DNA of 64,000 bases from Hesseltinella vesiculosa (lineage: Eukaryota; Mucoromycota; Mucoromycetes; Mucorales; Cunninghamellaceae), in the NCBI GenBank assembly GCA_002104935.1, contig MCGT01000039.1, forward strand, positions 179,373 to 243,372. Direction: 5' to 3'. A program made the translations under genes and the position numbers. Below are positions 1 through 64,000 of this stretch, in pieces (position 1 is the first letter of the stretch; every line of letters begins with the position of its first letter). The notes under the pieces are model-generated. The model did no database searches. It was not told where the DNA came from and saw only the letters and a list, made by a program, of their open reading frames with translations.

Positions 1-709
1 ATACCATGAAGGTCAAAGCTGCGTAAGATGGTTGACAAAAGAAAGAGATGCTTGAACAGAAAAAAAGACCAGAACGTGCAGAAGGACAAGATGATGATCC
101 ATTGAACGCCTCTATTTTTGTAGAAAAAAAACAAAGGACCATAGTAAAACATCTGACTATGCGGCTGCATTGCTGAACGACCATTACCCACCAACGTATT
201 GCTGTGTATGTGGTTACCAAGGATCTACGCGATTCGATACGGATGATCACTTTCGCAAACTCCACAAAGGAAACCGTGCGTTCAAATGCATGCACGAGCC
301 TTGCAGTCAAGCATTCACCAGCCGCCCTGGCTTACAATATCACCTTACCATGGCTCATACCATTGAAAAGCAAAACGGAAAGTACGTTGCTTTATTTTCT
401 TTAAAAAAGTGGTCAACTTACCTCTTTCTTAGAATCGTTATCACGTCCTGGAAAGGCAAAGCCAACTCGGTGGAAAAGGAACTGGACGAAAACCTGGCAC
501 AACAGCTGGCCTCCCACTACGATTTGCTGACTTGTCCCAAATGTTACTCCAAATTTTCCAACAAAACTAAAACCAAGGACCATATTGTAGCTAGTCACAA
601 CAAGGAAAAGATCTTCAAATGCTTTGTGGACAACTGTTCTCATGATGAAGGCTTTGCTTCTTTTCTTGGTTTGGTCTATCACTTGGCTAAATACCATGCC
701 GCCTCTTAA
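1..709 (+). CDS. C2H2 zinc-finger protein (5' end at or beyond window edge)
   Basis: Four zinc fingers are visible in two pairs. Each pair is a classical C-x2-C...H-x4-H finger (starting CCVCGY and LTCPKC) followed by a finger with C-x4-C spacing (FKCMHEPC and FKCFVDNC). This suggests a nucleic-acid-binding regulator, but the target is unknown. The first 22 bases read as exon, with an in-frame ATG at 6 that could be the true start or an internal Met. An intron follows at about 23-123 (GTAAGA...TTGTAG), joined in phase to the zinc-finger frame. A second intron at 382-432 (GTACGT...TTTCTTAG) is 51 nt and contains no stop, so an unspliced message would also read through. The stop is at 707-709. 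Lysine-rich sequence precedes the first finger. The family is too broad to name the gene. Confidence 0.75.
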
Positions 710-1281
710 TCCCCCCCCCCCAGCTCTCACTTTCCACACCCCATTCTCTTTTTCTAGTCCCCTCCAATAACTTTCTCTCTCCACTCTTGATCTCTGTAAA
801 TACACACACAAAACAAAATCTGAGCGTTGGTTCTTTGCTTCGGGATTTGGAAACAGCCCCTTAAGAAATATTTTTTTTTGGTGCACGGAAAAAAACAAAA
901 ATCAGTAACCAATGACATGCCTTGAAATGCTGTCACTGTTCTGGCTTGCCATTTGGAAATCATGTGTCAATAGCGCGTATTGTGAGTTTAGAGACAAGTT
1001 TGCCTGTCTATTCTGACTGGCTGCGCGCTGTTTTGCGTATTGTTTTTGCCATTGTGGACTCTCTGTCGTTTCCCTTTTTTTTTTCCTTTTTTTTTTTTGC
1101 CATTCTTTTTGAGAAAGGGGATCCTTGATTCATTTGGATAGTCAGCACCCATTTTTATAGTTTTTTTTTCCATTGTACTTGTAGATTTTGTTTAGCATCT
1201 GTTCTGATTTGTTCAATAGAAAGATTCAAGAAAAAACTTCCTCTTTTTCTTTCCTTTTAACCTTTTTTGAACGTCCCCGTC
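710..1281. promoter_or_regulatory. Intergenic region with pyrimidine-rich promoter
   Basis: This is the 3' flank of the zinc-finger gene followed by a strongly T/C-rich stretch with several T runs of 8-10, ending just before the PIP5-kinase ATG at 1282. Such pyrimidine tracts are common upstream of fungal start codons. I see no gene or RNA here. Confidence 0.4.
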
Positions 1282-3484
1282 ATGCCTGTCCTACCCAACA
1301 CCGCTTGTGCAACCGACTTGATGGAAGGAAAGGCCATCGTACGTGATGATCTTGATGGCCAGGCACCCATTACCCCTCCTCCACCGAATCAACAAAAAGC
1401 CAATGGCAATGAAGAACTCTCCGATCCACCATTACCATTCAAGAAAAAACGGCAGTCATCCCTCTTGATTGATACCCAGCACACTGATGGCAACATGATC
1501 CCGGCCCCAGCTTCTGCACCTCCTCCTCCTACCTGCACCGACTCGCCGTTCCTGCATTCGTCACCCACCCTCAAACTCTCTGGAAGTGTTACTGCTCCTC
1601 GAGTTGACCTGGGCCCCTTGGAGCCCGATGAACAACTCGCACTGGAAGCCGAAATCACCGCCAGACGAGCTGCCCGCCGCTCAAGACGAAGGAAACATTA
1701 TGCAGACACCGACGATGAAGAAGACCCCGTGACGATTGGCACCATGGTTGGCGAAGGCCATCGCAACTACCATTTGATGTAGGCCCTTTTTTTTTACTTC
1801 TTTGACCTGACCATTTCATCTTCTTTCAGGTATGACATGTTGACAGGCATTCGCATTGCCGTGGGACGAGTATCGGCCAAGATCCGCCGGGACCCAACCA
1901 AAGAAGACTTTGCTGCAGCTCACAAATTGGTCTTTGATGTGTAAGAAAAAGGACCAAAGAGGAGGCTGTTCTCACCTCATTCTTTCAAGCACTGGCAATG
2001 AATTGACGCCAGGTGTCAAGTATGATTTCAAGTTCAAAGACTATTCTCCTTGGGTTTTTCGCAACTTACGAGAGCTCTTTCATATTGACGCTGCCGATTA
2101 TTTGGTAAGGAGAATGAGCTAGGAGAAGCGTGCGTGCGTCGGACGACATGGCTGATCCTCCTTTTTTTCATCCCTAGATGTCCTTGACACACAAGTATGT
2201 TCTCTCGGAAGTGGGGTCACCTGGAAAAAGTGGAAGTTTTTTTTATTACTCGCGCGACTATCGATTCATCATCAAGACGATCCATCGTTCCGAGCATGTA
2301 TTTATGCGCAAGATCCTTCGTGAATATTACGACGCAAGTCTAGTTAAAAAGGTGCAGGTGGAGGGCTGACGGTTTTTTTTTTTATTCATGATCAGTACGT
2401 GCGTCGGAACCCCAATACACTGCTGTGTCGCATCTATGGCCTTTATCGAATCAAATTACCACATGGCCGAAAAATCCATTTCATGGTCATGGGCAACGTG
2501 TTTCCTTCCAACAAGAACGTGCATGAAACTTATGACCTCAAAGGGTCCACTTTTGGTCGATGGACTCCTGATACCGAGAGCTCCGAAAACCCCTATGCTG
2601 TCCTCAAAGACCTCAATTGGGTCAAGCGTGGCATGAAACTGGAACTCGGGCCAGAAAAACGCCAGCTTCTCATGGCTCAATTAGAAAAGGACGCAGCCGT
2701 AAGCCGCTCTTTATTTTTATGCAACGCATGTTCTGACCGAGTTTTCTTCGCTTTAGCTGTTGGCTCGATTGAATATTATGGATTACAGTTTGCTGGTCGG
2801 GATCCACGGGATTGAGCGTGGCAATTGTGAACGCTACCGAGATCAACGGTTACAACTGATAGAGGCAAGGCTGAATAAAAAGGACCCCATTTTGGTTTGG
2901 CTGATCTTTCCTTTTTTTTTCTCGACAGGCAAGAGCGATGGAGCGACGTCCATCTAGGCAAAAGTCCAAACGAAAAGCTTCCAATCCAACACCAGTCGTG
3001 GATAATTCCGCATTACCGACCAACCCATCTGAAGAGTAAGGCCCGCTTTTCCTTCTTCCCCAGTGAATCTCACCTTTTTTTTATTCCCGCAGACGCAAGT
3101 TTTGTATCTTTTATGCTGACAATGGCGGGTTCCAAAGCAGCGATAACCAAGATGATGCAACCGATCTCTTATACTTTTTTGGCGTCATTGATATACTAAC
3201 GCCTTACAATTGGGTCAAGAAAACCGAGCATGCCTGGAAAAGTATCACACAAGACAAGGTAACCCAAGAGTTCAACGGGATAAACACTGTGGCTCCTATT
3301 TTTTTTATTTTTTATTTCTTCTCTCCAGAACACCATATCTTCCATCCCACCCGATCAATACAGCAAACGATTTTTAGAATTCATGAACGACGCTATCATG
3401 ACCACCCCTCCCATGCCAACATCTACCGCCTCTCCTGTGAACGTTGCAGCGTCGCCCGCCTCCACCGAAGCTGCTCCAACCTGA
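1282..3484 (+). CDS. MSS4: Phosphatidylinositol-4-phosphate 5-kinase (MSS4/its3 type)
   Basis: This enzyme makes PtdIns(4,5)P2 from PtdIns4P at the plasma membrane, where it controls actin and cell-wall signalling. The N-terminal part is Pro/Ser-rich with an Arg-rich stretch ([13 protein letters not shown]). The PIPK catalytic domain then runs across several exons: [13 protein letters not shown], the glycine-rich [16 protein letters not shown] loop, KTIHRSEH, the DLKGSTFGR motif, the catalytic [10 protein letters not shown] motif, and near the C terminus FYADNGGF and [16 protein letters not shown]. About eight exons are joined by short introns; for example, the first ends with TTTCAG at about 1829 and continues in frame as HLM/YDML. 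The ATG at 1282 is the first Met of the frame after a pyrimidine tract. The stop is TGA 3482-3484. The Ser/Thr/Pro-rich tail looks unstructured. Family assignment is firm; the symbol is by orthology to the single fungal enzyme. Confidence 0.93.
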
Positions 3485-3552
3485 AAACCCTCGCCCCCTT
3501 TCTCTCTTCCCCTCTATTTTGTACATACAATTCAACAATAAAAAACGTTGGT

Positions 3553-4947
3553 TTAATCCAAATCGTCAGCACGGCCGCAGCAGAACCACATGCCTCTGCT
3601 CTTTTTCTTTGGCACCTCGGCAGGTGCATCTGCTATTGCTGCGGCAGTGCCGCCTGAAGCAACCGGTGCATCCATTCCAGTCATGCCAGACGTGTCTGTT
3701 GGTCCAATTCCGTCCGGCTGGTAGTCAGCAGTAGCTTTGTTTGTCCCAGACGTCGCCGAAGCCACAGCAGCACCCGCGCCAGCAACACCCGCTCCAACAG
3801 CAGCCGCCACAGCAGCCACCGGTCCATTGTCACTGGCTCCTGTTGCTCCTGTGTCTGCAGTGCCTGTGTTTGCTTCAGTCGCACCGGTTTCTGATCCAAT
3901 GGCATCCTTGTCAGCAGTACTTGCATCTGTGCCAGTGGCGTCCGCAGCTCCATCCTCAGTGTCCACAGCCTTGCTTGGGTCCAAACTGGACGCAATGGCC
4001 ATCTTGCCACGGTGGTATGTCAAGCAGATCTTGGCAAACGTTTGTCCTTGCTGCTGAGCAATCTCCAACTCCTCTGGGATAGGCTGTCTTGAACCATCCC
4101 CGTTGGCGATCGTGCCGGCACCGTAAGCGCTGCCACCAATGACTTTGGTGCTGTTGTTCATGTGCTTTTTCCAACAAAAAAATGAATAATGACATATTCA
4201 TCTTCTTCTTGACCTTTTTTGTAGACACCTACTTTGCTAGCAAAACCAAAAGGAACATAGAGCATGCCATGATGAGAAAAATAGGTGATTGCGTTCCAGG
4301 CCGTGCTAAAATTGAAGGACCTTTTAGCGCATTTTCCTCCTGTGATGCTGGTCTCCTTACGTTTCTTGACCGCCATGTTGAGATGCCGAGCAAAAGAAGG
4401 TCCCCACAAACTTTTGACCCAGTGATCCTTGGGCCCAAAGCTAGTTTCTCGAGAAAAAAAAAAAAAAACGAAAAAGTTGAGGATTTGTTTTTAAACCGCG
4501 CTCGCCAAAACAATACCTTGCCTGTGGCATCGAGTAACCTGTCCATTCGTAAATAATAATAATAATAATAATAAAAAGCATTGAGATAGAGCTATGAGAT
4601 GGAACAAACAGAGCCTTACGCTTTCATCTGCGATGGAAAGAGACCGAAGCGGGTGGGCATACCAAAAAGAATGCCGTCGGCATTGGCCAGTTCTTCCGCT
4701 GTAATGGTAGGCAGATCCAGACGCTCGCTGACATGCATCTTCTCCAGTACGGAGTCTGGCAACGTTTCCTCGCATTGAAACACAGTAGCTTCACACCCAT
4801 TGGCATTCACGCCTAATTAACCAAAGCCGTTGATGTCTCACTCTTTGATTTTTTCCTCTTTTTACCTTGAGCTATGTTTTCAGCCAATTGGTAAACGTGC
4901 TTGTACAGGCTGTAGATAATGATGTACACTTTAGGTTTCGTCGACAT
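3553..4947 (-). CDS. Flavodoxin-like NAD(P)H:quinone oxidoreductase (WrbA/Pst2/Ycp4 family)
   Basis: This is an FMN-dependent two-electron quinone reductase, expected to protect against redox-cycling quinones at membranes or eisosomes. Exons in order give KPKVYIIIYSLYKHV (FMN phosphate loop), ANADGILFGMPTRFG, a 22-nt microexon (4517-4538) encoding LLDATGK, then LWAQGSLGQKFVGTFF with SQHGGQET, then YFSHHGMLYVPFGF, then GGSAYGAGTIANGDGSRQP. All are landmark WrbA motifs. Introns are short, and one holds an (AAT)n run near 4555. After the conserved domain comes a tail of roughly 100 residues that is very rich in Ala/Thr/Gly, ending MWFCCGRADDLD. A pair of cysteines near the C terminus recalls Ycp4, whose C terminus is palmitoylated, so membrane anchoring is a reasonable inference. 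The start ATG is at 4947 and the stop at 3553-3555. Confidence 0.9.
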
Positions 4948-5076
4948 GGTTGAATAAAAAAAAAGTCAGAAAGAGAGAGCCTACACTGCCCCAGTACTCT
5001 GGCTCCATGGGCAAAAAAAAAAATAATTAACCGCGGGGTCGTGTCTCAGGAAAATCAAGAACAAACAAATCAGTTG

Positions 5077-5868
5077 TCAGGGCAATGGCGAGGGCAACCC
5101 CAGTTTTTTTTTAATTTTTGCTCCCAACCATTCCCAAACATGTGTATCCGTTGGCCTGCTACCAAGAATGAGAAAGCCCAGAAGAACAACGTTATCACCA
5201 TCAGCAAGTGACGACCCGATTCTTCCACCAACTTCTTGGAAGGTTGCCGATGGCGTCCATCGTATAGACTTTGGGAAGTAAAATGCCAAGCGAAAGCCAA
5301 CGGCAAGCAAGCCATATCCAGGGATCTGGCCAGGCGTAGCTTTGCAAGAAAAAAAAGTCCTTTTTCAAACTATTGGCCAAAGTGTCGTAGACAGCATGAT
5401 GACCCTGGAAGCCGTGTGAACTTTCCATGATGGCAGAGGTTGCCCAGTTGCGTATCCCTGCCACCATCATGGACCTCGCCACCTACACCTGCCAAACGAA
5501 AGTTTGCCTTGATGTGCTCTTGGTCTACGAATGTTTCTTTTGGCCATGCTGCCCCGACAACGAATTGGACCAAGTGAAGCGGAAGACAGTGGGCATTCCC
5601 CAATATCTGACGCATCCTTGATACTGTAAAATCTCAATCCGTACCTAGGCTCATTTTCTTTAGTTTGCTCTGTCCAATTTTCAATAAAAAAAAAGACAAA
5701 AAAAAAAGACGACATCAAAACAAAAAAAAGCAAAAAAAAAGTGGGCGCGGAACTGTTCAATGTTTGGTAGCTATTTTTTTTTTTTTGCTTACCAGAGAGA
5801 AGAATGGAACCATGGAGCTCGTAGGCCCGCAACAGTTCTTCCCTCACCTCACTGCTGTGTCCAATCAC
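5077..5868 (-). other. Possible unidentified minus-strand gene or gene relic
   Basis: On the minus strand several stretches stay open and could be exons with short introns between them: a first piece around 5868-5790 (EVREELLRAYELHGSILLSGK, followed by GTAAGC), a piece around 5490-5370 (ESSHGFQGHHAVYDTLANSLKK), and a terminal piece to 5077 (LADGDNVVLLGF...THVWEWLGAKIKKKLG). No single splice chain could be confirmed. In the last piece two frames are open at once, so the reading frame is ambiguous. No family was recognised. It may be a rapidly evolving small gene, a pseudogene, or chance open sequence. Confidence 0.2.
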
Positions 5869-6413
5869 AGCCTAACATTGCCCGAATTTATGTTCCACTT
5901 TTAATATGTGGCAGAGGTCCCGAAAGACATGTCACAAAACTATACTGTCGAAATTCCTTATAAACCCCAGAAAAACCTGTTCCTCGCAAATTGTGGGTCA
6001 TATTTTTTCTAATTCCGCTTTTTTTTTTTTTTTGGCAGTCTCAAAATGTAAACGAATGCATGCTGGCTACTGTCCAAATACTGTGCAAAGCCTTGCTCGT
6101 CTGGACAATTTCATATCGAGTCTTACTAGAAATTGACCTACACCATTTCTTTTTTTTTTCAGAAACCAAAAGGGTAGATCATTGCGTCCATGTGATTGGT
6201 CCAAACTTCATTGTTGGGTTATTGGCTCTCACAATTTGATCAACCAAATTACCTTTGAAGAAGAAATAAAAAGGAGGCCATGCACTCTGTAACTCACCAA
6301 CGGCAGTCGTACTGTCAGGTGTAGTTTTTAAATGGTTTAAATTTGATGCTCCTTTCACTCAACGTCCAGCGGTTCAGGGTCGACGGATGGCCGAGGTTGG
6401 CTGTCCTTGAAAA

Positions 6414-6452
6414 AACATGACCAATGTGGAATTGGACATCATTGGTCATGTT
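6414..6452. promoter_or_regulatory. Perfect inverted repeat carrying paired CCAAT boxes
   Basis: A 13-bp arm (AACATGACCAATG, 6414-6426) and its exact reverse complement (6440-6452) are separated by 13 bases. Each arm carries CCAAT/ATTGG, the binding core of the HAP/NF-Y complex. The repeat lies about 155 bp upstream of the PEX13 start codon, so a regulatory role is plausible but not shown. Confidence 0.45.
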
Positions 6453-6606
6453 CTCTGTTTTTCATTTGTCCATGTGAAAAATAGAATCAGCTTGTTTTTT
6501 TTTCCTCCTTACCTCTTCCCGTTCATTTTCTTTTCTTTTGGAATCCTTCTTTTTTGAAGTTTAATCCATTTTACCCAACCTTTCAAAAGAAACAAAGGAT
6601 TACATT

Positions 6607-7896
6607 ATGCCTTCACCTCCAAAACCTTGGGAAGTCAACAACGGAACAAATTCACCTGCTGCTACGACAGCCATCTCCTCACCAACGGCTGCTATTTCAG
6701 CCACAACCCCATCCGATGGAACAGCCCCCAGCATCCCTGATCGTACATCAGCCATGACCGGTGCAGGTGCACTTGCTGCCAACCGTCCTGGAGGTAAAAA
6801 AAAAAACGAAAAACTTACGAACATTCAACGCATGTCGACGTAGAATAACTCACTTATTTTTTCCCAAAAAAAAGCTTATGGCACCACAGGCTATGGTGGC
6901 ATGAATAGCATGGGCGGCTATGGCTCGTCTTATGGTTCATCTTATGGCAGTGGCTATGGTGGCTATGGCTCGTCTTACGGTGGTTATGGCTCGTCGTATG
7001 GCGGCTATGGCGGCATGAGCCGTCTTGGTGGCTATGGTGGCTATGGTGGCATGGGCAGCCGATTTGGCAGTGGCATGTATGGTGGTGGCATGTATGGTGG
7101 CGGCATGTACGGCGGAGGCATGTATGGTGGTATGCCTGGCCAAGAAGGCGGCCTGACCCAACGCATGGAAATGGGCACCCGAGCCACCTTTGAAATCATC
7201 GAATCCATCGTCGGCGCCTTTGGTGGTTTTGCACAAATGCTCGACTCCACTTTCATGGCCACCCACTCTAGCTTCATGGCCATGGTTGGCGTAGCCGAGC
7301 AACTCGGTCACCTCAAGAACTATCTTGGTCAAGTCTTCAGCATCTTTGCTCTCTACCGTTTGGTCAAAAAGGTCTTCAACAAGCTGACTGGCCGTGCTGA
7401 CCCTGCATTGGAAGTCAACGTAGCCGAATTCCAACAATTCGAACAGGCTGCCGCCAACAATACCCCCAAAATGTCTCGCAAGCCTCTCCTTGTCTTTTTG
7501 GCCATGGTCATCGGTCTTCCCTATCTGATGCACAAACTCATCCAACGAGTCGCCAACAACCAACAGCTCCAACAACAACACCAACAGCAAATGCTCGGCA
7601 TGGCCCCTGGCGCTGCCGGTGCCATCGATCCCTCCAAACTCGAATTCGCCCGTGCCGTCTACGACTTCACTCCCGAATCTCCTATGGAACTGACGCTGAA
7701 GAAAGGCGACATCGTTGCTATCCTCTCCAAAACCGACCCCAACACAAACGCACCAAGTCAATGGTGGCGTGGCCGCCTTCGCGATGGCACCATGGGCATG
7801 TTCCCTTCCACGTACGTCGAAATCGTCCAAAAATCAGCCCCCTCCAACAACACTCCTCCCGCCCTTCCTACACCACCCACCGACCCTGTCGCTTAG
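6607..7896 (+). CDS. PEX13: Peroxisomal membrane protein PEX13 (docking complex, SH3 domain)
   Basis: PEX13 forms the peroxisomal matrix-protein docking/import complex with PEX14 and the receptor PEX5. Exon 1 encodes PPKPWEVNN, the conserved start of PEX13, then a Ser/Thr/Ala/Pro linker. After an intron at 6794-6874 comes a long Gly/Tyr-rich segment (repeats of GGYGSSYG and MYGGG), then the conserved membrane region TFEIIESIVGAFGGFAQML and GQVFSIFALYRLVKKVF. A second hydrophobic segment (KPLLVFLAMVIGLPYL) follows, then a Gln-rich stretch. The C-terminal SH3 domain includes ARAVYDFTPESPMELTLKKGD, WWRGR and GMFPSTYVE. The start is ATG 6607 and the stop TAG 7894-7896. Pro-rich residues follow the SH3 domain. 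The assignment is certain at family level. Confidence 0.96.
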
Positions 7897-8278
7897 ACCC
7901 TCCTCCATTTTCTTCATCCTATCTTCCTCTAGTATTCTTAAACGTATGACTTCTGCGATATGAAATTATTCCCCCACCTTCCTTTTTTTTTTTTCTTAGT
8001 GTATAATAAAGCCATTCTCTCCCAGAAAAAAAGTGACAAAGACGCTCGATGCCTAGTTAAAATCTTTCGAAAGATGCTCTAACTTTGCCGTATGTGACAT
8101 CGTGCTTTAATGCAAGGACAACACCGTTTAAAAATCATGTGCAATAACGAGATGAAGTGAAATTTCCAGGATCATTTCGCATGTGTCAGCAACAGTGAGG
8201 AGTCTGAAAAACAGTGAAATAAAAAAGAGAGAGTTTCGTGCTTCTCTCTCTTTTTTTTTAATTTTCAATTTACACAGG
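7897..8278. other. Intergenic region between PEX13 and the SDR gene
   Basis: This contains the PEX13 3' end (AATAAA-like GTATAATAAAG near 8000) and the SDR promoter. The only structure seen is a 14-bp perfect palindrome ATCTTTCGAAAGAT near 8062 and a CT-rich tract ahead of the next ATG. No gene was found. Confidence 0.4.
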
Positions 8279-9472
8279 ATGGATTTGAACAAGTTATTTG
8301 ATGTCAAGGACAAAGTTGTGCTAGTGACAGGTGGTGGTCGTGGGATTGGTCTTATGATTACTCAGGTATATTTTTTTTTCAATGCTGACTACCATGTTGC
8401 TCATTTTTCTCTCACTCTCCAGGGTTTTGTGTCAGCAGGAGCTAAAGTCTATATCGCTTCTCGAACAGCCAAAGTATGCGATCAGGTAAAGTATTTTAGA
8501 TCTGCCAGGGTCTTCCTGATGATTATCCACATCCCTTGTTTTATTTACTCCCTATTATCAGGTTGCTGCCGAGTTGACTGCCAAGGGGCCTGGCGTCTGC
8601 GTTTCTTTGCCTGCTGATCTGTCCAAATTGGACGAGTGCCAACGTTTAGCTCAAGAATTGGCTAAACACGAAGACCGTAACCACTCCTCCTGTCCCAGGA
8701 AATCGACAACTAACCCCCCTTTTTTTCCCATGAGCTAGATTTGGATGTTTTAGTCTGCAACAGCGGCACCAAGTAGGTGACAAATGCATTTTACAACGAA
8801 TTGATTCGCATTTAACCTGGTTTTTTTTATTCCCCAGTTACAATGCTGGCATTAATGAATACCCAGATGAGATGTTTGACAAGGTCTTGACTTTGAATTT
8901 GAAACGTATCTTTAGTTTGACACAAGCGTAAGCCCTCTGAGCCGCCTCTCAGAAAGAAATTGGTATCCATTAACTCATTTTTCTTGATCTGTACTAGATG
9001 CCTGCCTCTTTTAACCGCCAAATCAAGTGCTGCAAACCCTTCACGAGTGATCAACATCGGCTCAATCGATGGGATCCGTCCTCCTGTCCAGGCTACGTTT
9101 GCCTACTCGACGTCCAAGGCTGGCCTGCACCATCTGACTAAGCACTTGGCTGCCCAGCTGGCCGAAGAGCACATCTTGGTCAATGCCATTGCCCCTGGCG
9201 CCTTCCGCTCCAAAATGATGGCCGCCACCTTGGAAGCCTTTGAGGACGTCATTGTCTCCAAGATTCCCGTCGGCCGCATCGGTGAGCCTGAAGACATCGC
9301 CGGCACCGCCATCTACCTCGCTTCTCGAGCTGGTGCCTATACCAATGGTAACGAAGAAACACGTCAATGGCAGTTGATCAGCTGCTAACCATTCTTTTCT
9401 ATTTCTCTCCTTCATACCGTAGGTGCTGTCTTGGTTGTGGACGGTGGTGTCGTGGCTAGTGCGAAAATGTAG
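8279..9472 (+). CDS. Short-chain dehydrogenase/reductase, RhlG-like
   Basis: This is a classical SDR with a Rossmann fold and NAD(P) cofactor. Motifs read across about six exons: VLVTGGGRGIGLMITQ (glycine-rich cofactor loop), VYIASRTAK, DLDVLVCNSGTN, VINIGSIDG (catalytic Ser), YSTSKAGLHHLTKHLA (catalytic YxxxK), VNAIAPGAF, IGEPEDIAGTAIYLASRAGAY and, in the last small exon, VLVVDGGV. The spacing and the INIGSIDG/FRSKMMAATLEAF text resemble the RhlG-like group often labelled 3-oxoacyl-reductase. The substrate cannot be read from the sequence. Introns are short with T-rich 3' ends. The start is ATG 8279, directly after a CT/A-rich leader; the stop TAG is at 9470-9472. Cytosolic, with no signal peptide or membrane segment. 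Confidence 0.9.
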
Positions 9473-9898
9473 GATGGGCAGATACCTAGTTAAAAAAAAT
9501 TCCCCAATAAATCTCATCTCAAAACCACGGCAAAATTCTCGCCCAGGTCAAATTGAACAGTAATACTCTAGCCAGCGCCCATTGCCCTCTTTTTGACAAT
9601 GTACAGTCAATATCTTTTAAACTTATAGTTTGATAAAGTTGTAACTTGTATTTTACTGACACTGGGACCTTGTACAGGGCATAAACATTGTTACACTCAG
9701 CCGACAGTGAAAAAAACTTGTAACTTTTAATATTCTGTGATGGCGTCATAATTTTTTTTTTGAGTCGTGGCTTTTTTTTTTGCCCTTTTTTCAATTCTTA
9801 TGATTTTATGGCAAAACATATAAAACAGAATCACAAGCTTAATCGCTCGGGGCCATTTTAGTCGTATCAAAAAAGAGCGTGGCACCTAAGGCAGAATT
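9473..9898. other. AT-rich intergenic region
   Basis: The SDR 3' flank is followed by AT-rich sequence leading into the transposon-derived palindrome. No gene was recognised. Part of it may belong to the adjacent decayed DNA transposon, but its outer end is not definable. Confidence 0.35.
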
Positions 9899-10928
9899 GG
9901 CTGCGGTGACAATTTTAACATCGGTGTTTAATAATCCAAAAATGATGTCAGATCGTATGAACCATCTAGTCAATTACCTGCGCGCAGAAAATAAAAAAAC
10001 ACGGCGATGGTATACAAAGGTACAGAAGATTTCGAAAAAAAAAATTGAAGGCGCAAATACTCTCCTAGAAAAAATCTGAAAGGAAAAATGATGTACAAAA
10101 AAAAAACTGCTCTAGTTCACTAGGATTAAGCTTGTGAATGTTGTTTTAAGGACAGAGTGAACTCATCTCGAAAAAAAAATGGGTCTCCAGGACACGCGTG
10201 AAAACCGTCAAAGTCTGAAAAAGCAATTGCGGGGACGGAGACCAAGTCATCGTTGCTTCCCGGGTTCGAAAAATAACCCATATTTAGACATAGCAAAAAA
10301 AGTGTCATGTTTAAGCAAATACTTGCCTTCAAAGGGAATGAAAATAATTGTGAGCGATATATTTTTCTTTATATGGGTGGTGGATTTTTTGAAAAAATAC
10401 TTTCCTAAAAAGTAGCAATTATACTATTTTAGAAAGTATATTTTCAAAAAATCCACCACCCATATAAAGAAAAATATATCGCTCACAATTATTTTCATTC
10501 CCTTTGAAGGCAAGTATTTGCTTAAACATGACACTTTTTTTGCTATGTCTAAATATGGGTTATTTTTCGAACCCGGGATGACTTGGTTTCCGTCCCCGCA
10601 ATTGCTTTTTCAGACTTTGACGGTTTTCACGCGTGTCCTGGAGACCAATTTTTTTTTTTTCGAGATGCACTCTGTCTTTAAAACAGCAATCCCAAGCTTA
10701 ATCCAAGTGAACTAGAGCAGTTTTTTTTTTTGTACATCATTTTTCCTTTCAGATTTTTTCTAGGAGAGTATTTGCGCCTTCAATTTTTTTTTTCGAAATC
10801 TTCTGTACCTTTGTATACCATCGCCGTGTTTTTTTATTTTCTGCGCGCAGGTAATTGACTAGATGGTTCATACGACCTGACATCAATTTGGATTTTAAAC
10901 ACCGATGTTAAAATTGTTACTGCCAGCC
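9899..10928. repeat. About 1 kb long palindrome (arms roughly 510 bp, 9-bp spacer)
   Basis: The left arm, about 9899-10413, reappears as its reverse complement in the right arm, about 10423-10928, with only the bases between 10414 and 10422 as spacer. Matching landmarks are CCCGGGTTCGAAAAATAACC at about 10258 against its complement near 10560, and the poly-A/poly-T runs and CGCGCAG motif at about 9980 and 10845. Arms differ by scattered substitutions and homopolymer-length changes, so the structure is not recent. The right arm runs directly into a DDE transposase relic, so the palindrome probably arose within that transposon. A short open frame in the left arm (about 9879-10079) is not recognisable as a protein. 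Confidence 0.85.
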
Positions 10929-11340
10929 CTATGGACATACCGTTAACTGGGTTTGCGGAAACCAAAAAACCTGGATGACCAGTGATGTGTTCCGGCACTG
11001 CATTGTGGAAATATGTTCAAAAATTGACAAAAGACACCGTTGTCAAAAATGCTTCCTCATCTTGGACAATGCTCCAACTCATAAAATCGATGATGAGCTG
11101 AAAAAGTACCTTGGAAATGTAGAAATAATATTTTTACCTCCTAACATGATCAGTCAGTACCAACATCTTGATGCTGGTATCATCCAGTCGTTTAAACGGC
11201 ATTATTGGTAATATAAATTGCTGGTGTATGATGCCAGTGACTCGCTTTTTATTTTCTTTATGATGAAAAATGGCTGAACGACCAGGTTGATATCAAAAAT
11301 CTGACACAGTTATTACAGTAGAGCATGATTGCCAGCCTCT
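10929..11340 (+). pseudogene. Relic of Tigger/pogo-type (CENP-B-like) DDE transposase
   Basis: An open stretch at 10975-11211 encodes the core of a DDE_1 superfamily endonuclease: WMTSDVFRHC, CFLILDNAPTH (second catalytic Asp of the DDE/D triad), IIFLPPNMISQYQHLDAGIIQSFKRHYW. Upstream codons in the same frame (NWVCGNQKT) also fit, while further upstream the sequence becomes the palindrome. A stop follows HYW, and weak continuation (QVDIKNLTQLLQ) is seen near 11285. The N-terminal DNA-binding domain and first catalytic Asp are missing. This is a dead fragment. Confidence 0.8.
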
Positions 11341-11345
11341 ACTTC

Positions 11346-11705
11346 GTCTCTCCGCTGTCCGATAGAGTTGTAATATCATTCATGGTCATTTATTATCATT
11401 TGTACTGGCGTGCAAAATTTGAGGGGTGAATTTATTTAGACCAATTTTGCACTGTGGTTTTTGATCAGATCGCCTGGGGGGTCCCCTGGGGAAAATGGAG
11501 GACTTTTCGGTTTTTTTAAGCTGGGAAATCAGAGGTGTGAAAACGAAACTGATCAAACGTTGGCTGGGCTACCTTTATCAAACAACCTGATTTTTTCAGC
11601 GTCATCTTCATTCATGCCTATGCGTACCTGTGCAAATTTACACATCTATCCAATCACTCTGATGTGCTGTACAGCGTTAGCCTATTTTTTTTCATTTTGA
11701 AAAAA
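11346..11705 (+). repeat. Single arm of the fold-back repeat family
   Basis: This stretch is a diverged copy of the arms of the fold-back element at 40.8-41.7 kb. Shared landmarks are the GATAGAGTTGTAATATCATT start, TTTTGCACTGTGGTTTTTGA (11442 on), the GATCAGAT...CCTGGGG stretch, TTGGCTGGG, and GATTTTTTCAG followed by a short T/A tract. It abuts the transposase relic. It is non-coding. Confidence 0.75.
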
Positions 11706-11953
11706 AAAGAAGAGACAAAATTAAATCTCCGCGAGTGCTTTCGATCTGGTAGACAGCAGCGGTCAAAAAATCATCAGGGCAAGAAATTCTCAAAGCAGGC
11801 AAATTCACATTAATGGAAATGCCCTCCCTGTTCATAACACTTTTTTTGTTTCCTTTTCTCACTCCCCTCTCTCTTATTGGGAATGGATAAGTTGCCTGAT
11901 GAACAGTTTTCAAGGTCGGTGCTTGTAATGTATTGGATTCAAAAAATTTGGTT

Positions 11954-12445
11954 TTACATGCGGCTGACACCGTACAAGTTACCGCCTTGGACACGATTGT
12001 TATATATGGCAGCCAGACAGAAGCCAATGACTTCACGAGTCTCGAGAGGTGAGATAATAGCATCATCCAACAAACGGCTCGAGGTGTAATAGACTATAAG
12101 CAAAAGAAAGGACGTGCGTTTGAGGGTTAAGATGGGCCACTTTTTTTGTCTGTGTGCCTTTACCATCAGATTCCATTTCTACCGACATTTGGAACATGGC
12201 TTTGCGCTGGTCAGCCATTTCTTCATCAATTTTCTTGCCCATACTAATAAAAAGAAAGGGAAGGTGGGCACACTAATTAAAAAGGCAGAGGTTACTTACC
12301 GAGCAGCACCTTGACGCATCACCAGATCAAGCACGCCTGTCAATTGCTCAGCACCCATGACAGAACAGCGGGAGTTGGGCCAGGAGAACAAGAATCTAGG
12401 TGAAATAAAAAAAAAAGCATATTGGTTTCGAGAAATTGCGGTTTC

Positions 12446-12509
<64 letters not shown>

Positions 12510-14283
12510 TTTTACCTAGGCTCGTAAGCACGGCCACACATGGCATAGTTACCAGCACCATAGCTGCTACCAATCATGATGGTGATGGCAGGGACTTCGC
12601 TGTTGCTGACTGCATTGATGAAACGTGATCCAGCCTTGATGATACCTTCTTCTTCGTAGCGCTTGCCAACCATGAACCCAGTGATGTTTTGCAAATACAG
12701 CAAAGGAGTGTTTCTAATGAAAAAGAAGAAAGAGGAAGTGTGAGATATTGCCAAGGTCTGATCGTTTTTTAACTTACTTCATGTTGCAGAGTTGGATGAA
12801 TTGGGTGGCCTTGTTGGCTTCTTGGGTAAAAATGACATTATTGTTGGCTAGGATGCCGACGGGAATGCCTTGAATAAAGGCCCAACCGCACACCAGATTA
12901 GCGCCATAGTCCGGCTTGAAGGGGCTGAAACGGGAACCATCGACAAGGCGGATGATGACCTCAGTGGCATCAAAAGGAATACGGATGTTGGAGGACACAA
13001 TACCAAGCAATTCATCTAGTAGACGTAAAGCAAATAAGACTGACTTTTTTTTTTTTCATGCCGACTTACTGGGATCGTAAAAGGGTTCTTCGTATTGACC
13101 AGTCAAATGGCGCAATGGCAATTGACCTTCTTGTTTCCAGTTCAAGTTGCCCACCCATTCTCGAGCTTTGCGGATACCATCAATTTCGTCCACAGCCAGT
13201 TGGTCACTGACACCAGACACACGTGAATGCATATCTGCGCCGCCCAGACTTTCGGCATCAGTGATTTCACCGGTGGCCATCTGCACAAGTGGAGGACCTC
13301 CAAGGAACACTTGGGCTTGTTTCTGGTATGGAAAGAAAAAGTGAACATCATGCTCGACCCTTGAGCTATGTTTTTTTTACCTTGACCATGATGACATAGT
13401 CACTCATCCCAGGTGTATACGCACCACCAGCCGTTGAGCTACCAAACACCACACAGCATGAAGGAATGCCGGCTTTGGACCTAGGTAAAATAATAGTGAG
13501 ACGAAGAGTCTTAATGTGAGAGAGCATTGAAAAACGGACTTACTGTAGGGCTTGGTTTCGGAAGCCAGCACCTCCACGATGGAACACTTTGAATTGTTGC
13601 TGCAGATTGGCACCGGCAGATTGCACGAGGGTGACGGTGGGGAGTCGATTGGCCATGGCAATTTGATGGATGCGACCACCTTTCAAGGCAGAGATTTCAT
13701 TCATGGCGCCACCAGCCATGGTAGCCACATGGGCTGACACGACGCAAAGCACTCCGCTAAAAGTAGAAGGTGAGCTTTGACCAGCAGACGGACAAGGTGT
13801 TTTACCAGACAAGGCCAATGCCACAAACAACAGAACCGCCCAAGGTCATATCATCTTGACCATAACCAGCCAGAGGAGCCAATTCGAGAAATGGCGAGTC
13901 TTCGTCCAAGAGAAGGTCCAGACGTTCCCTTGCTGGAAGATGAAAAAAAAAAAAAGAGCATATGCATGAGTGGGGTGCGGTTGATCGCGCATGAGCTGGA
14001 TTGGTTGGGGTCACACTAAAAGGTCCCACGCTCTCAATTTTCATATTGTCACGCCCTTTTTTTCTTGTTCTTGTTTTCTTGCGTACCTGAGAGTTGGCCA
14101 CGCTTTTTATGAAGGGCAATGTTCTTGGCTTTGCCTTCGTTGGTAGATTCTTCAAGTCGTTCCTTGAGTTGGTCCAACAGTTCCTGCCATTCTTCGACAT
14201 TCTTTTTGTATTCAGGTGTCGTTTTGACGACTGCCGATGGATACCGAGGTACAAGATGATCTCGACTTGTTTCTGTAGACATT
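11954..14283 (-). CDS. Biotin-dependent acyl-CoA carboxylase, beta (carboxyltransferase) subunit
   Basis: Carboxyltransferase half of a methylcrotonoyl-/geranyl-/propionyl-CoA carboxylase-type enzyme, moving CO2 from biotin to an acyl-CoA. Motifs across about nine exons: [157 protein letters not shown] and [15 protein letters not shown], with an RM C terminus as in MCC-beta. The text looks closer to bacterial-type acyl-CoA carboxylase beta chains than to canonical mitochondrial MCCC2. The N terminus ([15 protein letters not shown]) shows no obvious transit peptide, so location and substrate are open. The start is ATG 14283 and the stop 11954-11956. A Fanzor element begins about 135 bp upstream of its start. 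Confidence 0.88.
12446..12509. repeat. (ATT)n microsatellite in an intron of the carboxylase gene
   Basis: About 21 uninterrupted TAT/ATT units lie inside an intron, just before its splice signal (on the minus strand the exon resumes at the AGGTAAAAAATAAT boundary near 12514). Likely length-polymorphic. Confidence 0.95.
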
Positions 14284-14407
14284 CTAAATGCGTGTAGCGT
14301 GTATAGTATAAATGTAAAAAGTAGAGAAAATAGAAATAAAAAAAAAGAGCGAAAGAAAAAAAGAAAAAATAAGGCGTCCTGGTTTTTATTTCCCCACACC
14401 TTTCCAC

Positions 14408-14419
14408 GAAAGCATGTGC
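14408..14419 (+). repeat. Left 12-bp direct repeat (target-site duplication) of Fanzor copy 1
   Basis: GAAAGCATGTGC, identical to 18437-18448. The two copies bracket exactly the segment that is shared with the second Fanzor element. Confidence 0.75.
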
Positions 14420-14973
14420 TTTGAGAAAACCAGCACAACCAATCAAATAGCCAGCTGCATATGCGCTACTAAGCGCACTAACATGATCCGCTTGCAGAAA
14501 AGAATTTGTCGCATTTCTGCAAAGCATATTATTTTTACCACCTTGGATTTATAGACCAAACATGGTAAGGCATAGGGAGAGGCATGCGTGAAATAGACAG
14601 AATGGTATGGTTAGTCGCAATTTCTTCAATCTGGAGCATTTTTGTTTAACTGAGGATTACTCTGGGGCCAGAATTTTTTTTTTTTCGTGGTTTGGTTTGC
14701 CAGGCAGTGTTAAGTTTTTATTTAAGAAGCACAGTAAAATGAGCAATAGAGATAGGCAAAGAGTGTTACCTTTATCATTGATGGTACGCTACTTCATTTT
14801 ATATTTCAAAAAAGAAAGGTACGTAGTAAAAAAAGGGCTAAGGATGTGATTGGCGGTCATTCTCGCTGGCATTGGCAAAGGTTTGATCATCCGCAACACG
14901 CGATTCTTTTTTTTGTTTGTTTATCTAGGCTCTTCTATCTTTTTTATTTTTGCTCATTTTCTATCTATCCCTG

Positions 14974-17900
14974 ATGCAATCGCTTCTTCAAGCCGTCTAC
15001 GAAACTCTGTGCCACATCCCTGAAGAGGATTTCCGCCGGGCGTTGCCTGATCTGTTGGATCAAGCTTGGATGACCACCGAACAAATCTACACTGTTTGGT
15101 CACAAGCAAAAGTCTATCGCAAACGCAAGTCATCCATCACTTCAATCATGTCTTTTTCTTTACCCATCTTCGTAGGACGGGAAACTGGGCCCACGCCACA
15201 ACGACGTGCCCAACAACAGGAACAAAACGATCGCGCCGAGGGGAGACGGCAGCGCCAAGAAGATGAGCGAAATACTGATGCTGTGGGACCGTGTGCCACA
15301 TGCGGCCAAATGGGACACTGTTCGTCTGCCAGCCGCCTCTGTCCTTTCCATCGCATGAACAAGAAGGATTACATCAACGAAATGATGCCAGGTGGTGAGC
15401 GCTACACGATAAAAAAAAGCTTTGAAGATGCCGTCCGGCAACCGTTCAAGCTCGCTTTGAAGCGCAACATAGAGTCGACCAGCGCCTGCAACAAGAACAT
15501 CCTTTTCTGCCTCCAATTATTTCTCAACCATTTCGCTCTCACCCACCCGTCCGACTTTAAAAGCATCATGATCAGCCAGAACGGTATCCTGTCCATCTCG
15601 CAACTCGTCTATCCCCGCAACCCGCGTCGACCAGGGATGACCAACGCTCATGTCCTACGAAGCCTTCCTCCCACCTTCCTGCCTCACTGGAACCAGTTTG
15701 TCCGTGACCACCCGAACATCACCTACAACCCCAACGACCACCAAGGCATGGGTCCGCTCGGCAATGCAGCCCTTCTCATTCCTGCTGATCACCGCAGCCT
15801 TCACTTCCACCACCCGCATAAATTCTATGCAAATACTTTTGGGCCATGCTTGTCAACGCTTGCCACAGCTTACTCCAATTGTTTGGTGATCGACTTTGAG
15901 AAAAAGGTCAAGAAGTTTATTCGATTCTCCTTTGCCATCACGGATCTCAGCGTAGGTTTATAAAAAAAAAAAGAACCAAAAAAGGGATATGTTCTGACTT
16001 TTTTTTGTCTCTTTCAGATCCCTCACATTGACCGGCAGGTGGATGATATCTACACGAGCTTTGCAGAGAGACCTTCCCATCCTCAATCAGGGGTCACACC
16101 TGGATCGGCCACAAGCAATGTCCCTGGTATGTCTACCGAAGAAGCGGCCATTGCCAGTGTGAAGGCGAAAACACTGGCCTTGAAACCCCACTACGTTGGC
16201 AAATTGACGTCGACAACCCTGTCCCGAAACCCCAGCAGTGCCTTGCTTGTCTACATCAACATCAACAAGCACTACGAGCAATACAAGTGCCAGCCCAATG
16301 CCAACCCTAAAAAATGCCCGAAGCTTACCATCCTTCCTGAGCCTCACTTTGGACGCCGATTCATCCCCATCTTACCCGACACGATCAAATATCTAGCCGA
16401 ATGCGATGTCATTGAAACAAACAACGACAACTCTGGTGTACCCGACGCCGCATTCATCCGTGCCTTGCCCATGTTTTTCAAGGTATTCCACATGGAGAAG
16501 TTTAACTTTGGCGGGCCAGGTTTCGGGAGGCAAGTTTTGCAGACACCAAAAAAAAAGAGCAGCTTCTGATTTTTTTCTTCTTCTTCTCGACCAGTGTCCG
16601 GGACATGCTTGAAGGCGTACATCTCAACCGCCCATTGTTTGCTTGCCACATTTAGTGCGATGGCGTTTCGTGCTGCTTTGAATTTGTTCGTTTGCCAACC
16701 ACGCATCGCCCAACGATGAAGCTGTCCAGTCTGGACCACTGGGATACCGAACTGGTAGAACGCTTCGACATGGTCGCCGTCGATCCAGGCCGCCGTGCCA
16801 TCGTCACCGGAAGCTATGTCACACCTTATCCACTTTCTATGCTCCCTGAAACCTGGGATGACGAAGACTCTGCAGGTGAAGGTGAACCCGATAACGATAA
16901 TGACGAAGAACAAATGGCTATCGACACCCCATGTCCTATTCGTACTGCTCAGCCTGCACATCAACATCAGGACTTTGACAACGCCACTGGCAGCACTGAT
17001 ATGGAACAAGGAAACCTCTCTATGCCTATGATTGACGATGCCGATCCTACCACCCCGATCCCCCAGTCTCACCATCTGCCTTACCGAGTCATCAAAGTTT
17101 CTGCAAAGGAATACCGCTCGCAATGTGGAACGCAGCGACGAATCCAACAATTGGAACGACGCAAGGTTTCCACAACATACTCCTTCCGAGGTCAGCAAAT
17201 ACCGTTCCATCAGATGGAAGCCGCCATCCCTTCCCACCAAACCACCAGCCCCACTCAATATGCCACACGAATCCAGTACCTGCTTGATCGTCTCCCGCTC
17301 TTTTTCGACTTTTATGGCCTCCAGCACTCCATCGACCGCTTCAATGCTTACAGAGGGCGTCAGCGGGGCGTGGCATACGTTGCCAGTGTTCTTGCTGGTC
17401 TGTCCAAGAAGTATGTCAAGTCCCAGCGCAATGTGCGCGGCCACCGTAAGCGTACCCACCGCAATCGGCGCAAGCGTCAGAAGAAAGCTCGGAAGAAAAA
17501 GGCCTTCAAGATCAGCAAGGCCAAGAAGGCGATGGTGGAACACCTTGCAGCGCTGGATGTTTCTATCATGAAGACTGAAAATCTGCTAAAATGCTCTGCT
17601 GGCTCGATGCTACCTGGGACAACGGATTTATGGGAAGCAACATTACATACCATGCGCACCCAACGCGACCTGGACCGTGACCACCGTATTGATCTGATCA
17701 ATGAAATGGAAGAAAAGAGGCAAGTCGCCGTGGTATTCAGGAGGTCCAGGTGGGCTTATTTTTCCATTGTAGACCCGCACCGCAAATGAAGCCAAGCACA
17801 CGTCTTCGTCACGGTGTGACAAAGTTTCCCAGCGAAAGAGTTCCATTAATACTCTTTGGTGATGGCCTCAAGGGCCGGAAGGTCGCCGCCCCGCTCAAAA

Positions 17901-18283
17901 AGCAGCTTCCTGGCTCGTCTTCCCTGGTGTTTGACCAATTGGAAAACCGACAACGTCAGGACAAGCTTGCTGTTATCTCACTGAATGAGTTCAAAACAAG
18001 CAAGGTGGGTGAAAAAAAAAAGGCATGGCAACCGCAACGAAGTGGCTCATTCTCTTTCTTTATGCAGCTCTGCTCTGTCTGCCATGGCCCAACCAAAAAC
18101 CCAGTCATGAATGGGGGCAAGATTTATGGACTTATGCGCTGCAGCTCCTGTGCGGCCATCTTTGACCGGGATGTCATGGCAGCTTGCAACATGATCTCCA
18201 TTGGTCAACACTTTTTCCAACACAAGCAACGCCCCCTGGCCTTTTGCCCGCGCCGACGCCCCCAAACCTCTCCTATCGTTTAG
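14974..18283 (+). pseudogene. Fanzor (eukaryotic TnpB-like nuclease), copy 1, with a nonsense codon
   Basis: Exons can be laid exactly on copy 2: 14974-15124, 15176-15951, 16018-16529, 16595-17719, 17773-18004 and 18068-18283. They total 1004 codons in one frame, except that codon 500 is TAG (16653-16655) where copy 2 has TGG. This would end the protein before the RuvC domain. The rest is well preserved: the zinc knuckle (CATCGQMGHC), the RuvC-I VDPGRRAIV, FGDG, the RuvC-II NEFKTSK, the CSVCH/CSSC zinc ribbon and RuvC-III DRDVMAACN. Two donors that are GT in copy 2 are GC here (15125 and 16530), both within a GCAAGT consensus, so splicing may be weakened but not lost. Re-initiation downstream of the stop (for example at the Met near 16716) would keep all RuvC motifs, but this is speculative. 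Confidence 0.88.
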
Positions 18284-18436
18284 TTTTCATTTTTATTCAC
18301 CAAAGCAACCTCGCAAAAAGGGTTACCGTCTGCTCTGGCAAGAACGCGTTTAATGCTTTTATCCGGTAATTGGTGTTTTTAGCCAACACTTAGCACAAGT
18401 TCTGATTGTTGACGGAGTTTTCTTTTTTTCGTAGTG
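18284..18436 (+). ncRNA. Candidate guide-RNA (omega/fRNA) scaffold region of copy 1
   Basis: About 150 bp between the stop codon and the element end are nearly identical in both copies, although non-coding. In TnpB and characterised Fanzors the guide RNA scaffold overlaps the 3' end of the gene and the element end, with the guide reading into flanking DNA. The position fits that rule. Transcription and structure are not visible from sequence alone. Confidence 0.35.
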
Positions 18437-18448
18437 GAAAGCATGTGC
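18437..18448 (+). repeat. Right 12-bp direct repeat (target-site duplication) of Fanzor copy 1
   Basis: GAAAGCATGTGC, identical to 14408-14419, immediately after the last base shared with copy 2. Confidence 0.75.
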
Positions 18449-18784
18449 GTTTTCGATGCAGCCAAACCCAAATTAGGTAGCGCTGATTTTTTTACCTGTA
18501 TACAGTAAAAAAAAAAAAAAAAAACTGGCCAACGGATCCTCAATAAGAATACCGGGAGATCACGTAATGGAATCGTTCATGAGTGGCTGGCTAGTCCATA
18601 TCAATGGTGCGAAAACGATAATTTATTCAGCGAGGGCTTCCCAAAGGTCAATGTTCGGCAGCATCAAAAACTTGTGCAATCGGTGTTGAAAACCTGTTCT
18701 TTTTTTTCCTATCCAAAAAAAAAAAAAAAAAAAAAAAAAGGACTTTTTTCTTGCAAAATCTTCAAGTTGGGACATCTTCAAACC
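18449..18784. promoter_or_regulatory. Upstream region of the ThrE/PRM10-like gene
   Basis: Non-coding, with two long A tracts (near 18508 and 18717-18738) and a T/C-rich leader before the ATG at 18785. No gene is seen. Confidence 0.4.
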
Positions 18785-21151
18785 ATGGCTGATAACCAAG
18801 ACGACGGCAATGCTACAAATGAAAAAGTATCACCCCAACCTCCAGCTCGGCATAACAGCGACTCCGTTGTACCTCAAGTTTCGTTTGGCCCCCCTGTGAT
18901 TCATCGCGGATCCATCGGCACTGAACGACGCAACACAACCGATTCATCCAGTGAAAGCTATACCGACGAATACCCTTCCTCCATCCTGCAAGAGAAAGAC
19001 GACTACCGCCACCATGACAGCTTTGGACGAGAAGAATTGATCCAGGCCACATTGGACCAGGCCAATGTGAACGAACGCCATGGCGAGTTTGCAGACCATG
19101 TTAATGAATCCGCCGCCATGGTCCAGCGCATGCTTGGCCACCATGATGAACCCGCTGATAATACCACTATTATAGAGGAGGATGACAATGGTGAATCAAA
19201 AGAGCTGTCCGTGCCAAACGCTCCTATGCGCAGTGGAAGTGTCTTTGGGGCATTGATGAGCATGGAAAATCAACGACAACGACGCCACCACCACCACCAT
19301 CGCAAATCAAAGGCCGCCAATGATGCAGCGGCCAAGGTACACGATTAAAAATTAGAATTGAAAAAAAAAAAAAAAGCGACGTGAACTGACCCTTTGCCTG
19401 CTTGATTTTAGAACCGACGCATGTATCATTTGCCCCATATCAGCAAGAGTGAAGAAGCCTTGCCTTCAACCAAGGCTTCCATGCCAGTGCCGTCCATGAC
19501 ACCCGTGGTTCCCACCGAGAAGAAAAGCAAGCATCATCGACCCAAGAATCAACACCGAAACAGCTGGATCGCAGGCGTCACTCACAACCGTCACATTGTG
19601 CCCAGCCTCGAGAAGCGCAAGGCCATCAGCGCTGCCAGCTCACGCCGCTCCAGCATGGACAGCATGACGACTGGATCAACCCAAAACGCCCACATCAGTC
19701 TGGAAGATCGCGTGCGTGTCACTTTTGAAATTGCCAACATCCTGCAGAAGCAAGCTCTCGTCCAGAAACTCGCCAAGTGCCTGATGCAATATGGCTGCCC
19801 TGGCCATCGCATTGAGTATATCATGCGCACTGTCTCACGGACGTTGCAGCTGGATTGTGAATTTGTCTATGTACCCAATGTCATGCTCACCTCCTTTATC
19901 GACAGCACCATGCACACCACCGAAACGCGCTTCATCATTCAGCCCCAGTTCTTTGAGATGGCCCGCCTGTTCGAAGTGTACCGCTTGGAAAAGCTCCTGT
20001 CCCATGGTGAAGTCACCGTCGATGAAGCTCTGGAGTTCTTGGATCGCGTGGTTGTGCACGACACCGTCTATCCTGCCTGGCTAAACCTGTTTGTCTATGC
20101 CCTGGCCAGTTTTTGTGGATGTGCCATGTTTTATGGTGGCAACTGGAAAGAAGCCGGCGTCTCGTCTGCTTTGGCAGGTAAGGCTAAGGTGTCTAGGTTT
20201 TTTTTTTAATCCTTTCATCTGCCGCTAGTCTTCTTTGCTATTTATGAACTCTTCAGTGGCCGCGTGGTCAGTCTTCAGCCAATTTACGAAATCACTTGCT
20301 GTATCATCATCGGCTTCATCTCCCGCGGGCTGGAATTGGCTGGGTTTTGTTTTGTGCCAATGGCATTTGCGTCTTTCATCATCATCCTGCCTGGTTACTC
20401 CATGACTTTGGGGATCAGCGAATTGGTCTCGCGCCAACTTGTGAGCGGAGTCGTCCGCATGGTCTATGCCATCATGTACTCATTCCTGATCGGCTACGGT
20501 ATCTCGATGGGCTCATCCTTGTTTGAGCTGATCGATCCAGCCGACGTGTCCGAATTTGAACATTACTGCAATACCCGCAACAAGAACAGCAACACCTGCG
20601 TGACCGTGGTCCCACAGATGTTTTACCTGCTCACCGTTCCGCTCTTTGCCGTGGCCTATTGCGTGTTTCTCCGAGCCCGTCCCGCTCGTTGGCCGTTCAT
20701 GATCACTCTTGGTATCACCGGCTTCGTCATTAACTGGGCGCTGTCCTGCCATGCCAGCGCACCTACCCAGGTTATCCAAGTCGTACCTGCATTTGTTGTC
20801 GGCTTTCTCGGCAACCTCTACACAAAAATCACTGGCAAGATGTCCTTTGACGCCGTCCTTTTGGGTGTAAGTGAATAGACCTCTCTTCCGCATGCGTCTC
20901 TTTCATTTTTTCCGCTCATGCTCACATCACCTTCCCTGTCATAGGTGTTCTACCTAGTGCCTGGTAGTCTTGGTCTGAAAGCAGCGCTGGGCTTATTTGG
21001 TGGCTCCGCCGGGTCAGAATTTTCCAACCAGGGTGGCGGTTTTGCCCTGTCTATGATTGAAACGTCTATTGGGATCTCCGTCGGCTTATTTGTTGCCACC
21101 TTGCTTGTATACCCCAAGGGATCTCAGCATACGCCTCTGATGAACTTTTAG
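18785..21151 (+). CDS. ThrE/PRM10-family multi-pass membrane protein (DUF1212 type)
   Basis: A hydrophilic N-terminal half of over 200 residues (Asp/Glu/Ser-rich, His tract RRHHHHHRKSK, basic patches) precedes a membrane domain of the ThrE family. This is typified by bacterial threonine/serine exporters and yeast PRM10. Domain landmarks are KCLMQYGCPGHRIEYIM, LDCEFVYVPNVMLTSFID, LDRVVVHDTVYPAWLNLFVYALASF, FISRGLELAGFCFVPMAFASFIIILPGYSMTLGISELVSR, MVYAIMYSFLIGYGIS, and the last exon LVPGSLGLKAALGLFGG...ISVGLFVATLLVYP. Around ten hydrophobic segments are expected. Introns lie near 19336-19411, 20177-20227 and 20867-20944. The start is ATG 18785 and the stop TAG 21149-21151. The substrate in fungi is unknown; amino-acid export is only the bacterial precedent. 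Confidence 0.88.
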
Positions 21152-21288
21152 GTGCCCCTCCCTTTCACACAAACACACCTTTTTTTTTTTTTAAAAAAAA
21201 AAAAAAGACAATTCTCCTCCAAGCAATCGCTTCATTCGTTTTAGATTTTCATTACAGAAAAAAAAAAATAAACACCCTCATTTGGTTT

Positions 21289-22601
<1,313 letters not shown>

Positions 22602-22889
22602 AGTCAGAATGAGAGTGGGATGTTAGTGATGATCTGGCGAAAGAAAGTCAAGTTCTAAAAAGGCTCGGCCATACAGAATTTTTAGTGATGATTGGCGTGC
22701 AGGATAAAAATTTTAGCAGGCAAAAGAAAACCAATTCACAAGCAAAATAAATTTGATTGCACGCTCAGTCTGATTTTCTCCACCCGCAAACCAAGTCTTC
22801 CCTCACGCAAACCAGATATCCAGTGCATGCAAAAAAAAAAAAAAAAAAGCAGCTTCATTTATTTTTCTTGAAAAAAAGAGGTGCAGGGG
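22602..22889. other. Gap between TGS1 and transposon relics
   Basis: Non-coding with an A18 tract near 22831. It carries the TGS1 promoter. Nothing else was recognised. Confidence 0.4.
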
Positions 22890-23160
22890 CTAGAGCTTCT
22901 CCTCCTTGCTCAAACAACGAGTGAGAGCTTGAGCTTGGCAATCTCTTGGTGTCACGGAGAGAGCAGCCTCGCGGATTCTTGGGGCCAATGAGTCTTGATT
23001 GTCCAAGGGGGACCGGCGCACACCTGCCTTGATTTTGGTCCAACATTCCTCAATCGTATTGAGGAATGGGCTGTAGGGCGGTAGGAACATTGGTTTGAAT
23101 CCACGATTCACTAATAGTTGGTTATGGCTAACGATGTTTTTCATTTCTAATTATTTTTTT
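22890..23160 (-). pseudogene. C-terminal fragment of a Tc1/IS630-type DDE transposase
   Basis: The minus-strand frame reads LLVNRGFKPMFLPPYSPFLN followed by TIEECWTKIK. This is the universal end of the DDE_3 domain: the PPYSPxLNPIE motif with its catalytic acidic residue. It is followed by a normal C-terminal tail (PRIREAALSVTPRDCQA) and a stop at 22890. The catalytic core upstream is absent; the preceding sequence is the unrelated resolvase-like relic. A dead, 5'-truncated fragment. Confidence 0.8.
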
Positions 23161-23164
23161 TTAC

Positions 23165-23800
23165 CTTGAGTATCTCCGCAGACGTTCAGTTGTTCCAAAA
23201 GATCGCTTTTTATCAAATCCCTTTCTGCAATCAATTCATTGGCATTGGTGCTAGGGGAATGAAAATCTTGTCGACTAGTGATCTCTCCTTCAATCTCTTG
23301 GCCATTTGCTGTAACAACCGAATGCGAGATTCAACAGTTTCGCTGCTTCGAGATTTTCTTGCATAGCCTACAATATTGTATTTTTCCTTCTTTAGACCTT
23401 GAATAAACAGCTGATAGTGAGGAAGGTAAGCCAGCACCTTTTTTGCTATGTCATCTGAAAATCGGATCAACACATTACAATTTTTTCAAAGAAATATTCT
23501 TTACCAATATACTGCTCCTTTGCTTACCACGTAAATGATCAAGTATGGATCTTCAGGATGCATTGTTAATTCTTTGATTAATATTGAATTGGCTGTGGCA
23601 ACTTTCCGTCATTTCTTTCAAGTTCGATGGCTAAACACCACAAGCAAGTTTCCATGCTATAGGTAGCAAGGAGTGGGCGGATGATAAACCTTTGCTGGCT
23701 GACAGGTAGGTGGCGCAAGTTGTCGATCAAATCACGCAGGTGCTCAGCACCATTAGATTGCAATTGTAAGCGTGGGGGACGCCATGATGTGAAGTGAGAG
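23165..23800 (-). pseudogene. Relic of a serine-resolvase-like protein family
   Basis: The minus strand carries pieces in order: LPVSQQRFIIRPLLATYSME, then DPYLIIYVVSKG...GKEYFFEKI, then DDIAKKVLAYL, YNIVGYARKSRSSETVESRI, RLLQQMAKRLKERSLVDKIF and finally LLEQLNVCGDTQ before a splice donor. YARKS...SR...LL resembles the N terminus of serine recombinases (YARVS), as in IS607 TnpA. From memory, proteins with this whole layout are abundant in mucoromycete genomes. The frame changes at least twice (near 23500 and 23245), so it appears dead. The start codon was not located. It lies head-to-head with the Fanzor-type relic at 23935. Confidence 0.6.
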
Positions 23801-23934
23801 AAAGAGAATAAAAAAATGCTTGAGCGGGAAGTAAAAAATAGTCACGTCTTTTTCTTCTTCTTCTTGTTTCTCTTTCTTTCTTCATTGACGTGCTAGCCAT
23901 CATTCAGCTTTTCACCTTATCTTTACTCGTATTA

Positions 23935-25313
23935 TGGATGTACCACGGCCACCGCCCATCGGTGCAAACAAGCACTTGTTACAGCCATGGTTTTTAGTGC
24001 TTATCAACGTCCCAATCCCCACCCTGGAAGCGTTGACGAACAATGAAGCACGATTCGCTGAAGATCACCTTTTGACCCCTCAACAAACCATGATAGTGCT
24101 CACCGCGGTACGTAAGTATCGCCAAGGTAATCTCGCCTCCTCAAGAGAGGGAGAATAGATATATTCCTCACTTTTTTTTAAAAAAAATGGTCAGGGTAAT
24201 GTACCGCATGTGGATCACCTCACCATGCAACTAGTCGATCACGTCAATGTCCTTTCCATGTGCCCCCAGATCAGCGTAAGTGCATCTTCCTTTTGCACTT
24301 CTGGTACCCGTGCTGACTTTTCCGTCCTCTCTCTCTTTCTCTAATAGCAATCTTGGCGACAACCAGCACAGACAGAGAAACCTTGGCGGAGATAAGAAAC
24401 CTGCAACAACTAGGTGACTCTCAACGACAAGCTGCTGCAAGAAACCCACATCCACCTGAATTTTGCAACACTTGTGGCCTTCCAGGACACTTCAAATCCC
24501 ACCCTGCCTGTCCCATGCGAGCTATGAGCAAGCTGCAGTACATGTCGAGCCGATTACCTTAACGAAGAGTACACCCGCATTCGCGGTCTTGACAGCATCG
24601 TCCGAACGCCGTTTTGCCATCACCTCCTGGCAGCGATCAATGAAAAATCTGCTTACGTGCGCAGAACCATGGCGCGACTTCTGCTGTTTTTAGTGGACTA
24701 CGCCACGAACCATCCTAGCCAAGTCCCTCCGTGCCTCCTCCAACAAAATGGTCTCTATGTGATATCTCAGCTAACAAGAGGTCGCATGAATAAATTCCAA
24801 GAAGCCTTGGACGAACGGATTCCAGACACCGTCTTGGAACACTGGAAGGCATATGAGCAGTCCTTGCATCAGCTCGCCACGTACGACATGCCCGGCCATA
24901 CACAAGAATTGACCATGGCCTGCAAGCTGCAGGCATCTTGCAATCGTAACCACGTGACGGAAAACTTTGAATCTAGAATCAAGCAATATGTGAAGTTTCG
25001 ATATGCCGTTCAAGACCTGGTACGTAGAAACAAAAACGAGGCGGAGGTGGATGGAAGGTTGGGCAGGGACGATCTTCTAAACTCTACGACTTTATTCCAT
25101 TTGTAGCTTCCTCCCTCCCGGGTCCTGGCCGCCATAAAAGATCATGTTTATGAGTGCTTCGCCCTGGAAACACGGATTCAAACTCCCGTCCCCGATACTA
25201 TCCCCTTCATGTACAGGAACCAAATGGTGGTTATCTCAAATGAACTCTGGGCAATGAAACCAATTGATCTGCCTACGATTTCCCAGGAAACCCTTCGAGC
25301 CAATCCAGTTTAG
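23935..25313 (+). pseudogene. Diverged Fanzor-type N-terminal relic (no RuvC domain)
   Basis: The exons parallel the N-terminal half of the two Fanzor copies. PTLEALTNNEARFAEDHLLTPQQT matches their HIPEEDFRRALPD...MTTEQ region, and CNTCGLPGHFKSHPACPMRAMSK matches their CATCGQMGHC...CPFH knuckle. LLLFLVDYATNHPSQ, QQNGLYVISQL, and FESRIKQYVKFRYAVQDL match LQLFINHFALTHPSD, SQNGLLSISQL, and FEKKVKKFIRFSFAITDV. Frames do not join cleanly (a shift near 24545 and a phase conflict at the exon starting 24348). The frame ends at 25311-25313 soon after the third exon equivalent, without the split RuvC domain or zinc ribbon. It is best read as a truncated relic of an older Fanzor subfamily. A standalone N-terminal-domain gene is less likely. 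Confidence 0.65.
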
Positions 25314-26366
25314 CATTTGCCAATCCTTATCAGCATCTTATAGGTTTACGATCACTAAAATACCTCACCGATAAGAACGAGAGGGGCAAATGGTCGCGCT
25401 AGCGCCGTAAGCACGGCTGCCTAGGATCAACCGTTTGAACAGACCGACTTGCAAAATTGTAGTTGAACATCCCCAAGTCAAACCTGATGAAATCAACTAT
25501 AAGCCCTCCCCCTTTATTGACTAAGAAATTAATGCCTGTTCGGTTCTCTTTTTTTTTTTTTTTTGATGGAGAACGTTGATGTTCATTTTTCATTTAGCAT
25601 CCATCTTGACATACATAAACAAGGCATTCCAATAGCTGACAGCCTTCCACCGCCATATGCAGGTCCAAAGAGTAAAAAAAAGGCAACATGACCCTGCATG
25701 GTTGTCATTGAGATATTTGGCTGGGCCTCCCTTGGGAAAAGCATGAGCGTCGTCTCGCTTGTGTTTTTTGATCTTTCGGCTGGGAAGAACCTCCTTTTTT
25801 TTTTACGACTAGAAATTCAGAGCCATTGGCAGGGTTGTGTAACCGTCAAAATGAGGAGGTGGGTGACCAAGGATGATCAAGGAGGGAAAGAGGGGAAGCC
25901 TCCACAGGCTGGTAATTAAAAAAAAGGAGACAAGCCTCTGGGTCCTTTAATCATTCAAAAAAAAAAAGTTGTCATGCTGGAAAATGAAAAAGACATTCCT
26001 TTTCAGGAACCAAAGCGCATGAAAAGGATCTTACATTCTTCATGAATTTCATTAGTCCAGTGACAAAAAAAGTGAAAATGATGGACACGGAGGTTTTTTT
26101 CGTCAGGTCATCCTATTGTCTCTTGGTGAAGCGTTTAAAGTAGATCATAGCCAATCATGCATGACTTGGTCCCAAGGTCGTCAAAAAAAGCCATTTTTTT
26201 CCCTTGTTTCTCAGCTTCCATTTTCTTTTTCTTTTTTTTCATTCTCACTTGACAGTTCATTTTGCTTTGCTTGGCAACTCTTTTTTTTTTTTCATCGTTT
26301 GTCTCGATCGCTTCCTTTATCAGCCACTTAGAGAAAAAAATCCTGTAGCAACAGGGGAAAATAAAA
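25314..26366. other. 1.05 kb non-coding region
   Basis: The left part is the flank of the Fanzor-type relic; the right part is a T-rich promoter for the F-box/LRR gene. Stretches such as 25720-25870 (GGCTGGG, TTTTTTACGACTAGAAATTC) look repeat-derived, with some resemblance to the fold-back arms, but could not be aligned by eye. No gene or RNA was recognised. Confidence 0.35.
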
Positions 26367-27701
26367 ATGGACAGAATGAACACAAAAGAGCCACACCTGG
26401 CTGTCCAGTTACCAGAGATTGTCAGCCAGATAATATGGTTCCTTGCGCCTTACGATGAATCTGACCAAACGTCGTTGGCACCACAGCAACACATGCTGAA
26501 CCGGCAAGACCGGTCAGAGTTGTACGCTTCTCTCTTTGTCAGTCGGCTGTGGTTTGTGTGCACCGTTCATCACCTCTGGCGGCATGTTGTGTTTGAAGAT
26601 ACCCAGATTAATGGCCGGACCTTTCATCAATTTTCCCAGAGCATTCGAGAATCAAGCGCCGACAGTGCTGCCGATGGTCTCGGCCACCACCTTTCACCAT
26701 CGCTCTCCTCCACCATCTTGCCGTCCTTGTCTGTAGCGTCTTATCATCCGCCTGCTACCCATATCAACCAAAAAGGCATGCTGTCATCATCAGCACTGTC
26801 ACCTGATACCTGCCCTGTTGGTGCTACCGAATCACAGGGCCCACCTCGTCAAGTCGTCTCATTTTCGACACCGACCCATCAAACGTCACTGGTGAAGAAA
26901 AAAAAGCGACGAGGCTCAGCAGCCAGCAAGCCGCTGCACCCGCCTCGTTTTTCCACTGCTCTGTACCGACGCAGTTTGCGCTCGCTGACACTCAAACGCG
27001 TCAAAGACAAGGCTATCAACACTGACCTGGAAGCCATGGCCAAGGACTGCACTCGCCTGCAGCGGCTCGAGGTCTACATCTGTGATCATATCGATAACCA
27101 AACGTTGATGCCTTATTTCCATACCCACTGCCAACTGACGTACATCTCACTGGCTGGTTGCTCCCTGATCTCGGACGAGGCTGTCGTTGCCATGGCACAT
27201 CATGTGCCGGGCTTGGTTCATTTGGATTTGCGGGCCTGTGGTCAGGTGTCGGACGTTGGACTGGTGGCCGTGGCCAACCATTGCTCAAGATTGAAGCACC
27301 TGAATGTGGGTCGGATCCGAGAAAAAGAGCGCATCACCAATCTGTCCATCCTGCAGATTGCCCAACATACCCAAGTCTCTGTCCTGGGGCTGGCTGGATG
27401 CCACATTGATGACCAGGCCATGGTGCAGATCGCCAAGCACCGGGGATCTGCTCTGGAACGAGTGTCTGTCAACAATTGCCGCAAGCTCACCAACCAATCC
27501 ATCTACGCCCTGATCCGTCATTGTCCCAAGCTGACGGTGTTTGAAATGAAGGACTGCCATCGCATCAACGACTGGTATGTCGTGGAGATCATGCTGAATC
27601 GCCATGTCCTTCTCTCTCTCAGCGAGCGCCAACACAAAGAATGCCATGACTGGGCAGAACGACTTGGCAAAATCATGAAAGTTGTTGCCCCGATGAAGTA
27701 A
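26367..27701 (+). CDS. F-box/leucine-rich-repeat protein (AMN1/GRR1-like)
   Basis: Intronless 444-residue protein. The N terminus has an F-box-like segment (AVQLPEIVSQIIWFL...SLFVSRLWFVCTVHHLWRHV), the SKP1-binding module of SCF ubiquitin ligases. A Ser/Pro/His-rich linker with a basic patch (VKKKKRRG) leads into about eight cysteine-containing LRRs: LQRLEVYICDHI, LTYISLAGCSLISDEAV, LVHLDLRACGQVSDVGL, LKHLNVGRIREKERITN, VSVLGLAGCHIDDQAM, LERVSVNNCRKLTNQS and LTVFEMKDCHRIND. LRRs of this AMN1-like kind usually recognise substrates for ubiquitylation. The specific target is unknown. The start is ATG 26367 and the stop TAA at 27699-27701. The absence of introns is unusual among its neighbours. 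Confidence 0.87.
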   Translation: MDRMNTKEPHLAVQLPEIVSQIIWFLAPYDESDQTSLAPQQHMLNRQDRSELYASLFVSRLWFVCTVHHLWRHVVFEDTQINGRTFHQFSQSIRESSADSAADGLGHHLSPSLSSTILPSLSVASYHPPATHINQKGMLSSSALSPDTCPVGATESQGPPRQVVSFSTPTHQTSLVKKKKRRGSAASKPLHPPRFSTALYRRSLRSLTLKRVKDKAINTDLEAMAKDCTRLQRLEVYICDHIDNQTLMPYFHTHCQLTYISLAGCSLISDEAVVAMAHHVPGLVHLDLRACGQVSDVGLVAVANHCSRLKHLNVGRIREKERITNLSILQIAQHTQVSVLGLAGCHIDDQAMVQIAKHRGSALERVSVNNCRKLTNQSIYALIRHCPKLTVFEMKDCHRINDWYVVEIMLNRHVLLSLSERQHKECHDWAERLGKIMKVVAPMK

Positions 27702-27827
27702 TTACCCGCCAGAAGAACCCTGCTCCGTCCATCCTGTGGATGATCATCAGTTTTTTTTTAATTTTTTTTTTTTTGTTTCTTGGGCGTTGCCTAATTTCAA
27801 AGAACCACTATACATAAAAAAAACCAC

Positions 27828-28831
27828 CTAATCGCGCTTCAAAGGATAGAATTGCACTTCGACAGGAACATCCTTGCGGATGATGCAGATCTGGAGTTTG
27901 TCACCGGTATAGATATCACGTTCAGTGGCCGAGGTGAAGGCGTCCTTGACAATCCGCAGCACTTCTTCCAATTCCAAAGGTTCCTTGGAGGCATTTTCCA
28001 TGTTCTTTTTGTTGACCTTTGCAAAGAGAATGAGCACGATGGATTTTTTGTTTTTATTTTCTCTTACTTGATTGTCCAAAAAGGGTTGGATCAAAGCCGA
28101 AGCAGAGCCAGTAGCACGGGCAACTTCACGTTCGTAGGAGCCAATGGCATCGTAACAATAGACACCACCCTCACCTGAAAGGAGAGGAAAATATGAGTCG
28201 TCTGGGTCGATAAAAAAAGAACATGTGCGTTGTTGTTTTTACCCTTTTCGTCCACGCCACCTAACAAACAAAAGCTGTAGTAGGGGAAGAACCGTCGTTG
28301 ATATAATGTGATGGAGAGCATTTGGGCAATAGCATCGCAAGACATGTCCTTGTCGTGATTGAATTTGTACCACTGTGTTTGGTGAAGGGGAAAAAGAAAG
28401 GCAAGGTTCATGATCATTCTACAAAGGCAATGGGCAACATCTTACCTTTAAGCGTTGATCGAGGACCTTTTTCAGGGTCAAACCATCAGCATGGAAGCCG
28501 TTCATGGCGATCACTGAGCTGTCTGATAAAACATAAGCTTTTGGGGCGAAACGGGTGTTGATGCTATAGCCAGTGCTTTGTCGAGTATCGGCAGCCACTA
28601 CACAAAAGTCTTTGCCAGCAATAGCAACGCTAGTACTAAATAATGATAAAGTAAGCAATAAAAGGAAGGATGAAGACCATTAGCTGCCATTCGCTTTGTG
28701 TTTGTTGTTTTTTTTGTTGTCTGTTTTTTTTTATTTTTGTCAACTCACCCGCCATTGTCATCATAGGGTTCAAATCGATGTTCAATAGGTACATTGATAC
28801 CATCGTGTTGTGCTTCAGGGGCATATATCAT
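27828..28831 (-). CDS. PRE7: 20S proteasome subunit beta type 1 (beta-6)
   Basis: Non-catalytic beta ring subunit of the 20S proteasome. The first exon encodes a short N-terminal extension (MIYAPEAQHDGINVPIEHRF EPYDDNGG). The next begins at TSVAIAGKDFCVVAADTRQS, followed by GYSINTRFAPKAYVLSDSSV and MNGFHADGLTLKKVLDQRL. Later exons give MLSITLYQRRFFPYYSFCLLGG, then VYCYDAIGSYEREVARATGS, ALIQPFLDNQ, and the last LEEVLRIVKDAFTSATERDI followed by YTGD. All are diagnostic of beta-6 (PRE7/PSMB1). Introns are short. The start is ATG 28831 and the stop 27828-27830. Confidence 0.94.
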
Positions 28832-29052
28832 GTTGGTTAAAAAAAAAATAGTATCGGAAGACACAAAAGAAAAAAAGAAAAGGAAAAAAGTGACGCGTAC
28901 CGACAGTCGAAGAGTGACGAATTTTTTTGTGCACGGAGTTTGAATTCCGGGGACACCTCACCATGGCACAGGTCTTCCAACAAAAATATTTTTTTTATAG
29001 CGTATGATACAGTTTCTTTTTGGGAGGAGGGGGTTTTATGTGGGAAAATAAT

Positions 29053-30301
29053 CTATTGGCCGAAGGATTCACCCTTGGCAATGTTCTTCTTCAAGTCAAC
29101 AAGGCACTTTTGGACCAAGTCCTTTTCGTAGTCAGAGATTTCACCCAAACCGTGGATCTTTTCAACACCGTTGGGGCCGAGTTCGACGTTGGAGGAGAAG
29201 TATTCGATACCTTGGTCAGCATAGAGGTCAGACTTGACAAAGGAGGGTTCGATCACGCCCTTCTTGCCACCGACGGTAGCTTCCAAGACAGAGTTGGCGA
29301 AACGGGCACCGGCAAAGGCCATGGACAAAGTAGCGGAACCAGCACCATCCTTGGCCTGGACGACTTCGTCACCACCGAATTGGATACGGTGGGTCAAAGC
29401 ATCCAATTCTTCCTTGGTGAATTCGAAACCGGATTGGGACAAGAGAGGGACGATGGTGACACCAGAGTGACCACCGACAACGGTGATCTTGACATCCTTG
29501 GGGTCCTTGTTCTTGATTTCAGACACGAAGCGGGAAGCACGAACAACATCCAAGGTGGTGACACCATACAAACGCTTGGGGTCAAAGACACCAGCCTTCT
29601 TCAAGACTTCAGCAAAGATGGGGACAGTGGAGTTGACAGGGTTGGAGATGATCAAGATGTGGGCCTTGGGGCAGTGCCTAGGATAAAAGAGGAAAAATTA
29701 TAAGAATGTCGTTTTCTGCCTATCACATGCCATCCCGCCCAATTGTTTATTTTTTTTTCCTGTTCCGCACCATCCATCTTCATCCACTTACTTGGCAGCA
29801 GCTTGAGCGAGGGTTTGGACAATGGAGGCGTTGGTGTTGAACAAGTCATCACGGGTCATACCAGGCTTACGGGGGACACCGGCGGGGATGACAACAACGT
29901 GGGCGTCTTCAAGAGCAGCCTTCAAACCATCGTTGGCGGCAGTGTGACCAGTAACCTGTAACAACCCAAGTCAGTCTCGTGTTTTTTTTTCTTTTTTGGT
30001 TTCCTTCTCTTACCTTGGAGTTGGTGTTGATGTGGCTATGTCATAGGAAAATGAAAAGGTTGAGCGGCACTGTCCATGTCATCTCTTGTGATGTTTACCT
30101 CAAATCAGCGGCAACACCAGGGGTGTTGACGATATCATACAAAGCCAAGTGGGAAACGTGGGGGTTTTCCTTCAAGAGGAGAGACAGAGGTTGACCAATA
30201 CCACCGGCAGCACCGAGGACAGCAACCTTGGACAGGTTAGCAGCAGAGGTAGAGAAGGAACGCTTAGCAGCAAAGGAGGCAGCACGAGTAGCAGCAAACA
30301 T
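29053..30301 (-). CDS. MDH1: Malate dehydrogenase, mitochondrial
   Basis: NAD-dependent oxidation of malate to oxaloacetate in the TCA cycle. The N terminus ([20 protein letters not shown]) is Arg/Ser/Ala-rich without acidic residues, a convincing mitochondrial presequence. Then come [19 protein letters not shown] (NAD-binding loop), LALYDI, a 22-nt microexon (30014-30035) encoding [26 protein letters not shown], the NPVNSTVPI motif, [26 protein letters not shown] (catalytic His), [14 protein letters not shown] and [13 protein letters not shown]. Length and motifs are complete. The start is ATG 30301 and the stop 29053-29055. It lacks a C-terminal peroxisomal SKL. Codon use is clearly C-ending biased (AAC, TTC, AAG), as expected for a highly expressed gene. 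A Fanzor element begins about 170 bp upstream. Confidence 0.97.
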
Positions 30302-31002
30302 AATGTTTCGTTTTTGAAAAGAAAGAAGAAAAGAAAAGAAAAATAAAGCCAAAAGCTGGAGCCTTCTTACCGTCTGGCCTTCAATTTTTTTAACAATTTT
30401 GCCGACACCCATGCCACCTTGACAGTCACCCCCAAAAAATCACTCCCGCCCAATGATGATTATCAATGGAAAATTTGAGAAGAAAAAAACAGCGCAACCA
30501 ATCAAATAGCCAGCTGCATATGCGCTACTAAGCGCACTAACATGATCCGCTTGCAGAAAAGAATTTGTCGCATCTTTCTGCAAAGCATGTTATTTTTACC
30601 ACCTTGGATTTATAGACCAAGCATGGTAAGGCATAGGGAGAGGCATGCGTGAAATAGACAGAATGATATGGATAGTCGCAACTTCTCCAATCTGGAGCAT
30701 TTTTGTTTAACTGAGGATGACTCGGGCCCGAATTTTTTTTTTTCGTGGTTTGGTTTGCCAGGCAGTGCTAAGTTTTTATTTAAGAAACACAGCAAAATGA
30801 GCAATAGAGATAGACAAAGAGTGCTACCTTTATCATTGATGGTACGCTACTTCATTTTATATTTCAAAAAGAAAGGTACGTAGTAAAAAAAGGGCTAAGG
30901 ATGTGATTGGCGGTCATGCAACACGCGATTCTTTTTGTTTGTTTGTTTATCTAGGCTCTTCTATCTTTTTCTTTATTTCTGCTCATTTTCTATCTTTCCC
31001 TG

Positions 31003-34000
31003 ATGCAATCGCTTCTTCAATCCGTCTACGTAACTCTGTGCCACATCCCTGAAGAAGATTTCCGCCGGGCGTTGCCTGATCAGTTGGGCCAAGCTTGGAT
31101 GACCACGGAACAATTCTACACTGTTTGGTCACAAGCAAAAGTCTATCGCAAACGTAAGTCATCCATCACTTCCATCATGTCTTTTTCTTTACCCATCTTC
31201 GTAGGACGGGAAACTGGGCCCACGCCACAACGACGTGCCCAACAACAGGAACAAAACGATCGCGCCGAGGGGAGACGGCAGCGCCAAGAAGATGAGCGAA
31301 ATCCTGATGCTGTGGGACCGTGTGCCACATGCGGCCAAATGGGACACTGTTCGTCTGCCAGCCGCCTCTGTCCTTTCCATCGCACGAACAAGAAGGATTA
31401 TATCAACGAGATGATGCCAGGTGGTGAGCGCTACACCATAAAAAAAAGTTTTGAAGATGCCGTCCGGCAGCCTTTCAAGCTCGCTTTGAAGCGCAACATA
31501 GAATCGACCAGCGCCTGCAACAAGAACATCCTTTTCCGCCTCCAATTGTTTATCAACCATTTCGCTCTCACTCACCCGTCTGACTTTAAAAGCATCATGA
31601 TCAGCCAGAACGGTCTCCTGTCCATCTCGCAGCTCATCTATCCCCGCAACCCGCGGCGACCGGGGATCACCAACGCTCACATCCTGCGAAGCCTTCCTCC
31701 CACCTTTCTGCCTCACTGGAACCAGTTTGTCCGCGACCACCCAAACATCGTGTACAACCCCAACGACCACCACGGCATGGATCCGCTCGACAATGCAGCC
31801 CTACTCATTCCTGCTGATGACCGCAGCCTTCACTTCCATCACCCGCATAAATTCTATGGAGGTACTTTTGGGCCATGTTTGTCAACGCTTGCCACCACTT
31901 ACTCCAATTGCTTGGTGATCGACTTTGAGAAAAAGGTCAAGAAGTTTATTCGATTCTCCTTTGCCATCACGGATGTCCAAGTACCGGTAAGTTTTTTAAA
32001 AGGGCGGTACCAAAAAAGGGAATGTGTTCTGACTTTTTTTTGTCTCTTTCAGATCCCTCATATTGACCAGCAGGTGGATGACATCTACACAAACTTCGCA
32101 GAAAGACCCTCCCACCCTCAATCAGGGGTCACATCTGGATCGGCCACAAACAGTGACCCTGGCGTGTCTGCCGAAGAAGCGGTGATTGCCGATGTGAAGG
32201 CGAAAACACTGGCCTTGAAACCCCACTACGTTGGTAAATTGACATCAACAACTCTGTCCCGAAACCCCAGCAGTGCCTTGCTTGTCTACATCAACATCAA
32301 CAAGCACTACGAGCAATACAAGTGCCAGCCCAATGCCAACCCTAAAAAATGCCCGAAGCTTACCATCCTTCCTGAGCCTCACTTTGGACGCCGATTCATC
32401 CCCATCTTACCCGACACGATCAAATATCTAGCCGAATGCGATGCCATTGAAACAAACAACGACAACTCTGGTGTACCCGACGCCGCATTTATCCGTGCCT
32501 TGCCCATGTTTTTCAAGGTGTTCCACATGGAGAAGTTCGACTTTGGCAGGCCTGGGTACGGGAGGTAAGTTTCGCAGATACCAAAAAAAAAAAAAAAAAA
32601 TAACTTCCAACTTTTTTCTTCTTCTTCTCACCTAGTGTCCAGGACATGCTTGAGGGTATACTATACAACCGTCCACTGTTTGCTTGCCACATTTGGTGTG
32701 ATGGCGTTTCGTGCTGCTTTGAATTTATTCGTTTGCCAAGCACGCATCGCCCAACGATGAAGCTGCCCAGCCTGGACCACTGGGATACCGAACTGGTAGA
32801 ACGCTTCGACATGGTCGCCGTCGATCCAGGCCGCCGTGCCATCGTCACCGGAAGCTATGGCACACCTTATCCACTTTCTATGCTCCCTGAAACCCGGGAT
32901 GACGAAGACTCTGCAGGTGAAGGTGAACCCGATAACGATAATGACGAAGAACAAATGGCTATCGACACCCCATGTCCTATTCGTACTGCTCAGCCTGCAC
33001 ATCAACATCAGGTCTTTGACAACGCCACTGGCAGCAATGATATGGAACAAGGAAATCTCTCTATGCCTATGATTGACGATGCCGATCCTACCACCCCGAT
33101 CCCCCAGTCTCACCATCTGCCTTACCGAGTCATCAAGGTTTCTGCAAAGGAATACCGCTCGCAATGTGGAACGCAGCGACGAATCCAACAATTGGAACGG
33201 CGCAAGGTTTCCACAACATACTCCTTCCGAGGTCAGCAAATACCGTTCCATCAGATGGAAGCCGCCATCCCTTCCCACCAAACCACCAGCCCCACTGAAT
33301 ATGCCACACGAATCCAGTACCTGCTTGATCGTCTCCCGCTCTTTTTTGACTTTTATGGCCTCCAGCATTCCATCGACCGCTTCAATGCTCACAGAGGGCG
33401 TCAGCGGGGCGTGGCATACGTTGCCAGTGTTCTTGCTGGCCTGTCCAAGAAGTATGTCAAGTCCCAGCGCAATGTGCGCGGCCACCGTAAGCGTACCCAC
33501 CGCAATCGGCGCAAGCGTCAGAAGAAAGCTCGGAAGAAAAAGGCCTTCAAGATCAACAAGGCCAAGAAGGCGATGGTGGAACACCTTGCCGCGCTGGATG
33601 TTTCTATCGTGAAGACCGAAAATCTGTTAAAATGCTCTGCTGGCTCGATACTACCTGGGACGATGGATCTATGGGAAGCAACATTACATACCATGCGCAC
33701 CCAACGCGACCTCGACCGTGACCACCGCATTGATCTGATCAATGAAATGGAAGAAAAGAGGCAAGTTGTCGTAGTATTCAGGAGGTCCAGGTGGGCTTAT
33801 TTTTCCATTGTAGACCCGCACCGCAAATGAAGCCAAACACACGCATTCGTCACGGTGTGACAAAGTTTCCCAGCGAAAGAGTTCCATTAATACTCTTTGG
33901 TGATGGCCTCAAGGGCCGGAAGGTCGCCGCCCCGCTCAAAAAGCAACTTCCTGGCTCGTCTTCCCTGGTGTTTGACCAATTGGAAAACCGACAACGTCAG

Positions 34001-34324
34001 GGCAAGCTTGCTGTTATCTCACTGAATGAGTTCAAAACAAGCAAGGTGGGTGAAAAAAAAAAGGCATGGCAACCGCAACGAAGTGGCTCATTCTCTTTCT
34101 TTATGCAGCTCTGCTCTGTCTGCCATGGCCCAACCAAAAACCCAGTCATGAATGGGGGCAAGATTTATGGACTTATGCGCTGCAGCTCCTGTGCGGCCAT
34201 CTTTGACCGGGATGTCATGGCAGCTTGCAACATGATCTCCATTGGTCAACACTTTTTCCAACACAAGCAACGCCCCCTGGCCTTTTGCCCACGCCGACGC
34301 CCTCCAACCTCTCCTACCGCTTAG
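31003..34324 (+). CDS. Fanzor: predicted RNA-guided nuclease, eukaryotic TnpB homolog
   Basis: Six exons (31003-31153, 31205-31986, 32053-32564, 32636-33760, 33814-34045, 34109-34324) join in one frame to 1005 codons plus stop. The N-terminal half has a zinc knuckle (CATCGQMGHC...CPFH, about residues 105-125) and a conserved helical region. Around residue 545 is RuvC-I (MVAVDPGRRAIV, D545), then an acidic insert, a very basic segment (RNVRGHRKRTHRNRRKRQ and onward, likely nucleic-acid binding or nuclear targeting), LILFGDGLKG, RuvC-II (SLNEFKTSK, E929), a zinc ribbon (C936/C939, C959/C962) and RuvC-III (FDRDVMAACNM, D969). This split RuvC with inserted ribbon is the TnpB/Fanzor hallmark. The intron at 33761-33813 appears to use a GC donor (GAG/GCAAGT). 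Characterised Fanzors cut DNA guided by an RNA from the element's 3' end; activity here is inferred. Confidence 0.9.
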
Positions 34325-34477
34325 TTTTCATATTTATTCACCAAAGCAACCCTGCAATAGGGGTTACCGTCTGCTCTGGCAAGAACGTGTTTAATGCTTT
34401 TATCCGGTAACTGGTGCTTTTAGCCAACACTTAACACACGTTCTGATTGGTAACGGAGTTTTCTTTTTTCCATAGTG
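34325..34477 (+). ncRNA. Candidate guide-RNA (omega/fRNA) scaffold region of copy 2
   Basis: The conserved 3' non-coding stretch after the Fanzor stop parallels 18284-18436. If the TnpB rule holds, the scaffold ends near 34477 and the flanking DNA starting GATAAACGATTTCCC would be the guide. No promoter or terminator can be assigned. Confidence 0.35.
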
Positions 34478-34565
34478 GATAAACGATTTCCCGAGCAGCA
34501 GGGCTCGATGATATCATTTGACATGTGTCAGTCTTTTTTTTTTTTTTATTTATAAAAGGCCTCCG

Positions 34566-35844
34566 TTAAACGCTTACAAGAAGATCTGGAGCTATCGAGG
34601 GTCCCACCGAACGCTGTGATTGTAGCGTCCGCACTGCAGCCTTTTGTCCACTTGCCAGGACCTTGACCCAAGTATTGACGTCTTGAATCCATGGATCTTG
34701 CCTTAGATTAGCCAGCACCACTCCCACAAAACTAAACCTTCACTTAGCACTCTTCTTCTTCTTTTTTTTTTTATACCTATCACCAGCTCCCGTGACACTT
34801 TGAATGGTGGAAGGATCCACTGTTTCGGCAGGAAGATGGGCAATAGCATTGGTTACATGACTGACATACAAACAGCCCTGGTCTCCCAATTTTGTGATGA
34901 CATGCGGGATGGTATGAGAGAGCAGCCAGGCAGGCTCCAGCATCTGCTGAGCCAATAAGGGTAGGCGACTTGGGTCGATGTCTGGTAGTTTGGTTCGGGC
35001 AATGGAGGGTTTAGTGCAATGGCTGGCCATGGCTTCCAGTTCGTATTGGTTGGGAGAGGTGTACCAGATGGCCCGTGTGTCGACGAGACCATCAAAGATC
35101 TTGACAGATTTGGGTATGGAGGTGGGTTCAAAAAACACTAGAGGAACATGAGTGAACGAAAAAAGGGACGGGGTAGGACACTTTACCAGGAATGCCCATG
35201 GATCGGCTTGTCTTTGTGAGATCAACCATGGCTTTAGGCGCGATATTCCCATCAAAGCAGACAAGCGAAGGTTCAAGATCTTGGAAGACCGATTTCACCT
35301 GCACGTATAAAAAAAAAAAAAAAAAAAAAAGTCAGACAAGGTTCGACGGTCGCCTATTTACCTGTGAGAGATCCATCTGGTCAAATATTGCCATATCTGC
35401 TACCGCAGCCAACAGCTGACCATCGTTTGTATGAAATGCGTTGTAAACCTGTATTAAAAAGAGAATATGGTGTGAGCCGGAAAGTCTATGGCAAAAAAGA
35501 AAAACCGCTTACAGCCGAGGCTTGGCCAGGCAACGTGCAGAGCAAGTCGGTGGTCATACCAACGTCCTGAAGACCTTGCTTCAAAATTTGGCCAGGAGGA
35601 TCATCCCCAATGACTGTGAGCAATTGGCAGGGTGCACCTGCACGGAAGGCCGATTCGCAAATGTTACGACCTACACCACCCAGAGACTGGCGCACATGAC
35701 CGACGGTAGAGGTGTGCAAGAAGTTCTTGACACTTTGAGTAGTGGCGGTAATATCTAAAGCAATGCCACCTACAACAATGAGCTGAGAAGAAAGGTGAGC
35801 AAACAGGTTGTTCGGAAAGCGAAGAGTACCGGTCGAAAAGACAT
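34566..35844 (-). CDS. PfkB-family sugar/nucleoside kinase (pseudouridine-kinase-like)
   Basis: Ribokinase-fold phosphotransferase. A 15-nt first coding exon (MSFRP, start 35844) is spliced to LIVVGGIALDITATTQS. Then come GHVRQSLGGVGRNICESAFR (the N-terminal PfkB GG...N motif) and LLTVIGDDPPG, LLAAVADMAIF, VCFDGNIAP, FEPTSIPKS, VITKLGDQGC. The catalytic anion-hole signature VTGAGDSFVG is split by an intron right after TGAGD. The C-terminal helix SGQKAAVRTLQSQRSVGPSI ends at the stop 34566-34568. The motif set and the short acidic/DITA start resemble eukaryotic pseudouridine kinases, in many fungi fused to a pseudouridine glycosidase; here the kinase stands alone. The substrate is inferred, not proven. 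An A20 tract lies in one intron. Confidence 0.82.
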
Positions 35845-36322
35845 GGGACGATTAATGGAAAGACACGCCGTACACTTTTATCATAAATAAATGAATGGCT
35901 GACTCTGTCTATCTTGACAACAAACGCAATGCAGAAGAAAAAGAGAAAAAAACAAGAAAAGGACGGGAGAAAGGACTCCAAAAAACCTGGGGAGCTGCGT
36001 TTCAACTGCTTTCTCTTTCTTTCACTTTTTTTGACTTGCTGGAGTCCTTTCATCACGCTTTTTTTTTCATTCATTCCCATTCCCGTTTTTTTTTTTTTTC
36101 TTTTTACTGACATTTTGTTACAACTGCTTCATTTGCTGTTGAACGTTTACAATCTCACTTTAGCAGTTTGTTTCCAGTCCCTACAGTTGACTTCCCCTTC
36201 CCTCCACACCTATCCCTTTTTTTTTATTCTTGTTTCATCATCCTTTTTTCGAAGATACCTTTTCTCTCCTTTGAACGCTTTTTCATTTGGTTTAAAATAG
36301 ATACATTGCGTTTACTTTGACT
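35845..36322. promoter_or_regulatory. Divergent promoter region between PfkB kinase and B56
   Basis: Non-coding and rich in T/C runs on the B56 side, with several T8-T15 tracts. No gene is seen. Confidence 0.4.
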
Positions 36323-38627
36323 ATGGCCCACTCTTCATCTTTTCACAACCAAACCATGCCTGGAGAATCGCCATCAATTGTTGTTGTCAATACGGAAACC
36401 CCAATGGAAGTGGTAGGTTTTCTTAAGCTTTTTCTATATTTGGATGTCTTTTCTGATTTCTGAATTTTTTTTTTTTTTTCAGTCCAAAGGTCGACCTGGA
36501 GGCGTTGCCTTTATGCACCACGGTGGCGCCCTCAACAGGCTGAAAAATGCACCAAAAGATCAAATCCCCATCAGCAAAACCCCTCGACGTCAAAAATCCT
36601 CTCGCTTTTATGTCACTGAAAAAGTCCAATTAGAACGCACACCTCCTTTCCATGGTAAGAGAAAAAAATGAGCACCACTTGGGCTCACTTCTTTTTTGTA
36701 GAGGTGCCACCTCATCTGCGTCAAGACTTGTTTATCCAGAAAATTCGACAGTGTATGGTGATCTTTGATTTTAGCGACGCTTCATCTGAATTGAATGAAA
36801 AGGAAATCAAACGCAACACGCTACAAGAAATCCTGGAATACATCATTTTGAATCGTGGCGTCTTGACCGAAGCTGTTTACCCGGAAATCATTCACATGGT
36901 AAAAAGGTGTGCACTTGTGATGTATGGGGATTCATATTTCTTCCTTCCATTCTAGTTTGCTATCAACTTGTTCCGCCCCATCCCTCCTCAAGTCAACCCT
37001 TTCGGTGATGCCTTTGACCCAGAAGAAGATGAACCCGTTCTCGAATTGGCCTGGCCCCATCTTCAAATTGTTTACGAATTTTTCTTGCGATTTTTGGAAT
37101 CACCCGAGTTCAACATCAACTTTGCCAAAAAATGTATCGACCACAAATTCATTCACCAGGTAAAAGGGGCAAAAAAAAAAAAGTAGAGAAAGTGACACCT
37201 CTCTAAACATCCTTACTCTGTAGTTGCTCGATTTATTTGACAGCGAAGACCCTCGTGAACGCGATTTTTTGAAAACCACTTTGCACCGAATATACGGCAA
37301 ATTCCTCAACCTGCGTCCCTTTATCCGTCGATCGATCAGCCACATCTTCTTCCAATTCATCTACGAAACCGAACGACACAATGGCATTGCCGAACTCTTG
37401 GAAATCCTCGGCAGCATCATCAATGGCTTCGCCCTGCCTCTCAAGGAAGAACACAAAACCTTTTTGAGTCGTGTCTTGATCCCTCTGCACAAAGTCAAAT
37501 CGCTCGGTGTCTACCATCCCCAATTGGCATACTGTGTCGTACAATTCTTGGAAAAGGACCAGGCCTTGACTGAGCAGGTAAAAAAATAGGACACACAAGA
37601 AACAGGGAATCATTCTTTTTTGATAGGTGATCCTCGGCCTTCTTCGCTACTGGCCCAAAGTCAACAGCCCTAAAGAAGTCATGTTCCTAAACGAACTGGA
37701 AGAGATCCTGGATATCATCGAAGTGTATGAATTCCAGCGCATCATGACGCCTCTGTTTGCCAAACTCAGTCAATGCGTGTCCAGTCCTCACTTTCAGGTA
37801 GATTGGACAAGGCGTATGGCGAGGAATCACTCACTTTCTTTTCTCGTTCCTGGAATAGGTCGCCGAGCGCGCCTTGTACTTTTGGAATAACGATTACATT
37901 GTTAGCCTGATTGCGGAAAACATCCAAACGGTCATGCCTATTGTATTCCCAGCCTTATATCGCACCTCGAAATCCCACTGGAACAAAACAATTCTTGGTC
38001 TCATCTATACCGCCCTCAAACTGTGCATGGACATCAACCCTGCCCTGTTTGACGAATGTGCCAATCAGTACAAAGCCCACCGCCAGTTGGAACGCAAACG
38101 ACAAAAGGACCGAGAAGAAAATTGGCGACTACTCAAAGACCGAACACAAGCCATGGTGACCGAACCCGCTCCTTTTGAGCAAGAGGAAGTCTTCTCCTTC
38201 CCACCAAAACAAGGTAAAAAAAAAATCCCCAGCCCTTGCTTGGTCTTATCACTCATTTTTCTCCTTATCCCTCATTCTTAGAAGAATCACCCATGGAAGT
38301 TGATGACGACGATGATCTGGATCAAGCCGATGACGACGGTTGCCAAGAGGAACAGGATGCTCATGAATCTGCCGATCACCACAATGACATGGTAGGAATA
38401 TCCCAGCAAGAAGGATCTAGCCGCGGATACTCAATTTTTTTTTTTTTTTTGTGCCTCCTCAGCAACAATTCGAACCTGACCAGCAACACTATCAGCAATT
38501 TAGAAGAAAGAGTATCATCCCATTGGATGAAATGGTCTATGACGAATTAACACGGCACGTGAGTTTGGAGGATGTGTTGAATCAAGTGCCTCCAACAACC
38601 CCCACAAGTGAATCCATGACCGGATAA
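36323..38627 (+). CDS. RTS1: Protein phosphatase 2A regulatory subunit B56 (B')
   Basis: This subunit directs PP2A to substrates carrying LxxIxE motifs, with roles in mitosis, centromeres and stress. The disordered N terminus ([10 protein letters not shown]..., then [13 protein letters not shown]) leads into the HEAT-like B56 fold over nine to ten exons: [102 protein letters not shown]-like [93 protein letters not shown] and [15 protein letters not shown]. An acidic C-terminal tail ends ESMTG. The start is ATG 36323 and the stop TAA 38625-38627. The single fungal B' orthologue is RTS1/par1. Confidence 0.94.
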
Positions 38628-38766
38628 AAAAAAACGCACCCTTTCCCCTTTCCCTTTGTCAATATGTTTTACTTTTTTCCTATATTAAAAAAAAACTGTC
38701 TGTATTTGATGTTGTGATATTGTATTTTCTTGTAAGTGGAAATAAAAATACTGGAAAACTTGTCTT

Positions 38767-40227
38767 TTAGTACTTTTGAGCTTCTTCGAGGTCCTGTCGC
38801 CGAGATTTACTCTTGGGATCAAAGTAGGGAGCTTCGGCTGTAGAAGTGACTCGGAAACCATATCTGAAAAGGAAAAGGGCGTGAGTTTTGTTGCAAAAAC
38901 TCCTGGCTGGCACCTTACCTTTTTTCGTTGCTTTGGTAATCGGGTATGGCACAATGGTTCGTGACCTAACAGATCGCACAGGTCAGTAAATAAGGCAAGA
39001 CGATGTTACTGTCCGTTGTTGTCACTTACGCGATTATCCCAGATAGCAACGTCATTGGCTCCCCATTTGTAGCGAACCTGGAAGTCTAGGAGGGAAAATA
39101 TGAATCACAAGCCAGCTTTTTGTTCTGCAACCATTTCTTTTCTTTACCATAGCCACCACCAAGGTGTTCATACAAAAGCTTCAAGAGGGCATCACTTTCA
39201 TGCTTGCGCAAACCCACAATGGAGCGAGTGAATCCGGGTTGGACAAAGAGTGATTTCCACCCCGTTACCTACGTCAAAAAATAAGGGATCGGCCGACAAG
39301 ATGGTGTGAACGTCGAGCCACTTTTTCACGGGGTGCTCTTACAGGGTGGGTTCTCACAACTGGATGGGTGGTGTCTTGTGGTACTTCTCGACGTAAAGGA
39401 ATACCGGCAAACTTGGAATAGTGCTCAAATATGTCACCTTGATGTGTGGCTCGAAGACCTTCTAGGAAACGCTGCAACGCGGGTGAAAGACGATCGTAGG
39501 CTTCATAGGCACTGTACCAAATCGTGTCACCACCCGTCTTGGGCACAAGCTCCAATTTCAAGAACGTAATGCCAGCTGGCTGTTTTTCAAAAGTAATATC
39601 ACTATGTAGAGCTAAGAACAAAATAAAATGGGGAGGATAAGTACCCGTTCTTCATCTTGGCAAAAAAAAAAAAAAAAAAAAAAACTTACTGCTGGCGGCA
39701 GGCTGGCTGTTTTGCCCAGCACGGAATTTGGAAGCGCTATTAAAAGAATGAGCAACAGGATATATGGGAAAAGATTTGACTTACAAGCGAGAGTCACTGT
39801 AAATGCTCATGGCATATTGACTGTCTTCTTCGTGACCACCTACAGGATGATGATGCAAAGGGCCATAGTGTTTACCGAGATCAACCAACTGCTTGGTGCT
39901 AATGTCCTGGTTTTTGAAAAAGACAACACCTCGCTCCTCCACCAACAACGCCAGGTCGTTCTTCTGTTGCTCCGTCAGCTTTGATAGCTGTAGGCCATGG
40001 ATTTCAGTTCCGATGTGAGGTGTCAGTGTTACCACACTCTCGGCTTGTTCCAAAATAGATGTCTTCGTAGGGTCGGCCAAGTGGCCCGGGTCCTGATGCT
40101 CAAATGGTTCCAAGGGCTCCAGGCTCACGTTAGGGAACACAACGTACTTGTCGGTGCCATCAATAGCAAGCTTTTCAAAATACTCAGTGACTTGTTCAAG
40201 TGCAAGCGCTTCAGTGTTGGGAGCCAT
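38767..40227 (-). CDS. TauD/TfdA-family Fe(II)/2-oxoglutarate dioxygenase, paralogue A
   Basis: Oxygenase family acting on taurine, sulfonates, alkylsulfates and related small acids. Exons give LTPHIGTEIHGLQLSKLTEQ followed by QKNDLALL, RGVVFFKNQDIS, GPLHHHPVGG, then the metal-binding LHSDITFEKQPAGITFLKLE (HxD), GGDTIWYSAYEAYDRLSPAL, HPVTGWKSLFVQPGFT, KLLYEHLGGGY, KWGANDVAIWDNR, and a late exon with the second metal His and the Arg that binds 2-oxoglutarate region (VTNHCAIPDY ... RYGFRVT). The C terminus is EAPYFDPKSKSRR. The start is ATG 40227 and the stop 38767-38769. A tandem paralogue lies at 41876-43269 in the same orientation. The sulfur or nitrogen substrate cannot be deduced. Confidence 0.9.
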
Positions 40228-40783
40228 AATTTATTAGCTAATTGCCAGGAAAAGAAAAAGGGTGCAAAGGGTTCAAAATGAAGAAATAAGGGCGCAGTTG
40301 ACTAACCGTGGCTTTATAAACCCAGCCGCTGTTGCCAAAAATGATCCAATTTCGGAAAGCGATCACCTCATCAGTCACCTGCTTGTTGTCAGCTCGTGTC
40401 AATTTGGCGCCATTCTCGACGTGGAACCTAAACACCTTTTCATGGCTTTTAAACTTTAACTCGATATATCAATGAGAATCCTCCTCAGTGCAAAGGCGCT
40501 ATGGCAATTTGCTCTTTCATCGGACTATAAAAATCACGAGAATTCCACACGTGAAAGAGTCATGACGTGCTACTGTTCGAATAGCATTCGGATAGATGAG
40601 GGATTGGGATCTGGGTCCAGGAAAAAAATGGCAAAGGAATACGATACGCAGAACTGTATAAGATTGCAATCGTGTCGGAGTTCCGTCATCATTTGGCGGC
40701 CATTTTTTTTTTTTTGAGCCGTGAGCATTATTATTTTGGCGGGTGGGCCAATTGGACAGCCGGCTAAATACCTTCTGGTTCTT
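40228..40783. other. Upstream region of TauD paralogue A
   Basis: This is the promoter of the dioxygenase, then sequence entering the fold-back element. From about 40690 weak inverted similarity to 41740-41785 begins (GGCGGCCAT, GCCGTG, TTTTGGCGGG), with an extra 30-40 bp on this side, so the element may start here rather than at 40784. No gene is seen. Confidence 0.4.
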
Positions 40784-41739
40784 CTCTGAGCTGCCGGAGA
40801 GAGTTGTGATTTAAATGATAGTCATTTCTCATCATTTTGAACTTGTGTGCAAAATTTGACGTGGTTTGACTTGAAATGGTTTTGCACAGTGGTTTTTGAT
40901 CAGATGGCCTTGGGGGTTCCCTGGCGAAAATGACCGATTTTTCATTTTTTTTAGCTGGAGGACCGGAGGGTTGAGAGCGAAGCTGGTCAAAAGTTGGCTG
41001 GGCGACCTTCACCAATCGACCAGATTTTTTCAGTGGCATGATCATTCATACATTTGCGCACCCGTAGTAAATTTCACAAGGATTCAATCACTCAAAAGTG
41101 CTGTGCTTCGTCACCTTTTTTTTTCAAAAACGAAAAGAAAAAACTGGGTTGCCATATTCATTCTCCGAACAGGCCTCCGATTCCAGGGCAATCAGCGAAC
41201 ACAGCCCTCCAAAGCTGGCCATAGTCGACCTTTTCCAAAGCAACCCAGAAATCACAATCCCCTTTTGAAGAAGATGCGTCAATATTGTGAGCATTGATCA
41301 ATGTCACACTTGGCGAAGGCCCTGCGTGCACTAGCCCAGGAATCGTAGGGGTTTTGCGGCGACTGAAGTTAGTTTTTTCATTTTTGAAAAAAAAAAAAAA
41401 AAAAAAAGGTGACGAAGCATAGCACTTTTGAGTGATTGAATCCTTGTGAAATTTACTACGGGTGCGCAAATGTATGAATGATCATGCCACTGAAAAAATC
41501 TGGTCGATTGGTGAAGGTCGCCCAGCCAACTTTTGACCAGCTTCGCTCTCAACCCTCCGGTCCTCCAGCTAAAAAAAATGAAAAATCGGTCATTTTCGCC
41601 AGGGAACCCCCAAGGCCATCTGATCAAAAACCACTGTGCAAAACCATTTCAAGTCAAACCACGTCAAATTTTGCACACAAGTTCAAAATGATGAGAAATG
41701 ACTATCATTTAAATCACAACTCTCTCAGACAGCTTAGAG
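40784..41739. mobile_element. Fold-back (long inverted-repeat) element, about 0.95 kb core
   Basis: The left arm (about 40784-41145) and the right arm (about 41371-41739) are near-perfect reverse complements. Examples are GAGAGTTGTGATTTAAATGA near 40799 against TCATTTAAATCACAACTCTC near 41706, and GATTTTTTCAG against CTGAAAAAATC. The arms differ mainly in a poly-A/T length (A21 near 41388). The 225-bp loop carries a minus-strand open stretch. No transposase is encoded, so it is non-autonomous. Diverged arms occur at 11346-11705 and 57640-57785. Weak inverted similarity extends beyond the core on both sides, so exact ends and any target duplication are unresolved. Confidence 0.85.
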
Positions 41740-41875
41740 GCCACACCCGCCAAATAAATAACATACACGGTCCATGGCGGAGTATGATAACAGGCGTGGC
41801 CAGCCGGAAAGGGAGGGAAAAGTCGATTGAAAGGCTAGGATTGCGCTTTTTATTTTCCACAGCATTGAGGCTACA

Positions 41876-43269
41876 TTAGTTCTTAGCCTCAGCATCTGCT
41901 TCAGCCTTAGATTTACCATTGGGGTCGAAATAAGGTGCCTCGGCTTGTGAGGTTGCTCGCCAGCCATGTCGGGTGCCCACGTCCAAGTAATCAAAAATTG
42001 CGTTATGAGCTGTTCACAAGAAGAAGAGTGTTAGTCATCTCTCCTTTTCCCTATGCATCCTTTCTTACAAGTAACTGTGTTGTCCCAAACTACGACGGTG
42101 TTGGTTTCCCACTTGACTCGCACCGTAAAATCATAGCCTCCGTTGATATGTTCATAAAGCAATTTGAGAATGGCATCGGATTCATGCTTTCGTAGTCCTT
42201 CAATGCGTCGAGTAAAGACAGGCTGAACATACAAAGATTTCCATCCCGTAACAGGGTGCACTCTAAATTAAAAAAAAAAAAATGCAGCTAATGAGCCACC
42301 GTGCCAGAATGCAGAGGGGAGTAGAAAAAAGGGCTTTACCTGACAATGGGATGAGCTTGCTCCACATGTTGACGGCGGATGGTTCGACCAAAGCGTGTTG
42401 CTTCATCGAGCTGGTCTTGTCCTGAATGTACAGCCTTCAACCCCTCCAGGAATTTTTGCAATGGCTTTGAAAGGCGGTCGTAAGCAGCATAGCCAGAATG
42501 CCACAAGGTATCACCACCAACTTCAGGCACGATATCCATCTTTAGCAAGGTCACGCCTGCTGGCTGTTTTTCATAGCTGACATCTGAGTGCCATCCATCC
42601 TGTGAGCTGAGATGGTTGAACCGAGTTTTGTCAGTCCTACAAGAATAAAGCGTCAGCCATCGGGGAAGACCATGACGAGAAAGTGAACTAACTTTGTATC
42701 AAAATACACGGTGTGAATCTCTGGGTATCCTGGTGGGTGGCCAAAAGTGGCATGGATGTGCCTGTTCAAAAAAAAAAAAAAAAAAAAAAAGAAGGGTATG
42801 GTCAGCATCCAATAAGAGAGCGTGAAAATACCGCTTACAACGGGCCAAACGATCTAGCAAAATCAAGCCCTTCATCCACGTTGATGTCTTGATCTCGAAA
42901 GACCAACACCCCCCGCTCGGCAACAAGCAAGGCCAAATCATCCTTTTGTTGCTCGGTCAATTGTGATAACTGCAGGCCATGGATTTCCGTTCCAATGTGA
43001 GGAGTCAGGTCAAACACCTTGGAGGCATTGTCAAAGAGCGACGCCTTTTTTGGATCTCCACGTTTGCCTCGGTTCTCATGCTCAAAGACTTCGATTTCAG
43101 GGTACTATGAAGAGAGATGGGAGGGGTGAGTTCCAAGGAAAGCGTCATCCCATTTTTTTATTACCTTCTTTTCAGGGAAAACCAAATAGTTACCCTTCGT
43201 AAGGGCTAATTTTTGGAGATCCAGGGACTTTTGGGTAATTTCTTCTTCGACAGTGACGTTGGGAGCCAT
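41876..43269 (-). CDS. TauD/TfdA-family Fe(II)/2-oxoglutarate dioxygenase, paralogue B
   Basis: Closely related to paralogue A in text and exon order: YLVFPEKK, LTPHIGTEIHGLQLSQLTEQ followed by QKDDLALL, RGVLVFRDQDI, GPLHIHATFGHPPGYPEIHT, WHSDVSYEKQPAGVTLLKMD (HxD iron ligands), GGDTLWHSGYAAYDRLSKPL, HPIVRVHPVTGWKSLYVQP, LLYEHINGGYDF, TNTVVVWDNTVTAHNAIFDY (second His) and RHGWRATSQAEAPYFDPNGK. It keeps the conserved histidine in GPLHIHATFGHP where paralogue A reads GPLHHHPVGG. The start is ATG 43269 and the stop 41876-41878. Introns are short, two with long A/T tracts. It is head-to-tail with paralogue A, with the fold-back element in between, consistent with tandem duplication. The substrate is unknown. 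Confidence 0.9.
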
Positions 43270-43894
43270 TTCAGCAGGTTTGAAATCTTTTTATAAATAG
43301 AAAATAGCCAAATGCATTTGGATGGGCCATTTTATAGTGACGGATAAATTGAGATAATCTAGCATGCTATCGAAAAATAAACCATCATCAAAAAGTCATC
43401 CGCAATGGCGCCATTCTTGAGTAAGCGTGCAAAACTCTTTTTTTTTTTTTTTTTTTGGGCTTTACCAATGCGGGGTTGCTCGTCAATTATTCAGCGGATG
43501 GCGACATTATATGTTCATCATGAACCTAATCCAGCAACGGTCATTGTCTTTTATCTTTTTTTGACTATTATTCGTGGCCAAGATTGTTTGGCTAATGAAC
43601 TGCCATTCGCTTTTGTCTGTGAGAAAGTGGAGTCGAGGTCGGACCATGACCTGGAGTACTGGCCATATTCTAAGCATGGGCTCCATTCCAATAAAAAAAA
43701 GCTCTGCATGGACTAGGTGGTGCGCAAAAGCTAACCTTTCTGAGACTCAACCTGCTGACTGGCCATTGGGGTTGCTGGTTTTTTTTGTTTTGTTTATTGA
43801 GAATGCAAGAATGGGTCGAATGGTGCGTTGATTGGTACATGTAAATGAACGGGAGGGGTGATAAAGAGTAATGGATGCAAATGTATACAGGGCT
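43270..43894. other. Non-coding region between TauD B and the CDF gene
   Basis: Contains the TauD B promoter (TTTTTATAAATAGAAAA near 43290) and the CDF 3' flank. T18 tract near 43440. Short open frames here are not convincing. Confidence 0.4.
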
Positions 43895-45428
43895 CTAACC
43901 ACCAAAGCCAACGCCGTCGACGACTCGGCGATGCTCGGCTTCGTGATGAGCATTATAGTCTAGATGCACGAAAGCGCGTTCCACATTATCCAAGAGCTCC
44001 AATGCATCTTGAAGAGCTTCGCCAACGTCATGGGCTTCGTGAAGAGGGCATTCGGGGGGCAGGATGATATCGATTTCGACCAGCAAACGATCACCGTTAT
44101 AATAAGCTCGCACTGTATCCACAGCCTGAATTTTGGTTGAGAAACGGTAGGCCATGTATGTCAGCTGCTTCAGATCTTCGGTACTTGCAGCCTTTCCTGT
44201 CAATCGCTTGATATTGTCTAGCAAACCCACACAGAAAACATGAGCTGGTCAGCTTTGATCTCTTCCACATGTGATTCGACTTACCCATTAAAATTCGCAT
44301 CCATTCATAGATAATGTAGATAGAGAGAATGATAGCACCTAATGGATCGAGCCACGGTAGCTTGGCATAATTACCTAGAGACAAAAGTCAATGCTGGTTA
44401 CACCAAGTTTATGCAAAGAAAAAGAGCTTATCCACATACCAACAAGAGGAAACAAAGTGCTTGCAATGGTAAAGACCACATCGTTTTCATGATCATAAGC
44501 CAATGCAGTTACCGAGGAGCTGCAAAAAAAATTGGCAAAACATTGACACAGGATGAAAAATAATGGAAGAGCGGCGTTACCTGCCCTTGATGCGAGCACA
44601 CCACACCCACAGGATTGCCTTGACAATGACGTTGACAGTGAGAAGAGACAAGGCCGGGATGCTAAGATCCAAAGGTTCGGCAGGACCCCCATCAGCCAAT
44701 CGCTCGACGGAAGTGACTAATACTTGGGTAAAGGATGTGGTGATCATGCAGGCAAACACCACGATTCCCAAAGGCTCCATTCGCGACTACAAATATTTTG
44801 CGAGGTGAATGACTTCAAAGCGGCAGGCAGGACTTACTTTGCCTACAGGATAGGTATAATAATCCTTCTGACGGATAATGCGGACAGTAAAAAAAATGAT
44901 GGCATTACTGACGATGTCCAAAAAGCTCTCAAAAGCACTGGCGAGGATGGCCATGGAACCAGAGAAGTAGGCAAGCACGACTTTGCTGATAAAGAGAGTG
45001 ACATTGGCCAAAAACGACAAGTTGATGGCAAGATGGATTACCCAAAGGGGAGACTTTTCTTCGGATGAGCGAGGGAGCAGAGATGACCGGGCCGTAGCTT
45101 CTTCAAAGGGGGATTCCTCATCGCCAACAGCATTGAAATCGATAGATCCATAGTCCGACACACGTACACCATGTTTCAGAGCTTCGATGACTTGATCGAC
45201 TTGTAAAAATCGCTCAATCATCTCGTTTTGGTTCTGTGCCATGAAAAAAGGGTTGGTCGTAACCAAAGATCGTTTTGACTTTATGAGTTTACCTTGTAAA
45301 ACTTCTTGACATGCTTGTTTTTTATGCAATGCAGTTGATCGTCGGCCATCCGTAAAGATTTGAAATGGACAGGTGGTGGTAGAGCTGCTGCTGCTAAGGA
45401 CACCAAAGCCTTTTGGCAAGACAAACAT
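43895..45428 (-). CDS. Cation diffusion facilitator (CDF) metal transporter
   Basis: Proton-coupled efflux of divalent metals, probably into an organelle. A cytosolic N-terminal region of over 100 residues precedes the membrane domain: SPLWVIHLAINLSFLANVTL followed by FISK (TM1), MAILASAFESFLDIVSNAII (TM2), PLGIVVFACMITTSFTQVLV (TM3), LSLLTVNVIVKAILWVW (TM4), SSSVTALAYDHENDVVFTIA (TM5, with a DHxxD motif), and WLDPLGAIILSIYIIYEWMR (TM6). A C-terminal ferredoxin-like domain contains AYYNGDRLLVEIDIILPPEC, HEAHDVGEALQDALE and ERAFVHLDYNAHHEAEH. The DHENDV motif in TM5 is typical of the Mn-type CDF group (plant MTP8-11 like). The start is ATG 45428, although a Met about 60 residues further in is possible. 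The stop is 43895-43897. Confidence 0.88.
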
Positions 45429-45752
45429 TCATTTTCTTCCCTTGCCATGAAATAATAATGGACAACAAGAAAGAAAAAAGGAAAAAAAAATTGGCCAGCA
45501 GCTCTTTATCCCGCCAATGAGCGAGCGTCTTTTCTGTTCCGTTTGTTTTCCCTCGGTTTTTCGGTTTGATTTTTTTACTACTGCCTTGGGGCTTGCGTTT
45601 CCATGTGTGTGACAATAGATGCATCAAATGAGCATTTTTCGTTTTGTTTTTAATTTGCCTTTCTTTTCCCACACCCACCCAAAAAAATTGTTTGTTACCT
45701 TTGTGTGTATTTTACGAAAACGAGAAAGAAAAGAAAAAAAAAAAAGTGAGCT
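45429..45752. promoter_or_regulatory. Divergent promoter between CDF and the unknown protein gene
   Basis: 324 bp shared upstream region with A/T tracts on both sides (AAAGAAAAAAGGAAAAAAAA near 45470). No gene is seen. Confidence 0.4.
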
Positions 45753-46424
45753 ATGCCTCTGCCAACTGAGCTGATGGCACTGATTTTGACGTTTGTGCCT
45801 TCAGGAAGTTTATTTGATTGGCTTGGACTGGTTGATCCCATTTTGGATGAGCTTCTGCAAAAGGAGGCCATTGACCGTTTCAAAACAGGACAGCTGTGTC
45901 TTCGGCTTTGTTTTTTGCAAGAGTCACATTGGCGACTCGTGGTGGACATGACATTGGAGACCGTGACCGACAATGAATGTTCGTTTATACCCTGCGACGA
46001 TGTTGCTCGTTTTTCTCGGTTTTACACCTCGAAACTGCTCAGGCAGCCTCAACTACGGACCATTTCACTTGTGGAGAAAGTGTCAAAGGCTGGCAAGCGA
46101 AGGCAATGTTTGGCAGCTCGCTTTTCAAAGGATGTCAACATGCTTGACAGACCGTATCCACTCGTGATCAAACGTCTCAGCAAAGCCTTGACCGTCGGCC
46201 CTTTGGGCCCTTCCCTCCTTCGCGTTGGCTATGCATGCGAACCCACCCCACCCCAGGTACTCATGAACCGACCAGGCGAGCGATGGATTCAAATCCAGCG
46301 ATTCGACTGTGATCTTTCGTGGCTGTGGAAACCATCGAGAACTCCGTGGTGGCACAAGCTCGCTCGTCCCCATCTTGCCCCTTCTTGGGTTCGTGGCATT
46401 CTTTTTCTTTATGCAAAAGATTGA
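45753..46424 (+). CDS. Unknown intronless protein, possible F-box-like N terminus
   Basis: A single 223-codon frame from ATG 45753, directly after an A/G-rich leader, to the stop at 46422-46424. The beginning, MPLPTELMALILTFVPSGSL, resembles the first helix of an F-box (LPxEL...I), but the second half of the motif is not clear. The rest has scattered aromatic residues (WIQIQRFDCDLSWLWKPSRT followed by PWW), basic patches, no signal peptide and no transmembrane segment. Codon use and the AATAAA just after the stop (46439) support a real gene. Its 3' end converges on the CDC4-like gene 124 bp away. No function is proposed. Confidence 0.6.
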   Translation: MPLPTELMALILTFVPSGSLFDWLGLVDPILDELLQKEAIDRFKTGQLCLRLCFLQESHWRLVVDMTLETVTDNECSFIPCDDVARFSRFYTSKLLRQPQLRTISLVEKVSKAGKRRQCLAARFSKDVNMLDRPYPLVIKRLSKALTVGPLGPSLLRVGYACEPTPPQVLMNRPGERWIQIQRFDCDLSWLWKPSRTPWWHKLARPHLAPSWVRGILFLYAKD

Positions 46425-46547
46425 GCTTGTCCTATTTCAATAAAGATTCTTTATTCAAACAATAGAAAATAAAGGGGGATTGGGAAGACTATGTGACAAT
46501 GTTTAAAAAAAAAAAGGGAGCCGTGGTGAACAGTGAAATAAAAGGAT

Positions 46548-47490
46548 CTAATCCGTGTCCATGGGCACAATTCCGGAGGAGGAGGGTAAAACGGACATGA
46601 TTTCCTCGTCAGAGATATCGAAATCATGGACTTCCATAATGGTGTCAACAACCTCGATTTTTTCGCCGGGCCGGTCGTCCACAGTGATGTAGCGCTGTCG
46701 TTGTTTGAGGACCACGGCCTTTGTATCGTTGAAATGAAGCTTCCAGACGGTTTTGGCAGGTTGGCTGAAGCTGCGGATGAGGCGGCCGAGTTTGATATCC
46801 CAGAGCTTGACACGGCCATCATTGCCGGCACTGAGCATACGGCGATCGTCAAATTGGAGACAGGTGACGGAATTGTCGTGGGCTGAGATTTGGTGGATGC
46901 ATTGGTAATGCAATAGATCCCACACACGCAGGCAGCCGTCGGAACCACCGCTGACCAGCGTGTTGCCGGAGAGTTGTAACTGGCCAACGAGGGAGGTGTG
47001 ACCTTGGAGGGTGGCCAAGTGTTGGCCAGATTCGACGGACCAGACTCGAATGGTGTAGTCAAGCGACCCCGTGACGATTTTGTGTCCATCAAAGGCAATG
47101 GCGTAGATTTGGGCAATATGACCTTCCAGCACATGCACGCAACGCCCAGTGCGCATATTCCAGACTCTTGCCGTTGCATCGTAGGAACCTGAGACGACGA
47201 GGTCACCATGGACTTCCAAGCAGCGCACGCTATTCTGATGGCCAAGAAGGACATGTTGCAGCACACCTCGTTCAATGTCCCAGACACGCAATGTATTGTC
47301 TCTTGATCCAGTAACGGCAAAGCGTTTGTCCTTCATTTTTAAACACCTGACCGTAGACGTATGACCTCGGAGCACATGCACTAGTCTGCCTCGATTCAGA
47401 TCCCACACTCGGACATCTCTACAAAAATAAAAAAAAGAGTCAGTGACGAAAGAAAGAAAAGGGAGGCAGAGATGCATAGACATCTCTTTG

Positions 47491-47522
<32 letters not shown>

Positions 47523-48402
47523 GATCACAACCTCCAGAAACAAGGACACGTTCAGGATCAAACTTGTCACCGCCTTTGAATTGTAAAGCCCAAACACCAC
47601 CTTCATGACCTTCCAAGGTCCAAATATGAGCGCCAGAGAGCGTATCAAAGACTTCGATCCGATGGTTATCGCAGCCAACGACAATGAATTTGTTGTCGAA
47701 TTGCAGAGAAGTGACCAAGACTTCGCCAGTAAAAACGTCATCGACGGCGGTCACTTTGCCACCATGGGCCCAAGCAGCAGCGATATTGTATTTACGTTTA
47801 AAATACTGTCTATAGGAGAAGCTTTCTCGCTGGGAAGGAGGGGCCAAGAGCTCACCACCACATATACTGGAGTTTCGTCGTTGATATTGGTGCTTCATGC
47901 ACAATGACTTCCAAGTGGCCTCGTCCCGGAGAAGTGAATTCCAAAAGGTGGATACGCAAGCAGCACGAGCTAGCGTTTTTGGGTCGTCGATAAACGATAA
48001 AATATGCAGGGAGATTTCAATAGGCAGTTCCTTGAGAAAATCAATTTTCAAGCGAGGAGAGATGAGCGAGTTGAGATAAGTGAGTTGGGCACTGCTGCAA
48101 CAGTTGACGAGCTCGTATAAAAACATTTGTTTTTGTTGGGGATCGAGTTGTTGAAAACGAGCTTTGAGTTTTTGGATTTGGTCATGCTGAAGGTTGGTAT
48201 CAAGAAGGGTGGGATGGATGTGTTGTTGGAAAGGTCTAGGAGTGGTTGGGGTGCGTTGAGATGGACCATGGAAGTGAAAGCTTGGTGGGGTGGCTGGTGG
48301 AGAGATGTCTTCGGGGCCACAGACGGTCAATGATGACGAAGCAGCCATCCAGTTGGATCTAGGTTTTTTACAAGGGATGGAAGGAGTGGTTGATTCATGC
48401 AT
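46548..48402 (-). CDS. CDC4: F-box/WD40 protein, SCF substrate receptor of the Cdc4/Fbxw7 type
   Basis: Two exons (48402-47522 and 47418-46548) join in frame to 583 residues. A Pro/Thr/Ser-rich N terminus precedes FLYELVNCCSSAQLTYLNSL followed by ISPRLK (dimerisation-like helix). Then comes the F-box (KELPIEISLHILSFIDDPKT followed by LARAACVSTFWNSL...WKSLC) and seven to eight WD40 blades, for example RVWDLNRGRLVHVLRGHTST, LRVWDIERGVLQHVLLGHQN and TIRVWSVESGQHLATLQGHT. Cdc4/Fbxw7 receptors bind doubly phosphorylated degrons on cyclins and CDK inhibitors. The blade text (LRGHTSTVRCLK, SGSYDATARVW) favours Cdc4 over Met30/Pop. The single intron (47419-47521) contains a T run of about 29. The acidic C-terminal tail ends PMDTD. 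Confidence 0.9.
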
Positions 48403-48850
48403 ACGAGAGTCTGAGATAAGCGTAGAAAGTGTGTGAAAAAAATAAAAGGATGGACGAAAAGTAATAATAACAGCTAAAAATGGGAACAAATATAATGCCT
48501 GTTAAGGTTACTGATGTTCAAATAGAAAGAACAAAGTGAGGATGAGGATGAATATGATAAAAAAAGAAAAAGTAAGGAGACAAGGGAAGAGAGAAAAAAA
48601 GAAAAAATGGAAAAGCTCTGGGGGGGGGCCTCCAAAAGCGGCGGACTTTGCAAGCCACTTTTGGCGCACCACTTTTTTTTTTTTTTTTTTCTGCGCAGGG
48701 GTTCACTGACGTTGATGACGGTGTATTGCAATGTAAACTAACAGGTATGATCTTCTATAATTCTTCTTTAAGGACAAGATACAGAAAAAAAAACCTATAA
48801 AACTATGTAATCCATCCCCGTTTTCTTTTTCTTTTTCTTTCCTTTTTTTG
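48403..48850. promoter_or_regulatory. Divergent promoter between CDC4-like and SulP genes
   Basis: 448 bp non-coding. It includes a G9 run with CCTCC near 48620, a T18 run near 48672, and CT/AT-rich leaders on both sides. No gene is seen. Confidence 0.4.
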
Positions 48851-51087
48851 ATGAGCGAAGCTAATTTCTTTAACCCAAAGCAATCCTATCAAACCATTCC
48901 CTCGGTCTTGTAAATTGAACAGAAAAAAAAAAAAAAAAAAATTGATTCCATTTTTTTAAGGGCCTCGGCCAAATCCGAAGCATCACCTTGGCACTATTGG
49001 AAAACTCGAAGTCGATATTATTTGCCCATGTTCCAATGGCTGCCGACCTATTCTAGGGGGTATTTTTATCAAGACCTGCTTTCGGGCATCACTTTAAGCT
49101 TTCTCTTCATCCCACAAGCTCTTTCCTACAGCACTGGACTACTCCGGATCCCCCCCATTCATGGGCTTTATTCTATTTCAATCGCCACTTTGATCTATGC
49201 ATTGACTGGCATGTCTCCGTACGTAAAAAAATTAACTGGTGTCACCATCGGTCTCGACCCACTTTTTTTTAAACCGCACTCTTTTTATTCTAGGCAATTA
49301 TCTGTCGGTCCTGAAGCAAGCACCTCTCTCATCGTTGGTTCTGTCATTGCTCACCAACAATCTCATCTTGGACGTGTCTTGGCACCTGAGGAAGCTGCGT
49401 CTATTGCCAGTCTGATGGCCCTGCTCGTGGGGATGATCACTTTGATGTTTGGCATGTTCCGCTTTGGCTTCCTCGACAGCTTGCTCAGTCGAGCCCTGCT
49501 TTGTGGCTTAATCACCGCTGTGGCCATCGTCATCATGATCCAACAGCTTATTTTTTTACTGGGTCTGTCCAAGCAGGCGGCCGCCTATGGTTTGACCACC
49601 GAGTCCACGTCTGCTGACCGGCTCGGCTTTCTGATTTTACATGGCCATGAAGCCCACCGACTCACTGCCTCTCTGTCCTTTGCCTGCATCCTTTGGCTGA
49701 TCCTCCTGCCTGTGCTAAAAAAGAAATTCAAACGGCTCTCCAAATTCCCAGAAATGCTTGTGGCCGTCATGACCAGTATCATGCTCTGTCGCCTGTGCCA
49801 ATGGCATCAACAGGGTGTCGACATCCTCAGTGCCATCGATGGCCAAACCGTGTATCGTGCCCCCTTGCCATGGCCTGGGGTGCCCAGGGTGCCATCGCAT
49901 TTGGATTACGGCTCCCTGGTCATCAACGCCATCATCCTGTCCATCGTAGGTTTTGTTGAATCCATTGCAGGCACCAAACTTTTTGCCCAGAAACACAATT
50001 ATTTCGTCAGTTCCAACAGGGAGCTCGTTGCCTTTGGTCTCTGCAACATCTTTGGTGGGTTTTTCCAAGGCTACCCATCGTTTGGCTCGGTAAAAACATC
50101 TGGCATCCTTTTTTTTTTTTTTTTTGGACTTTTAACCTTGCCATCTTCTTTTTTTTAGCTTCTGCGAAGCAAGGCTCACGACCTGTTACACCCAAAAACC
50201 CAAGTGTCAGGCCTGATCACCGGTGTTGTCTCCTTGGTCGTCACCTCCACGTTGCTGTCCAGCTTCTCACACTTGCCCACCGCGATTCTCAGTGCTGTCA
50301 TTTTCATTGCCGCCACGGCCTTGCTGAGAGAACTGCCTCAAGATTTGAAATTCATGTGGCGCATTCGTGCGTGGAAGGACATCTCGCTGTTGTTTCTCGT
50401 CTTTTGCATCACCATGTTCTTTTCCTTGGAAACTGGCACAGCCGTCGCCATCCTCCTTAGCTTGATCTCCACGATCAAGCAAAACAGCTACCCTCGTATC
50501 AGTAGTTTGGTAAGATTTTTTTTTTTTTTTCCAATGACTGACCTGATGGTTTTTTCCAGGGTCGTGTCCAAGGCGCCAATGATGAATTCAAGCCCATCAC
50601 GAGTAAAAACGTGGAACAGCTTCAAGATACCCTCATTGTCCGCATGGATGAGCCGCTTTATTTTGCAAACTGTGGTAAATTCAAGGATCTGCTTCACCGG
50701 TTAGAACACTATGGCGATCTTTCGGTTCATCCTGCTGAGGATCCCAGACGGACGGGGCTTCATCACGTCATTTTTGATCTCGGCAGTTTGGATTTTATTG
50801 ATGCTAGGTAATTTGCCGTTTTTATTTTTCCCAAAAACAGTAAGAATGTATTTTTTTTTCCTAGTGCTGTGCATCTTTTGTATGAGATCATCTGTACGTA
50901 CCAAACCCGAAGGATTCAAGTCTACCTTGTGAATATCCACCCTAACATCATCGAAGCTTTGACCCAATCCTATGTCTTGGACCTGGTGGGCTCACACCAC
51001 ATTTGCGATTCGATTGCCCAAGCTGTCAAAAAAGTCGAATACCACTCTGTTATGGGGCCATTGTTGCAGCCCGTTTACTCTGTTTGA
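48851..51087 (+). CDS. SulP-family anion transporter with STAS domain (sulfate permease-like)
   Basis: The first coding exon (MSEANFFNPKQSYQTIPSVL, from ATG 48851) is joined across a 51-nt intron to ASAKSEASPWHYWKTRSRYY. The membrane domain follows: FQWLPTYSRGYFYQDLLSGI, LFIPQALSYSTGLLRIPPIH followed by GLYS (SulP signature), an intron then QLSVGPEASTSLIVGSVIAH, LLVGMITLMFGMFRFGFLDS, GFVESIAGTKLFAQKHNYFV, ELVAFGLCNIFGGFFQGYPS, LLRSKAHD, LLSSFSHLPTAILSAVIFIA and IRAWKDISLLFLVFCITMFF. The last three exons encode a STAS domain (LIVRMDEPLYFANCGKFKDL, HHVIFDLGSLDFIDASAVHL). About 12-14 membrane segments. It resembles the fungal YPR003C-like group more than plasma-membrane SUL1/SUL2, so an internal-membrane location is possible. 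The stop is 51085-51087. Confidence 0.9.
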
Positions 51088-51177
51088 AAATTAAAAAAAA
51101 AAAAAAAAAGAAATGGCTGACGGGTGGAGCCTCGCCTACAGGTGTCGTCCACTAAGAAGCACAAAAAGGGAAGCACG

Positions 51178-52711
51178 ATGGCAACACTGTCAACATTTTT
51201 GATTTTTGCTGACAAAGGGAGAGGTGGCAAAGCAATAAAAGAAGCTGCAGCGGCATTTTTTCTTTTTTTTCCTTTTTCTTTTTTTTTCTTTCCAGGCTTT
51301 GATAACATGGCCATTGATGTCGTATCTGGATCGACATTGTTTACAGAAGCTCTCAAAGAATGGAAACCAGACAGTGAACACCATCGCCACCGTAACAAAC
51401 GAACCAAGCGGGATGGCACTGATTTAATCACGGCTGGTCAATTGCGTTTACCCATCGACACGACGATCCCTGCTGTTCTCGCCAACACACTTCATCAGAT
51501 CCCACTCACCGTCCACTGTACTTCTGAACTGAACGGTGACGACTATGAATACGCGTGTTTATGTTTATCCACTCCGGCCAACCGCCCCATCGTACAAGCT
51601 GAAGTGGTGTTTTCAGAACCCAACACACCTGCTAAAGATCGCTCATGGACCCGCTTCTTCATCGCCTTGATCAAAGCCTCCCAATCCAACATCATCACCA
51701 TTAGCAGGTGCCCTGATACCAGCCCCTCCAATACCCAGCCGCTTGCTTTAACATTAGACGTGACCTTTTCCCTTTCCAATCGCAAGGCCGTCACGTTTTT
51801 CTTCACCACCCTGCTTCCTCATTGGCACCCTCTGCCTTCTTTTGACCAGCCCATCTCCATCGATGCCTTTTACCGACATTTGCAACCTCCAGTGATGGCC
51901 GCTCGTATTACCAAATGCAATCCCCCTCAGCTTCTAGCCACTCTCACGCCTTTTCAGTCTCAAAACGTTGAATGGATGGTAACCTTTTGCTCTCAAGTGT
52001 CTGCGTCTGTCTATTTATCATGTCGTTTTTTTTTCACAGCTTCAGCGAGAAGGATACAATATTCTGGACTGTGGCACACTGGAACGTCGCCAACCATGTA
52101 CGGACCTACCCTTTATGTGGGAACGCATGGACAACGGCCTCTGTGTCAATCGCTTGACGCGGCAGGCTTGTTTAGATTCAGACCAACTGATCCAAAACTT
52201 TCAGCAACGTGCGTACCACGGTGGCATCTTGGCAGATGAAATGGGCCTCGGAAAAACCGTCAGGTACTAAAAAAAAGCGAGACGAAAAAGAGATCGTTTA
52301 AACTTTCTTATTGTTTTGTGGACAGCGTCATCGCCTTAATCCTCTTGAACGCAGCAAAAAAGTCCTCCATGTTCAGCAAACTCTCGTTCCCTGGTTATAA
52401 GACAGCCCACTCAACTTTGGTCATCACGCCATCGTCTATCATCCATCAATGGGAATCCGAAATCAAAATACACGCACCATCCCTCTCGGTTGCTATGTAC
52501 GATGGCATACACTCATTACCAAAAGACACGGACGTGGAACAATTTGGGGACTCGCTTGCTGACCATGATATCGTGTTGACCACCTACGATGTAGGTTGCA
52601 CTTCTTGAAAACTAGATTGTTTCTGACGGATGGTCTTAGGTTCTACGCAACGAAGTTCACTATGCCCGACCCACTTCGGATCGATCTCTTCGTCACGGTA
52701 TGAACATGTGC

Positions 52712-52748
<37 letters not shown>

Positions 52749-55700
52749 GCTAACCTCCTTTTTTAGATTCCAGGCACAGAACCCGAAAAAGTCCGCTGAT
52801 GCTCTATGTTTGGTGGCGATGTATTCTCGACGAGGTGTGTCGCCTAGGGACACACAAAAAGAAAAGCTCTGACCACCTTTTTTTTTTTCGATAGGCGCAG
52901 CGGGTGGAGTCACCTGTGTCTGTGACGTCAGAAATGGCATGCTTGATCCCTCGCATCTATTCATGGGGGGTGACTGGGACACCAATGAAATCGTCCAACT
53001 TCAGTGATTTGTATGGATTGTATCAGTTCACAGATTATCTGGGGGACATCAGAGCCAGCCATTTCCGACAGCTCTTCACAGACCCAAAGTTCCAGGCCCA
53101 GTTTTGGTCATTTACAAAAGCGACCATGCGCCGCAACCTCAAGATCTTTTTACAGGACCAAATCCATATTCCCCCTCAACACCGCTATGTCATTCATATC
53201 CCGTTCTCTGCGATCGAACAGCACTATTACAACGACATGTGGACCTCTTGCACCTCGGATGTCGACATCCCTTGGCTAGACAGCATTGATTGGAAGCCGC
53301 CGTCGCCTACCAGCTCACCGTCCCATTTTCCTGACACGCTTGCTCGGCTGCGCCGCTGGGTGAGGCTTCCCTTTTTTTTCCAAATAGATGCTAACTCTTT
53401 TTTTCTTTTGTTTATTAGCTGACATCTCTGCGTGAATCATGTGTACATGCCACAGTGTCTGCTGGAAAGACTCGTCAAGAAGAGGTACGCTCGTTGGATC
53501 AAGGTAAGACTCAAAGAAGAAGAAAGGGGCGATTCGCTAAAAAAAAAAAATCATATGAGCAGTGCTGGAAATCATGACCCAGTCAACTGAGGAATCGATT
53601 GAAGAGATTGAACACCAAATGGCCAGCAACCTTCTCCAGCAAGGCGGAATGAACGAGGTGTTGAAAAACTGGACCCAGTCGCTCGTGCTGTACCGCCAGG
53701 GCTCGACCAAAGTCAAAGAGCACCTTCAGTCGTTGGCTGACAAAACCAATCAACTCAGTTCAGAACAGCTACACTCTGACACTTCGTCCAGCGACAACAA
53801 CGATGCAAAAAACAACAGACTCGGCAAACTACTCTTATCCCAACACGGCTGGCAACTGCTCCTTCATCGATTTTACTTTTATACTGCTGGGATCTACTTG
53901 ATGATGGAAGACCACGATAACGAAGAAAAACTCTACGACATGGCTGCCGATCTCCGTCGACAAATCCTCAGCCGGCCCGCGAAAGGGTAATGTAAAAAAA
54001 AAATAATAATAATAATAACTAAGACTCCCAACGACTCAATAAACCTTTCTTTAATGTATGTAGGTAACTTCCTCTATTGATGATATCAACAATGCCTCCC
54101 CCAACCTCATGGCCAAAACTATCAAGTATTCAGGGCTGCACGAAACCTTGTTGATCAGCGCCGAATTTCTCGAACGTGTAGACGACCTGGTGGAACGATT
54201 GAACAAACAATTGGAATTTCTGGATGCCTGCCGCCAACAGCTCAAGACATTCTTGACAGCTACCCTGGTCGACACTGGAGAAGATGACGTCAAAGGTATT
54301 TGAAGAATTACAAGGACCAGGCCACGCTCACTTTTTTTTTTTTTTTTTCACTCAGGTGACGAATATGACGACTCATTGGTGACGCAAGAAAAATGTGATA
54401 TTTACCAGGATGTCTACCAAGACACTTTACGCGATCGTTATTACTTGATTCATGGTATGGCGTGAAAAAGGGGCCAACATCTTGACTAAACCTTTTTCCT
54501 GGGCGGCTTTAGGTATTTGGAGCGCACCGAGAACGGCCAGACCAGCCAAAATCGATGACAATGATACAAACGCACCAGAAAAGACAGAAGTATACTCCAA
54601 CCGTCGATGACCGTGGATCGTGGACTTCATCTTTTTTTTTATTTAATTCGCAGGAAATCAAAGAGCTGTGTGAATCCTTGGAGGAAGTGCGCAAGGAATT
54701 GACACCTCCTTTGACAGCCGATAATCTTCAACAAGTGATTGGAGAATTACGTGAAAAGATGAATGCCCAGCACACCAATGAAAAGGAGCGTATCATCATA
54801 AAATCGGAACTGACTCGGCTGAGCCAAGCCGCCAAAGACCAGCGGGAACTACAAGAAGCCTTGGATGTGTAAAGAGCCTGCCACCAAATAGCCTCACATG
54901 ATCAGGGCAACTGCTCACTCTTTCTTGCCTCGGTGACTTAGGGAGAATCGCAAGTTGTCAGCTCTAGGAAACCACCGCATTGAGTATTACCGTTCTCTGC
55001 AGCATATCTCGGACCAAGTCATCGTGCGTTGGGCCCATGAAGCTGACAGTGGACAAGCGATTCACTCTGCTTTTTTTTTTTTTTGTAGACATGGGCCAAC
55101 CCTCAACCAGCTCTGGCCATCACCCGCCTGCAGAATCGCATGGAAGAACTCAACCTCAACATGGGCGAAAAAACTGCTCGGCTGCGCTATCTTTTAAACC
55201 TAGCAAAGGAAAAAAAAGAACAACACAAGGCGGATGTGGACAGAGACATGTTCTGCCTCATCTGCAAGGAGCACTTTCAGAAAGGCATAGTGACATATTG
55301 GTAATCCAAAAAAAAAAAAAAAAAGCGACATGGACTCACTCTATTTTTAGTGGTCATATGGCAAGTGCCTAGGCAGAATTTTCTGATTTACAGAAATCGA
55401 TGCTTATGGACCTCCTTTTTTTTTTTAGTTCTGTGAATCATGCGCAACCTTGTGGTTTGCAACAAGTCACCGCTGCCCCCAATGCAGTGCTACCGTAAAA
55501 CGCTTGGAATGGTATCCCATCTGTAAGTAGGAGCCAAAAAAAAAAAAAAAAAAAAATCGCAGCTCTCTCCCCCCTGTTTCTAACTTCACTTTTCATCCCA
55601 GCGAGTCAAAGTGCAACATTGAAACAAAACGAAACCAGAGATCAAGAAGACTCGGTAGCAGCTGCACTGTCCTCTGAAACATTACAAGAAATCAATCGGG

Positions 55701-56510
55701 TTGGCATCCATGAAGGATTAGGTACGTCGCAGCGTGTGTCGCATGTGCTGCAGAGTATAAAAGGAGACACTTCATAACTTCTTATGATTACTTCTTATGA
55801 TTACTTCTTTTTGAATATGTAGGAGGGAAACTCGACAGCATCATCCGTCATATCCAGTACATACGAGTGACAAGCAATGGTAAATGTTTGGTGTTTTCGC
55901 AATGGCGACGCGTGTTGGATCTCATTGCCTCTGGGCTGGACAAGAATAACATTGGCTACGTCAACTTGGTTTCTGGTGGGAAAAAAACCGATGAGGATGT
56001 CATCAAATTTCGCCAAGACTCAAATACCAACGTAATGCTCATGCATGGCAAAAGCCAGTCTAGGTAAAAAAAAAAAAAAAATCACGCTGCTCATTTGGAC
56101 TTGACTGACTTTTTGATTCAATAGCGGTTTGACCCTGGTCGAGGCCAAGACGGTCTTTATTGTTGAGCCCATGCTGAATGAATCATTGGAGAAGCAAGCC
56201 ATCAGCCGTGTACATCGCATTGGCCAGACGGAACAGGTAACCTGTACCCTCTCTGGATGGCCCAAAGTAGAAGTGCTCACTTTTTTTTAATGATTTGAAG
56301 ACGACTGTGTACTGGTACATTGTCCAAGGCACGATCGAAGAGCGGATTCAAGATGTACACGATACCAAACAGCGACACCGACAACTGGAACACCAGGACA
56401 TCGAAGGATTGACCGAGCCGCCGCGCATGCAACAAGGCGCAGCCGGCGGAGAATATGTCAACGATGAGGATTTGCGCCAATGCTTCACAGAACGCCCAGC
56501 CTTGCTGTAA
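51178..56510 (+). CDS. SNF2-family ATPase with RING finger (SHPRH/Irc20-type E3 ligase)
   Basis: Large multi-exon gene for a nuclear DNA-dependent ATPase and ubiquitin ligase of the SHPRH/Irc20 group, linked to replication stress and repair. Order of motifs: N-terminal unstructured region with RHRNKRTKRD; LTPFQSQNVEWMLQREGY; GGILADEMGLGKTVSVIALI (Walker A); TLVITPSSIIHQWESEI; DIVLTTYDVLRNEVHYARP; CILDEAQRVES (DEAQ box completed across an intron); WGVTGTP; a long coiled linker; a RING finger (CLICKEHFQKGIVTYCGHMF followed by CESCATLW...CPQC) whose CGHM is encoded by a 10-nt microexon (55351-55360); CLVFSQWRRVLDLI; SGLTLVEAKTVFIVEP; and QAISRVHRIGQTEQTTVYWY. The start is ATG 51178, with an intron at 51224-51295. 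The stop is at 56508-56510. It lies only 90 bp after the SulP stop. One intron carries a T33 run (52715-52747). Confidence 0.9.
55351..55360 (+). other. 10-nt microexon completing the RING finger, followed by a GC-AG intron
   Basis: TGGTCATATG lies between an acceptor (CTATTTTTAG) and a GCAAGT donor. Its inclusion turns ...TYC into CGHM and restores the frame into FCESCATLW, giving the Cys-His pair that a C3HC4 RING requires. Skipping it would break the frame. Confidence 0.8.
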
Positions 56511-58970
56511 GCTAATCCATTGTATCATTACGTCAAATCATTTACTGTACATATGGAATAAAAACCTGTGTTGTGTCTGAACGCATGTGCTACATACAAA
56601 AAAAAAAAGTATTTCATTCGGTGAAAAAGCGATTTTTTCCCAGTTGGTCCTGCCGCCCTCCTCTGTGATCACCGATGATCAGTCAACTGTGACGGAGACT
56701 GATGAACACAAGCATGCTCCCGTATTATTAATGTTTCCAATAGCAATGTTTATTCAAAGGACACGTTCAATGATTGATGTAAATAAAAAAAAAAGCCACA
56801 CACCCCTCTTTTTCTTGTTATTTTTCACCTTGCATGTGACTGGCAGCCGCCATGGCCACTAGCTACATAAGAGAAACTGATCAGACAGCAACACCTTCAC
56901 CCCAAGAGCTGGGAAAGACACCTATGTGGTTTTCCATGATCACTGGCGTTGCTAAGATTCAGCAAATACAAGAACTTCATGACTGCGACAACGCTAGACC
57001 TCATACAAAAAAAAAAAAAAAAAAGTGCGCGCCACCCTGTTTTTTTCTCTATTCAGGACTTGCCTGGAGTCCATGCTACTCGTGATTGGCGGTGTGAGTC
57101 TTGCATTATGACCCCCCATCTCCAGGGATGGGCTCCAATTCCTAGCCGTCTTGCAAACGCTGGGCAAAAACAACGTGCATGGCTGTAATTTAGCACACTG
57201 GATGCCTCAAAAGCGTGGTTTCCGGAGCAAAGGCACATGGCTAGATCATGATAAATGAACGTCATTCCGTAACACAACGGCTGTGTGTTTCGTTTCCTGC
57301 CTATAGAAGTGTATAATAATAAAACGTCCTTGGCGTGTTGGATCATGTAAAAAAAAAAAAAAAAAAAAAAAAGTATCTTGTCAGAAGCCCACCTTAGAAA
57401 ACATTGCAGAGTTTTGTTAAAGTAATAAGCTTCAAGAGAACATGGTAGAGCTAAATGAAGAGCATTGTGCGATTTAACGTGAAAAGACGAGACATGAAGA
57501 TGTAGAGTTGAAAAGAAAGAAGCAAAAAGGAAGACCAAGAAAAAAAAAAAAAGCCTGCCAACTATGCGGAAGCTGAATATGCCAATCTATTTCTTCTTCG
57601 TTTCGAAAAAAAAAAAAAAAGAAAGCAATGCTGCACAGCACTTGTTCTTAAATTTTGCATTAGTGTGTAAAAGCATAAATGATGACGGTGCTGAAAAAAT
57701 CAGGTCGTTTGGAGAAGGTCGCCCAGCCAACTTTAAATGCATTTCGTTTCAAACCGACCGTCCCCCAAGCGATCTGACAAAAAAAATCTACGCAAAAAAA
57801 TGCAGCTTGTTTTTTTCTCTCTCTCTCCTTCTTTGCCTAGCGATCCTCAGCTCTCTTGTAGCTCATTGTGTACATGAAGGATGCTATAACTAATGATTAA
57901 ACTCTACCTTTACCCTAGTCACATGTATGTTTTTTAAAAAAAAAAAAAACTGGACCTTTGCTCAGCTTAACTTTTTTGTCATCCATCAATCAAGCTGCTT
58001 CTATTATCTTTCTCCTGCTTACTATGCTCTTCAGTTGTCATCTTCTCATTATATATAATACTTCCAGTATTACTTGTAGTGAGTTACATGTTGGATAGTG
58101 AAAAAAAAGGAAGCAAATGAAAGCCTATAGCACAACGCGTGACTTTCTCTGTTTTTTCCTTTTGACAGTGATCAAACTGCCTACGCCACTGCTGAAACTG
58201 CATGTCATGTCCTTCAGTAGCACACTAAACATACGTGTGGGATGTTTCTTTCAATTAATAAGCTGTGCGTTAAATGATGCAAAAAAAAAAAAAAAAAAAA
58301 AAAAGAGTCTGTCTTGTCATTGAACGATCAGCGACTTGCATAATACAACAGCGATCATGTGCACATGGGTAGAGTGAGACTGAAAAGCACGACGATTACC
58401 ATCAGATTTGCAGAGGTTCTAGGTTGATCAAATAAACAAGAAAAAGCGGGTAGCCACCTGCTAGCTACGGTAGCTACAGGCAAATAGTTTTTACATGAGC
58501 ATATGATTTTACTGGTGCATGATACAAAGTGCTACCAGTGCATGCGCATGGTCAACGTATGATTGGAGACCTGAGAGGAATCAATAGCAGTGACCTCTGA
58601 CTGATTACTGTCAAGAGGAGAATCAGAAAAAAAAAAAAAAATAACAGGGCCGCTTAATTCTCTGATGCTGAGTTTATAAATTACTGGTTGGTCCCAAAAC
58701 CGAGGAAAAGGGAAAAAAAGCACAAATGGTGCATGCAAAAACAAACGGATGCTATTAAAAACAAATGGATACTATCAAAAATAGCTCCAGGTAACCATTG
58801 CCCAAGGTAAAAAATAAAATGAAAAATAATTAAAAAATTCCCACGATCATTTCGCAATTGGCACCCCGCTTTGACATTCATGTGAGGTAGGTTTTTGGTT
58901 TTGGGGGAAAAGAGGTTCGAAAAGGGGGGGGGGAATAGATACAACAAGTCCTTTAGTTGAAATCTACTGA
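56511..58970. other. 2.5 kb gene-poor region
   Basis: AT-rich with many A tracts (for example 57349-57372 and 58280-58303). It contains one fold-back arm fragment (57640-57785) and a hairpin-prone CTAGCTACGGTAGCTA stretch near 58460. An apparent DNARPHT motif near 56990 is not supported by neighbouring transposase sequence. I see no credible gene or tRNA. Confidence 0.5.
57640..57785 (-). repeat. Fragment of a fold-back arm
   Basis: AAATTTTGCATTAGTGTGTA, then GGTGCTGAAAAAATCAGGTC, GGAGAAGGTCGCCCAGCCAA and the ending CAAGCGATCTGACA match the right arm of the 41.4-41.7 kb fold-back element with divergence. A solitary fragment without its partner arm. Confidence 0.7.
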
Positions 58971-59887
58971 AATTGGCTATCTGCCGAAAAATTAGAGGGA
59001 AGAAAGGTTTTTTTTTGGTGTGTTGGTTTCACCCCACACTGTTCCCAAAAGGGGACGCGTGTCGGAGTGAAACCGTCTTCCATTTTTATTTGGTTTGGTG
59101 ACACCACAGAGGAGCGATGCCATCCGGCGGAGTTCATGGTGAGGGGAGGTGATCCTTCCCAAAAGGGGAATGCGGAACTTCGGCCAGTTTCGGAGGAACT
59201 ATCGGGCCGAATTGGTCGGAGTTGGGAAACGGAAGGAAAAGAGGGAAAAGCGGACGAAGTAACTAGTAAAACAATCAAGTGCGAATCAGGGGGATAATGA
59301 GGGACAAGTAGCAGACACATCCGCCCAGGAAGGGAGCGATTTCCATGCGAGTTTGGGAGGCCGGAAAACCAACAACCGCGTCTCGCTCTCACATTCATGA
59401 TAGACCGTAGAAAGGGCCTTGTTGTGAAATCGGCAGTTCGGCGCCCGATTCGGCCCGAATTGCCGAATAATTGTGATTGGCCATTTTCCTTTTCCCTTTT
59501 TTGTTTTTTTCTCTCTCCGCTTCCAATTCTTATTTTATTTTTTGACATCTGAACCCTGATTAAACACATCTCTTTTTGACGTTTTGAAGCGGAAGTGAAA
59601 GGTCAACAGAAAGAAGGAGAAAACCCGTACTTTTGTTCTATTCCTGCAGTCCGAAACCCTTTTCCCTATACACCCACACGTGCCGTCATATCATTTTGGT
59701 GGAGGAGAGGAGCATACACAATTTTATTATTACAACTACCTACTGCAACAGTGACCGCACGACATCTTTTTTTCTTCTTTACACTTTTACTTCTTCGCTT
59801 CCCTTCCGAACCCCGACTTGAACCGTATACTTTTCCAGACATCTACCTCGTTTTTTTTTCTTTTTGACACTTTACATCGTACCAATC

Positions 59888-60832
59888 ATGACCAACTCAA
59901 TCGAATTGTACAACTTAATTGACAAGCCCGACAGCTTCAAAGGCGACCCTCAATTGGAAAACCCAATGTTGTGGTTACGAAATATGGAAACCTGGATGGA
60001 TGCCTTAGACCTAACTGAGGAACAGAGGCTCAAGGTAGCACCTACGTTTTTGAAAGGCGCTGCTGCGACCCAATATGACAAGAAAATGGAAAAGCCGGAA
60101 ACGTGGGCCGCCTTCACTGCAAGATTCAAGGAAACGTTTGTGCCAAGCGACCTGGAAGAAAGTTGGCGTAGGAAGTTGGATTCCATGAAACAAGACACGT
60201 TGTCGGTCTCTGCCTTGAAATTAGCTCTCGAAGAACTTTTCTTTCGTCTCGATATCACAAATGATAGCGAAAAGAAACGTCATTTGATTAAGTCACTAAA
60301 TTGGGAACTAGCCAAGTGGGTGGAACGCAGCCGCCCTACCACCTACGACGAAGCCATTAGTTATGCCCGTCAGGAAGAAATCATCATGAGCAAATATGGC
60401 CGCACCAACCATCATGGAAGTTTGCAAAATCAAGATTATCGAGAGCAACAAGATCCTTCCCCATACTCAACTCCTATGGATCAAGAGAAACAGTGGTATC
60501 TACCAAGCCGAGATAATGAAAGCATCACTGACACGATGGACAATTTAGCCGACGCGCTCGGCAAGCTCAAGGTCCACTTCACTCCCCGTCCCACCCAAGC
60601 ACCAGCGCGACGTTATCAAGTACCTCAAGATTATGGCCAACGCTATGAATCTGGTCCTTCTCGCAACACCCCACGTGGTCCATTCCAACCTTCCCGCCAA
60701 CAAGGAAACGGCTGGACCTGTCACAACTGCGGCGATCCCAACCATTTTGTGCGCAACTGCCCATTCCCCCGTCAAAACCGTGGTGATCCTTACCAACAAC
60801 ATCAAGGTCCGGGAAAAGACCAGGGACAATAG
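59888..60832 (+). CDS. Retrotransposon Gag-like protein with zinc knuckle
   Basis: A frame of 314 codons from ATG 59888 (MTNSIELYNLIDKPDSFKGD). The central retrotransposon-gag domain is recognisable (MLWLRNMETWMDALDL, FLKGAAATQYDKKM, WAAFTARFKETFVPSDLEES). It is followed by a basic, Pro/Arg/Gln-rich region and one CCHC knuckle (CHNCGDPNHFVRNC). It forms the particle shell and packages element RNA in active relatives. The stop is 60830-60832; protease-pol begins in another frame after a short A-rich gap. Gag is the only full-length open frame of this element. Confidence 0.8.
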   Translation: MTNSIELYNLIDKPDSFKGDPQLENPMLWLRNMETWMDALDLTEEQRLKVAPTFLKGAAATQYDKKMEKPETWAAFTARFKETFVPSDLEESWRRKLDSMKQDTLSVSALKLALEELFFRLDITNDSEKKRHLIKSLNWELAKWVERSRPTTYDEAISYARQEEIIMSKYGRTNHHGSLQNQDYREQQDPSPYSTPMDQEKQWYLPSRDNESITDTMDNLADALGKLKVHFTPRPTQAPARRYQVPQDYGQRYESGPSRNTPRGPFQPSRQQGNGWTCHNCGDPNHFVRNCPFPRQNRGDPYQQHQGPGKDQGQ

Positions 60833-60990
60833 ACCAAGGGATACCTATTGTCCTACAACCCCCAACTATCCCGATAAGAACGACGGATGATCGTGACAAA
60901 AAAAAAATAAATAGCGAAAAAAAAAACGATGACGACGCTTACACTTCCCAAAATTTCCTTAGTGAGACGCAAATACGCGCAATACAAGGT

Positions 60991-63574
60991 GTGAAGGTGT
61001 ACAATGCAAAACATAGGAAGCGACGAGGACACACTGACGCCACAGGCAAGTTGGTGATCAAGGACGTGCCGCCTACCCCTGATGGGAAACCGAAACAAAG
61101 AGGTCCTCTCCGTCGTCTACAGGTGGATGTGCCCCCAGTTGACATTTGGAATGTGATGCAAAATACGACGGCTGGACCAGGTGGTGTATCCCTCGCGCAG
61201 ATCCTCGCCAGAGACAAAAAACTGGCGAAAGACGTGGTGGATGGTATCCGTTACTGCCATGGTCGAAACGCCAAACGCCCTGTGATGCCCGCTGCGATAA
61301 CTGACACAGGTGCTGCTCCTTCACCGTTCAAGGCCAACCCTACCCGCATTAACGTCGCTGTAGCCGTAGAAGACGTAGACGATGACTCTTTTGACGATGA
61401 TTCAGTTTTTGATGAAGACGGTGACGCTGAATACTCTGAAGTGGAAAGTGACGTGGAAGAATCGTGGAACAATTTCCCTAAAGACGATGACTATGAAGAC
61501 GTATTGAGTATAGCAGACGGGAAGGAGATGAAAAAACTATTGCCGTTCTCTGTCCCTGTTACGATCCTTGGTAAACCACTACAAGCCGTGGTAGACACTG
61601 GTGCAGCACTTTCCGTTATCAGTTCCGCGCTAGTGCATCGTCTTGGACTGGTGGTGGATGGCGACATGAACTTCACCGTGGAGAATTTGGACCAGTCGAC
61701 AACAAAACCGGGTGGTCTCTGCCATGGGGTCCCATCGAAGTGGCTGGTTACAAACGCCCTGATAACATGATTGTACAAGACCGCAACGATGACCTATTAC
61801 TATTGGGTATGCCATGGTTACAACGCTATGAAGCTACGCCATTACCTGCCACCTTGGAACTCAAGTTGCCAGTATGTAAGGAACCTGAACAAAACTTACT
61901 GATAAGAGGTTGCGTTTGTGAAAATGATCCTGCAGTGCTATCGCGCATATATCATATCGCTACTCCAAGCTCGACTCCCGAAGTTGGTAGTATTAAGGAC
62001 ATACTGTATTGGGGCAGTGGGGGATGGAGTCGAAGTCGACAAAACAATCGGGATGGAAGTTGGCAGTGGGGATGGATCAACGAAAGAAAAAGTTGAAAAA
62101 AAAAAACAATTGGGACCGACGGATCTGAGGGCGCAATTATCAAGTCCGACAACCAGGCTGTCCATGATCTAGTGACCCGATACCTAGCATGTTTCGTCGA
62201 ACAAACTGGTCCCGGTTTAGTGACTGATTTCTGCCATACCATTATGGTTAACGAAGATAGGCCTATCGCAGGGAAGCCGTACAGATTGACCTGGGAACAA
62301 GACGACGTGCTCAAGAGCACGCTGAATGATTTGTTGGCAGAAAAATTAATCCAGCCTTCCCAAGGACTGTATGCAGCCCCTGTAATTTTTGTAGCGAAGA
62401 AGACAGGAGACCTCAGAATGTGCGTGGACTACAGGAAGCTGAACGCGGTGACGGTCAAGGACTCCTTTCCTTTACCCCACATCGACGACATTATCGATGC
62501 TCTAGGAGATGCGTGTATATTTTCGACGCTGGACGCAGCATCTGGTTTCTGGCAAGTTCCGATGGACGCTGACTCAATTCCGCTGACAGGATTTACAACT
62601 AAATATGGAACCTATGAATTCCTGGTGATGCCTTTTGGGTTAACAAATGCCCCTCCACTTTTCAAAGGGTGATGTCGCAAATTTTGGGAACCGCCATTGG
62701 ATCTTTTGCCTACGTGTTTGTCGATGATATTATTGTTTACTCCCAAACGGAAAAGGAACACCTAGGACACCTTCAATTCATTTTCGAACGATGCACTGAA
62801 GCAGGATTGAAATTGAAGTTGGCAAAGTGTGAATTTGGAAAACAAAGCGTAGAATATCTTGGCCATGTGGTCGGCAAAAAAGGGTTGTCTCCACACCCCC
62901 GCAACTTGGCTAAAATCATAGAGTTGCCAGCTCCGGTGAACAAGGATGGGGTAAGATCACTTTTGGGAATGACTGGATATTACCGTAGGTTTGTAAACGA
63001 CTATGCGCGGAAACTCCGCCCTATATCTCAACTACTCAAGGAATCCATACCGTTTGCCTGGGCCCTGAACAACAAGGTGCTTTCGAAATGATCAAAGTTA
63101 CTCTCACAACACCTCCCTTGCTGGCCTTCCCATCACGTGGTGCTGTTCAAATATTAACTACTGATGCTAGTGGCGTTGGTCTAGGTGCAATTCTGTCTCA
63201 ATCTCCCGACGGTTCAGCCAACGCTGACGAACGAGTGATCGCCTATGCATCTCGAACGTTGAAGGATACCGAAAGTCGATACGCCCCTACTCATCTGGAA
63301 GCTTTGGCCATTATCTGGGCCACTAATCATTTTCGTCACTATCTACTGGGTCGCCACTTTATTTTGTTCACGGATCACGCTGCGTTGGTGTATATCCTTA
63401 ACAACCCAAATCCAAATTCCAAGCTTCTTCGATGGTCAGCCGCTCTTATGGAAATGGATTATGAAGTGAGGTACCGCCCTGGATCGGCCAACCCCGCAGA
63501 CTGCCTTTCTCGCCTGGTGACGGCCAGTGATGATGATTCCGCAATGGCGACTACCCGTTCTTCTCCCCCTGCTA

Positions 63575-63579
<5 letters not shown>
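60991..63579 (+). pseudogene. Retrotransposon Pol (protease, RT, RNase H) with several frame breaks
   Basis: The first open stretch to 61770 contains an acidic region and a retropepsin motif (AVVDTGAALSVISSALV). Frame changes occur near 61710 and around 62100, then the RT domain runs from about 62100: RMCVDYRKLNAVTVKDSFPL, DAASGFWQVPMD, VMPFGLTNAP. A further break falls near 62655 before FVDDIIVYS (the catalytic DD box), and another near 63070 before the RNase H domain (LTTDASGVGLGAILSQSPDG, YASRTLKDTESRYAPTHLEA followed by LAI, FTDHAALVYI). The stop TAA at 63577-63579 merges into an A tract. No integrase HHCC or DDE motif follows. At least four frame disruptions make it non-functional. Confidence 0.85.
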
Positions 63580-63621
<42 letters not shown>

Positions 63622-63634
63622 AAAATTTTGGTTG

Positions 63635-63676
<42 letters not shown>
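63578..63676. repeat. Two consecutive 42-nt poly-A tracts
   Basis: A42 at 63578-63619 and A42 at 63635-63676, separated by GAAAAATTTTGGTTG (15 nt). They mark the point where retrotransposon coding similarity stops. Confidence 0.9.
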
Positions 63677-63678
<2 letters not shown>

Positions 63679-64000
63679 GTTACCTTATTCTATAATTAGC
63701 TTAGACTCATATGTACTTTTCCCTTCTCCCCTTTTTACCCTCAGTTGCTGTCCTGTTACTACCCTAGTAGTTCTAGTTTTTTATTTTACGCACTATCCCT
63801 CTAGTTAGATATATCATACTGAACCTCAATCTCAATAAGTTACTGTAGATCCTTTCCCGCCCCGTTTGTATTTTTTTTTCTTTCTTCTTCTTTCCCTTTT
63901 TCTTTTTCTCTCTCTTCCTTCTCCCTTGCTCCTCTTTTTTCTGCTATACTTTTCCCTTTTGTCATCATCATGGATCCCGCACGATACTTGGCCATAATCA
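63677..64000 (+). other. Pyrimidine-rich leader ending in a possible start codon at the window edge
   Basis: After the A tracts the sequence is non-coding and becomes strongly CT-rich from about 63850 (TTTCTTTCTTCTTCTTTCCC), like the leaders of other genes in this window. An ATG at 63970 opens a frame (MDPARYLAI) that runs off the end. It could start a new gene or another element ORF. Confidence 0.25.

Follow-up and report, generated by a model that had tools for sequence, protein, structure and literature searches.

Fanzors are eukaryotic nucleases related to those of CRISPR systems. They have been described from fungi of the order Mucorales (PMC3627910; PMC11423790), and Fanzor1 families are tabulated for Mucor, Rhizopus and Phycomyces (Table 1 of PMC3627910). 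The Mucorales Fanzor1 elements reported by Bao and Jurka in 2013 (MCi, ROr and PBl) are multicopy DNA elements coding for a TnpB-like protein; several are described there as having no transposase, and the 5′ ends of MCi-2 as ragged (PMC3627910). ROr-4, PBl-3 and MCi-4 have MuDR-like ends and 9-bp duplications, and MCi-2 and MCi-5 are described with no recognised inverted ends (PMC3627910). The structure of PpFz1 of Parasitella parasitica, a Fanzor1 with an insertion of ~100 residues in RuvC, has been solved (PMC11423790). The Chlamydomonas Fanzor1 elements CRe-1/2/3 carry Helitron ends and combine intact 3′ ends with heavily truncated 5′ ends, variable duplications and retained introns; Bao and Jurka asked whether the Fanzor protein causes the difference between these and other Helitrons, and left the question open (PMC3627910).

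The locus described here lies in a stretch of 64,000 nucleotides from Hesseltinella vesiculosa (the window), which holds on its forward strand an element of ~4.0 kb at 30466..34477 (ATGGAAAATTTGAG... to ...TTTTCCATAGTG). Its ends were taken from 23 near-full-length copies, the window copy included, that a DNA search recovered, along with further fragments, from the genome that holds the window (85 contigs, 27 Mb); the remaining 22 copies are 90–96% identical to it, and the flanks differ among the 23. A preliminary description had placed the element at 30474–34477, which covers nearly all of it and gives the right end correctly, but comparison of the copies moves the left end to 30466. The element is a real, intact and new member of a kind that is already known. 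We read the locus as quite probably an intact member of a multicopy family of non-autonomous DNA transposons, in which a Fanzor is the only recognised gene and which would work by an RNA-guided mechanism; the open gene, its triad, the copies, the constraint among them and the ends, all observed, are the basis of this reading.

We take SPu-1 of Spizellomyces punctatus to be the family of SpuFz1. Like the window element, SPu-1 has many copies, inverted ends and a single ORF, whereas SPu-1-1p has 633 aa, one exon and TA duplications, compared with 1005 aa, six exons and a GA target here (PMC3627910); SpuFz1, like the window protein, is a Fanzor with a zinc ribbon (PMC10432273). The Mucorales elements share with ours the TnpB-like protein, the multicopy state, the lack in several of a transposase and, in MCi-2, the ragged 5′ ends. 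However, the ends of the window family, CACTATGGAAAA/TTTTCCATAGTG with a Y^GA target, are unlike those of ROr-4, PBl-3 and MCi-4, and its inverted ends set it apart, by description only, from MCi-2 and MCi-5. It resembles CRe-1/2/3 in the intact 3′ ends, truncated 5′ ends, variable duplications and retained introns, but has terminal inverted repeats and far lighter truncation. As described for PpFz1 (PMC11423790), the window protein has an insertion of about this size; the insertion in the window protein differs in being acidic and of low complexity.

The Fanzor gene and its protein

The joined frame of the window Fanzor gene comprises 1005 codons and a stop in six exons on the + strand, from 31003 to 34324. 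Exon 1 (31003..31153) is followed by exon 2 (31205..31986), which carries an N-terminal zinc-type motif (C90/C93...C106/H109), and exon 3 (32053..32564); exon 4 (32636..33760) holds the RuvC-I residue D545 (VAVDPG), the acidic low-complexity insertion and a very basic stretch, exon 5 (33814..34045) holds E929 and a GDG near the canonical RuvC-II position, and exon 6 (34109..34324) holds the zinc ribbon C936/C939/C959/C962, D969 and the stop codon. Two of the three ends tried for exon 4 kept the frame, giving either a 53-nt GC-AG intron or a 23-nt GT-AG intron. The latter would be implausibly short; the former (intron 4, 33761..33813) leads to exactly 1005 aa, and its donor, GCAAGT, is found in 23 of 23 copies. 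The lengths of introns 2–5 differ among the copies, often by non-multiples of three, and yet the joined frame is open in 12 of the 23, from which we argue that these introns are spliced out. In all but one of the 23 copies intron 1 is 51 nt long, and it can be read through in 11 of the 12 with an open frame, so that it is unproved and the protein may have 17 more residues; in the window copy itself, no stop is met on reading through intron 1, 2 or 5. In vivo, the Fanzor pre-mRNA would be spliced at five introns, the first of them unproved. Exon joining thus bore out the six-exon frame of 1005 residues proposed in the preliminary description, with D545, E929 and D969 at the positions given there and the two CxxC pairs of the ribbon, C936/C939 and C959/C962, between E929 and D969; of the five introns proposed, only the first lacks the support that length changes give to introns 2–5.

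The HMM search that had been suggested for the spliced protein gave a match to PF07282 (Cas12f1-like_TNB) at residues 911–976 (E = 6.3e-9; bit score 36.3, cut-off 26.3). A PDB search with a profile built from the C-terminal part of the window protein together with four further Fanzor-like frames from this genome recovered chains of the TnpB, Cas12 and Fanzor types, including LaTranC (4.3e-8), the viral L79 (1.3e-6), SpuFz1 (0.0022) and GtFz1 (0.0076). Together, these matches make the C-terminal domain secure. The window protein alone gave weak PDB matches only (best 0.0011), and a PpFz1 chain is not named among the PDB matches of either the single-sequence or the profile search. A search of a large protein collection gave no homologue at E ≤ 0.001 (0 of 5799 candidates), and matches to the TnpB-type models of NCBIfam were weak, all below their cut-offs.

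Within the protein, D545-P546-G547 (in VAVDPG) is the probable RuvC-I motif, an assignment based on the DPG, which recurs in four other loci, and on its conservation among the copies. E929 lies within LNEFKTS and has the ExxxxxxCxxC spacing to C936; a DPG and a glutamate six residues ahead of the zinc ribbon form the published Fanzor signature (PMC10711439). By its position, E929 is the predicted repositioned (Ealt) glutamate beside the zinc ribbon rather than the canonical TnpB glutamate ~50 residues upstream, and a GDG (886–888) stands about where the canonical one would fall. Besides the window family, the genome has at least four Fanzor-like C-terminal sequences (L001, L002, L003 and L007), and both DPG and Ealt are present in the four other Fanzor-like loci checked. 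The DPG-to-glutamate distance is 381 residues and the CxxC pairs are 19 residues apart, compared with 120–160 and 12–18 in the search pattern of PMC10711439; because that pattern was designed for finding TnpBs with Fanzor-like motifs, we do not treat it as defining Fanzors, and the same paper describes Fanzor1 insertions. The identification as a Fanzor in the preliminary description is upheld by the PF07282 match above the cut-off, the PDB profile matches and the triad and ribbon in place, and its view of the gene as intact by the open joined frame, the canonical splice sites and the low pooled pN/pS among copies. The window locus is very likely an intact Fanzor, most likely of the Fanzor1 type as judged by its size of 1005 aa, and the predicted protein is likely to be an RNA-guided nuclease.

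The N-terminal part had been described as containing a CCHC-like knuckle in a possibly lineage-specific module. The motif can be read, as C90-x2-C93 ... C106-P-x-H109, and 11 of the 12 open-frame copies keep it, the exception being L027, with Y for H109. Another Fanzor family of the genome, compared by eye (L058), has CPTC ... CPSH with a longer spacer in its N-terminal part, and this likeness, seen in one family, speaks against a module peculiar to the window element. The acidic low-complexity insertion spans approximately residues 560–655, beginning ~15 residues past D545, and may be a disordered loop after RuvC-I; the very basic stretch at residues 753–802 may serve as a nuclear-localisation signal.

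Ends, target sites and transposon class

The left terminal inverted repeat of the window copy is ATGGAAAA (30466..30473, + strand). ACT precedes ATGGAAAA in 11 of 23 copies (CACT in nine, GACT in two), and the left end is shorter in 12. All 23 copies have the right end, and its terminal inverted repeat, TTTTCCATAGTG (34466..34477, + strand), is exact in 19; the GA that adjoins it (34478..34479, + strand) occurs in 22 copies (GG in L026) and is read as the target-site dinucleotide. With the right end nearly constant and the left end variable, insertion appears precise on the would-be guide side and ragged on the other.

Inside the element, no transposase gene was recognised, and three other open frames (antisense or out of frame; range 179–321 aa) had no Pfam match. 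Nor did an autonomous partner with the same ends appear among the matches listed and the few MULE, Helitron and Transposase_21 loci read. CACTA (EnSpm) elements have CACTA...TAGTG ends and a direct duplication of 2–3 bp; some copies do have CACTA/TAGTG ends, yet a consistent flanking duplication of 2–3 bp is absent, and the single locus read from the seven Transposase_21 matches in the genome has only CACTA in common with the ends of the window element. Helitrons have no terminal inverted repeats and a Rep/helicase partner; the window element has inverted ends, and the genome gave one Helitron_like_N match. There are 21 MULE matches in the genome, and in the four MULE loci scanned the sole near match to the ends (L053) falls within MULE-shared sequence, not at an end. 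The MuDR criterion applied to fungal Fanzor elements is a 9-bp duplication (PMC3627910), whereas the letters shared by the flanks here number 2–12, with no case of 9. The element is bordered on the left by a lactate/malate dehydrogenase-type gene (− strand; Ldh_1_C, 3.8e-43), with a proteasome subunit farther left, and on the right by a PfkB-type kinase frame (− strand).

Target duplications of 8–12 bp were found in four copies (L015, 8; L017, 12; L019, 11; L021, 10), the lengths counting letters common with the right flank, of which the last two or three in L019 and L021 may be the element's own. All four begin with GA after a pyrimidine. One of them belongs to the second copy in the window, L017 (14420..18436, + strand), which has a truncated left end and a broken frame, with the first stop after 499 codons, and is flanked by GAAAGCATGTGC at 14408–14419 and 18437–18448. 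The repeated motif of L015 occurs a second time in its left flank, making this a less clean case. Among the 11 copies with a fuller left end, three have a 4-bp GANN on both sides (GATT, GAAG or GAAT); flank matches of at least 4 are seen in 12 of 23 copies compared with 38% of mismatched pairings, no clear excess. The remaining copies share two or three flank letters from the GA, or none recognisable. YGA stands exactly at −9 to −7 before ATGG in 11 of 23 copies (background 0.032 per position, binomial 4e-11), a position picked after inspection; additional copies with YGA at other distances were likewise noticed post hoc.

These junctions bear on a possible, if on the whole unlikely, alternative, in which the family spreads not by a cut-and-paste transposase but by one-ended copying with the 3′ end as its anchor, a process suggested for Chlamydomonas CRe-1/2/3. 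Such copying would suit the near-constant right end at GA and the ragged left end, as well as the long duplications, all of which belong to left-truncated copies and none of which is matched in length among mismatched pairings (0 of 506 reach 8); a link between 5′ truncation and variable duplication is also reported in PMC3627910. However, in this family the link is not significant (4 of 12 truncated copies versus 0 of 11, Fisher p = 0.09), and one of the four cases is the L015 flank with its motif present twice. In addition, 11 left ends extend to ACT, in inverted repeat to the right end, the GANN repeat is seen in three of these fuller copies, though matches of this length are not clearly in excess, and the Helitron match in the genome is a single one.

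Constraint, mosaicism and the 3′ tail

The joined frame is broken in 11 of the 23 copies. Of the 12 with an open frame, 11, among them the window copy, also keep canonical splice sites; the exception, L027, has lost the donor of intron 2. D545 (with its DPG), D969 and the four ribbon cysteines are invariant in all 12, and E929 is kept in 11, being D in L027. Pooled pN/pS is 0.29 (0.24, 0.32, 0.23 and 0.33 by segment), estimated from the 12 open-frame copies, whose pairs are non-independent and which recombine. It is improbable, therefore, that the gene is a Fanzor-derived passenger that has lost its nuclease function and is kept for another role, such as a DNA-binding partner or a repressor of transposition: the absence of a supported guide-RNA structure (see below) would agree with this, but the active-site and ribbon residues are retained, the one substitution of E929 occurs in a copy that looks decayed, and pN/pS is low in every segment (0.23–0.33). 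That the locus is a single gene domesticated by the host and no mobile element can hardly be entertained, as the window copy is intact but has 22 near-full-length relatives with common ends and different flanks, nearly half of the family with broken frames.

The copies are strongly mosaic. Identity between L020 and the window copy is 96–99%, drops to 83% and returns to 99%, and neighbouring-site incompatibility is 0.152 versus 0.421 in shuffled data (0 of 500 shuffles as low). This shows recombination or gene conversion between copies, and is compatible with, without requiring, repair of nuclease-made breaks; it also fits ordinary ectopic gene conversion. The joined flanks of the 23 copies were also searched for empty sites; 40 of 84 candidates were scored, and each of the 41 matches listed falls where one of the copies already sits, in a list that does not extend to every flank (both flanks of L029 are absent, for example). 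One flank match among those listed is a short repeat beside L013.

The 153 nt that follow the stop codon and close the element (34325..34477, + strand) form a conserved 3′ noncoding tail, which we propose as the putative guide-RNA (omega RNA) scaffold, the guide being the flank past 34479; a guide RNA at the 3′ end is what has been described for other Fanzors (PMC10432273; PMC10711439). Diversity among copies is 0.040–0.042 in the tail compared with 0.08–0.14 in introns 2–5 (0.138 in intron 5) and 0.077 in exon 6, and pS is 0.17 in the C-terminal coding part. Because the 5′ noncoding part (0.028–0.043) and exons 1–2 with intron 1 (0.030–0.037; intron 1, 0.030) are equally low, low diversity alone is no mark of a guide RNA, and some of the conservation of the tail would be accounted for by a transposase binding at the inverted end. 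The single-sequence fold of the tail was no better than that of shuffles (z = 0.17). Across 32 tails, the consensus found by RNAalifold was weak (−2.48 kcal/mol, covariation term 0.16, two-sided changes in 4 of 16 pairs); these are the 33 listed tails minus that of L048, which is too diverged, the fragments L042, L049, L050 and L052 having no usable right end. A hand-named structure of 19 pairs showed no more covariation than shuffles, and Rfam over 30000–35000 gave one match, at chance level (E = 0.43).

Proposed mechanism and significance

Under the preferred reading of an intact Fanzor-bearing transposon, splicing of the pre-mRNA would yield a 1005-residue nuclease with a D545-E929-D969 RuvC active site and a zinc ribbon, and the conserved 3′ tail would be processed into a guide RNA whose 3′ end runs into the flanking DNA. 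As the guide would read into the flank, the nuclease of each copy would be aimed at the sequence of its own flank; the target would be the empty site left after excision, or that on the homologous chromosome, and a break made there would be repaired by copying the element into it again. For transposition proper, a transposase that recognises the inverted ends would have to act in trans. Cleavage and the transposase are steps that we infer, like splicing and the guide RNA.

The most notable feature of the family is its precise-right, ragged-left insertion pattern at Y^GA. We can speculate, with only a small chance of being right, that the Fanzor takes part in insertion: the guide-side end would be joined at Y^GA, so that the insertion motif and the target-adjacent motif would be the same, and the other end would be attached by break repair, producing ragged 5′ ends and variable duplications. 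The right junction reads GGA, so in this case the element would be spared by its own nuclease. If this is true, the similar pattern in Chlamydomonas, on quite different ends, would be a property of Fanzors and not of the transposase. The question raised by Bao and Jurka (PMC3627910) becomes testable with this second element, whose ends are different and whose pattern is alike, though statistically weak. The H. vesiculosa family adds 11 Fanzor copies in which frame and splice sites are both preserved, and its 23 mapped insertion sites, together with these copies, predict a target motif, 5′-YGA or perhaps NYGA beside the target, and one guide for each copy.

Copies of the Fanzor element

A second copy of the Fanzor element lies in the window at 14420-18436, with 94% identity and a broken frame, and it is flanked by a perfect 12-bp target duplication. 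Another genomic copy, L027, is probably decaying: its joined frame is open, the repositioned RuvC glutamate E929 is replaced by D, H109 of the N-terminal zinc-type motif is replaced by Y, and the donor of intron 2 has been lost. In a further copy, L026, the left end seems to be doubled, as a fuller element start is preceded by a truncated one; it appears as if the end of one copy had received the insertion of another.

Other sequences of the TNB family

A six-frame search of the H. vesiculosa genome returned 46 matches to the TNB family (PF07282, Cas12f1-like_TNB). Besides the Fanzor element, the genome carries at least four further C-terminal TNB sequences, one of which occurs at no fewer than five near-identical loci (L003-L006 and L008).

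Location of CACTA-type transposase matches

Six of the seven CACTA-type transposase matches (Transposase_21 profile) in the same genome lie, by their coordinates, less than 10 kb from a contig end (contigs C42, C39, C46, C65, C5 and C34), and this placement perhaps reflects a subtelomeric location.
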